Assembly (NCBI GenBank): GCA_021808315.1
Contig: JAKBBY010000009.1
Coordinates: 1 to 37,503, forward strand
Direction: 5' to 3'
DNA from: Pseudomonadota bacterium
GTDB taxonomy: Bacteria > Pseudomonadota > Alphaproteobacteria > Acetobacterales > Acetobacteraceae
DNA length: 37,503 nucleotides
The translations under genes and the position numbers were made by a program. The notes beneath the pieces were generated by a model. The model was not told the origin of the DNA. It made no database searches and saw only the letters and a list, made by a program, of their open reading frames with translations. The first letter of the stretch is position 1; the number at the start of each line of letters is the position of its first letter. Below, piece after piece: positions 1 through 37,503 of the stretch.

Positions 1-114
1 GTTAGTGCCGGTGCTCCCGCGCGCATAGGCTGATCGCACGCTGATATGCCGTGACACAACGCAATCGACATTTTTCGCTCGGTCCAGAGTGCTTTGCGCG
101 AAAACGGCGCGAAT

Positions 115-204
115 TGGCGGATGGGGTGAGATTCGAACTCACGGTACGCTTTCACGTACGGCGGTTTTCAAGACCGCTGCCTTAAACCGCTCGGCCACCC
201 ATCC
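115..204 (-). tRNA. tRNA-Ser (anticodon TGA), CCA encoded
   Basis: Read on the minus strand this folds as a complete class II tRNA. The acceptor stem GGATGGG pairs with CCCATCC, the anticodon stem GCGGT pairs with ACCGC around the loop CTTGAAA (anticodon TGA, reading UCA and related serine codons), and the T arm is GTGAG-TTCGAAT-CTCAC. A long variable arm (GTACG pairing with CGTAC) is the serine hallmark. The discriminator is G and the 3' CCA is encoded. It lies 36 bases downstream of the PhoX-like gene on the same strand, so its promoter probably sits inside the end of that gene. The flanking 1-114 shows no gene or clear terminator. Confidence 0.97.
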
Positions 205-240
205 GTGTTTCGGTGCAAATGCGGTTTCCAGGGTCGAGTA

Positions 241-1869
241 TCACTGGTTGGCCGTTTGCGCCAGAGCGACAATCGTGGTTTGCGGCGGCATTTGCGGTTG
301 CAGGCTTGGCCAGCGTGTCGCCGGGTTGGAAAAAGTCGCGTCTGGCGTAGCGCCCGGGTGGCGAATGGCCGCGAAAATTTGGTTTTTGATCGGGTCGAGT
401 GCGCTGCCGCCCAAGGCTGCGCCAATTGGCGCGCGATAGATCAGGGAGAGCGCATCCGGTGCGGCCTCACTGCGGCTGAGCCGGAACAGCCCGTCTGCAA
501 TGATGGTGCCGTCACCACCCTGATCGGTGCCGATTAGCACATCACCATGCCGATCAATCGAAACGGTCGCGGGCTTGCGCAAAAAGGCGGTGGAGCCCGG
601 CGCGTAGCGCGCCGACGGGTCGGTTTGCGGGTCGCCGCCCAGCAGCACAACCGCGCCCCTGAACCGCTCGCCCCCCAGATCGCCATTAGCTGGTTCAAAG
701 CGAATAACATGGCCGCCATCATGACCGGCGCGCGGATTAAGCGGGTTGATTTGGTCAATCCCGCGCGCCCGATTCCCGGCGCAAGCGAGGTAGAGATGCC
801 CGCTCTGATCAAGCGCCAGACCTTTCGGATCATCAAACCGGCTCCCCTGCCCTGCCGCCGACAAGGTCGCGGTCAGGCTCGACGGCCCCGCAGCCAGATC
901 ATGCCAGACAATATCATGGCCCTCGATCACCGCGACGGCGAGCGTGCCGCTATCGAGCGGGCTGGCAACTGGCGGCGGGCTGGTCAGAGGATGAGCGGAC
1001 GGTGTCGCAGGCGGCGTGGCGGCTGGAGCACTCTTGAAGCGGAATAATCGCCCGCCAAGCCCAGCCTCGGTCATGAATACCAGCGTCGTGCCATCCGCTG
1101 CTGTTGCACAGGCTAAGCCCGCGCGGGGAAACCGGCCCAAAGCGGTTCGTTTCTTGGGAAAACTCAGCGGCCGGAGCGCATCGATTTCAACCACCCACCC
1201 AAAGCCAAAGCCAATATCGGACTTGGCAAAAGCCGGATCGCGCGGCGCAAGCCGACGCAGCCAAGGCGCTGTATGGCCTTCGGGCACCAAAATACTATTC
1301 CACGGCGTCACGCAGCCAAGTTGCGGTGCCAACACGCCCTGCACCGCCCGACCAACCACCGAAGCGGCCGGCCCGGTAATTTGGCAAAGCGTGCCATCGG
1401 TGATCCGGCGCGCTTGATAACCCCCATCCACCGTCACCCATTGCCCGCCGCGAAAAGACAGGTTCAGCACCGAAAGTCCCTGCATCAGCCCGGCGATTCG
1501 CGGATGATCGCGCTCATCAGCAAACGCCATCCGCGCCTCAACGTCGGGATGGGCAACCACCAGGATCAGCCGATCCACCCCATCTTGGGCCGGTGGCGGG
1601 GTGATAATGCCGGCAATCATCGAGTCCCAGCCGAATTGGCGACCCGCAGCACTCGGGCTGGTCTGTGCCAGGTCGAAGGGCGGCGCGCTGGGCACCACCG
1701 GGTCGCCCCAGCGGATCAGCACGCGCCGTTGCCAGCCCGGCGCCCGAAAATCATCCAGCGTCGGCGCTTCACTATCGATGGTCGGCACGCCAAGCGCCGA
1801 TTGCGCGCGGGCAAGCCCAGCCATCGAGCAAAATAGCGCGCTACTGATCAACCATTCGCGGCGCCGCAT
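241..1869 (-). CDS. PhoX-like (DUF839) secreted beta-propeller phosphatase family protein
   Basis: The protein has 542 residues. The N-terminus (MRRREWLI, then a hydrophobic stretch ending ARA at residues 20-22) looks like a Tat-type signal peptide, so the mature protein is probably periplasmic. The middle and C-terminal parts carry propeller-like repeats typical of the PhoX/DUF839 family, for example DDPKGLALDQSGHLYLACAGN-like and GDVLIGTDQGGDG-like segments. Known PhoX enzymes are calcium- and iron-dependent periplasmic alkaline phosphatases. This protein is shorter than classical PhoX (usually above 600 residues), and I did not confirm the metal ligands, so phosphatase activity is an inference. 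It starts three bases after the BamE-like gene stops and in the same frame, so the two are probably co-transcribed. No Pho box was recognised. Confidence 0.72.
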   Translation of the reverse strand: MRRREWLISSALFCSMAGLARAQSALGVPTIDSEAPTLDDFRAPGWQRRVLIRWGDPVVPSAPPFDLAQTSPSAAGRQFGWDSMIAGIITPPPAQDGVDRLILVVAHPDVEARMAFADERDHPRIAGLMQGLSVLNLSFRGGQWVTVDGGYQARRITDGTLCQITGPAASVVGRAVQGVLAPQLGCVTPWNSILVPEGHTAPWLRRLAPRDPAFAKSDIGFGFGWVVEIDALRPLSFPKKRTALGRFPRAGLACATAADGTTLVFMTEAGLGGRLFRFKSAPAATPPATPSAHPLTSPPPVASPLDSGTLAVAVIEGHDIVWHDLAAGPSSLTATLSAAGQGSRFDDPKGLALDQSGHLYLACAGNRARGIDQINPLNPRAGHDGGHVIRFEPANGDLGGERFRGAVVLLGGDPQTDPSARYAPGSTAFLRKPATVSIDRHGDVLIGTDQGGDGTIIADGLFRLSRSEAAPDALSLIYRAPIGAALGGSALDPIKNQIFAAIRHPGATPDATFSNPATRWPSLQPQMPPQTTIVALAQTANQ

Positions 1870-1872
1870 GGC

Positions 1873-2415
1873 TCAGAACCCGGACAGCCCGCCGCCACCG
1901 CCGCCGCCACCGCCTGCGCCGGGGCTAACCCCACCACCCAGGCTGTTACTGGCGCCCGCGCCGAGCGGATTATAGGATCCAACGCCGCCGACCAGTTCCT
2001 GAAAGAACGATGCGCTGCCACCCGGTGCTTTGGTCGCACCGCTCGCCATCGCGACTTTGACGCTGGCCTTGCGATCATATTGCTTGATGCTTTGCAGCAC
2101 GCCCTGATCATTGAAATGCAGCGACACGACATGCTGATGCAGCACGCCCTGGGTGCGCCCAATGCGGCGCTTGGTGATCTGGCTGACATAGAGCCAGTCA
2201 TGATCATTGAACGTCTCGCGCAACGTGGGCGAGCCGAGCAAAGCGCGGGCATCGGCCTCGGTCGCGATATGAGGCACCAACTGCTTGAGCGCAGATTGCG
2301 ATACGGCGTTGCCGCGATAATGCGGTTGTGCGGCGAAGATCGCGCAGCCCGACAAGGCCGTGATGAGCAGCAATGGGGCAGTGGTGCGGTAGATTAGGCG
2401 CAAAAAATTCGGCAT
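1873..2415 (-). CDS. bamE: BamE/SmpA-like outer-membrane lipoprotein with glycine-rich tail
   Basis: The protein has 180 residues when started at the ATG at 2413-2415; an upstream in-frame extension exists but lacks a signal peptide at its start. Residues 1-24 form a lipoprotein signal with lipobox L-S-G-C24. Residues about 40-125 match the SmpA/BamE fold (ATEADARALLGSP, then NDHDWLYVSQ, then FNDQGVLQSI). BamE is a small accessory lipoprotein of the BAM complex that inserts outer-membrane beta-barrel proteins. Diverging from a yceD-like gene is the usual alphaproteobacterial setting. The C-terminal 55 residues are unusual, being rich in Gly, Ser and Ala and containing nine consecutive glycines. 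Expression is probably coupled to the downstream PhoX-like gene. Confidence 0.85.
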   Translation of the reverse strand: MPNFLRLIYRTTAPLLLITALSGCAIFAAQPHYRGNAVSQSALKQLVPHIATEADARALLGSPTLRETFNDHDWLYVSQITKRRIGRTQGVLHQHVVSLHFNDQGVLQSIKQYDRKASVKVAMASGATKAPGGSASFFQELVGGVGSYNPLGAGASNSLGGGVSPGAGGGGGGGGGLSGF

Positions 2416-2537
2416 AACGTGGCGCGTCCCTAGCAATGACCGGTCTGCGCAGGGCGGAGTGCGCAGGCGCAACCGGTCCGTCTTTGCGTCGTATGCGGGA
2501 GCTTCCCTTGGCGCGCAAGATGGGGGAGATAGGATGC
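2416..2537. promoter_or_regulatory. Divergent intergenic region between bamE-like and yceD genes
   Basis: These 122 bases must hold the promoters of both divergent genes. Two copies of ACCGGTC (2439-2445 and 2472-2478) lie 33 bases apart, about three helical turns; each contains the palindrome ACCGGT. They could be protein-binding sites, but no regulator can be named. A purine-rich ribosome binding site (GGGGGAGAT, 2522-2530) precedes the yceD start. No convincing -35/-10 pair was identified. Confidence 0.3.
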
Positions 2538-3035
2538 ATGACGCAAGACACTGATCGCCCATTCTCGCATTTGATCGAACGCAAAGCGCTCGACGGGCCA
2601 TTGACCCTCACTGTAACAGCGGATGCGAAGGCACGCGCTGCGATTGTCGCATCGTTCGGTCTCGTTGGTCTCGCCAAGCTGAGCGGACGATTCGCCTTCA
2701 CGCCCCAGCCGGATGGCAAGATTTTAACCCGGCTTGATATGACCGCCCGGGTCACCCAGAGCTGCATCGTGACGCTGGAGCCGGTCGAACAAGCAATTAC
2801 CGAGCGCGCGGCGCTCATTCTCGCCGATGCCAGCCTGGAGGAGCCAGAGGATTGGCTGGACCCCGACCAGCCCGATTGGGTGCCGATCAGCGGCCCCAGC
2901 ATCGATTTAGGCGCGTTGCTGACCGATCAGCTTGCCCTGGCGCTTGACCCTTATCCGCGCAAACCTGATGCCGAGCTGCCCGATGCGGCGCGCGCGGCGC
3001 GGGACAACCCGTTTGCCCGGCTGAAGCGCGATTAG
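2538..3035 (+). CDS. yceD: YceD/DUF177 family protein (23S rRNA accumulation protein type)
   Basis: The protein has 165 residues, starting at ATG 2538 because a good ribosome binding site (GGGGGAGAT) lies just upstream and the family sequence begins there (MTQDTDRPFSHLIE). Family features are the central segment RLDMTARVTQSCIVTLEPVE, where DUF177 proteins have the conserved cysteine, and the acidic C-terminal half ending in NPFARLKRD. DUF177 proteins are linked to 23S rRNA metabolism in bacteria and plant chloroplasts. The gene usually precedes rpmF and/or plsX-fabH; here it is followed by a convergent acylphosphatase gene instead. Confidence 0.88.
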   Translation: MTQDTDRPFSHLIERKALDGPLTLTVTADAKARAAIVASFGLVGLAKLSGRFAFTPQPDGKILTRLDMTARVTQSCIVTLEPVEQAITERAALILADASLEEPEDWLDPDQPDWVPISGPSIDLGALLTDQLALALDPYPRKPDAELPDAARAARDNPFARLKRD

Positions 3036-3070
3036 GTCGATCTAAAATATTGTTTTTACAAGCAACGTTG

Positions 3071-3098
3071 TCCGATAAGATGATTCCACCTGATCGGA
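3071..3098. terminator. Weak hairpin between convergent yceD and acylphosphatase genes
   Basis: TCCGAT (3071-3076) and ATCGGA (3093-3098) form a six-pair stem around a 16-base loop in the 70-base gap between convergent stop codons. No T-run follows it directly on either strand, so an intrinsic terminator is only a weak possibility. Confidence 0.2.
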
Positions 3099-3105
3099 TG
3101 TTCCT

Positions 3106-3381
3106 CTAAGCCGTGGGGCGCTTGGTAAAGCCTGGCTCGGTGGGCGGGTCGGCGAAATGTTCAGTCATTGCGCGCACCTCAGCGCCTGGCGGACCACGGC
3201 GGCAGGCGCGCAGCAGCTCCTCGACCGCATCCGCCTCGCCCGCGATCAGGGCTTCGAGCGTGCCGTCACGCCGGTTGCGCACCCAGCCGGCAATGCCCTG
3301 TCGGCGGGCGCGGCGAATGATCCAATCACGAAAGCCAACCCCCTGGACCCGACCGGCAATCACCAGGAACTTGCTGATCAT
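3106..3381 (-). CDS. acyP: Acylphosphatase
   Basis: The protein has 91 residues, the normal family length. It shows the acylphosphatase signatures: GRVQGVGFRDW near the N-terminus, whose arginine binds phosphate, and GWVRNRRDGTLEALIAG in the middle, whose asparagine is catalytic. It hydrolyses carboxyl-phosphate bonds such as those of acetyl phosphate and 1,3-bisphosphoglycerate in the cytosol. The start codon overlaps the stop of the ATP12 gene by four bases (ATGA), indicating translational coupling. It is the last gene of the minus-strand run that begins at 11053. Confidence 0.95.
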   Translation of the reverse strand: MISKFLVIAGRVQGVGFRDWIIRRARRQGIAGWVRNRRDGTLEALIAGEADAVEELLRACRRGPPGAEVRAMTEHFADPPTEPGFTKRPTA

Positions 3382-4079
3382 GGCCGGGTCAGCCGGAAAA
3401 ATAACGCCGCCGCCTCGATATCAGCCGCGATTTCCGCTTCGCGGGCGGTAATCGCCGGATCAACGCCCCATTTCTCAGCCTGAAACCGCGTCTCAAGCGT
3501 GGCCAGTTCATGGGCTTGCTGCGGGCTGAGCGCCCCGCGCAGCACCGCCAGGGCTAGGATCATGGAATTCAGGCCTCGAGCGAGCTGATCAAGGGCTGCG
3601 AGCGCCCAGGGATCAAAGCCCGCCAGCACACGCTCAAGATTGGCCAAGGTCGCGGGGTCAGGATCATGCGCGATCAGTTGATGGGTCGCCCGCAACGTTA
3701 CCAGCAGATCATTGGCTGCCCAATCAAGCCAAGGTTGCCAAGCCTCGTGCTGCAGCGCGGCGAGTTCGGGCGGATCATCAGCGCGATAGACCAACAAATC
3801 GCCGCGCAGCCGCGCGAGCAACGCACTGGCGAGGGCTTGGGGGTCCGGAGCAATCACCAATTGGGTCTGCCCGGTCAGGCTTGTCAGGCGCAACGTCGTC
3901 GCATCGATCTCGCCGCCCAAAGCAGCGACCTGCCATTCCGTCGCTATTGCCTCCGCCAAGCCGCGCTGCGGCACGGCGAGCTGATCGCCATTGGGCAGGC
4001 GCAGCGTCTTGGCATCAAGCAGGATTGTGAATAACCCGGCTTGCTCAGCAACCGATGTTTCGCTCCAAAAGGGCCGCAT
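3378..4079 (-). CDS. ATP12 family F1-ATPase assembly chaperone
   Basis: The protein has 233 residues from the ATG at 4077-4079; a TTG codon directly upstream is a less likely start. The N-terminal pattern (LLDAKTLRLPNGDQLAVP, then LAEAIATEWQ) is the ATP12 domain signature. In mitochondria ATP12 binds the F1 alpha subunit during ATP synthase assembly, and bacterial homologues are essentially restricted to alphaproteobacteria. This supports the taxonomic placement of the window. The gene overlaps the acylphosphatase start by four bases and lies 47 bases below the AsmA stop. Confidence 0.93.
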   Translation of the reverse strand: MRPFWSETSVAEQAGLFTILLDAKTLRLPNGDQLAVPQRGLAEAIATEWQVAALGGEIDATTLRLTSLTGQTQLVIAPDPQALASALLARLRGDLLVYRADDPPELAALQHEAWQPWLDWAANDLLVTLRATHQLIAHDPDPATLANLERVLAGFDPWALAALDQLARGLNSMILALAVLRGALSPQQAHELATLETRFQAEKWGVDPAITAREAEIAADIEAAALFFRLTRP

Positions 4080-4126
4080 CAATACTCACCCATCGCCCAT
4101 CATCCCCGTGGCCTGACCATTATCGC

Positions 4127-6796
4127 CTATTTCAGCAGCGAGTTCAGCAGATTTTGCGGACCTTGCAAGAGGGGTGGCGTGGTATTCGGCGCGGCCTGAT
4201 GGGCGCCAAGAGTAGCGGCTGCGGGGGCTGGTCCTGGATGGCCCATCCGCGCCTGTGCCAGCGCCGCACGGCACCCTTGCGGGTTCGGTCGGCGGGTGAG
4301 GCCAAGGGCTTGGGTTACATTGCCGAGGATTGACCCGCCTTGATTAGCCCCGAATTGCTGCGCCAGCGCCACCGCCGCACCCCGATAAGCACCGGGCGGC
4401 GCCAAACCGAAATGCGGATGCGCGAACGGGCCGGACAAGCCAACAGCCACCGGAATCGGATTCCCGCCCACCCGCGCCGTGGGCAAAAACACCAAATTAA
4501 GCCGTTCTGATCCAAAATTCAGATTGCCCGTGCCGGTCAGGGCCAACCGGCTCGAATCCAGTGTCAAAGCGCTGAGGCCAGCAATCCCCTGCCGCGCATT
4601 CAGCCGCGCTGCAAAACAACGCAGCGCCACCGGGCCGGGCTGGGTGATGGCGTTGGATAGACCAACACTCGCCAGCATCGGTGCGACCGCCTGGCTCAGC
4701 GCCGTGCCATCAAGACGGCCATTGACCGCTGAAACCCCAATCGCGCCATTCAACCGAGATGCGATGCCATGCGCCGTCTCGCCACTGCCCGACAGCGTGG
4801 CGTAGAGCTGCGCCGTGCCGGTGCTCCCACCAGCACCGGGCACGCCGAGCATGGTCAATAATGATTGCAGGCGAAATGCCGGCGCTTGCGCGCTGAACGC
4901 CAACTGCGGCGGGGCCGCATTGGCATTAACACTCAGCTGCGCCGAAACCGCCCCACCAGGAAGCTGTGCGTCGAGCGGGCGGATGGTGAGCAGCCCGCGA
5001 TTGAGCAGCGCGTGGAGCACAATCGCCTGATAATCGGCCTTGCCATCGGTCAAATGACCAATTGAGAGTTCGATATTGAAATTGGCCCGATGCAACAGGC
5101 CAAACGGCAAAGGAGCATCAGGGATCAAGGTCGCGCTTGCCGGGCGCGTCGCGCTCGGAGCGGGTGTGCTCGTATTAGCCGTGCCCGAGGCGGGCTGTGC
5201 CGACTTTGGCCAAGCGGCACGCAGCGCCGTCAGGTTGACCCGGGGCGCGTTGATCAACGCCTGGATATCCGGAATCGCCCCAAAATTGATCGTTGCCGCG
5301 CCACCGATTTGCGCTTGATCGGCGCTGATCGCCACCTGATCCAGCGCGAGCGCGTGGCGCAGCCCTTGACCGTTCGGGTCGGTCAGCGTTGCCGCCGCGG
5401 CAAAATGGGTCAATTTGGGCAAGCCAACGCCAATCAGCGCGCCGAATTGCGCAAGGTCCGGTGTTTGAACGCGCAGCGCCAGATCGACACCGGCAAGGGT
5501 GCGCGGCTGGCTGATCGCACCTTTGATGGCCGCCGTCGCGTCCGCAATCGTCGCGTGCAGATCAACCTTGAGCGGCGGCGGCATGTGGTTTTGCGCTGTG
5601 GGCTGCAGCCGGATGGTGCCAAGCGCGGGGGCGTTGGGCGGCGATCCGGCGAGCAGGCCCGATAGAAACGGACCGAGCGGGCCAATCGTACCATTCAATT
5701 GCACCGGCTGGCCGGATTGGGTGCCCGCGAGACCAATGGTCATTGGCTGATCGAGCGAGAGCATCGATGCGGTGAAGGAGGTCAGGCGCAATCCAGGCCG
5801 CCATGTCGTGAGATCGGACGCCCCAATCGCGAGTTGCGCATCCATGATGCTGGGCAGCGCGCCCGGCTGGCTCAGCCCAACCGTTGCCACAAGACTGAGA
5901 TTTTGCGCGGGCGGCAGATGAGCGCCGGGCCAATACGTATTCAACGCCGCAAGATTAGGCAACATTCCATTGATTTTCAATGAAAGTCCATGACCCTGTC
6001 GCGGATGCGCGATGCTGCCCTGCAGCGACACCTGCCCACCTGCAGCATGCAAGGTTAGATCAACCGGCCACGGGCGCGCACCACCGCCCGGCTCTGAGTT
6101 GAGCAAGCGCGCGAGCGGGCCGATTTGACCTGACAATGTAAGATTTTGACTGTTCAACGCCGCGATCATGGCCAGATGCAAGGGCGCATTCAGGCTCGAG
6201 GCTTGGCCGGTGAATTTACTGATTTTAAAAATTTCCGGCGCAACGGCCTTTGGCGCCGTTGAACCCAAAGGAATGGGACGATGCTGAAGAATGATGGTCG
6301 CATTCGTGATGCTGACCGATTGCAGGCCAATTTTGAGCGAGCGACCCGTCGATGCATGATCCGGCGTGCCTGTCGCCACGCGCACGCCACCCGGTGACGG
6401 CGGCGCTAATACCCAATCGCCGATGCCCGCCTGATTGCGCTCTAACGTCACCACCGGGTCAATCAGGCGAAGCGACACGATATCGACCGTTCCATGCAGC
6501 AGCGGCAGGAGTGAAAGCCGCGCTTGCAGGCGCGGCAAGCGCAGGAGGGTGGGATCGGCAAAGCCCGCGGGATTGGCGATGGTAATGGCCGAAGCGCTGA
6601 TGGTTGGGGTCAGCGAGACCCCCATATGCAGCGAGCCTGCAATCGTCACTGAACGATGGGTCGCCTGCTCCATCGCGCTGATGATTTGCGGCTTGTAGCG
6701 ATTAGGATTGAAGCGCGCGACGATAATCAGGATTGCGGCAACCGGCAGTATGACGATCACGCCGATGCCGATGAGAATGAGCCGTCGCAGCCGCAT
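4127..6796 (-). CDS. AsmA family protein
   Basis: The protein has 889 residues. A single N-terminal membrane segment (about residues 5-27) is followed by the AsmA start pattern (FNPNRYKPQIISAMEQATHR, then VTIAGSLHMGVSLTPTISAS). A long beta-rich, low-complexity periplasmic region follows, and the C-terminal AsmA-type segment (about residues 650-830) includes GIASRLNGAIGVSAVNGRLDG-like sequence. AsmA-like proteins are inner-membrane-anchored, bridge-like proteins related to TamB and are implicated in lipid transport to, and homeostasis of, the outer membrane. A strong ribosome binding site (AAAGGAG) precedes the ATG. The gap upstream (6797-6914) holds no recognised gene. The setting with glycan-type genes and ATP12 fits an envelope role. 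Confidence 0.92.
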   Translation of the reverse strand: MRLRRLILIGIGVIVILPVAAILIIVARFNPNRYKPQIISAMEQATHRSVTIAGSLHMGVSLTPTISASAITIANPAGFADPTLLRLPRLQARLSLLPLLHGTVDIVSLRLIDPVVTLERNQAGIGDWVLAPPSPGGVRVATGTPDHASTGRSLKIGLQSVSITNATIILQHRPIPLGSTAPKAVAPEIFKISKFTGQASSLNAPLHLAMIAALNSQNLTLSGQIGPLARLLNSEPGGGARPWPVDLTLHAAGGQVSLQGSIAHPRQGHGLSLKINGMLPNLAALNTYWPGAHLPPAQNLSLVATVGLSQPGALPSIMDAQLAIGASDLTTWRPGLRLTSFTASMLSLDQPMTIGLAGTQSGQPVQLNGTIGPLGPFLSGLLAGSPPNAPALGTIRLQPTAQNHMPPPLKVDLHATIADATAAIKGAISQPRTLAGVDLALRVQTPDLAQFGALIGVGLPKLTHFAAAATLTDPNGQGLRHALALDQVAISADQAQIGGAATINFGAIPDIQALINAPRVNLTALRAAWPKSAQPASGTANTSTPAPSATRPASATLIPDAPLPFGLLHRANFNIELSIGHLTDGKADYQAIVLHALLNRGLLTIRPLDAQLPGGAVSAQLSVNANAAPPQLAFSAQAPAFRLQSLLTMLGVPGAGGSTGTAQLYATLSGSGETAHGIASRLNGAIGVSAVNGRLDGTALSQAVAPMLASVGLSNAITQPGPVALRCFAARLNARQGIAGLSALTLDSSRLALTGTGNLNFGSERLNLVFLPTARVGGNPIPVAVGLSGPFAHPHFGLAPPGAYRGAAVALAQQFGANQGGSILGNVTQALGLTRRPNPQGCRAALAQARMGHPGPAPAAATLGAHQAAPNTTPPLLQGPQNLLNSLLK

Positions 6797-6914
6797 GCTG
6801 GGTCTCCTTTACGCTATAATCGCCGACGCCATACCAGCCGACACGATGACCGACGCCCGATCCCTCCATATGGGGCGGGACCTTGCCGGGATGAAGATGG
6901 GTTGATCCGACGGC

Positions 6915-8807
6915 TCAAAAACCAAACATGTGATCGAGCGAAAACGCACCGTCATGCCGCCTTTTGCCGTGATAGCCGAATAGTCGGCAGGTCATATCGC
7001 GGATCAGCACATAGCCACCCGCCGCCGCGTCGAGCGCATCCTGCGCGAAAATCTGGTGCGGGGCGATCAAGCGTGATCCGGAACACGCAATATGCAGGTT
7101 GGTTTCAGCGACGATGATACCGGCTTTATCATGCAAAATCAGCGTTGTATCAGATTGCGCGTGCCAGCGGGCCGAGGCCGGATATATCAACACGGCAAAG
7201 CTTTCCTGCGCGGGCGTGCCAAGATCAAGAAAGAGCCGGGTCGATAGGCCGGGCGGTGGACCGGCATAAGATTGCGGCTCGTTTTTCCAGGTCATGATGG
7301 TATTGAAAATATGCGCACCAAAACTGGTCTCCGCCGCATGGCTCTGATCGCGCCGTTCATAGCGGAATAACCCGTGCAACCAGCCATCCGCGTCGCCACC
7401 TTGCGCGAAATCATAGACCAACTCGCCATGACCGCCATCGGGCAGCGCCTCTGGGGCCAGCAGCGTGTCAAGATCAAGAGCCATTGCATGATCGCGCGCG
7501 AGCACCCCCAGATAATGCTCGGTGACTTTCGTGCCGTCCGGTGCAAAAATATCGACGCGGAGCGGCAAATTGGTCTGGTGATGCGCCATTGGCGTCGGCA
7601 ACGCGATGGTTGAAAAATCGCGCCGGGGCAGGATTGGAAATGGCAGCAAAAAACCGCGCCCGAGCAGCGGCGATAATGTCTTAATCGCCGGATCAGGGTG
7701 CAAATCGGCGCGTTCGACATTGATATGAGCGATGCGCGTGCGCTGATGGCGCACCACCTCATAGCGCGGGCGAACCAGATGGCGCCCGGCGCGCAATTCG
7801 ATTTGCGCTGGCCACGTCACGCCGGGCAGCAAGCTCGCCACGTCAATGGCCCGGGTTGCGAAGGGCGCAATCGGCTCGGCAATCGGCACGGGCTGTTCCG
7901 CGCCCATCCGATCCAGGCTCATCGCACCCGCGGGAATGCTCACCGCGTGGCTATTTTGCACCCACAAAATCACCCGCTCATCGGCGCGCGGCGCAGGCAA
8001 GCCTGCGAAGCGCTCAGAGGGCCAAGCATTGGCGTCATGGGTGCATGAGAGGCTGCCGCTCTGATCGGTTGCCTCGATATCCAGCGCGTATTTCACCACG
8101 TCATGCCCGGCGACGCCAATCGCATGGATGAATAATTGCCCAGTGAACGGCCCTAATTGGTGCGCCGCGCGCACGGCCCGGCTGTCAATCACAATGCTCC
8201 CCGCACCCGGTGGCACAAGCTGCTCGAATTCAGCACAAACTTGCCCCTGCCCGTCATAAAGCCGCAGCCAGAGTTTTACCCCGCTCGCACCATACCCTGA
8301 CCAGTAATTGGCGGTGATCAGCCGGGTCGCCAGATGATCATCATCGCGAAACAGCACGAAATTGGTGGCAAAATTCAACGGGTCGAGATAGCGGCGATGA
8401 TTGGTCAGCATGCCATCCGGCAGGCGCACCGCATCAAGGCTGATGATGGTGCAATCATGCGGCAGGATCGCCCGCAGCCGCGATACCAAACGCTGGGCAT
8501 CAAACGCGGCGATCAGCACCATGTCCGCGCCGGCCTGCGGCAAATCGGTCAGCGGCTGGGCGCGAAATCCGGCCCGCTCCGTGCCGATGGCGAGCGTATT
8601 ATCGACATATAATCCCGCCACCTGAAAATCCGGGGCCAGGGCGCGCAACGGTGCGAAAATACCATCGGGGTCAAATACCGCGAGCGCACGCGCACCGCGC
8701 AACCGCTCAGCGAGCGTGGATAATTTTTCAGCGGCGAGTGGATGGGCGAGCGCTTTGTAGACGCTGTTGCCGCCGCGCACATTATCGAATGTTTCAATAT
8801 CGAGCAT
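6915..8807 (-). CDS. Unrecognised 630-residue protein, possible envelope or glycan role
   Basis: I do not recognise this family. Residues about 35-140 look like a Rossmann-type alpha/beta domain (RGARALAVFDPDGIFAPL, then AGADMVLIAAFDAQRLVSRL). The rest is rich in predicted beta strands, His, Asp and Trp, and contains aromatic stretches such as ANYWSGYGASGVKLWLRLYD. There is no signal peptide or clear membrane segment, so it is probably cytosolic or peripheral. The ATG lies three bases after the ELM1-type gene stop and in the same frame, so the two are very probably one transcript and perhaps one pathway. A role in glycan or envelope metabolism is inferred only from the upstream glycosyltransferases and the downstream AsmA gene. 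Confidence 0.8.
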   Translation of the reverse strand: MLDIETFDNVRGGNSVYKALAHPLAAEKLSTLAERLRGARALAVFDPDGIFAPLRALAPDFQVAGLYVDNTLAIGTERAGFRAQPLTDLPQAGADMVLIAAFDAQRLVSRLRAILPHDCTIISLDAVRLPDGMLTNHRRYLDPLNFATNFVLFRDDDHLATRLITANYWSGYGASGVKLWLRLYDGQGQVCAEFEQLVPPGAGSIVIDSRAVRAAHQLGPFTGQLFIHAIGVAGHDVVKYALDIEATDQSGSLSCTHDANAWPSERFAGLPAPRADERVILWVQNSHAVSIPAGAMSLDRMGAEQPVPIAEPIAPFATRAIDVASLLPGVTWPAQIELRAGRHLVRPRYEVVRHQRTRIAHINVERADLHPDPAIKTLSPLLGRGFLLPFPILPRRDFSTIALPTPMAHHQTNLPLRVDIFAPDGTKVTEHYLGVLARDHAMALDLDTLLAPEALPDGGHGELVYDFAQGGDADGWLHGLFRYERRDQSHAAETSFGAHIFNTIMTWKNEPQSYAGPPPGLSTRLFLDLGTPAQESFAVLIYPASARWHAQSDTTLILHDKAGIIVAETNLHIACSGSRLIAPHQIFAQDALDAAAGGYVLIRDMTCRLFGYHGKRRHDGAFSLDHMFGF

Positions 8808-8810
8808 ACA

Positions 8811-9755
8811 TCACCATCCCAAGCAGTGGCGCAGCGCCTCGGCTGCCGCCGGTGTGTCGTTCAGCGGATCGGTGGACCAGCTTTCCAGCCGCCCGGCAAA
8901 CCAGCGCGCCCGCCCGCGCGCCACCATATCGTCCATGAAGGCGCCAATCCGCACTGAACGACCCGGCAAACGCGCAAGCAGCACCGGCACACCGGTCGCA
9001 ACCGCTTCGGACACCATCGAGACCGAATCGGCGGTGACGATAATCGCATCAGCCAACGCGAGCATGCCGAAATATGGGTTTTCTCCCTGCATATCCCAAA
9101 TATAAGCGCCCAACGGGGCAAGGGCCTCGGTTAAAATCGCCCGCGCCGAGGCCGAGGTCCGGCGCGATGGCGTCAGCACGAGGCCAACATGATCGCGCTG
9201 GATCATCGCAGCAAGGTCAGCGGCTAGGCTGCGCGCCGTCGCATCATTCAGGCGATAGCGACCATTCGAGCCACCGATCAGCACGGCAACCAGCGGGCGC
9301 GCCCGCTCAGCAAAAACGGGCGCCCAGCGCGCCGCGTGTTCGGCCAGCAACGACGGGGTAATGCGATGCAGGGCGGTGCGCGCGACGAAAACATTCCGGC
9401 CAGCGAGGCCATCATGCGGGGCGGTAATGATCAAATCAAAGCGCGCCGGATCCAGCCTTGGGTGCTGGATAATCACGGCGGGGCGTTCCGGGCGCCGCAA
9501 TTCGGCGAGCAAGCGAGCCGCCGCCCCACCACAACCAATCAGCACATCGCCGGTGGGTGGTGCCAACGACGCGGCAGGCACCACACGGCGCGCGCCGGGC
9601 CAAAGTTTCGGGGACACCAACGACCAGGGTGCGCGCGGTCGCATAATCCGGTAATCGGCTTGGAGACTGGCGGCTTCAACCAAACCCTGCGCTTGGGCGC
9701 GCAACCCGGCGAGGTCGGTGGTGAAAACCAAAGCCAGCTTGGCCGGGTCCGCCAT
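8811..9755 (-). CDS. ELM1/GtrOC1-family putative glycosyltransferase
   Basis: The protein has 314 residues from ATG 9755, chosen because family similarity begins at MADPAKLALVFTTDLAG and a GAGGCAGG-type ribosome binding site lies upstream. In-frame alternatives are ATG 9818 and TTG 9854; the latter would overlap the upstream stop by four bases but adds a proline-rich tail. Family features are LIGGSNGRYRLND and the C-terminal ALADAIIVTADSVSMVSEA, which resembles a GT-B nucleotide-sugar site. Plant ELM1 is tied to mitochondrial fission; bacterial members are usually near glycan genes and are regarded as GT-B-like enzymes. The substrate is unknown. It is tightly packed between a glycosyltransferase and the 630-residue protein. 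Confidence 0.85.
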   Translation of the reverse strand: MADPAKLALVFTTDLAGLRAQAQGLVEAASLQADYRIMRPRAPWSLVSPKLWPGARRVVPAASLAPPTGDVLIGCGGAAARLLAELRRPERPAVIIQHPRLDPARFDLIITAPHDGLAGRNVFVARTALHRITPSLLAEHAARWAPVFAERARPLVAVLIGGSNGRYRLNDATARSLAADLAAMIQRDHVGLVLTPSRRTSASARAILTEALAPLGAYIWDMQGENPYFGMLALADAIIVTADSVSMVSEAVATGVPVLLARLPGRSVRIGAFMDDMVARGRARWFAGRLESWSTDPLNDTPAAAEALRHCLGW

Positions 9756-9850
9756 GGTGGCTTGACCTGCCTCAAGCGGGGTCGATTGGCGTGGCGGCGA
9801 TGGGGGCGGGTTCAGCATCCCGGGGGTTTTGCGAGCGCGCTTGGGTTTCG

Positions 9851-11053
9851 TCAATCGAGGCGGGCGATACCGCAGGATTGCAACGCATTGGCCAGCGGAT
9901 CGAGCGTCAGAGCCGCGCTGGCATAGGCTTGCCCGCGAGCGGCCAAAGACGCCCGTTCAACCGGGTCATCGGCCAAGCGACGCAACCAATCCACCGCAGC
10001 GTCATAATTGGGTTCCGCCCAGCGTGCGCCAGGCACCGCATAATCGCCACGCTGCTCGATCACCGGCACCAGCCGATAGGGCACGAGGGCGGCGCTTTGC
10101 GCGTCCATGAATTGCAGCGTCCCGGACCAACCGGTAGCGATCACCGCAATGCCGCGTAGCATCGCCTCGGCGGGCACGATGCCAAATCCCTCGGCGCGAT
10201 GCAGCGACAGCAAAATATCGGTGCTGGCAAACAAGATGCGCATGCGCGCCGAATCCCACGTCGCATCAATCAGGCGGATATTGGCACTCGTGCCGATGGC
10301 CGCGCGAATTTGCTCAAAATCGCGCGGAAACAGGCTGGCGCCGGCCAGCTTAAGCACCAACACGCGATCGGGCCGATCACCAAAGGCTGCGCGAAAACTG
10401 GCAATTGCGCCGAGTGGATTTTTGCGGTCGAAACTCGCACCCAGATTGGCGATGACGGTGATAATCACGGCATGCGCGGGCAGGCCCAACGCCTTGCGAT
10501 CCGCCGTGGCTGGCGGGAGAATCGCGGCGAGCGGATACGGCACAACCCGAACGCGCCCGGGCATGATCGGCTCAAGGGCCGTGGCCGTAAACAGGGTCGG
10601 CGTCCAGACTTCGTGAACAAAATCGGCATTTTTGCGCCAACTGTCCGGAACCGTCTCGATTTCCCAATTCCAAAACCCGATCACGCGGCGTTCGCGTAAA
10701 AAATCGCGCGGCGCACGAGCCAGGAAGAGCGGAATCGACGGCGCATTGACGTGCAAAATTAGTGCCGAGCGCGGCATTTTGGGTATCAGCACTGGACGCT
10801 TGCCAATAGCAAGGTCAATGGTGCCCGCATCGGCCTGCAGCGCAGCAATCCCGCTATGGAGCAGCCGCGCCGCTTCACCGAGGCCCGAAATGCGGCCCAT
10901 TTCGCCGGCAATCTGCACGCCCAAGCTTGCGGCGGGCGGCACGCGATCCGGGCGCGGTGCCGCAGCCCGCACGGCAAAGCCCAACGCGGCACGGCGCAGC
11001 GTGGGCGGCACCAAACGCCACATACGGTGCAGAAATCCGAGCCTGTCGGCCAT
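9851..11053 (-). CDS. GT-B fold glycosyltransferase (family 4-like)
   Basis: The protein has 400 residues from ATG 11053, which has a strong ribosome binding site (GGAGT seven bases upstream). A longer in-frame extension to 11113 would cover that site and is rejected. The C-terminal half is typical of retaining GT-B enzymes: VIANLGASFDRKNPLGAI (start of the donor domain), then LLSLHRAEGFGIVPAEAMLRG with the E-x7-E motif that contacts the nucleotide sugar, then a sugar-site-like segment with ATGWSGTLQFMD. It probably transfers a hexose to a lipid- or polysaccharide-linked acceptor at the cytoplasmic membrane face. It is the first gene of the minus-strand run towards the acylphosphatase. Confidence 0.88.
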   Translation of the reverse strand: MADRLGFLHRMWRLVPPTLRRAALGFAVRAAAPRPDRVPPAASLGVQIAGEMGRISGLGEAARLLHSGIAALQADAGTIDLAIGKRPVLIPKMPRSALILHVNAPSIPLFLARAPRDFLRERRVIGFWNWEIETVPDSWRKNADFVHEVWTPTLFTATALEPIMPGRVRVVPYPLAAILPPATADRKALGLPAHAVIITVIANLGASFDRKNPLGAIASFRAAFGDRPDRVLVLKLAGASLFPRDFEQIRAAIGTSANIRLIDATWDSARMRILFASTDILLSLHRAEGFGIVPAEAMLRGIAVIATGWSGTLQFMDAQSAALVPYRLVPVIEQRGDYAVPGARWAEPNYDAAVDWLRRLADDPVERASLAARGQAYASAALTLDPLANALQSCGIARLD

Positions 11054-11101
11054 TTTTACTCCTATCCGAAGCGCACCGTGAGAGAATCGCACGACCAAGA
11101 G

Positions 11102-11129
11102 TTGCGAAGCCACGATCTGTTGTTAAAGT
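11102..11129 (+). promoter_or_regulatory. Candidate promoter of the aspartoacylase-type gene (possibly leaderless)
   Basis: TTGCGA (11102-11107) and TAAAGT (11124-11129) are 16 bases apart, each matching four of six consensus positions. A start site about seven bases after the -10 would fall on or next to the ATG at 11137, where no Shine-Dalgarno sequence is visible. This would produce a leaderless transcript. It is a sequence-pattern call only. Confidence 0.35.
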
Positions 11130-11136
11130 ATCCTCC

Positions 11137-12231
11137 ATGGCTGATGGAGACCAGGGGCTTTCAGAAGCGGTCGCGCCGGTCACGGTTACAGTGGCGGCAG
11201 CGCAAACAGGGTCGGCAACCGCCGAATGGATCAACGCGACGCTTGACCTAGTTTCCGATCCGCAATCCGGGCCGCCCCTGGATACCGCGCCCGAAGCCCC
11301 AGCGCTGCCGCATTTTACCGTTGCGCTGCAGCCACCGGATCTAACACCCTGGCGCGCCGGCAATGGCGGCGTCGACGGATTTTGGAGCTTCGATGCGCCA
11401 AAGCCCGGCCCGCATGTCGCCCTGATTGCCTTGATCCATGGCAATGAAATCGCCGGTGCCATCGCGCTGGATTCGATGCTGCGCGCCGAAATCCGTCCGC
11501 TGCGTGGGCGCTTGACCATCGGCTTTGCCAATCTCGACGCCTATGAGCGGTTCGATCCGGCGCGGCCCATCGCCTCACGCTTCATCGATGAAGATATGAA
11601 CCGCGTTTGGAGCCCAGCCTTGCTCGATGGGGCGCGCCGTTCGCGGGAGTTGGACCGCGCCCGGTCCATCCGCCCGGTGATTGAGAGTGCGGACATCGTG
11701 CTCGATTTGCACTCAATGCTTTGGCCGTCTGAACCGCTGATGCTGTGCGGCTCGGGCGCGCGCGGCAAGGCGCTGGCCCTGGCGCTTGGCACGCCAGATT
11801 TGGTGGTCGCGGATTCTGGCCACGCGGGCGGTCGGCGCCTGATCGATTATCCGCGCTTTACCCACTCAATGAACGATGCCGCCTGCGTGCTGGTCGAGGC
11901 CGGGCAGCATTGGCAGGAACCAACCGTTGCGCAAATGCAGGAAACCATTGCCGCCGTGCTGCGCCATAGCGGGCTGAGTGATACGAAGCTGGCGCATCGC
12001 CCGCCACCGCGCTTTGCCGAGGTGACCGAGCTGGTAACAGCGATGACAGATCGGTTTCAATTCGTGCGCCGGTTTCGTGGCGGCGAAATCATTGCAAGGC
12101 GCGGCACACTGATCGGCCATGATGGCGGGCGAGAAATTCGCACACCGCATGATGATTGTTTGCTGATCATGCCAAGCCTGTGGACGTCGCGGCTGCACAC
12201 GGCGGTGCGCCTCGCGCGGCTCATCCGCTAG
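11137..12231 (+). CDS. Succinylglutamate desuccinylase/aspartoacylase family zinc hydrolase
   Basis: The protein has 364 residues from ATG 11137; upstream in-frame codons overlap the divergent gene and look non-native. Metal-site motifs are visible: H101-G-N-E104 (ALIHGNEIAGA), NRVW after a conserved FIDED segment (149-158), H192 in DLHSM, and the likely catalytic glutamate E254 in VLVEAGQHW. These belong to the carboxypeptidase-like M14/AstE-AspA superfamily, which removes acyl groups from N-acyl amino acids or related amides. The true substrate cannot be read from the sequence. The first 60 residues are a low-complexity Ala/Pro/Thr region. It diverges from the glycosyltransferase and converges on the ligase. 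Confidence 0.88.
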   Translation: MADGDQGLSEAVAPVTVTVAAAQTGSATAEWINATLDLVSDPQSGPPLDTAPEAPALPHFTVALQPPDLTPWRAGNGGVDGFWSFDAPKPGPHVALIALIHGNEIAGAIALDSMLRAEIRPLRGRLTIGFANLDAYERFDPARPIASRFIDEDMNRVWSPALLDGARRSRELDRARSIRPVIESADIVLDLHSMLWPSEPLMLCGSGARGKALALALGTPDLVVADSGHAGGRRLIDYPRFTHSMNDAACVLVEAGQHWQEPTVAQMQETIAAVLRHSGLSDTKLAHRPPPRFAEVTELVTAMTDRFQFVRRFRGGEIIARRGTLIGHDGGREIRTPHDDCLLIMPSLWTSRLHTAVRLARLIR

Positions 12232-12269
12232 AGCATTTCCGTTCGCATCGGCTCACCAATAATGCTCTA
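12229..12269. terminator. TAGAGCATT inverted repeat, probable bidirectional terminator
   Basis: TAGAGCATT (12229-12237) and AATGCTCTA (12261-12269) are perfect nine-base inverted arms around a 23-base loop. They lie between two convergent genes, and the left arm includes the aspartoacylase stop codon. T-rich sequence (CTCATTATTTTGG) follows on the plus strand. Palindromes beginning TAGAGC are a common intergenic element in alphaproteobacteria, so this may be a member of such a family. Confidence 0.55.
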
Positions 12270-12291
12270 ACTCATTATTTTGGCGCGAGGA

Positions 12292-13857
12292 TCATCCCAG
12301 CAGCGCCAGCGCGGCCTCCAGCGTATCAGCTTCTGCGGCTGGTTTATCGGGTCGCAGGCGCAAAATCCTCGGAAAGCGCAGCGCGATGCCCGATTTATGG
12401 CGGCTGGATCGTTGCGCTGCATCGAAGCCAATTTCAAACACAATTCCCGGTTCCACCTCACGCACCGGCCCATAACTCGCCACCGTATGCGCGCGAATCC
12501 AGCGATCAAGGAATGAGAGCTCGGCATCGGTGTAGCCGGAATAGGCCTTGCCCACCGGCACCAACCGGCGATCCGCCGTCCAAACCCCGAACGTATAGTC
12601 CGAATAAAACGAGCTGCGTTTGCCATGGCCGCGCTGCGCATACATCAGCACGCAATCAAGGCTGAGCGGGTCGCGTTTCCATTTCCACCACAGGCCCTTC
12701 GGTCGCCCACCGACATAAGGGCTGGCTCCCGCTTTGAGCATCAACCCCTCAATCCCATCGCGCCGGGCGGTATCGCGCAGCGCCACCAAATCAGCCTCGG
12801 TGCGAAACGAGATTTGCGGCGAGAGATCCATCAGGGCCGGTTTGGTCGCGTGATACCAGCGTTCCAACCGCGCCCGGCGCTCATCAAACGCGAACGCACG
12901 CACATCCTCGGCACCTTCGAACAACATGTCATACAACCGCACCGCGACCGGATAAGCGGCACGGTGGCGCGCGGCGATGGTCTTGCGGTTAAGCCGTTGC
13001 TGCAAATCCGCAAACGGCGCCACCACCCCATCACGGATCACCAGCAATTCACCATCGAGCACGGCGTGAAAATCCATCGCGGCGATGATTTCAGGAAAAC
13101 TCGCGGAAATATCATCGGCCCCGCGCGAATAGAGCCGCCGCCCGCTCGGCGTTGCGGCGAGCTGCACACGAATTCCATCCCATTTCCATTCCGCGCGGTA
13201 CTCAGCCCAATTCAACCGCGCCTGATCGCTCAGCTCCAACGGATGGGCCAGCATGGGCGGGCGAAACATCGGGGTCGCCCCCGGCTCAGGCCGGGGCGCG
13301 CGGCGCTCCAACCAGTCAAAAAGCGGCTGATAAGGCGGGGTGAGGCCGTGCCAAATCTCCTCAATCGCATCGATATCCACCGAAAATTGCTGAGCCAGCG
13401 CCAATTTCGCCAACCGCAACGAAGCGCCGACGCGCAACCCCCCGGTGATCAGCTTAATTAAGGCAATGCGCGTGGCAACATCGCTATCATCCAGCCAGGT
13501 CCCAATCAACGCCGGAACCTCGCTCTTGGGTGTCGTGCGCAGCGCGCTGACAATCGCCGCCAAGTCCGGCGGCGCGCCCTGCACCGGCGCGGGCCAAATC
13601 AGCGCGATGGTCTCGGCAAGATCCCCAACAAAATCATAGGAGAGTTCGAACAATACTGGATCAACACGGGTTGCCACCAACGCCCGCAGGATTGCGGGTT
13701 TCGCACCCGGAAAATCTAACGCCCCTGCCATCGCGGCCAGCGCAAAGCCGCGCTCAGGATCAGGCCGCCGCGCGAAATAATCGGCCAGGAGCAGAAGTTT
13801 CGCGTTGCGCCCGGTGGTGTAGAGCAAGCGTTCCAACAATGTAGCAAAGGCCCTCAT
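12292..13857 (-). CDS. ATP-dependent DNA ligase (ligase-associated damage response type)
   Basis: The protein has 521 residues. The N-terminal DNA-binding domain (1-200) is followed by the adenylation domain with nucleophile lysine K225 in EWKWDGIRVQ (motif I), VLDGELLV at about 267-273, EGLMLKAG and WWKWKRD (motif V), and a C-terminal OB-fold. It seals DNA nicks using ATP and is separate from the NAD-dependent replicative ligase LigA. This is the subtype found next to an MBL exonuclease, an Lhr-like helicase and PdeM, all of which are adjacent here. Its ATG overlaps the exonuclease stop by four bases, so the two proteins are translationally coupled and probably act together. Confidence 0.94.
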   Translation of the reverse strand: MRAFATLLERLLYTTGRNAKLLLLADYFARRPDPERGFALAAMAGALDFPGAKPAILRALVATRVDPVLFELSYDFVGDLAETIALIWPAPVQGAPPDLAAIVSALRTTPKSEVPALIGTWLDDSDVATRIALIKLITGGLRVGASLRLAKLALAQQFSVDIDAIEEIWHGLTPPYQPLFDWLERRAPRPEPGATPMFRPPMLAHPLELSDQARLNWAEYRAEWKWDGIRVQLAATPSGRRLYSRGADDISASFPEIIAAMDFHAVLDGELLVIRDGVVAPFADLQQRLNRKTIAARHRAAYPVAVRLYDMLFEGAEDVRAFAFDERRARLERWYHATKPALMDLSPQISFRTEADLVALRDTARRDGIEGLMLKAGASPYVGGRPKGLWWKWKRDPLSLDCVLMYAQRGHGKRSSFYSDYTFGVWTADRRLVPVGKAYSGYTDAELSFLDRWIRAHTVASYGPVREVEPGIVFEIGFDAAQRSSRHKSGIALRFPRILRLRPDKPAAEADTLEAALALLG

Positions 13858-14873
13858 GGTGCCTCGCCATCATCGCCATAGCCAATCAGCCGCAAAGCGC
13901 GGCCACGCAAACCGAGCAAGTCAAGCTGATGGATCAAAGCCGCTTCCGCGCCATGGGTCACCCAGATTTCCGGCGCTTCGGTCTCGGCGATGCTGTGCAA
14001 AATCGCCTGCCAATCCGCATGATCGGAAATCACCAAGGGCAATTCCACGCCGCTGGCTTTGGCGCGCTGACGCACCATCATCCAGCCTGACGCAGCGGCA
14101 ATCACCGGATCATCGAGGCGGCGCGCCCAGCGATCCGAAATTGCGGACGGCGGCGCGAGCACAATGGCACCACGCAACGCCGCCTTATCCGCGACGGTCG
14201 CCGGGCGCAGATCACCCAGCGCCACGCCGAATTCTTCATAGAGCGCGCATAGTTTTACCAAAGCACCATGCAGAAAAATCGGCGCATCATAGCCCGCCTG
14301 CCGCAGCAGCGCGATCAGTCGTTGGGTTTTGCCCAGCCCATAAGCACCAATCAGATGCGCGCGATGCGCAAACAGCGAAACCGATGCAAGCAGCCGGGCG
14401 ATTTCCAGGCTGGCATCCGGGTGATGGAAAATCGGCAGCCCGAATGTCGCCTCGGTGACAAACACATCGCATTTGATCGGCTCAAACGGCGCGCAGGTTG
14501 GGTCCGGCTGGCGCTTATAGTCACCAGAAATCACCGCCCGGCTGCCCTGATACTCCAGTATAATCTGGCACGAGCCGAGCACATGCCCTGCTGGCACCAA
14601 GCGGATCGCCACCTCATTCACCCGAATCGTTTCGCCGGGCGCCACATTTTGTTGCTGGGCGCCGGCCTTGCCCTCTGGCATGCGCACCCGCATGATCGCG
14701 AGCGTCTCGGCGGTGGCCAGCACATGCGCATGGCCCGGGCGCGCATGATCGGCATGGCCATGGGTAATCACCGCACGCTCGACGGCACGGGTCGGGTCGA
14801 TGAAAAATCCGCCAGGAAGGCAGAATAACCCCTCAGGCCGGGGTTGCAGCCAGGTCGAAGGATGCGGCGCCAT
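13854..14873 (-). CDS. Ligase-associated DNA damage response exonuclease (MBL fold)
   Basis: The protein has 339 residues. It is a metallo-beta-lactamase fold nuclease of the beta-CASP/SNM1-like group with the metal motif H38-x-H40-x-D42-H43 (THGHADHA), a second metal-site region VPAGHVLGSCQI and ISGDYKRQPDPTC, and a late ISDHADW. Family members are proposed to trim or process DNA ends before the partner ligase seals them. It is the first gene of the minus-strand half of the divergent repair locus, with 53 bases between its start and that of the helicase. Confidence 0.93.
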   Translation of the reverse strand: MAPHPSTWLQPRPEGLFCLPGGFFIDPTRAVERAVITHGHADHARPGHAHVLATAETLAIMRVRMPEGKAGAQQQNVAPGETIRVNEVAIRLVPAGHVLGSCQIILEYQGSRAVISGDYKRQPDPTCAPFEPIKCDVFVTEATFGLPIFHHPDASLEIARLLASVSLFAHRAHLIGAYGLGKTQRLIALLRQAGYDAPIFLHGALVKLCALYEEFGVALGDLRPATVADKAALRGAIVLAPPSAISDRWARRLDDPVIAAASGWMMVRQRAKASGVELPLVISDHADWQAILHSIAETEAPEIWVTHGAEAALIHQLDLLGLRGRALRLIGYGDDGEAP

Positions 14874-14926
14874 CGCCCTATCATGGGTCGGATTGCAGCT
14901 TTCGCAAAGCCTGCCATCTTACAGCG
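14874..14926. promoter_or_regulatory. Divergent promoter region of the repair locus
   Basis: Only 53 bases separate the exonuclease ATG (minus) and helicase GTG (plus), so both promoters must overlap here or lie inside the coding ends. I searched by eye for the alphaproteobacterial LexA box (GTTC-N7-GTTC or its complement) and for a TGATCC-type sigma-E -35 element and found neither. Regulation is therefore unknown. Confidence 0.35.
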
Positions 14927-17395
14927 GTGATCGCCTTGCCACCCCGCTTTGCCGATTGGTTTGCCGCACGCGGCTGGCATCTGCGCGCGCATCAGCGTGC
15001 AGTGCTGCAAGCCGTGCAAGATCAGCACCATGCCTTGCTGATCGCGCCCACGGGCGGCGGCAAGACCTTGGCCGGATTTTTACCAAGCCTGATCGAACTG
15101 ACCGACGCACCGACGGATCATCTGCACACGCTCTATATCAGCCCGCTGAAGGCGCTGGCCACCGATATTGCCCGCAATTTACAAGCACCGATCGACGAGA
15201 TGAAGTTGCCGATCCGGGTGGAAACCCGCAGCGGTGATACGCCCGCCAATCGCCGGGCGCGCCAGCGCGCGCGTCCGCCCCATCTATTGCTGACCACCCC
15301 GGAAAGCTTAGCGCTCTTGGTTTATGCGCCCAACGCCGGTGATTATTTCGCCGGGCTGCGCATGATCGTGATCGACGAGGTGCATGCGCTGGCCGGCACC
15401 AAGCGCGGCGATCAACTCGCGCTCTGCTTGGCCCGGCTCAACACCCTAGCCCCTGCCGCCCGGCGCATCGGGCTTTCAGCGACCATCGCGCATCCGCAAG
15501 CGATACAGCGCTTTGTCTCCCCGGATGGCCAAGGGGCCGACACCCGGTTGATTATCGGTGAAGCGGGGTCCGCCCCGGTGATCGAGATGCTGATTGCCCC
15601 GGTGCGCATGCCCTGGTCCGGCCATATGGGGCTGATGGCGGCGGGCGCGATTTTGGAGCGGGTCAAAGCGGCGCGGATGAGCATTATCTTTGTCAATACC
15701 AGGGCGCAGGCGGAGCTGATGTTCGAGGCGCTCTGGCGGCATAATGACGAGACCATCCCGATTGCCCTGCATCATGGTAGCCTCGCGGTCGAACAACGGC
15801 GGCGGGTTGAGGCGGCGATGGCGCAAGGGGCGTTACGCGCCGTGGTCGCAACCTCCTCGCTCGATCTGGGGATCGATTGGGCGTCGGTCGATCAAGTCAT
15901 CCAGGTCGCCGCCCCAAAAGGCGTGTCGCGGCTGATGCAGCGTTTGGGCCGCGCCAATCATCGGCTCGATGAAGCCTCGCACGCCCTGCTGGTTCCCGCC
16001 AATCGCTTCGAGGTGCTGGAATGTGTCGCCGCCATCGCCAGCGTCGCGGCGGGCGAGTTGGATGGTGATCCGCCACGCCCCGGTGCGCTCGATGTGCTGG
16101 CCCAGCATATTCTGGGCTGCGCCTGCGCGGGTCCGTTTCACCCTGATGATCTTTATACCGAAATCACCCGCGCCAGCCCCTATGCGCATCTGCCGCGCGC
16201 GGATTTCGAGGATGTGCTGCGCTATGTCGAGGATGGCGGCTACGCCCTCGCCGTCTATGAACGCTACCGGAAACTATTCCGCGACGCCGAGGGCCTTGTG
16301 CATGTGCGAAACCAAAAATTGGTGCGCCAATTCAGAATGAATCTCGGCACCATCGTCGAAGCACCGACGCTGAAATTGCGCCTTAAACATGAGCGCGGCC
16401 CGGTTTTGGGTGAGGTTGAGGAATATTTTGCCGCGATGCTGCGCCCAGGCGATACGTTTCTATTCGCGGGACGGCGGCTGAGCTTCGTCGGTTTGCGGGA
16501 AACCAGCCTGATTGCGGTGGATGGCGGCGTCGGCGAGCCGAAAATCCCGGCCTATGTTGGTGGCCGGATGCCGCTCTCCACCCATCTGGCGGACCGGGTG
16601 CGCGCCTTATTGCAGCGCCGGGCCGATTGGGATCAATTGCCAGCGCCAGTGCGCGAATGGTTGGAGATGCAAGCACTGCGCTCAGATTTGCCCGGCGAGA
16701 CCGATTTGTTGGTTGAAACCTTCCCCCGGGGCGGGCGGTGGTATTTAGTCGCTTATTGCTTTGAGGGTCGCCAGGCGCATCAGGCGCTGGGCATGTTGCT
16801 GACCCGCCGCATGGAGCGGTTTGGCGATCAGCCTTTGGGCTTCGTTGCGACCGATTATGTGCTGGGCATTTGGAGCGCCCGCCCGCCCCACGACATCGCC
16901 CGATTATTCGCGCCCGATTTGCTCGGCGATGATTTAGAAGAATGGCTCGCCGAGAGTGCGATGCTCAAGCGCAGCTTTCGCGCCGTTGCAGTTATCGCAG
17001 GTTTAATCGAACGGGTGCATCCTGGCGGCGAACGCAACCGTAGACAGATCACGATCAATACCGATCTGATTTACGATGTACTGCGCAAACATGAACCAAA
17101 CCATATTCTCCTCCGCGCCACCCGTGCCGATGCCGCGCATGGGCTGGTCGATCTCAGCCGAATCGCCGGTATGCTCAACCGCATTCAAGGCCGGATCACG
17201 CACCGCGCCCTCGCGCGCGTCTCGCCGCTCGCCGTGCCGGTATTGCTCGAAATCGGGCGCGAGCCGATCCGTGGGCTTAGCGGCGAGGATGCGCTGCTTG
17301 ATGAGGCCGCTTCAAGGGTCGCCGAGCTGGTCGCCGAATGTTTCGATGACCCCCCTGCCCGCCCGGCCACTCTGGCGCAACGGGCGGCGATGTGA
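14927..17395 (+). CDS. Ligase-associated DEXH box helicase (Lhr-core type)
   Basis: The protein has 822 residues from a GTG start at 14927, just before the conserved LPPRFADWFAARGWHLRAHQ. Helicase motifs are Walker A PTGGGKT (41-47), motif Ia SPLKALATD (72-80), TTPESL, DEVH (150-153), motif III SAT (184-186), and motif VI-like RLGRANHR in the second RecA domain. A winged-helix and Lhr-core C-terminal region follows. It is an ATP-driven superfamily 2 helicase, likely translocating 3' to 5' on single-stranded DNA to open damaged duplexes for the partner nuclease and ligase. The length fits the ligase-associated subfamily, which lacks the extra C-terminus of full-length Lhr. PdeM follows after 13 bases. 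Confidence 0.94.
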   Translation: MIALPPRFADWFAARGWHLRAHQRAVLQAVQDQHHALLIAPTGGGKTLAGFLPSLIELTDAPTDHLHTLYISPLKALATDIARNLQAPIDEMKLPIRVETRSGDTPANRRARQRARPPHLLLTTPESLALLVYAPNAGDYFAGLRMIVIDEVHALAGTKRGDQLALCLARLNTLAPAARRIGLSATIAHPQAIQRFVSPDGQGADTRLIIGEAGSAPVIEMLIAPVRMPWSGHMGLMAAGAILERVKAARMSIIFVNTRAQAELMFEALWRHNDETIPIALHHGSLAVEQRRRVEAAMAQGALRAVVATSSLDLGIDWASVDQVIQVAAPKGVSRLMQRLGRANHRLDEASHALLVPANRFEVLECVAAIASVAAGELDGDPPRPGALDVLAQHILGCACAGPFHPDDLYTEITRASPYAHLPRADFEDVLRYVEDGGYALAVYERYRKLFRDAEGLVHVRNQKLVRQFRMNLGTIVEAPTLKLRLKHERGPVLGEVEEYFAAMLRPGDTFLFAGRRLSFVGLRETSLIAVDGGVGEPKIPAYVGGRMPLSTHLADRVRALLQRRADWDQLPAPVREWLEMQALRSDLPGETDLLVETFPRGGRWYLVAYCFEGRQAHQALGMLLTRRMERFGDQPLGFVATDYVLGIWSARPPHDIARLFAPDLLGDDLEEWLAESAMLKRSFRAVAVIAGLIERVHPGGERNRRQITINTDLIYDVLRKHEPNHILLRATRADAAHGLVDLSRIAGMLNRIQGRITHRALARVSPLAVPVLLEIGREPIRGLSGEDALLDEAASRVAELVAECFDDPPARPATLAQRAAM

Positions 17396-17408
17396 AATTG
17401 ACCAAACC

Positions 17409-18086
17409 ATGAATGCTGCGCCGCTCCACCGCGCCGGTCACCGGTTTTTGCTCGACCCCGCAGGGATCGTGTTTTGGCCCGCGCATAAAACCATGATCGT
17501 GGCCGATTTGCATCTGGAAAAAGCCTCTGCCGGCGCTGTCCACGGCCAATTAATGCCGCCCTATGACAGCCGCACCACGCTGGATCGGCTGGCACGGCTG
17601 GTGCGCCGCTACCGGCCAGAGACCATCATCGCGCTTGGCGATTCGTTTCACGACTCCGCAGGGCGGCACCGGATGGCCGCCGAGGACGCCGCCCGGCTCG
17701 CGCGGCTGGAATCAGCACAGCGCTGGGTGTGGATCGCGGGTAATCACGATCCCGCGACCGATTGGCCAACCGATTGGACCCTCGATGCGGTGACGCTGCG
17801 CCACCAAGCGGGCACCGAGCCGCCCGGCGCGCTGGAGTTTTCCGGGCATTTTCATCCCAAAGCGAGCATTATCACCCGCGCCGCACGGATCACCCGCCCA
17901 TGCTTCGTGGTCGATCACCAACGGGTGATCCTGCCCAGTTTCGGTGCCTATACGGGCGGGCTTGACGTGACCGCCGCCCCGATCCGTCGGCTGTTTCCCC
18001 GTGGCGGGCAGGTATTTTTGCTCGGCACCGACCGTTTGCATTGTTTCGCGTTGGCCGATGCCGCGCGGGCAGCACGAGCGGCGTGA
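17409..18086 (+). CDS. pdeM: Ligase-associated phosphoesterase/endonuclease PdeM
   Basis: The protein has 225 residues from ATG 17409. The calcineurin-like metal site is complete: D33-L-H35, G77-D78, G-N112-H113-D114 and G146-H147-F-H149. PdeM is the fourth member of the ligase-associated DNA damage response set and is described as a phosphodiesterase or endonuclease acting on DNA. It sits directly behind the helicase. Its stop overlaps the photolyase start by one base (TGATG), coupling the repair set to photoreactivation. A longer in-frame ORF begins inside the helicase gene but lacks family sequence there. Confidence 0.93.
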   Translation: MNAAPLHRAGHRFLLDPAGIVFWPAHKTMIVADLHLEKASAGAVHGQLMPPYDSRTTLDRLARLVRRYRPETIIALGDSFHDSAGRHRMAAEDAARLARLESAQRWVWIAGNHDPATDWPTDWTLDAVTLRHQAGTEPPGALEFSGHFHPKASIITRAARITRPCFVVDHQRVILPSFGAYTGGLDVTAAPIRRLFPRGGQVFLLGTDRLHCFALADAARAARAA

Positions 18087-19504
18087 TGGCACAATCACTG
18101 GTCTGGCTGCGCAATGATTTGCGCCTCGCCGATAATCCCGCTTTAGCCGCCGGCCTCGCCGAAGGTGCCGTCGTGCTGGTTTATGTGCTGGACCCGGCAG
18201 CACGCTGGGGCGGTGCGTCGCTCTGGTGGCTGCATCATTCGCTGGAACGGTTGGGCGCGGATATTGCGGCGCGCGGCGGGCAGTTGGTGCTCCGCCGTGG
18301 CGATTCCCGCACGATCATCCCCGCCTTGGCGCGCGAAATCGGCGCGACCAGTGTGCAGGCAGGACGCGCCCATGAGCCTTATTTGCGCGCCATTGATCGC
18401 GACGTTGCCGCATCCTTGCAAAAAATCGGCGTCGCGTTTCACCGCCATCGTTCGGCCTTGGCGCTGCCACCGGAATCAGTATTGACCCAAGCGGGCGGGG
18501 TGTATGGCGTCTATACGCCGTTTTCCCGCGCCTGCTTTGAGGCATTGGCGCTCCGCCCGCCCATCCCCGCCCCGGCCAAATTCCCCGCCACCCGGCCCAT
18601 CGCGCGTGAGCATCTGGCTGATTGGGGCCTGCTGCCCACCGCACCCGATTGGGCCGGCGGCCTGCGCGCCACTTGGCAGCCCGGTGAGGCCGGTGCGCAA
18701 GCGCAGCTCGCAGCCTTTAGCCCCGCCCGGCTTGATCATTATGATCTGAGCCGCAATCAGCCGGGCATTCCCGGCACCTCGATGCTCTCGCCGCATTTAC
18801 ATTGGGGCGAAATCGCCATCGATACGGTCTGGCGCATGATCGACGCACAGCCAACTCCGCGCCATGAGGGCAAGCACATCTACCTGAAAGAATTGCTCTG
18901 GCGCGAATTCGCGGCCTATTTGCTCTGGCATCATCCGAGCTTGGAAACAACGCCGATGCGTGCCGCGTTCGAGCAAGTCGCATGGCGCGACGCCCCCGCC
19001 GACCTGCGCGCCTGGCAGCGCGGCCTCACCGGCGTGCCAATCGTTGATGCCGGTATGCGGCAACTTTGGCAAACCGGCTGGCTGCATAATCGGGTGCGAA
19101 TGATCGTTGCGTCCTATCTGGTCAAACATTTGCTGATCCCCTGGCAGGTTGGCGCGGCGTGGTTTTGGGATACGCTGGTCGATGCCGATCACGCATCGAA
19201 CGCCGCGTCTTGGCAATGGGTGGCCGGTTCAGGCGCTGATGCGGCACCCTATTTCCGGGTGTTCAACCCGGTGTTGCAGGGCGAAAAATTCGATCCCGAC
19301 GGCTCTTATGTGCGCCGCTACGTGCCCGAGCTGGCCCGCCTGCCGGATGCGCATCTCCATGCGCCCTGGCAAGCACCCGAGATGATCCTGCGAGGCGCTG
19401 GCGTGGTGTTGGGTAAGGATTATCCAAAGCCATTGGTGGATTTGAAATATGGCCGCGAGCGTGCGCTGGCCGCGTTCAAAGTATTGGGAAAGAATGCCGC
19501 ATGA
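18086..19504 (+). CDS. phrB: Deoxyribodipyrimidine photolyase (cryptochrome/photolyase family, class I type)
   Basis: The protein has 472 residues from ATG 18086. The N-terminal photolyase alpha/beta domain (SLVWLRNDLRLADNPAL, 4-20) binds the antenna cofactor. The C-terminal FAD domain (about 225-430) contains SMLSPHLHWGEI, WQTGWLHNRVRMIVASYL and DADHASNAASWQWVAGSG, then FNPVLQGEKFDPDGSYVRRY, all diagnostic of class I CPD photolyases. It uses blue light to split UV-induced cyclobutane pyrimidine dimers. The gene overlaps pdeM by one base and the next FAD oxidoreductase gene by four, so it lies in the middle of one continuous plus-strand operon. Confidence 0.95.
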   Translation: MAQSLVWLRNDLRLADNPALAAGLAEGAVVLVYVLDPAARWGGASLWWLHHSLERLGADIAARGGQLVLRRGDSRTIIPALAREIGATSVQAGRAHEPYLRAIDRDVAASLQKIGVAFHRHRSALALPPESVLTQAGGVYGVYTPFSRACFEALALRPPIPAPAKFPATRPIAREHLADWGLLPTAPDWAGGLRATWQPGEAGAQAQLAAFSPARLDHYDLSRNQPGIPGTSMLSPHLHWGEIAIDTVWRMIDAQPTPRHEGKHIYLKELLWREFAAYLLWHHPSLETTPMRAAFEQVAWRDAPADLRAWQRGLTGVPIVDAGMRQLWQTGWLHNRVRMIVASYLVKHLLIPWQVGAAWFWDTLVDADHASNAASWQWVAGSGADAAPYFRVFNPVLQGEKFDPDGSYVRRYVPELARLPDAHLHAPWQAPEMILRGAGVVLGKDYPKPLVDLKYGRERALAAFKVLGKNAA

Positions 19505-20802
19505 ACCATGAAAGACCCCGTCTCGCGGTGGTTGGTGCGGGCATTGCGGGCCTTGCGATGGCATGGCTCGCCCGCAATGATTATGACGTGACGTTATTCG
19601 AAGCCGAAAATCGGCTCGGCGGTCATGCCGATACCCAGCATGTTATGATCGATGGGCGTGAAATCGCGGTCGATACTGGTTTCATCGTGCTCAATGACCG
19701 CAACTATCCGAACCTTGAGGGGTTATTCGCCGCATTGGGCGTCGCAACCCATGACAGTGACATGTCATTCGGCGTCTCAATTGGCGATGGAGCCTTGGAA
19801 TATGGTGGCGGCTCCATCGGCCAGCTCTTCGCGCAAAAAACCAATCTGCTCAAGCCACGTTTCTGGCGCATGATCCAGGATATTTTGCGGTTCAATCGCG
19901 AAGCCCCGGCTCTGATCACCAGCAACAGCACTGAAAGTTTGGGTGCCTATATCGAACGCAATGGCTATAGCGCGGGCTTTGCCGAGGATCATATCCTGCC
20001 GATGGGTGCCGCGATCTGGTCGGCGTCGATTGAGGGGATGCGCGAATTTCCGGCGCGCAATTTCGTGCGGTTTTTTCATAATCATGGCCTGCTCACCGTC
20101 AATAACCGGCCACAATGGCGCACCGTCACCGGCGGCTCGTGCTGCTATGTCGCGAAGCTGCGCGCCGCCTTGGGCCCGCGCGTGCGCGTCGCGAGCAAAG
20201 TGCGCGAAATCCAACGCGATGCAGGCGGCGTTACCATCATAATCGATGGCGAGGCGATCCGGTTTGATCAGGCCGTACTCGCTTGCCACGCCGATGAAGC
20301 CTTGGCGATGATCGCAGCCCCGAGCGCGCTGGAGCAATCGATCTTGGGTGCCATAGGCTTTCAGGATAATCGCGCCGTGCTGCATACCGATGCAACCTTA
20401 ATGCCCAAGCGCCGCGCCGTTTGGTCATCATGGAATTATTTGGCACGCAGCAGCCGCGATCATCAACATGGCGTTAGTCTGACCTATTGGATGAACCTTC
20501 TACAAGGCATGCAAACCAGCAAGCCGCTCCTGGTTACGCTCAACCCGCTGATCGAACCCGCTGCCGACGCAATTTTGCTTGAGCGGCATTATCGCCATCC
20601 GCAATTCAACGCGCAAGCCATGGCGGCGCAGGAACAGCTTCCCGCCATTCAAGGCAAAGCCGGGCTATGGTTTGCTGGCGCCTGGACCGGCTGGGGATTT
20701 CATGAGGATGGTATCGCTTCCGCCGTGCATATTGCGCGCGCTTTGGGCATCAATGTCCCTTGGCGCGCCGCCGATCACCGCCCAGCGTCGCAGGCCGCAT
20801 GA
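19501..20802 (+). CDS. FAD-dependent oxidoreductase (amine-oxidase-like, COG2907 type)
   Basis: The protein has 433 residues. It starts with a Rossmann dinucleotide motif, G12-A-G14-I-A-G17, with the acidic strand end at FEAENRLGGHAD, typical of NAD(P)/FAD-binding flavin amine oxidase and desaturase relatives. The C-terminal FAD segment is GLWFAGAWTGWGFHEDGIAS. Homologues nearly always occur beside DUF1365 and CFA-like methyltransferase genes, as here. In Rhodobacter sphaeroides such flavoproteins and methyltransferases belong to unusual fatty acid formation (furan fatty acids) and the singlet-oxygen response. Transfer of that role here is an inference. It overlaps photolyase and DUF1365 by four bases each. 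Confidence 0.9.
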   Translation: MNHERPRLAVVGAGIAGLAMAWLARNDYDVTLFEAENRLGGHADTQHVMIDGREIAVDTGFIVLNDRNYPNLEGLFAALGVATHDSDMSFGVSIGDGALEYGGGSIGQLFAQKTNLLKPRFWRMIQDILRFNREAPALITSNSTESLGAYIERNGYSAGFAEDHILPMGAAIWSASIEGMREFPARNFVRFFHNHGLLTVNNRPQWRTVTGGSCCYVAKLRAALGPRVRVASKVREIQRDAGGVTIIIDGEAIRFDQAVLACHADEALAMIAAPSALEQSILGAIGFQDNRAVLHTDATLMPKRRAVWSSWNYLARSSRDHQHGVSLTYWMNLLQGMQTSKPLLVTLNPLIEPAADAILLERHYRHPQFNAQAMAAQEQLPAIQGKAGLWFAGAWTGWGFHEDGIASAVHIARALGINVPWRAADHRPASQAA

Positions 20803-21596
20803 ATAATCTCGCTACCCCCGCAGCGATGATCGAGCCGCCGCAAATCTATGCGGGCAAGGTTAGTCACGTGCGGGTCGAAAAATTCATCCACCGCTTTATC
20901 TATCGGCTCTGGATGCTCGCAGTGGATTTGGACGACCTTGATCAATTCGCTGCCCGCAGCAGGCTGTTTCGCCATAACCGCGTTGGGCTGATCAGCGTGC
21001 ATGATCGCGATCACGGCCCGCGGGACGGCTCCGCGCTGCGGCCATGGGCTGAGGCCATTCTCGCGGCGCATGGCCAGGAAATCTACGCCGCGCGCATCCG
21101 TTTCATGGTGATCCCCCGTATCTTGGGATATGCATTCAACCCAATTGCGTTTTACTTCTGTTACGCGGCTGATGGCACGCTCGGTGCGGTGTTGCACCAA
21201 GTGAAAAACACCTTTGGCGACCAAGTCATTTACGCAATCCCGGTCGCCCCTGGCACCGGCACTGTGCGGCAAATGGCCGCGAAATCCATGCATGTCTCAC
21301 CGTTTTTCGACATGAACGGGCAGTATGATTTCACCTTCAGCCGCCCCGGCCTACAGTTTCGTCTGGGTATCCGCTACAAAGCCGCAGCGCCGCGCTTGAA
21401 TGTGGTGATGGCGCTGCGCGCCATGCCCGCGACCGATAACGCCTTGACCGCCCAATTATTGCGCATGCCATTCATGGCGTTCAAAGTGATTGCGGCGATC
21501 CACTGGCATGCGCTGCGCCTATTCCTGCGCGGTGCGATGTTCCATCGCGAACCCTCACTTGTCCATCCGCCCGTTATTCCTGGAGAAACGTCATGA
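20799..21596 (+). CDS. DUF1365 family protein
   Basis: The protein has 265 residues, starting at the ATG that overlaps the preceding stop (ATGA). Conserved family stretches are FIHRFIYRLWMLAVDLDD near the start and RFMVIPRILGYAFNPIAFY in the middle. The biochemical role is unknown. Its constant company, an FAD oxidoreductase and a CFA-like methyltransferase, suggests participation in membrane fatty acid modification. No signal peptide or clear membrane helix was seen. It overlaps the methyltransferase by four bases, with a GGAG ribosome binding site for that gene inside its own end. Confidence 0.92.
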   Translation: MNNLATPAAMIEPPQIYAGKVSHVRVEKFIHRFIYRLWMLAVDLDDLDQFAARSRLFRHNRVGLISVHDRDHGPRDGSALRPWAEAILAAHGQEIYAARIRFMVIPRILGYAFNPIAFYFCYAADGTLGAVLHQVKNTFGDQVIYAIPVAPGTGTVRQMAAKSMHVSPFFDMNGQYDFTFSRPGLQFRLGIRYKAAAPRLNVVMALRAMPATDNALTAQLLRMPFMAFKVIAAIHWHALRLFLRGAMFHREPSLVHPPVIPGETS

Positions 21597-22810
21597 CCGA
21601 CGCGACCACCATCAACCATGCGAGCCTGCCGCGTGACCGCCGCTTGCGGCTTGGTCTCAGCATCGCCCGCTTGATCAAGGCGGGTACCTTGGAAGTCATT
21701 TTGCCCGATGGCAGCGTGCATCATTTCGCGGGCGCCGAACCCGGCCCCGCCGCAACATTGATCGTGCGCGACGCCCGAATGATTGCCAAGCTCGTGTTTG
21801 GCGGCAGTCTAGGCCTGAGCGAAGCGTATCTGGACGGTGATTGGGACAGCCCCAATTTGATCGACGTGCTGCGCCTCGGCACGCTGAACGAGGCGGCCTG
21901 GGAGGACATGTTGCGCGGCAAATTATGGGCGCGGGTGGTCAGCGCCATCGCGCATAAATTGCGCCCAAACACCCGCAAAGGGGCGCGGCGCAACATCGCC
22001 GAACATTATGATCTGGGCAATGAGTTTTACGCCTCCTGGCTTGATGGCACCATGACCTACTCCGCCGCCTTGTTTGATCGCGATGCGTCCAATCTGGAGG
22101 CCGCCCAGCGCTCGAAAATCCACCGTCTCTGCAAGGCGCTCGAATTGCAGCCGGGCATGAGCGTGCTCGAAGTGGGCTGCGGCTGGGGCAGTTTTGCCGA
22201 AATCGCCGCGCGCGATTATGGCGCATCGGTCACCGGCATCACCTTGTCGCGCGAGCAATTGGAATTCGGCCAGGCCCGCATTGCCAAATCGGGCTTGTCT
22301 GATCGGGTAACCCTCGAATTGCGCGATTATCGCGATGTGTCCCAGCAATTTGATCGGATCGCCTCAATCGAAATGTTCGAAGCCGTGGGCGAATCTTATT
22401 GGCCAACCTATTTCAACTGCCTGCATGATCGCCTGCGCCCCGGCGGGCTGGCCGGATTGCAAATCATCACCATCGCTGATCGTTATTTCGAGGATTACCG
22501 CTCTAGCGCCGATTTTATCCAACGCTACGTGTTTCCCGGCGGCATGTTGCCCTCACCGAGCAGGCTCCATGCGGAAATCAACCGAGCCGGCTTGCATGTG
22601 CGTGATAGTTTTTGGTTCGGCACCGACTATGCCGATACGCTGGCGCGCTGGGGCAAGGCCTTCCAGGATTCTTGGCCGCGCATCGCCAAATTTTCCCGCC
22701 AATATGACACACGCTTCAAACGGTTGTGGGAATTCTATCTCGCTTATTGCGAGGCGGGGTTTCGCGCCGGCTGGACCGATGTCGGGCAGTTCGTGATCGC
22801 GCGGCCCTGA
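21593..22810 (+). CDS. Cyclopropane-fatty-acyl-phospholipid synthase-like methyltransferase
   Basis: The protein has 405 residues. It carries the CFA synthase pattern NIAEHYDLGNEFYASWLD (134-151) followed by TMTYSAALF, the S-adenosylmethionine motif VLEVGCGWGS (191-200), and FEAVGESYWPTYF and FIQRYVFPGGMLPSPS further on. CFA synthases transfer a methylene or methyl group from SAM to unsaturated acyl chains of membrane phospholipids. The product could be a cyclopropane or a methylated or furan fatty acid, and sequence alone does not decide which. Its start is coupled to DUF1365 through a four-base overlap with ribosome binding site GGAG. The transporter gene follows immediately in the same frame. 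Confidence 0.93.
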   Translation: MTDATTINHASLPRDRRLRLGLSIARLIKAGTLEVILPDGSVHHFAGAEPGPAATLIVRDARMIAKLVFGGSLGLSEAYLDGDWDSPNLIDVLRLGTLNEAAWEDMLRGKLWARVVSAIAHKLRPNTRKGARRNIAEHYDLGNEFYASWLDGTMTYSAALFDRDASNLEAAQRSKIHRLCKALELQPGMSVLEVGCGWGSFAEIAARDYGASVTGITLSREQLEFGQARIAKSGLSDRVTLELRDYRDVSQQFDRIASIEMFEAVGESYWPTYFNCLHDRLRPGGLAGLQIITIADRYFEDYRSSADFIQRYVFPGGMLPSPSRLHAEINRAGLHVRDSFWFGTDYADTLARWGKAFQDSWPRIAKFSRQYDTRFKRLWEFYLAYCEAGFRAGWTDVGQFVIARP

Positions 22811-24154
22811 TTGAACCAGCTGATCGCGCCCGCACGGGCGAAGCTGCCACTTCGCCTGTTGCTGATTTATGCCGGCCCCGCCTTGCCATTGGCGATGCTT
22901 GGCTTGCCCTTGTTAGTGATTTTGCCCGATTTCTGGGCCCACGATATCGGCGTGCGCCTTGCCACCGTGGGCTATGTGCTGAGCGCCGTGCGCATTTTTG
23001 ATGTGCTGATCGACCCCACGATTGGCCGGTTATCCGATCTCTCCCGCTCGCGCTTTGGCCGCCGAAAGCCCTTCATCGCCTGTGCCATCCCGATTGCCGG
23101 GGTCGGCACCATCGGCTTATTTTTCCCGCCGCACGGCGCAGGCGCGATCTGGCTGTTCATCACCTACGCGTTAGTCACCTGGTCATGGACCGCCTTGTCC
23201 CTGCCCTATTGGGCCTGGGGGGCCGAGCTTTCGGATAATTATGATGAACGCCAACGCATCACCAGCCTGCGCGAAGGCGGCACAATTGTCGGCATTCTGA
23301 TCTCCGCCGCGGCCCCGGTGGCGCTGAGCGTCACCAGCAATGCGGGCAAGGTGCATCTCCTCGCCATCATCACCTTGGCGATGAGCGTGCCGCTGATCAT
23401 GCTGGCGCTGCGCTACGTGCCAGACCCGCTGCCCCGCGTTAGCACGGCATCAGCAGCCAATATGCGCTCCACCTTGCGAATCGTGTGGGCCAATCGGCCA
23501 TTTCGCCGATTAATCGCGGCCTGGGCGGTCAATGGTTTGGCCAACGGCCTCCCAGCCGCGCTATTTTTGCTGGTCATCGCGCAGGTTTTGCACGCCGCCG
23601 CCGCCTCGGGCCCGATTTTACTGGTCTATTTTGCCGCCGCCATTCTCTCTGTGCCACTCTGGCAATTATTGGCGCGCGCCCGCAGCAAACATCTGGCCTG
23701 GACAATTGCCATGGCCATGTCCGGCATTGCCTTCATCTTTGTGCCGATCATTCGCCATTTGCCGAGTGCGTTAGTGCTGTTTGGTGTCATCAGCGTCTTT
23801 ACCGGCGCGGGGCTTGGGGCTGATTTCACCATCCCGCCCGCGATCCAGGCCGATGTGGTCGATGTCGATGAAGCCGCATCGGGCGAGCAGCGCGCCGGGC
23901 TCTATTTTGCCGCCGCCACCATGGCGCAGAAAGCGGGTAATTCGCTGGCACCGGGTATTGGCTTTGCCGTCTTGCAGGCCTTCGGATTTTCCACCAGAGG
24001 CCATAATAGCGCAATGGCGATTGGCGCCTTATTGGTGATGTATTGCGTGATCCCGGCGACACTCAAAATCATCGCCGCTTTATTGATGTGGCATTTCCCG
24101 CTGGATCGGCAGCATCAGGCGACATTGCGCGCTGAAATCGCGCTGCGTGCCTAA
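22811..24154 (+). CDS. MFS/GPH family transporter (melibiose-symporter-like)
   Basis: The protein has 447 residues from a TTG codon that directly follows the methyltransferase stop; no better start exists before the first membrane helix. About 12 hydrophobic segments are present. The GPH signature is visible as RIFDVLIDPTIGRLSDLSRS and RFGRRKPF (61-87), and the charged C-terminal half contains AIQADVVDVDEAASGEQRAG, a typical GPH element. GPH proteins are cation-coupled sugar symporters. Members found in CFA/DUF1365/FAD oxidoreductase clusters have no proven substrate, and a lipid-related cargo is only a guess. The next gene overlaps its end by eight bases. Confidence 0.9.
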   Translation: MNQLIAPARAKLPLRLLLIYAGPALPLAMLGLPLLVILPDFWAHDIGVRLATVGYVLSAVRIFDVLIDPTIGRLSDLSRSRFGRRKPFIACAIPIAGVGTIGLFFPPHGAGAIWLFITYALVTWSWTALSLPYWAWGAELSDNYDERQRITSLREGGTIVGILISAAAPVALSVTSNAGKVHLLAIITLAMSVPLIMLALRYVPDPLPRVSTASAANMRSTLRIVWANRPFRRLIAAWAVNGLANGLPAALFLLVIAQVLHAAAASGPILLVYFAAAILSVPLWQLLARARSKHLAWTIAMAMSGIAFIFVPIIRHLPSALVLFGVISVFTGAGLGADFTIPPAIQADVVDVDEAASGEQRAGLYFAAATMAQKAGNSLAPGIGFAVLQAFGFSTRGHNSAMAIGALLVMYCVIPATLKIIAALLMWHFPLDRQHQATLRAEIALRA

Positions 24155-24851
24155 ATCCGCCACCATCCCGCATGACCGCGCCTTGCGCATCGTTGGCGAT
24201 GTGCATGGAGATCGGCGCGGCCTCGCTGCCGCGCTGGCAACTGATCGGTTCGTGATCCAGCTTGGCGATTTGGTCGATAATGGGCCCGATAGTGCGGGCG
24301 CTTTGGCCATGATGCTCGACCGGCTTGAGGCCGGTGATGGTATTTTTATGTTAGGCAATCACGATTACAAACTAGCGCGTGCCTTGCGCGGGGATCGGGT
24401 CGTGCTTGGCCCTGCCTTGGCCGATACGCTGGCGAGCCTCAGCCCTGCGTTAGCCGAACGCGCCTATCATGCCATCACAGCCGCACCGATTTGGATTGTT
24501 GGTGCCAAGTGCGTGTTCGTTCACGGCGGCTTTCATCCCGCCATGATTTATGCGCCCTCGCCAGCCTTTCCCGCCAAACAGCCAGACCCGCTCACCGCCC
24601 GCGCCCTCTATGGTGAAACCACAGGCCGCACCACCGGCGCTGGCCGGCCCGAGCGGCTCCTGCGCTGGGTCGAGGCGATCCCGCCTGACATCACAGTCTA
24701 TTGCGGCCATGATCAGCGCAGTTCGGATGGCCGACCGTTGACCTTAACCAATCGGGCGGGCGGTCGCGCTGTGCTTATGGACACCGGCGCCGGCAAAGGC
24801 GGGCATTTATCCTGGATCGATTTGCCCGCCCTTAATCAGCGTCAGATGTGA
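24147..24851 (+). CDS. PPP-type calcineurin-like metallophosphatase
   Basis: The protein has 234 residues, starting at GTG 24147 inside the end of the transporter gene (eight-base overlap). Metal motifs follow the PPP order: GDVHG (17-21), GDLVDNGP (40-47), GNHD (70-73), VHGGFH (125-130) and a later CGHDQRS. PPP-type enzymes include serine/threonine phosphatases, ApaH-like dinucleoside polyphosphatases and the phosphatase domain of polynucleotide repair proteins; which applies here cannot be told. It ends the plus-strand operon. Its stop lies inside the convergent lpd gene, with the coding ends overlapping by ten bases. Confidence 0.9.
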   Translation: MPKSATIPHDRALRIVGDVHGDRRGLAAALATDRFVIQLGDLVDNGPDSAGALAMMLDRLEAGDGIFMLGNHDYKLARALRGDRVVLGPALADTLASLSPALAERAYHAITAAPIWIVGAKCVFVHGGFHPAMIYAPSPAFPAKQPDPLTARALYGETTGRTTGAGRPERLLRWVEAIPPDITVYCGHDQRSSDGRPLTLTNRAGGRAVLMDTGAGKGGHLSWIDLPALNQRQM

Positions 24852-26233
24852 AGCGCGCGCCCATCAACGGCAAGCGCCGCTTCTTTAATCGCTTCATTGA
24901 GCGAGGGATGCGCGTGGCTGGTGCGTGCAACATCTTCCGCCGACGCACCGAACTCAATGGCCAGCACCAATTCGGCAATCATCGTGCCCGCATCCGGCCC
25001 GATAATGTGAGCGCCGAGCAGCCGATCCGTGGTCTTATCGGCAAGCAGCTTCACAAACCCGTCAGTATCGCCCATCGCGCGCGCCCGGCCATTCGCCATG
25101 AATGGGAACTTCCCGACTTTATAGCCAATACCATCGGCTTTTAGTTCTTCTTCGGTCTTACCCACCGAAGCCACTTCCGGCCAAGTGTAAACGACCCCCG
25201 GAATCGCCCCATAATTCACATGACCCGCCTGTCCAGCCAACAATTCGGCAAGCGCAACCCCTTCTTCCTCGGCTTTGTGGGCCAGCATCGGCCCTGCGAT
25301 CACATCACCAATCGCGTAAACGCCAGGCACGTTGGTGGCGAAATGCCCATCGGTCTTCACTCGGCCCCGCTCGTCAACAGCCACACCGATGGCCTCTAAT
25401 CCCAACTGATCGGTGTTGGCCCGCCGGCCAATCGCCACCAACACAGTATCGGCTTGCAGTGATTCGCTTGCTCCGCCCTTTGCCGGTTCAAGCGCTAACG
25501 TCACGCCATGCTCGTGCTTGACAGCGCCGGTCACCTTGGTGCCCAACTTGAATTTAATCCCTAACTTACCAAGTATCTTTTGAAACGCGGTCGCAATTTC
25601 ACCATCCATGGTGGGAACTAACCGATCAAGATACTCAACAACCGTCACATCCGCACCCAGGCGGCGCCACACGCTGCCTAATTCGAGCCCGATATAACCC
25701 CCGCCAATCACCACCAGATGCTTCGGCACCCGCGTCAGCGCGATCGCGCCGGTCGATGTAACAATTTGGGTTTCATCCACCTCAACACCCGGGAGCGCCA
25801 CACTCTCACTGCCGGTGGCGATGACGATATGCTTGGCGCTGTAAGTGGCCCCTGCAACCTCAACCTGCTGCGCGGATGTGAACCGTGCCGCGCCTTTGAT
25901 CCAGGTCACCTTGTTCTTTTTGAACAGGAATTCAACGCCTTTGACATTCGCGCCAACAACCTCGTCCTTATGCCCCATCATCCGCGTCAAATCGAAGCCA
26001 ATCTCCTTGGCAATAACGCCATGCTCGGCAAAACCATGCGCCAACGCATGATAATTTTCCGAGGATTGCAGCAGCGCTTTCGATGGAATGCAACCAACAT
26101 TCAGGCAGGTGCCGCCGAGCGTCGCGCGCTTTTCCACGCACGCGACCTTCATCCCGAGCTGCGCCGCGCGAATGGCGCAAACATAGCCGCCCGGCCCACC
26201 ACCAATGATGATAACATCAAATTGTTCGGCCAT
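24842..26233 (-). CDS. lpd: Dihydrolipoyl dehydrogenase (E3)
   Basis: The protein has 463 residues. It has FAD-binding GGGPGGYVCA (11-20), the redox-active disulphide in GGTCLNVGCIPSK (C43 and C48), the NAD-binding VVIGGGYIGLELGS segment (about 173-186), and the C-terminal HAHPSLNEAIKEAAL with the active-site His and Glu. It reoxidises the dihydrolipoyl group of E2 and reduces NAD. Its place ten bases after odhB shows it is the E3 of the 2-oxoglutarate dehydrogenase complex. It is the last gene of the minus-strand TCA run. Confidence 0.97.
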   Translation of the reverse strand: MAEQFDVIIIGGGPGGYVCAIRAAQLGMKVACVEKRATLGGTCLNVGCIPSKALLQSSENYHALAHGFAEHGVIAKEIGFDLTRMMGHKDEVVGANVKGVEFLFKKNKVTWIKGAARFTSAQQVEVAGATYSAKHIVIATGSESVALPGVEVDETQIVTSTGAIALTRVPKHLVVIGGGYIGLELGSVWRRLGADVTVVEYLDRLVPTMDGEIATAFQKILGKLGIKFKLGTKVTGAVKHEHGVTLALEPAKGGASESLQADTVLVAIGRRANTDQLGLEAIGVAVDERGRVKTDGHFATNVPGVYAIGDVIAGPMLAHKAEEEGVALAELLAGQAGHVNYGAIPGVVYTWPEVASVGKTEEELKADGIGYKVGKFPFMANGRARAMGDTDGFVKLLADKTTDRLLGAHIIGPDAGTMIAELVLAIEFGASAEDVARTSHAHPSLNEAIKEAALAVDGRALHI

Positions 26234-26243
26234 GATGCGCTCC

Positions 26244-27464
26244 TTAAATTTCCAGCATCAAACGACGAGGATCTTCGATGCTCTCTTTAACACGCACCAA
26301 GAACGATACCGCTTCACGCCCATCGATGATGCGGTGGTCATAAGAGACCGCCAGATACATCATGGGCCGAATTTCCACCTTGCCCGCAACCGCAACCGGG
26401 CGGTCCTGGATTTTGTGCATGCCCATAATCGCCGATTGCGGCGGGTTGATAATCGGCGTGGACATCAGCGAACCAAACACGCCGCCATTGGTAATCGAGA
26501 AGCTGCCGCCGGAAAGATCTTCAAGCTTAAGGGCCCCATCGCGCGCCCGCTTGCCAAATTCAGCAATCGCCGCCTCGATTTGCGGAAAGCTGAGCGTTTC
26601 GGCGTCACGTAACACCGGCACCACCAAGCCATTCGGGCTGCTCACCGCAATGCCCATATTCACAAAGTTTTTGTAAACGATGTCATCGCCATCGATTTCG
26701 GCATTGACGGCGGGGAACTCCCGCAACGCCGCAACACAGGATTTGACAAAAAAGCTCATAAAGCCAAGCCGCACACCTTTATGCTTTTTCTCGAACGCGT
26801 CTTTATACTCAGCGCGCAGCGCCATCACCGCGCTCATATCCACTTCGTTGAACGTGGTCAGCATCGCGGCGGTGTTTTGTGCTTCTTTCAACCGGGCCGC
26901 GATCGTCCGGCGCAGACGGGTCATTTTCACCCGCTCTTCGCGCACATCCGCCGTCCGCGCGGCCTTGGGGGCTGACGCCGCTGGTGCGGGTGCAGGCTTG
27001 TCAAGGAAGGCCAGCACATCGCCTTTGGTAATCCGCCCATCTTTGCCCGAGCCTTCGCCTATGCGCTCCGCGCTCAATTTCTGCTCAGTCATCATTTTTT
27101 GGGCGGCGGGCAGTGGCGCATGATCCCCGCGTGCCACCGGCCCGGAAGGCGGCGGCGGCGCATTAACCCCGCTCGGCGGATTGGCCGCCGGTGGCGCGGC
27201 TTTCGGCGCTGGCGTTCCCGCACCCTCACCCGCCGCAATTGAACCGAGCAAACTACCAACTTCAACTTCCGCCCCTTCATCGGCGGCAACTGACTCGATC
27301 ACGCCCGCAGCCGGCGCATTGACCTCAACCGTCACCTTATCGGTTTCCAACTCAACAATCGGCTCATCGCGCTCAACCCGCTCACCGGGCTTTTTCATCC
27401 AGCGCGCAACCGTCGCGGTGGTCACAGATTCGCCTAACGCTGGCACTTTGATTTCGGTGGACAT
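26244..27464 (-). CDS. odhB: Dihydrolipoyllysine-residue succinyltransferase (E2 of 2-oxoglutarate dehydrogenase)
   Basis: The protein has 406 residues. The order is a lipoyl domain with lipoylated K43 in [11 protein letters not shown], a Pro/Ala linker (about 85-115), a peripheral subunit-binding domain (about 116-155, [20 protein letters not shown]), a second linker, and a catalytic acyltransferase core ending in [13 protein letters not shown], whose His and Asp are catalytic. It transfers the succinyl group from lipoate to CoA and forms the core of the complex. It has one lipoyl domain, as is usual for the succinyltransferase. It lies 17 bases downstream of odhA. Confidence 0.97.
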
Positions 27465-27481
27465 GGTCTCTCCTATTCGCG

Positions 27482-30331
27482 CTATACGCCTAACGCTTGT
27501 TTCACGAGTGCGGCCTGCTCGGCAGCATGGGTCTTGGCCAAACCGGTCGCGGGGCTAGCCGCGCATTTGCGGCCCACATAGCTTGGCCGGGTGGCCGACA
27601 TTGCACCGCCCATGCAGCTCAATACCTGCTCAATCCGTCGATCAACGAAATGCCACCCCCCCATATTCTCGGGCTCTTCCTGGCACCAAATCACCTCGGC
27701 ATGGCGATAAGGTTCAATCGCCGATTTGAGCGATTTTTTCGGGAACGGATAAAATTGCTCAAGGCGAACAATCGCAACATCCTGGATATTGCGGTCACGC
27801 CGCTCAGCCAGCAAATCATAGTAAACCTTACCCGAGCAAATCACCACGCGCTTGACTTTGTCCGGCGCGCCGATTGCATCGATCTCCGGGATCACCGTGC
27901 GGAACGCCGACCCGTTGCTCATCTCCTCAAGGTTGGAGACCGCAAGCTTATGACGCAGCAATGATTTCGGTGTCATAATGACCAAGGGCTTGCGGAAATT
28001 GCGCTTGAGCTGGCGGCGCAGCGCATGAAAATAATTCGCAGGCGTCGTGATGTTGCACACCGCCATGTTATTCTCAGCACAAAGCTGCAAAAACCGCTCC
28101 GGTCGGGCCGATGAATGCTCAGGCCCCTGCCCTTCATAACCATGGGGCAGTAACAAGGTGAGTCCCGACATACGCAGCCATTTGCTTTCACCCGCCGCGA
28201 TGAACTGATCGATAATCACCTGCGCGCCATTGGCAAAATCGCCGAACTGGCCTTCCCACAGCACCAAAGTATGCGGATCGGCGACCGAGTAGCCATATTC
28301 AAAACCAAGAACCCCCGCCTCGGATAACAGCGAATTGAAAATCTCGATTTTAGCTTGATTTTCGCGAATATTATTCAGTGGCACATATTCATGCTGATTG
28401 GTTTGATCAATCAACACCGCATGGCGTTGGCTGAACGTGCCGCGTTGGCAATCCTCGCCGGATAAGCGCACGCGATGGCCCTCTAGCAACAGCGAGCCAA
28501 ACCCTAACGCTTCGCCGGTGGCCCAATCAATCCCCTCGCCGGTCTCAATCATCACCCGCTTGGCTTCAAGCTGGCGCGCAATTTTGGGGTTCAAATCCAA
28601 ATCAGCCGGCGTATGCGCTAACGCTTGACCAATCTCGCGCAACGTCTCGAGCGCAATCGCTGTTGGCTCCTCAGTCTCGCCATCTTCGTCGCGCGCCGAG
28701 TTTAATCCAGCCCAATGGCCCTCTAACCAATCCGCCTTGTTCGGCTTATAGCCGGTCGCATCCTTATAGGCCGCCTCAAGCGTGTCGGAGAAATCCTGGT
28801 TGAGCTTCTCCGCTTGTGCTGCACTCACCGTGCCTTCTGCCGCCAACCGCTCGGCATATAATGTGCGGGTCGTTTTGCGCGCACGGATCGCCTGATACAT
28901 CAGCGGCTGGGTAAAGGCTGGCTCATCGGTTTCGTTATGGCCATGGCGCCGATAACAAACCAGATCAATCACCACATCAACCGCAAATTGCTGACGAAAT
29001 TCAGTGGCCAGGCGGGCAATAAACACCACTGCCTCAGGATCATCGCCATTGACATGGAAAATCGGCGACTGCACGGATTTAGCCACATCGGTGCAATACA
29101 AACCTGAATAAGCATGCGCCGGCACTGTGGTGAAGCCGATTTGGTTATTCACCACCACATGCACCGTGCCACCGGTGCGATACCCGATCAACTGGCTCAT
29201 CGCCAGCGTCTCATACACCAATCCCTGCCCGGCAAAGGCCGCATCGCCATGCATCAAAATCGCCATCACCGAGCGCCGACCCCGCGTGTCCCCGCCCATA
29301 TCCTGGCGCGCACGCACCTTGCCAACCACCACCGGGTCCACCGCCTCAAGATGCGAGGGGTTCGGCTGCAATGAGAGATGCACCTGATTGCCGTCAATCG
29401 ACACATCGGTTGACGTGCCCAAATGATATTTCACATCGCCCGAGCCTTGCACCGCATCGGGCTTGAAGCTCTCACCGCCAAATTCAGAGAACAGCGCGGT
29501 AAACGGCTTTTTCACCACGTTGGCCAGCGTGCTCAACCGGCCTCGATGCGGCATGCCAATCGCCACTTCCCGCACCCCATCACGCGCCGCCGTCGCGATA
29601 ATTTCGTGCAAAGCCGGAATCGTGCTTTCGCCGCCCTCCAGCCCAAACCGCTTGGTGCCGACATAACGCCGCTGGCAAAAACTCTCGAACCCTTCAGCCT
29701 CGGTCAGATGCTGTAAAATGGTGCGCTTTTGCTCAGGCGCAAACGCATGGCGCCATGGTGCGCCCTCAATGCGCCGCTGGATCCAGGATTTTTGCTCAGG
29801 GTCCTGAATATGCATGAACTCAACGCCAATTTTGCCGCAATAGCTTTCGCGCAAAATACCGATAATTTCCCGCATCGTCGCGGTTTCACGGCCCAGCACC
29901 ATATCGATGAAAATCGGTCGGTCCATATCAGCCTCGGTAAACCCGTAGCTGGCCGGATCAAGTTCAGGATGATGGCCCGGCTGCTTTAACCCCAGCGGGT
30001 CAAGATCAGCTTCCAGATGCCCGCGCACCCGATAAGCGCGAATAAACATCAACGCCCGGATCGAATCGATCGTGGTTTGCCGCGAGGCCGCGCCGCTGAA
30101 CGCAACCGGCGCAGACGTCGCCGCGCTCTCAAACTGAGTCGGGCGCGGCGCCCAGGACGCCCCCATCGCATCGGTCAGCACCGATTTCGCCTCATCGCCC
30201 AGCGAGGCGAACAACGCGGCGAAATCCCGATCAACCGTGTCAGGAGCCTCAACCCATTTGGCATAAAGATTGGCAATGAACGCGGCATTGCCGCCATTCA
30301 TCGCAGTCGCCAACATATCCATACCCGCCAT
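27482..30331 (-). CDS. odhA: 2-oxoglutarate dehydrogenase E1 component
   Basis: The protein has 949 residues from ATG 30329-30331, which has AGGA eight bases upstream; an ATG two codons earlier (30337) is too close to that site. The N-terminus ([20 protein letters not shown]) is the E1o adaptor segment. Signatures are [15 protein letters not shown], the thiamine diphosphate/Mg region ([15 protein letters not shown], then [13 protein letters not shown]), and [20 protein letters not shown]. It decarboxylates 2-oxoglutarate and passes succinyl to lipoyl-E2. The 233-base gap before it holds hairpins that may set its level relative to sucCD. Confidence 0.97.
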
Positions 30332-30385
30332 GATCATAATCCTTTGGGTCGCCTTGACCCACCGATGCTATAGCCTCAACGCTGA

Positions 30386-30416
30386 ACGCCGTTAACAGAT
30401 CGTCAGATAACGGCGT
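30386..30416 (-). other. Perfect nine-pair stem-loop upstream of odhA
   Basis: ACGCCGTTA (30386-30394) and TAACGGCGT (30408-30416) form a perfect stem with a 13-base loop, 55 bases before the odhA ATG on the minus-strand transcript. No T-run follows in the transcript, so it is more likely an RNA processing or stability element, or an operator, than an intrinsic terminator. Confidence 0.45.
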
Positions 30417-30504
30417 GGAGCCAACAGCCAGCCGACAAACGCGCCAACCTCGCGCGCTTGCCCATAGTCCAAGTCAAACCCGCCTTGCACCGTCTCCGCA
30501 AGGT

Positions 30505-30536
30505 GCTGGGATGCTTTATTTGCATAAGCCCCCAGC
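30505..30536 (-). other. Nested imperfect hairpin just after sucD
   Basis: GCTGGG (30505-30510) pairs with CCCAGC (30531-30536), and inside them GCTT (30513-30516) pairs with AAGC (30526-30529). The structure begins about 30 bases after the sucD stop in the transcript. It lacks a T-tract, so attenuation or 3'-end protection of the sucCD message is possible but unproven. Confidence 0.35.
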
Positions 30537-30564
30537 AGATCGGCACAAAACATTACCAACAACT

Positions 30565-31440
30565 TTACCCGCGCAACGCTTTAACCATGGTCGAGCCGAG
30601 CGACGCCGGGCTGTCCGCCACGTGAATGCCCGCCAGCTTCATCGCCTCGATTTTGGCGCCCGCCGTATCGCGCCCGCCCGAAATCACCGCACCAGCATGG
30701 CCCATGCGCCGACCCGGCGGCGCGGTCACACCCGCGATAAACCCAACCACCGGCTTTTTCACCTTGTTCCGCGCGAGGAATTCCGCCGCATCGATCTCGC
30801 TTTGCCCACCAATTTCACCGATCATAATCATCGCCTCGGTTTCGGCATCCGCCAAGAACAACTCCAACACCTCGATGAAATCCAGCCCCTTCACCGGATC
30901 GCCGCCGATCCCAACGCAGCTGGACTGACCGAGCCCTGCCGCCGTGGTCTGCGCCACCGCCTCATAGGTGAGCGTGCCGGAGCGCGAAACAATGCCGACC
31001 TTGCCGCGCCGGTGAATATGGCCCGGCATAATGCCAATTTTACACGCATCCGGGGTAATCACGCCGGGGCAGTTCGGACCCACCAGGATCGATTTCGACC
31101 CGCTCAACGCCCGATGCACCCGAACCATGTCCAGCACCGGGATCCCCTCGGTAATGCACACGATCAGCGGAATTTCCGCATCAATCGCCTCCAAAATAGC
31201 ATCCGCCGCGAACGGGGGCGGCACATAAATCGCGCTGGCATCCGCCCCCGTCGCCTCACGCGCCGCGGCAACCGTGTCAAACACCGGCAAATCGAGATGC
31301 CGCGTGCCGCCCTTGCCCGGCGTGACTCCGCCCATCACCTTGGTGCCGTAGGCAATCGCCTGCTCTGAGTGGAAAGTGCCCTGCGCGCCGGTAAAACCTT
31401 GGGTGATCACGCGGGTGTCAGCATTCACGAGAATAGCCAT
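30565..31440 (-). CDS. sucD: Succinate-CoA ligase alpha subunit
   Basis: The protein has 291 residues. The CoA-binding domain starts with [21 protein letters not shown], the middle has [20 protein letters not shown], and the phosphorylated histidine is H248 in [14 protein letters not shown]. It couples succinyl-CoA cleavage to nucleoside triphosphate formation through phosphohistidine. The ATG overlaps the sucC stop by one base (TAATG), so the two subunits are made in balance. Length is standard. Confidence 0.98.
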
Positions 31441-32636
31441 TATGCGGCCTCCTTCACAGCGGCGACAATTTTCTGTGCAGCGTCCGCCAGATTATCGGCT
31501 GCAATGATCGGCAGCCCTGATTTCGAGAGAATATCCTTGCCGAGCTGCACATTGGTGCCCTCCAGCCGAACCACCAACGGCACCGACAACGACACTTCCC
31601 GCGCCGCCGCCACCACGCCCTCGGCAATCACATCGCACCGCATGATGCCGCCGAAAATATTGACCAAAATACCTTCAACATTGGCATCGGAGAGAATGAT
31701 CTTGAACGCCGCCGTCACCCGCTCCTTGGTCGCCCCGCCACCCACATCAAGGAAATTGGCCGGTGCCGCGCCATAGAGCTTGATGATATCCATGGTCGCC
31801 ATCGCAAGACCCGCGCCATTGACCATGCAGCCAATCGAGCCATCGAGCGCCACATAATTCAGACTATGCTTGGTCGCCTCCAGCTCCTTAGGATCTTCTT
31901 CGGCCTCATCACGCAATTTTTCCAAATCCGGATGCCGATAAAGCGCATTATCATCGAAACTGACCTTGGCATCGAGCGCCACCACATCGCCCGCCCCGGT
32001 CACCACCAGCGGATTGATTTCGACGATGGCACAATCGAGCGCAATGAACGCCTTGTACATCGCGTTGACAAATTTGCCGAAGGATTTCTGCTGGTTCGCA
32101 TCAAGCCCCAGTGCGAAGGCCAGCTTGCGCGCATGAAACCCGGAAATTCCCGCCGCCGGATCAATGGCCACGCGCATAATTTTCTCGGGGTGATGCTCAG
32201 CGACCTCTTCAATCTCCATCCCGCCTTCGGTCGAGGCCATAATCACCACCTCGGAAACCGACCGATCAACCAGCAGCGACAAATACAGCTCACGCTTGAT
32301 ATCACAGCCCGCCTCAACATAAACCCGCCGCACCACGCGCCCCGCCGGCCCGGTTTGCTTGGTCACCAGCGTCTGGCCAAGCATCGCACCCGCCGCCGCC
32401 GCCGCTTCATCCGCCGAACGGGTCAAACGCACACCGCCCTTACCCTGCGGATCATCCTTGAAATGCCCGGCCCCGCGGCCCCCGGCATGGATTTGCGACT
32501 TCACCACATAGACCGGGCCAGGCAGCTTCGCCGCCGCCTGTGCAGCCTCTTCGGCACTCCAGGCCACGTAGCCGTCGAGCACAGCAACGCCATAGGATTT
32601 GAGCAGTTCCTTGGCTTGGTATTCATGGATATTCAT
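31440..32636 (-). CDS. sucC: Succinate-CoA ligase (ADP/GDP-forming) beta subunit
   Basis: The protein has 398 residues. It begins with [19 protein letters not shown], the family start, followed by the ATP-grasp domain ([16 protein letters not shown], then the VEINPLVV metal-binding segment near 208) and the C-terminal ligase domain ([17 protein letters not shown]). Together with SucD it forms succinate, CoA and ATP or GTP from succinyl-CoA. A GGAGA ribosome binding site lies before the ATG. It is the first gene of the sucC-sucD-odhA-odhB-lpd run. Confidence 0.98.
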
Positions 32637-32768
32637 GGGTTCTCCGCACGGTTACGAGAAGCTGGTTAGGCCTTGGGTGAGTGGGAATGATCGAAGGTCC
32701 GGCACGCTAACGGCACGCCCAAACCACCATGGACAGGAGGGAAGAAGCGCGAAAAACGGGATGCGGGC

Positions 32769-32792
32769 CAATGGCGAGCGAGGCGCCCATTG
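32769..32792 (-). other. Hairpin near the predicted 5' end of the sucC message
   Basis: CAATGGCG (32769-32776) and CGCCCATTG (32784-32792) pair with one bulged base around a seven-base loop. If transcription starts just after the TATATT box (32802-32807, minus strand), this hairpin would sit at the very 5' end of a leader of about 160 bases and could affect message stability. Confidence 0.35.
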
Positions 32793-32801
32793 ATTGTGCC
32801 G

Positions 32802-32822
32802 AATATATGCGTCTAAACGCAT
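32802..32822 (-). promoter_or_regulatory. Candidate sucC promoter with an operator-like palindrome
   Basis: On the minus strand a -10-like TATATT (five of six, 32807-32802) directly follows the inverted repeat ATGCGT-CTAA-ACGCAT (32807-32822, plus-strand reading), which would fill the spacer. No clear -35 was found, which fits an activator-dependent or repressor-blocked promoter. This is the main recognisable content of the gap 32637-32948, together with an AACATGTT palindrome at 32838-32845 and CGAAC-CA-GTTCG at 32896-32907. The binding factor is unknown. Confidence 0.4.
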
Positions 32823-32948
32823 CCAAATTGGCCCTTTAACATGTTGATTGAGCGCCAAAAAGTGAAAGAACTCACAGTCATCAGCACGATCATTTCGAAC
32901 CAGTTCGCTCTAGACCATCACCTAGCGCCGCGCAACCGCCCGGACCCT

Positions 32949-34136
32949 TCATGGCAGATGTGCCAAGCCGCCATAGGTCGCGCTGCGCATTTCTTCCAGT
33001 CGCGAAACCGTGCGCTCAAAAATCGCCACACCATCCCCCGCCACATAAAGCGCAGCCGGCTCTGCCGCCGCCGAGGCGTATAATTTCACCCGATGTTCAT
33101 AAAGCGCGTCGATCAAGGTGATGAACCGCCGGGCCTCGTCAAAATTATCGGGTGTGAGGATCGGCACCGCATCGATCAAAACCGTGTGAAACTGCGTGGC
33201 AATCGCCAGATAATCTCCCGAACCCAGATTTTGCGCACACAGGGCCGAAAAATCGAACCGCGCCACACCCGCTGCCGAGAGCGGGATCGGCAATTGCCGA
33301 CCAAATACCGTAATCGTCTTTGCACGCGGCATGGTGTCGCCGATCAAATCGGCAAAGACCGCATCAAGCGCGCGTTCAGCCTCGCCATCGGCGGGCACCA
33401 ACCACGTCTTCACCGTGCTCAGCCGCTCACGCCGATAATCGCGCGCCGCATCGAGCACAAGAACATCAAGATGGCGCTTCAGCAGCGCGATGAACGGCTT
33501 GAGCGTCTCATAGCCGGGTTTGCCGCGAAATAAATCATCGGGCAGCGTGTTCGAGGTCGCGACCATCACCACCGCACGATCAAACAAAGCCTGGAACAGC
33601 CGCGCCAAGATCGTGCCATCGCCGATATCGTGGATTTGAAACTCGTCAAAACAGAGCAAAGCCGATTCGGCGGCAATCAGGTCCGCCAAAGCCACCATCG
33701 GGTCGGCATCGGGTGCCTCCACCTGTAATTGGTGCAAGCGCGCATGGGTTTCCTGCATGAATTGATGAAAATGCACCCGTCGCTTGCGCGGCACATCGGC
33801 AGCCTCGAAAAACAAATCCATCAACATCGATTTGCCGCGTCCAACCTCGCCAACCAAATACAGGCCCGAGGGATAATTCTCCGGCATGTCATCCACCCGG
33901 CGCTTATTGAGCAAACGGCTCAACCAGCCATTGGCCGGGGCTTTGGGTTGTGGATCATATTGCAGCAAGCGCCGCCATAACCGATCAAGCTGCTCTGCCG
34001 CCAGCCGCTGCGCCGGATCAGCCGCCAGCCGCCCAGCGCCGATCATCGCGCGATATCGGCTGAGAACACTCTCGCCACTGGACGCGGCGCTACCTTCCAC
34101 GATCAACACTCCCTGCAGCACAATCACCGTCTGCAT
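32949..34136 (-). CDS. zapE: AFG1-like ATPase ZapE
   Basis: The protein has 395 residues from ATG 34136. A GTG codon 13 residues in, preceded by GGGAG, is an alternative start that keeps the whole domain. The AAA-type ATPase shows Walker A GEVGRGKS (96-103), HFHQFM, Walker B LLCFDEFQIHDIGD (160-173), and the sensor-like VATSNTLPDDLF. ZapE is a cell-division ATPase that binds FtsZ rings under stress; the mitochondrial relative AFG1/LACE1 works in protein quality control. In many alphaproteobacteria zapE lies just upstream of mdh-sucCD; here sucC follows without mdh. Confidence 0.95.
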   Translation of the reverse strand: MQTVIVLQGVLIVEGSAASSGESVLSRYRAMIGAGRLAADPAQRLAAEQLDRLWRRLLQYDPQPKAPANGWLSRLLNKRRVDDMPENYPSGLYLVGEVGRGKSMLMDLFFEAADVPRKRRVHFHQFMQETHARLHQLQVEAPDADPMVALADLIAAESALLCFDEFQIHDIGDGTILARLFQALFDRAVVMVATSNTLPDDLFRGKPGYETLKPFIALLKRHLDVLVLDAARDYRRERLSTVKTWLVPADGEAERALDAVFADLIGDTMPRAKTITVFGRQLPIPLSAAGVARFDFSALCAQNLGSGDYLAIATQFHTVLIDAVPILTPDNFDEARRFITLIDALYEHRVKLYASAAAEPAALYVAGDGVAIFERTVSRLEEMRSATYGGLAHLP

Positions 34137-34286
34137 TCATCTTGGAGCGCGGCTTAGCGCGGCACTTGTCGCAGTGCAACATCACGCATCGAGCCGGTGC
34201 CAGCGGCCCGATCATGCGCGCCGCATAGGGCGCTATTCGGGTGAATGAGGATGCGCTATGTCGAGCCATCTTCAGGGAGAGCCAGT

Positions 34287-35936
34287 TTGAACCCGCCAGA
34301 ATCGCCCAAAACACCGTTTTATCCCCTCACCGACATCGAAGCCGCCGAGCGGATTTTAGGTGTGTGCTATACCGAGGCCGAGCGAAAACTCATGCAGGTC
34401 GGCCTCGCCGAGCAAACCGCCCTCGCTCATGCCCGTCGCCATTATCGGCTCGATCCGGAACTCGCCCCAGCCACCCGGTTCGACCCTCGGCTGCGCCCCT
34501 TCAACCGGCGCGATCCGGGCGCCCTCGTCTTGGCCAACACGGCCCCCACCGCCCTGCCCGCCGAAGATGATGCCATCGCCTTTGCGCCCGTCACCGCGCA
34601 AATAGGCTGGATTCGCGCCGGTGCGCTCACCGCGCGGCGCTTGACCGAAATCTATCTCGCCCGCATCGCCGCGCATAACCCAGCCTTGCATTGCTACGCC
34701 CGGCTTAATGAGTCCGCCTTGGCCCGCGCTGATGAACTCGATGCGCTGGCCGCGCAGGGGCGTTGGGTCGGCCCGCTCCACGGCATTCCCTATGGCTGCA
34801 AAGACATTATCGATACCGCAGGCTTGGTGACCGATTGGGGGGCCGAACCTTATCGCGACCGCCTGCCCAGCGAGGATGCGGTGGTGGTCCGGCGCCTCGC
34901 GCGCGCCGGCGCGATTTTGCTTGGCAAAACCAGCGTCGGCGCATTGGCCTATGGCGATCTGTGGTTTGGCGGGCGCACCCGCAATCCGTGGAATCTGGAA
35001 GAAGGATCATCCGGCTCCTCGGCCGGCTCCGCCGCCGCCACCGCTGCGGGCTTGTGTGGATTTTCGTTAGGCACTGAAACCTATGGCTCGATTGTCTCGC
35101 CCTCCACACGCTGCGGCACGGTCGGGCTGCGCCCCAGCTTTGGGCGCGTCGCCCGCACCGGCACCATGGCGCTCTGCCCCAGCCTTGATAAAATCGGCCC
35201 GATCTGCCGCAGTGTTGATGATACGGCCTTGATCCTCTCCGTGATCAATGGTGCGGATGATCATGACCCCGCGAGCCTCGCGATGAGCTTCGGTGGTGAT
35301 TGTGCCGCGCCATGCAGCGGGCTGCGCGTTGGCTATATCGCCGCCGATTTCGAGGCCGAGGGCGCGCGCCCTGAAGATCGGCTGATGCTGGATCATTGCC
35401 GCACGCTGGGCGTGACCTTGATCGAGCGCACCCGCGATGACCTGCCTTATGATAGTTTGGTCTCAATCCTGATGGCCGAAGCCGCCGCCTCGTTCGAAGA
35501 GCTGACCCTGAGTGATCGGGATGATCAGCTCGCGTGGCAATCGGCGGATGCTTGGCCCAATCAATTCCGTATGGCGCGGTTTCTCTCCGCCGTCGATCAT
35601 GTGCAGCTCGACCGGCTGCGCCGCCGCACGATGATCGCCATCGATGCGGTGATGCGCGATATCGATGTATTGATCGGCCCCAGCTTTGCCGGGCCAATGC
35701 TGGCCGCAACCAATTTCACCGGCCATCCCTGCCTGTGCCTGCCCAATAGTTTCATCGAGATGCGCAGCCGAACCGACGACCAACCAACGCCAGCAACCAA
35801 CCCGCCCCCTGCATCGCACCGCGTGCCCCACTCGATCAGCCTGTGGGGGCGTCTGTTCGAAGAGGCCCCCATCCTGAGCTTGGGCCGCGCGCTGGCGCAA
35901 TTATTATCGCTCGATATGCGCCCGCCGGGATTCTAA
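34287..35936 (+). CDS. Amidase signature family hydrolase
   Basis: The protein has 549 residues if started at TTG 34287, which has GGGAG seven bases upstream. ATG 34245 or 34251 would add up to 14 residues but have poorer sites. The catalytic Ser-cisSer-Lys elements are visible: the lysine in LHGIPYGCKDIIDTAG (K172), the Gly/Ser-rich EEGSSGSSAGSAAATAAG, and the nucleophile serine in LGTETYGSIVSPS (S268). The usual GG before this serine is YG here. Amidase-signature enzymes cleave amide bonds in diverse substrates. The N-terminal 100 residues before the core and the Pro-rich insert at about 506-520 are extra. A glycan gene starts two bases after its stop. Confidence 0.9.
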   Translation: MNPPESPKTPFYPLTDIEAAERILGVCYTEAERKLMQVGLAEQTALAHARRHYRLDPELAPATRFDPRLRPFNRRDPGALVLANTAPTALPAEDDAIAFAPVTAQIGWIRAGALTARRLTEIYLARIAAHNPALHCYARLNESALARADELDALAAQGRWVGPLHGIPYGCKDIIDTAGLVTDWGAEPYRDRLPSEDAVVVRRLARAGAILLGKTSVGALAYGDLWFGGRTRNPWNLEEGSSGSSAGSAAATAAGLCGFSLGTETYGSIVSPSTRCGTVGLRPSFGRVARTGTMALCPSLDKIGPICRSVDDTALILSVINGADDHDPASLAMSFGGDCAAPCSGLRVGYIAADFEAEGARPEDRLMLDHCRTLGVTLIERTRDDLPYDSLVSILMAEAAASFEELTLSDRDDQLAWQSADAWPNQFRMARFLSAVDHVQLDRLRRRTMIAIDAVMRDIDVLIGPSFAGPMLAATNFTGHPCLCLPNSFIEMRSRTDDQPTPATNPPPASHRVPHSISLWGRLFEEAPILSLGRALAQLLSLDMRPPGF

Positions 35937-35938
35937 TC

Positions 35939-37503
35939 ATGGATACTATGCCCGACCTGGACCGCGCTTACGCGTTGCTGCAAGGCTCCCCCTTGTTCGA
36001 TGCCGACTATTATCGCCAGCATAACGCGGATATTCCATCGGATATTGACCCGATCATGCATTTTTGCCAATCGGGCTGGCGCGAAGGGCGCTACCCCAAC
36101 CCGTATTTCGACCCGGCCTTCTACCAGCGGACCAATCCCGACATCGCCCGCGCCGAGATTAACCCGCTGGTGCATTATCTGGAGTTCGGCGACCGCGAAG
36201 GGCGCCGACCATCGGCGCGGTTCGATCCGGCTTGGTATCGCGATCAATATGGCCTTGGCGCAGACGCCATCGCCCTGGCCGATTTTCTCGAACGGCGCCA
36301 TTCCGGCAAAGTCAGCCCGGTGCCGTTATTCGATCCGACATGGTATCTCGACCGTAACCCCGATGTCGCGGCCAGCCGAACCGATCCGTTCGAGCATTTT
36401 TGCGCGTTCGGCGTGATCGAGGGGCGCGACCCTTCGCCCGATTTCGACGTAAAATTCTACCGCACCCGCTATGCCAGCGAGCTGGGTGGCGAAAATCCGC
36501 TGTTACATTATCTCGCGCACCGCCAGCACGGTTTCCTGCCGCTGCGCCCGCGCGCCGAACAGCTCATCGCCGGCACCATACGCGCTGCAACCCGCCCCGG
36601 CCCTGATTTCGAGACGGTGCGGCCAATCCCCGCCAGCGCGCCGCGTCAGGCGATGCTGCTCGCCTATTACCTGCCGCAATTTCATCCGATTCCCGAAAAT
36701 GATTCCTGGTGGGGCACCGGCTTCACCGATTGGACCAATCTCGCCCGCGCAACACCGCGCTTCGATGGTCATTATCAACCCCGCGTGCCGCGCGATCTCG
36801 GTTTCTACGCGCTCGATGATGATCGCACGCTGCGTCGCCAAATCGCGCTCGCCCGTGGGGCCGGCATTGCGGGGCTGGTGTTCTATTATTACTGGTTCAA
36901 CGGCCATCGCCTGCTGCAGCGCCCGCTCGAACAATTTCTCGCCGAGCGCGACCTCGACAGTCAGTTTTGCCTGATGTGGGCCAATGAAAACTGGACCCGG
37001 CGCTGGGATGGCTTGTCGCGCGAAGTGCTGATTGAGCAGGATTATCGCGATGAGGACGACATCGCCCTGATCGATGATTTCGCCCGCCATTTCGCCGATC
37101 CGCGCTATATCAGGCTCGATGGTCGCCCCTTGTTAATGATCTATCGCGCCGCCCTGATCCCCGATGCCGCCGGTGCCATCGCGCGCTGGCGCACCTTGTT
37201 CGCCGAACGTCATGGCGAAAACCCGATCATGATGATGGCGCAAAGTTTCCATGATGATGACCCCAAACCCTATGGTCTGGATGGCGCAATTGAGTTTCCG
37301 CCGCATAAATTGATCGTCGATATTCCCAAAATCAACGCACGCTTGGACCGTTTCGACCCCGAATTCGATGGCGATGTCTATAATTATCAGGATGTCATCG
37401 CCGCCTCACTCAACGCGCCGGAGCCTGATTTCCCGCTGATCCGCACTGCCGTTCCGGGCTGGGATAATGATCCGCGCCGCGAAGGTCACGGCGTGGTGCT
37501 GCA
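35939..37503 (+). CDS. WbsX-type glycan biosynthesis protein with N-terminal repeats (cut by window end)
   Basis: The open frame starts at ATG 35939, with GGGA eight bases upstream, and runs 521 codons to the window edge without a stop. Residues 20-205 hold five repeats of about 37 residues, each starting FDxxxY(Y/R) and usually ending HYLxxGxxEGRxPS (starts at F20, F57, F95, F131 and F169). From residue 238 the WbsX/GH99-like domain follows: LAYYLPQFHPIPENDSWWG, FTDWTNLARA, GLVFYYYWFNG, LMWANENWTRRWDG and RPLLMIYRA. WbsX proteins occur in O-antigen and polysaccharide loci and are treated as glycosyltransferase or glycan-acting enzymes. The substrate is unknown. It is tightly coupled to the amidase. 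Confidence 0.9.
   Translation, partial: MDTMPDLDRAYALLQGSPLFDADYYRQHNADIPSDIDPIMHFCQSGWREGRYPNPYFDPAFYQRTNPDIARAEINPLVHYLEFGDREGRRPSARFDPAWYRDQYGLGADAIALADFLERRHSGKVSPVPLFDPTWYLDRNPDVAASRTDPFEHFCAFGVIEGRDPSPDFDVKFYRTRYASELGGENPLLHYLAHRQHGFLPLRPRAEQLIAGTIRAATRPGPDFETVRPIPASAPRQAMLLAYYLPQFHPIPENDSWWGTGFTDWTNLARATPRFDGHYQPRVPRDLGFYALDDDRTLRRQIALARGAGIAGLVFYYYWFNGHRLLQRPLEQFLAERDLDSQFCLMWANENWTRRWDGLSREVLIEQDYRDEDDIALIDDFARHFADPRYIRLDGRPLLMIYRAALIPDAAGAIARWRTLFAERHGENPIMMMAQSFHDDDPKPYGLDGAIEFPPHKLIVDIPKINARLDRFDPEFDGDVYNYQDVIAASLNAPEPDFPLIRTAVPGWDNDPRREGHGVVL

Follow-up and report, generated by a model that had tools for sequence, protein, structure and literature searches.

A predicted solenoid of FDxxxY repeats, found on WbsX-family and other surface-polysaccharide enzymes, that may hold sugar polymers

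Introduction

Modules built of repeats are a known means of tying proteins to polysaccharides, as SLH does, or of joining enzymes together, as TPR does. In the S-layer of Caulobacter, the N-terminal domain of RsaA binds O-antigen along its length (PMC6978808), and because of this example an arrangement in which a protein holds a polysaccharide chain along an extended surface can be said to exist. The RsaA domain may be a functional analogue of the array described here, with the difference that RsaA binding is calcium-dependent. A second point of comparison is the WbsX family: in Burkholderia gladioli, mutants in a large wbsX gene are phage-resistant and their O-antigen is presumed to be aberrant (PMC13391952). 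The family model, PF14307, spans only the predicted barrel of such proteins, and the parts that lie in front of it and behind it in the gene described here and its relatives (repeats at the front, GT4 and GT2 domains at the rear) fall outside the model.

Here we describe a gene at the end of an Acetobacteraceae contig in which a WbsX domain is preceded by five tandem units of what we call the FDxxxY repeat. Its arrays resemble the TPRs carried by some glycosyltransferases in being tandem units, predicted to be helical, joined to sugar-transfer domains, and one protein (L169) carries TPRs besides FDxxxY repeats; they differ in that the arrays give no TPR match, the units are 36-38 residues long and the signature is another. 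Searches of the open-access literature found no description of the FDxxxY repeat, and passages of PMC6978808, PMC9614988 and PMC12175726 make no mention of it. The repeat is likewise without an entry in the copies of Pfam and NCBIfam that were searched, and may be catalogued without a function in AlphaFold DB or InterPro.

Results

The window (the whole 37,503-nucleotide stretch of DNA that was analysed) is an entire contig, C16, of a 2.78-Mb genome in 283 contigs with an estimated completeness of 89%. An ATG at 35939 begins a frame of 521 residues which stays open through the window end (35939..37501, + strand, the last whole codon ending at 37501). As the window is the whole contig, this is the 5' part of a gene cut by the contig end, as the initial annotation had supposed; the remainder was not found elsewhere in the genome, where the search gave only weaker matches to other proteins. 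An amidase gene (PF01425; 34245..35936, + strand) ends 2 bases upstream.

The five units begin at F20, F57, F95, F131 and F169, exactly where they had first been placed, and at 37, 38, 36, 38 and 37 residues they have the size of about 37 that had been given for each. Unit 1 (residues 20-56; 35996..36106, + strand), unit 2 (residues 57-94; 36107..36220, + strand) and unit 4 (residues 131-168; 36329..36442, + strand) carry the full motif: FD, an aromatic pair, an NPDI-like turn (NADI, NPDI or NPDV) and an H-[FY]-x6-EGR ending. FD and the aromatic pair (YY, FY, WY, WY and FY) are present in five of five, so the initial description of a motif common to every unit holds for these two elements and fails for the turn and the EGR ending, found in three units each. 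Unit 3 (residues 95-130; 36221..36328, + strand) is shortened, without the turn, and has neither H-Y nor EGR in the window protein, whilst unit 5 (residues 169-205; 36443..36553, + strand) keeps H-Y and lacks the turn and EGR.

A chance or low-complexity resemblance, with no repeated structural units behind it, would draw some comfort from these two units, which are without half of the motif as first stated, and from two of the ten unit pairs (1-3 and 4-5), which score no better than shuffles and are uninformative alone because their observed scores were reached by 90 and 93 of 500 shuffles. Against this, the mean unit-versus-unit BLOSUM62 local score is 48.7, compared with 19.3 for within-unit shuffles (the highest of 500 shuffle means being 23.7), and a repeat profile from which the window's own units were left out recovers the window protein (E 2.3e-63) and detects each of the five units, unit 3 being the weakest (1.2e-4). 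Of 934 real ORFs this independent profile matches 67, and of 934 shuffled ORFs none. Shuffle scores, profile and the high-confidence AlphaFold2 model, with its two helix elements per unit, together exclude the resemblance being accidental, and we give that explanation practically no credence. On motif columns, the same unit compared across different proteins is 56% identical and different units within one protein are 35% identical; on the sequences, the five-unit array is kept in place within the repeat-WbsX family.

For the 222-residue repeat region by itself, with 55 sequences, AlphaFold2 gives pLDDT 93.2 and pTM 0.87. Alignment A1 comprises the window protein and 54 of the 80 relatives kept below, and L086 was left out of the alignments for an in-frame stop. 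Each unit is modelled with two short helix elements, one over the FDxxxY segment (sometimes broken in two) and one around the DPxxHY segment, and because this model of residues 1-222 is confident, structure prediction sides with the initial view that the segments are repeated units. When all 521 residues are modelled, the repeats score 91 to 97 (10-residue block means, residues 11-200) and the WbsX part is of mixed confidence.

Ten repeat-rich stretches searched against Pfam at E up to 10 gave nothing above cut-off, TPR, SLH and carbohydrate-binding modules included; residues 1-240 of the window protein have no Pfam match above cut-off either, and NCBIfam, run on the window protein, holds no family for the array. 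A CASTOR1_ACT-like match on one array (E 4e-4) lay below its own cut-off and was discarded. By sequence, no solved relative of the window protein was found, and the repeat profile drew a single match at E 0.76. With the repeat model, the best Foldseek match in the PDB has an E-value of 3.6 and none of the 58 chains aligned by VIA reaches Z 2; RsaA is not among either set of fold matches. At the level of models, these searches suggest that the array may be a new fold.

Behind the array, as first described, lies the WbsX domain: residues 241-520 (36659..37498, + strand), beyond the end of unit 5 at residue 205, match PF14307 ('Glycosyltransferase WbsX') over profile positions 2-292 of 350, with E 5.6e-101 and 338.9 bits against a gathering cut-off of 25.1. 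The initial annotation called this a catalytic WbsX domain; the part within the window is modelled as a barrel that Foldseek and VIA place with hydrolases, and the candidate catalytic glutamates lie beyond the window end. Foldseek with the WbsX-part model, of a truncated domain and of mixed confidence, returned 22 PDB matches at E up to 0.001 with GH99 in the top rows (4ad5, E 5.9e-5), and VIA gave Z 15.1 for GH71 and Z of about 11 to 14 for GH99-type chains. On these models WbsX would be better described as a GH99/GH71-like hydrolase barrel.

The motif NEWxEG is present in all 57 full-length relative ORFs with a frame of at least 850 aa and the same start motif, located past the point where the window stops; the gene being truncated there, the window lacks it. 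In these relatives it aligns with NEWHEG of BxGH99, in a weak sequence match (E 0.03); the two glutamates of NEWxE we take, from PDB titles (E333Q, E336Q), to be the catalytic pair of GH99. Likeness to GH99 therefore consists of a similar predicted fold and NEWxEG, whereas Pfam score, the weak alignment and the mixed model confidence set the two apart: the Pfam GH99 model PF16317 gives the intact domain of a relative (L008) 14.5 bits (E 0.019), short of its cut-off of 33, for which reason we do not file WbsX as GH99, and it does not match the window protein at E up to 10. In plasmid records, WbsX-family proteins are labelled 'glycoside hydrolase family 99-like'. The same genome encodes a second WbsX protein, on contig C27 (L006/L102), of 370 aa and without repeats (PF14307 E 8.9e-140). 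A family that bears the name glycosyltransferase, yet is modelled like a glycoside hydrolase in which the candidate catalytic pair is retained, poses a directly testable question.

A contig scan of genomes gave 281 relatives of the gene, of which 80 were kept, mostly from Acetobacteraceae or Rhodospirillales (Acidiphilium, Acidocella, Neoroseomonas and MAGs), the others from Bradyrhizobium, Microvirga and further taxa. Unbroken frames mostly run to about 1,250 to 1,350 aa. Pfam domain order, taken from two full-length relatives, is repeats, WbsX (241-580), GT4 (778-916) and GT2 (957-1085) in L008 and the same in L064, which agrees with the earlier suggestion that further domains might follow WbsX. 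The amidase precedes the gene in L008-L012 too, 59 to 85% identical to that of the window, and in four of five relatives checked (L008, L009, L012 and L015) rmlB and rmlA lie directly 3' of the repeat-WbsX gene; in the fifth, L078, they are elsewhere, about 20 kb off provided that the locus lies on contig C7. In the window's own genome rmlA is on contig C117 (4,558 bases), which ends inside rmlB, and this fits the same gene order continuing across the gap.

Two relatives have an in-frame stop in the repeat region as deposited: the closest of those kept, 90% identical (L012:6001-9759), and L086:6001-7548. Either sequencing error or real decay would account for the stops. The window's genome also holds a second repeat protein (L100:3-3014) on contig C251, cut by the contig start and represented by an open frame of 1,004 aa with four to five units by profile and a GT2 domain.

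Beyond these relatives, a repeat-region profile at E 1e-6 finds the repeat in 34 of 299 Pseudomonadota genomes, the window's genome included, and in 27 of 154 genera. At the places listed for the 33 other genomes there are 66 repeat ORFs, with 1 to 18 units each and the array at either end of the protein; 39 of the 66 (a raw count, Pfam at E 1e-5) have sugar-transfer domains of unrelated folds, among them 13 RgpF/WsaF, 2 WbsX and 2 glycerophosphotransferase. The remainder are two with a methyltransferase domain only (L185, L191), four with secreted-type domains (L149, L172, L180, L187), two with unrelated enzyme domains (L156, nucleotidyltransferase-like; L178, AMP-binding/carrier/thioesterase) and 19 with no known domain. 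The L178 protein (L178:506-4987), by its domains unlike the sugar-transfer majority, has two repeats at the C-terminus. The repeat profile matches 133 of 72,556 plasmid records, and among the 40 matches listed 27 are GH99-like (9), glycosyltransferase (12), methyltransferase (5) or polysaccharide export (1), the others being RTX or secreted (5), hypothetical (4) and unannotated (4). The initial annotation had proposed a modular element and a search for it beside other glycosyltransferases; both are answered by this distribution, in which the repeat is a mobile module on unrelated enzymes and 39 of the 66 ORFs have sugar-transfer domains.

Arrays of such variable length, placed at either protein end, are what would be expected if the repeats were a passive spacer, a part without a ligand that fixes how far the catalytic domains lie from other parts. 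The array of the repeat-WbsX family, with its five units kept in place (56% versus 35% identity, above), is difficult to square with this, and a spacer leaves both the restricted set of partners and the existence of small, mostly-repeat proteins unexplained, so we consider it improbable.

Several loci, picked for detailed reading because they looked informative and not at random, bring repeat proteins of different kinds together. Within 20 kb, L202 encodes an RTX protein whose N-terminus bears three repeats, together with SapC, a Wzt-type exporter and a GT4-RgpF protein that has repeats as well. On a Rhodospirillum rubrum plasmid an RTX protein and an M10-type protein both have repeats at the N-terminus, and nearby are rfbC and genes for type I secretion and LPS precursors; a polysaccharide-export cluster on an E. 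coli plasmid has one repeat methyltransferase and one repeat GT2; and a Salipiger locus has two repeat glycosyltransferases and two small repeat proteins, together with a large calcium-binding protein in which no repeat was detected. The repeat is found on Ig-like/FG-GAP and subtilase proteins as well, and these, like the RTX-type proteins, are presumably outside the cell, to judge from their domains.

Phages scarcely figure as carriers, one of 50,697 phage records matching, and 10 loci with the repeat were found on viral contigs. One of these, L192, carries the repeat-WbsX gene family itself and may be host DNA. On six others (L196-L201) the encoded proteins resemble one another, are about 470 aa long apart from one that is cut at 276 aa, and have a pair of FDxxxY units close to the N-terminus; one of them was scanned and had no Pfam match, and the type is possibly a phage virion protein. 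A further viral contig (L195:3476-4273) encodes 266 aa with an HExxH zinc-protease-like motif, seen by eye, and two C-terminal FDxxxY units, and has no Pfam match at E 1e-3. Searched against BFVD, the repeat model has one match under E 1e-3; it is a protein of Fadolivirus that bears the name glycosyltransferase (E 6.7e-4, TM-score only 0.23). The best BFVD matches are giant-virus proteins (Fadolivirus, Yasminevirus, Harvfovirus and Hyperionvirus), three of the first eight being named glycosyltransferase, and we treat this model-based resemblance as a lead.

Directly after the gene, 19 of 71 relatives encode a small protein, about 145 residues long, that consists of a leader of about 55 and two FDxxxY repeats (for example L047:9367-9804 and L064:9749-10249, with 17 other relatives); the count covers relatives with at least 700 bases of flank, nine of the 80 having been left out for short flanks. 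The companion is absent in the other 52, which include the Acidiphilium and Acidocella relatives counted, and that of L047 has no Pfam match above cut-off. In L152 a small leader-plus-two-repeats protein adjoins another repeat glycosyltransferase. A search of the window's genome gave no standalone companion: four of six matches are the repeat genes on C16 and C251, a match on C252 (E 0.017) was rejected since it contains no repeat when read in its own frame, and the remaining match is on C176 at E 0.17.

It is on account of this neighbour, encoded next door in 19 of 71 relatives, that a protein-protein scaffold stays a serious rival, in which repeats of different enzymes, or of an enzyme and the companion, would bind each other and so bring polysaccharide enzymes together in one assembly. 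Helical solenoids commonly bind proteins, TPR arrays gather enzymes in other systems, and several FDxxxY proteins are often found in one locus. A scaffold would explain the companion, also seen beside the repeat glycosyltransferase of L152, and the clustering of repeat enzymes well, and the secreted-type proteins less readily: those of the RTX, Ig-like/FG-GAP and subtilase kinds, presumably extracellular, would need partners there. The window's genome and 52 of 71 relatives, moreover, show no standalone companion to pair with, and we hold a scaffold to be possible but rather unlikely.

Discussion

Among the carriers of the FDxxxY repeat are unrelated enzymes of surface-polymer synthesis and some proteins of secreted type, and because of this the repeat is probably a shared module for holding surface sugar polymers. 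The case for glycan binding, which the initial annotation had offered as one option, is circumstantial, made by the fact that polysaccharide enzymes unrelated to each other share one unit with RTX-type proteins, at times within a single locus. Surface polysaccharide is what links the enzymes in the cytoplasm to the proteins that are presumably secreted. From this we infer that the repeat is a mobile, polysaccharide-holding solenoid, borne by intracellular enzymes as well as by surface proteins outside the cell, and would put the chances of this being right at about even.

Read in terms of such a polysaccharide-holding solenoid, the window gene would be the leading part of a large modular enzyme with a role in building a surface polysaccharide, one which probably contains rhamnose, the dTDP-rhamnose genes adjoining the gene in relatives. 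The solenoid would offer an extended surface along which the growing or acceptor chain is held, and the catalytic domains behind it would act in turn on that chain, whilst the same module on RTX-type proteins may keep them attached to the completed polysaccharide on the outside of the cell.

A broader proposal, which we advance tentatively and rate as less likely true than false, is that the FDxxxY unit constitutes an undescribed carbohydrate-binding solenoid, possibly of a new fold, borne both by polysaccharide-assembly enzymes and by the RTX/S-layer-like proteins that sit on the same polymer, so that the polymer would be recognised by one module both within the cell and on its exterior; giant viruses may have acquired this module on glycosyltransferases of their own.

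About one in nine of the Pseudomonadota genomes surveyed (34 of 299) has the repeat, mostly on surface-building and sometimes on possibly surface-coating proteins. Should the repeat bind polysaccharide, it would account for the way in which modular enzymes retain a chain as it grows, would hint at the polymer on which a given surface protein sits, and would aid the annotation of many proteins now called 'glycosyltransferase' or 'hypothetical'.
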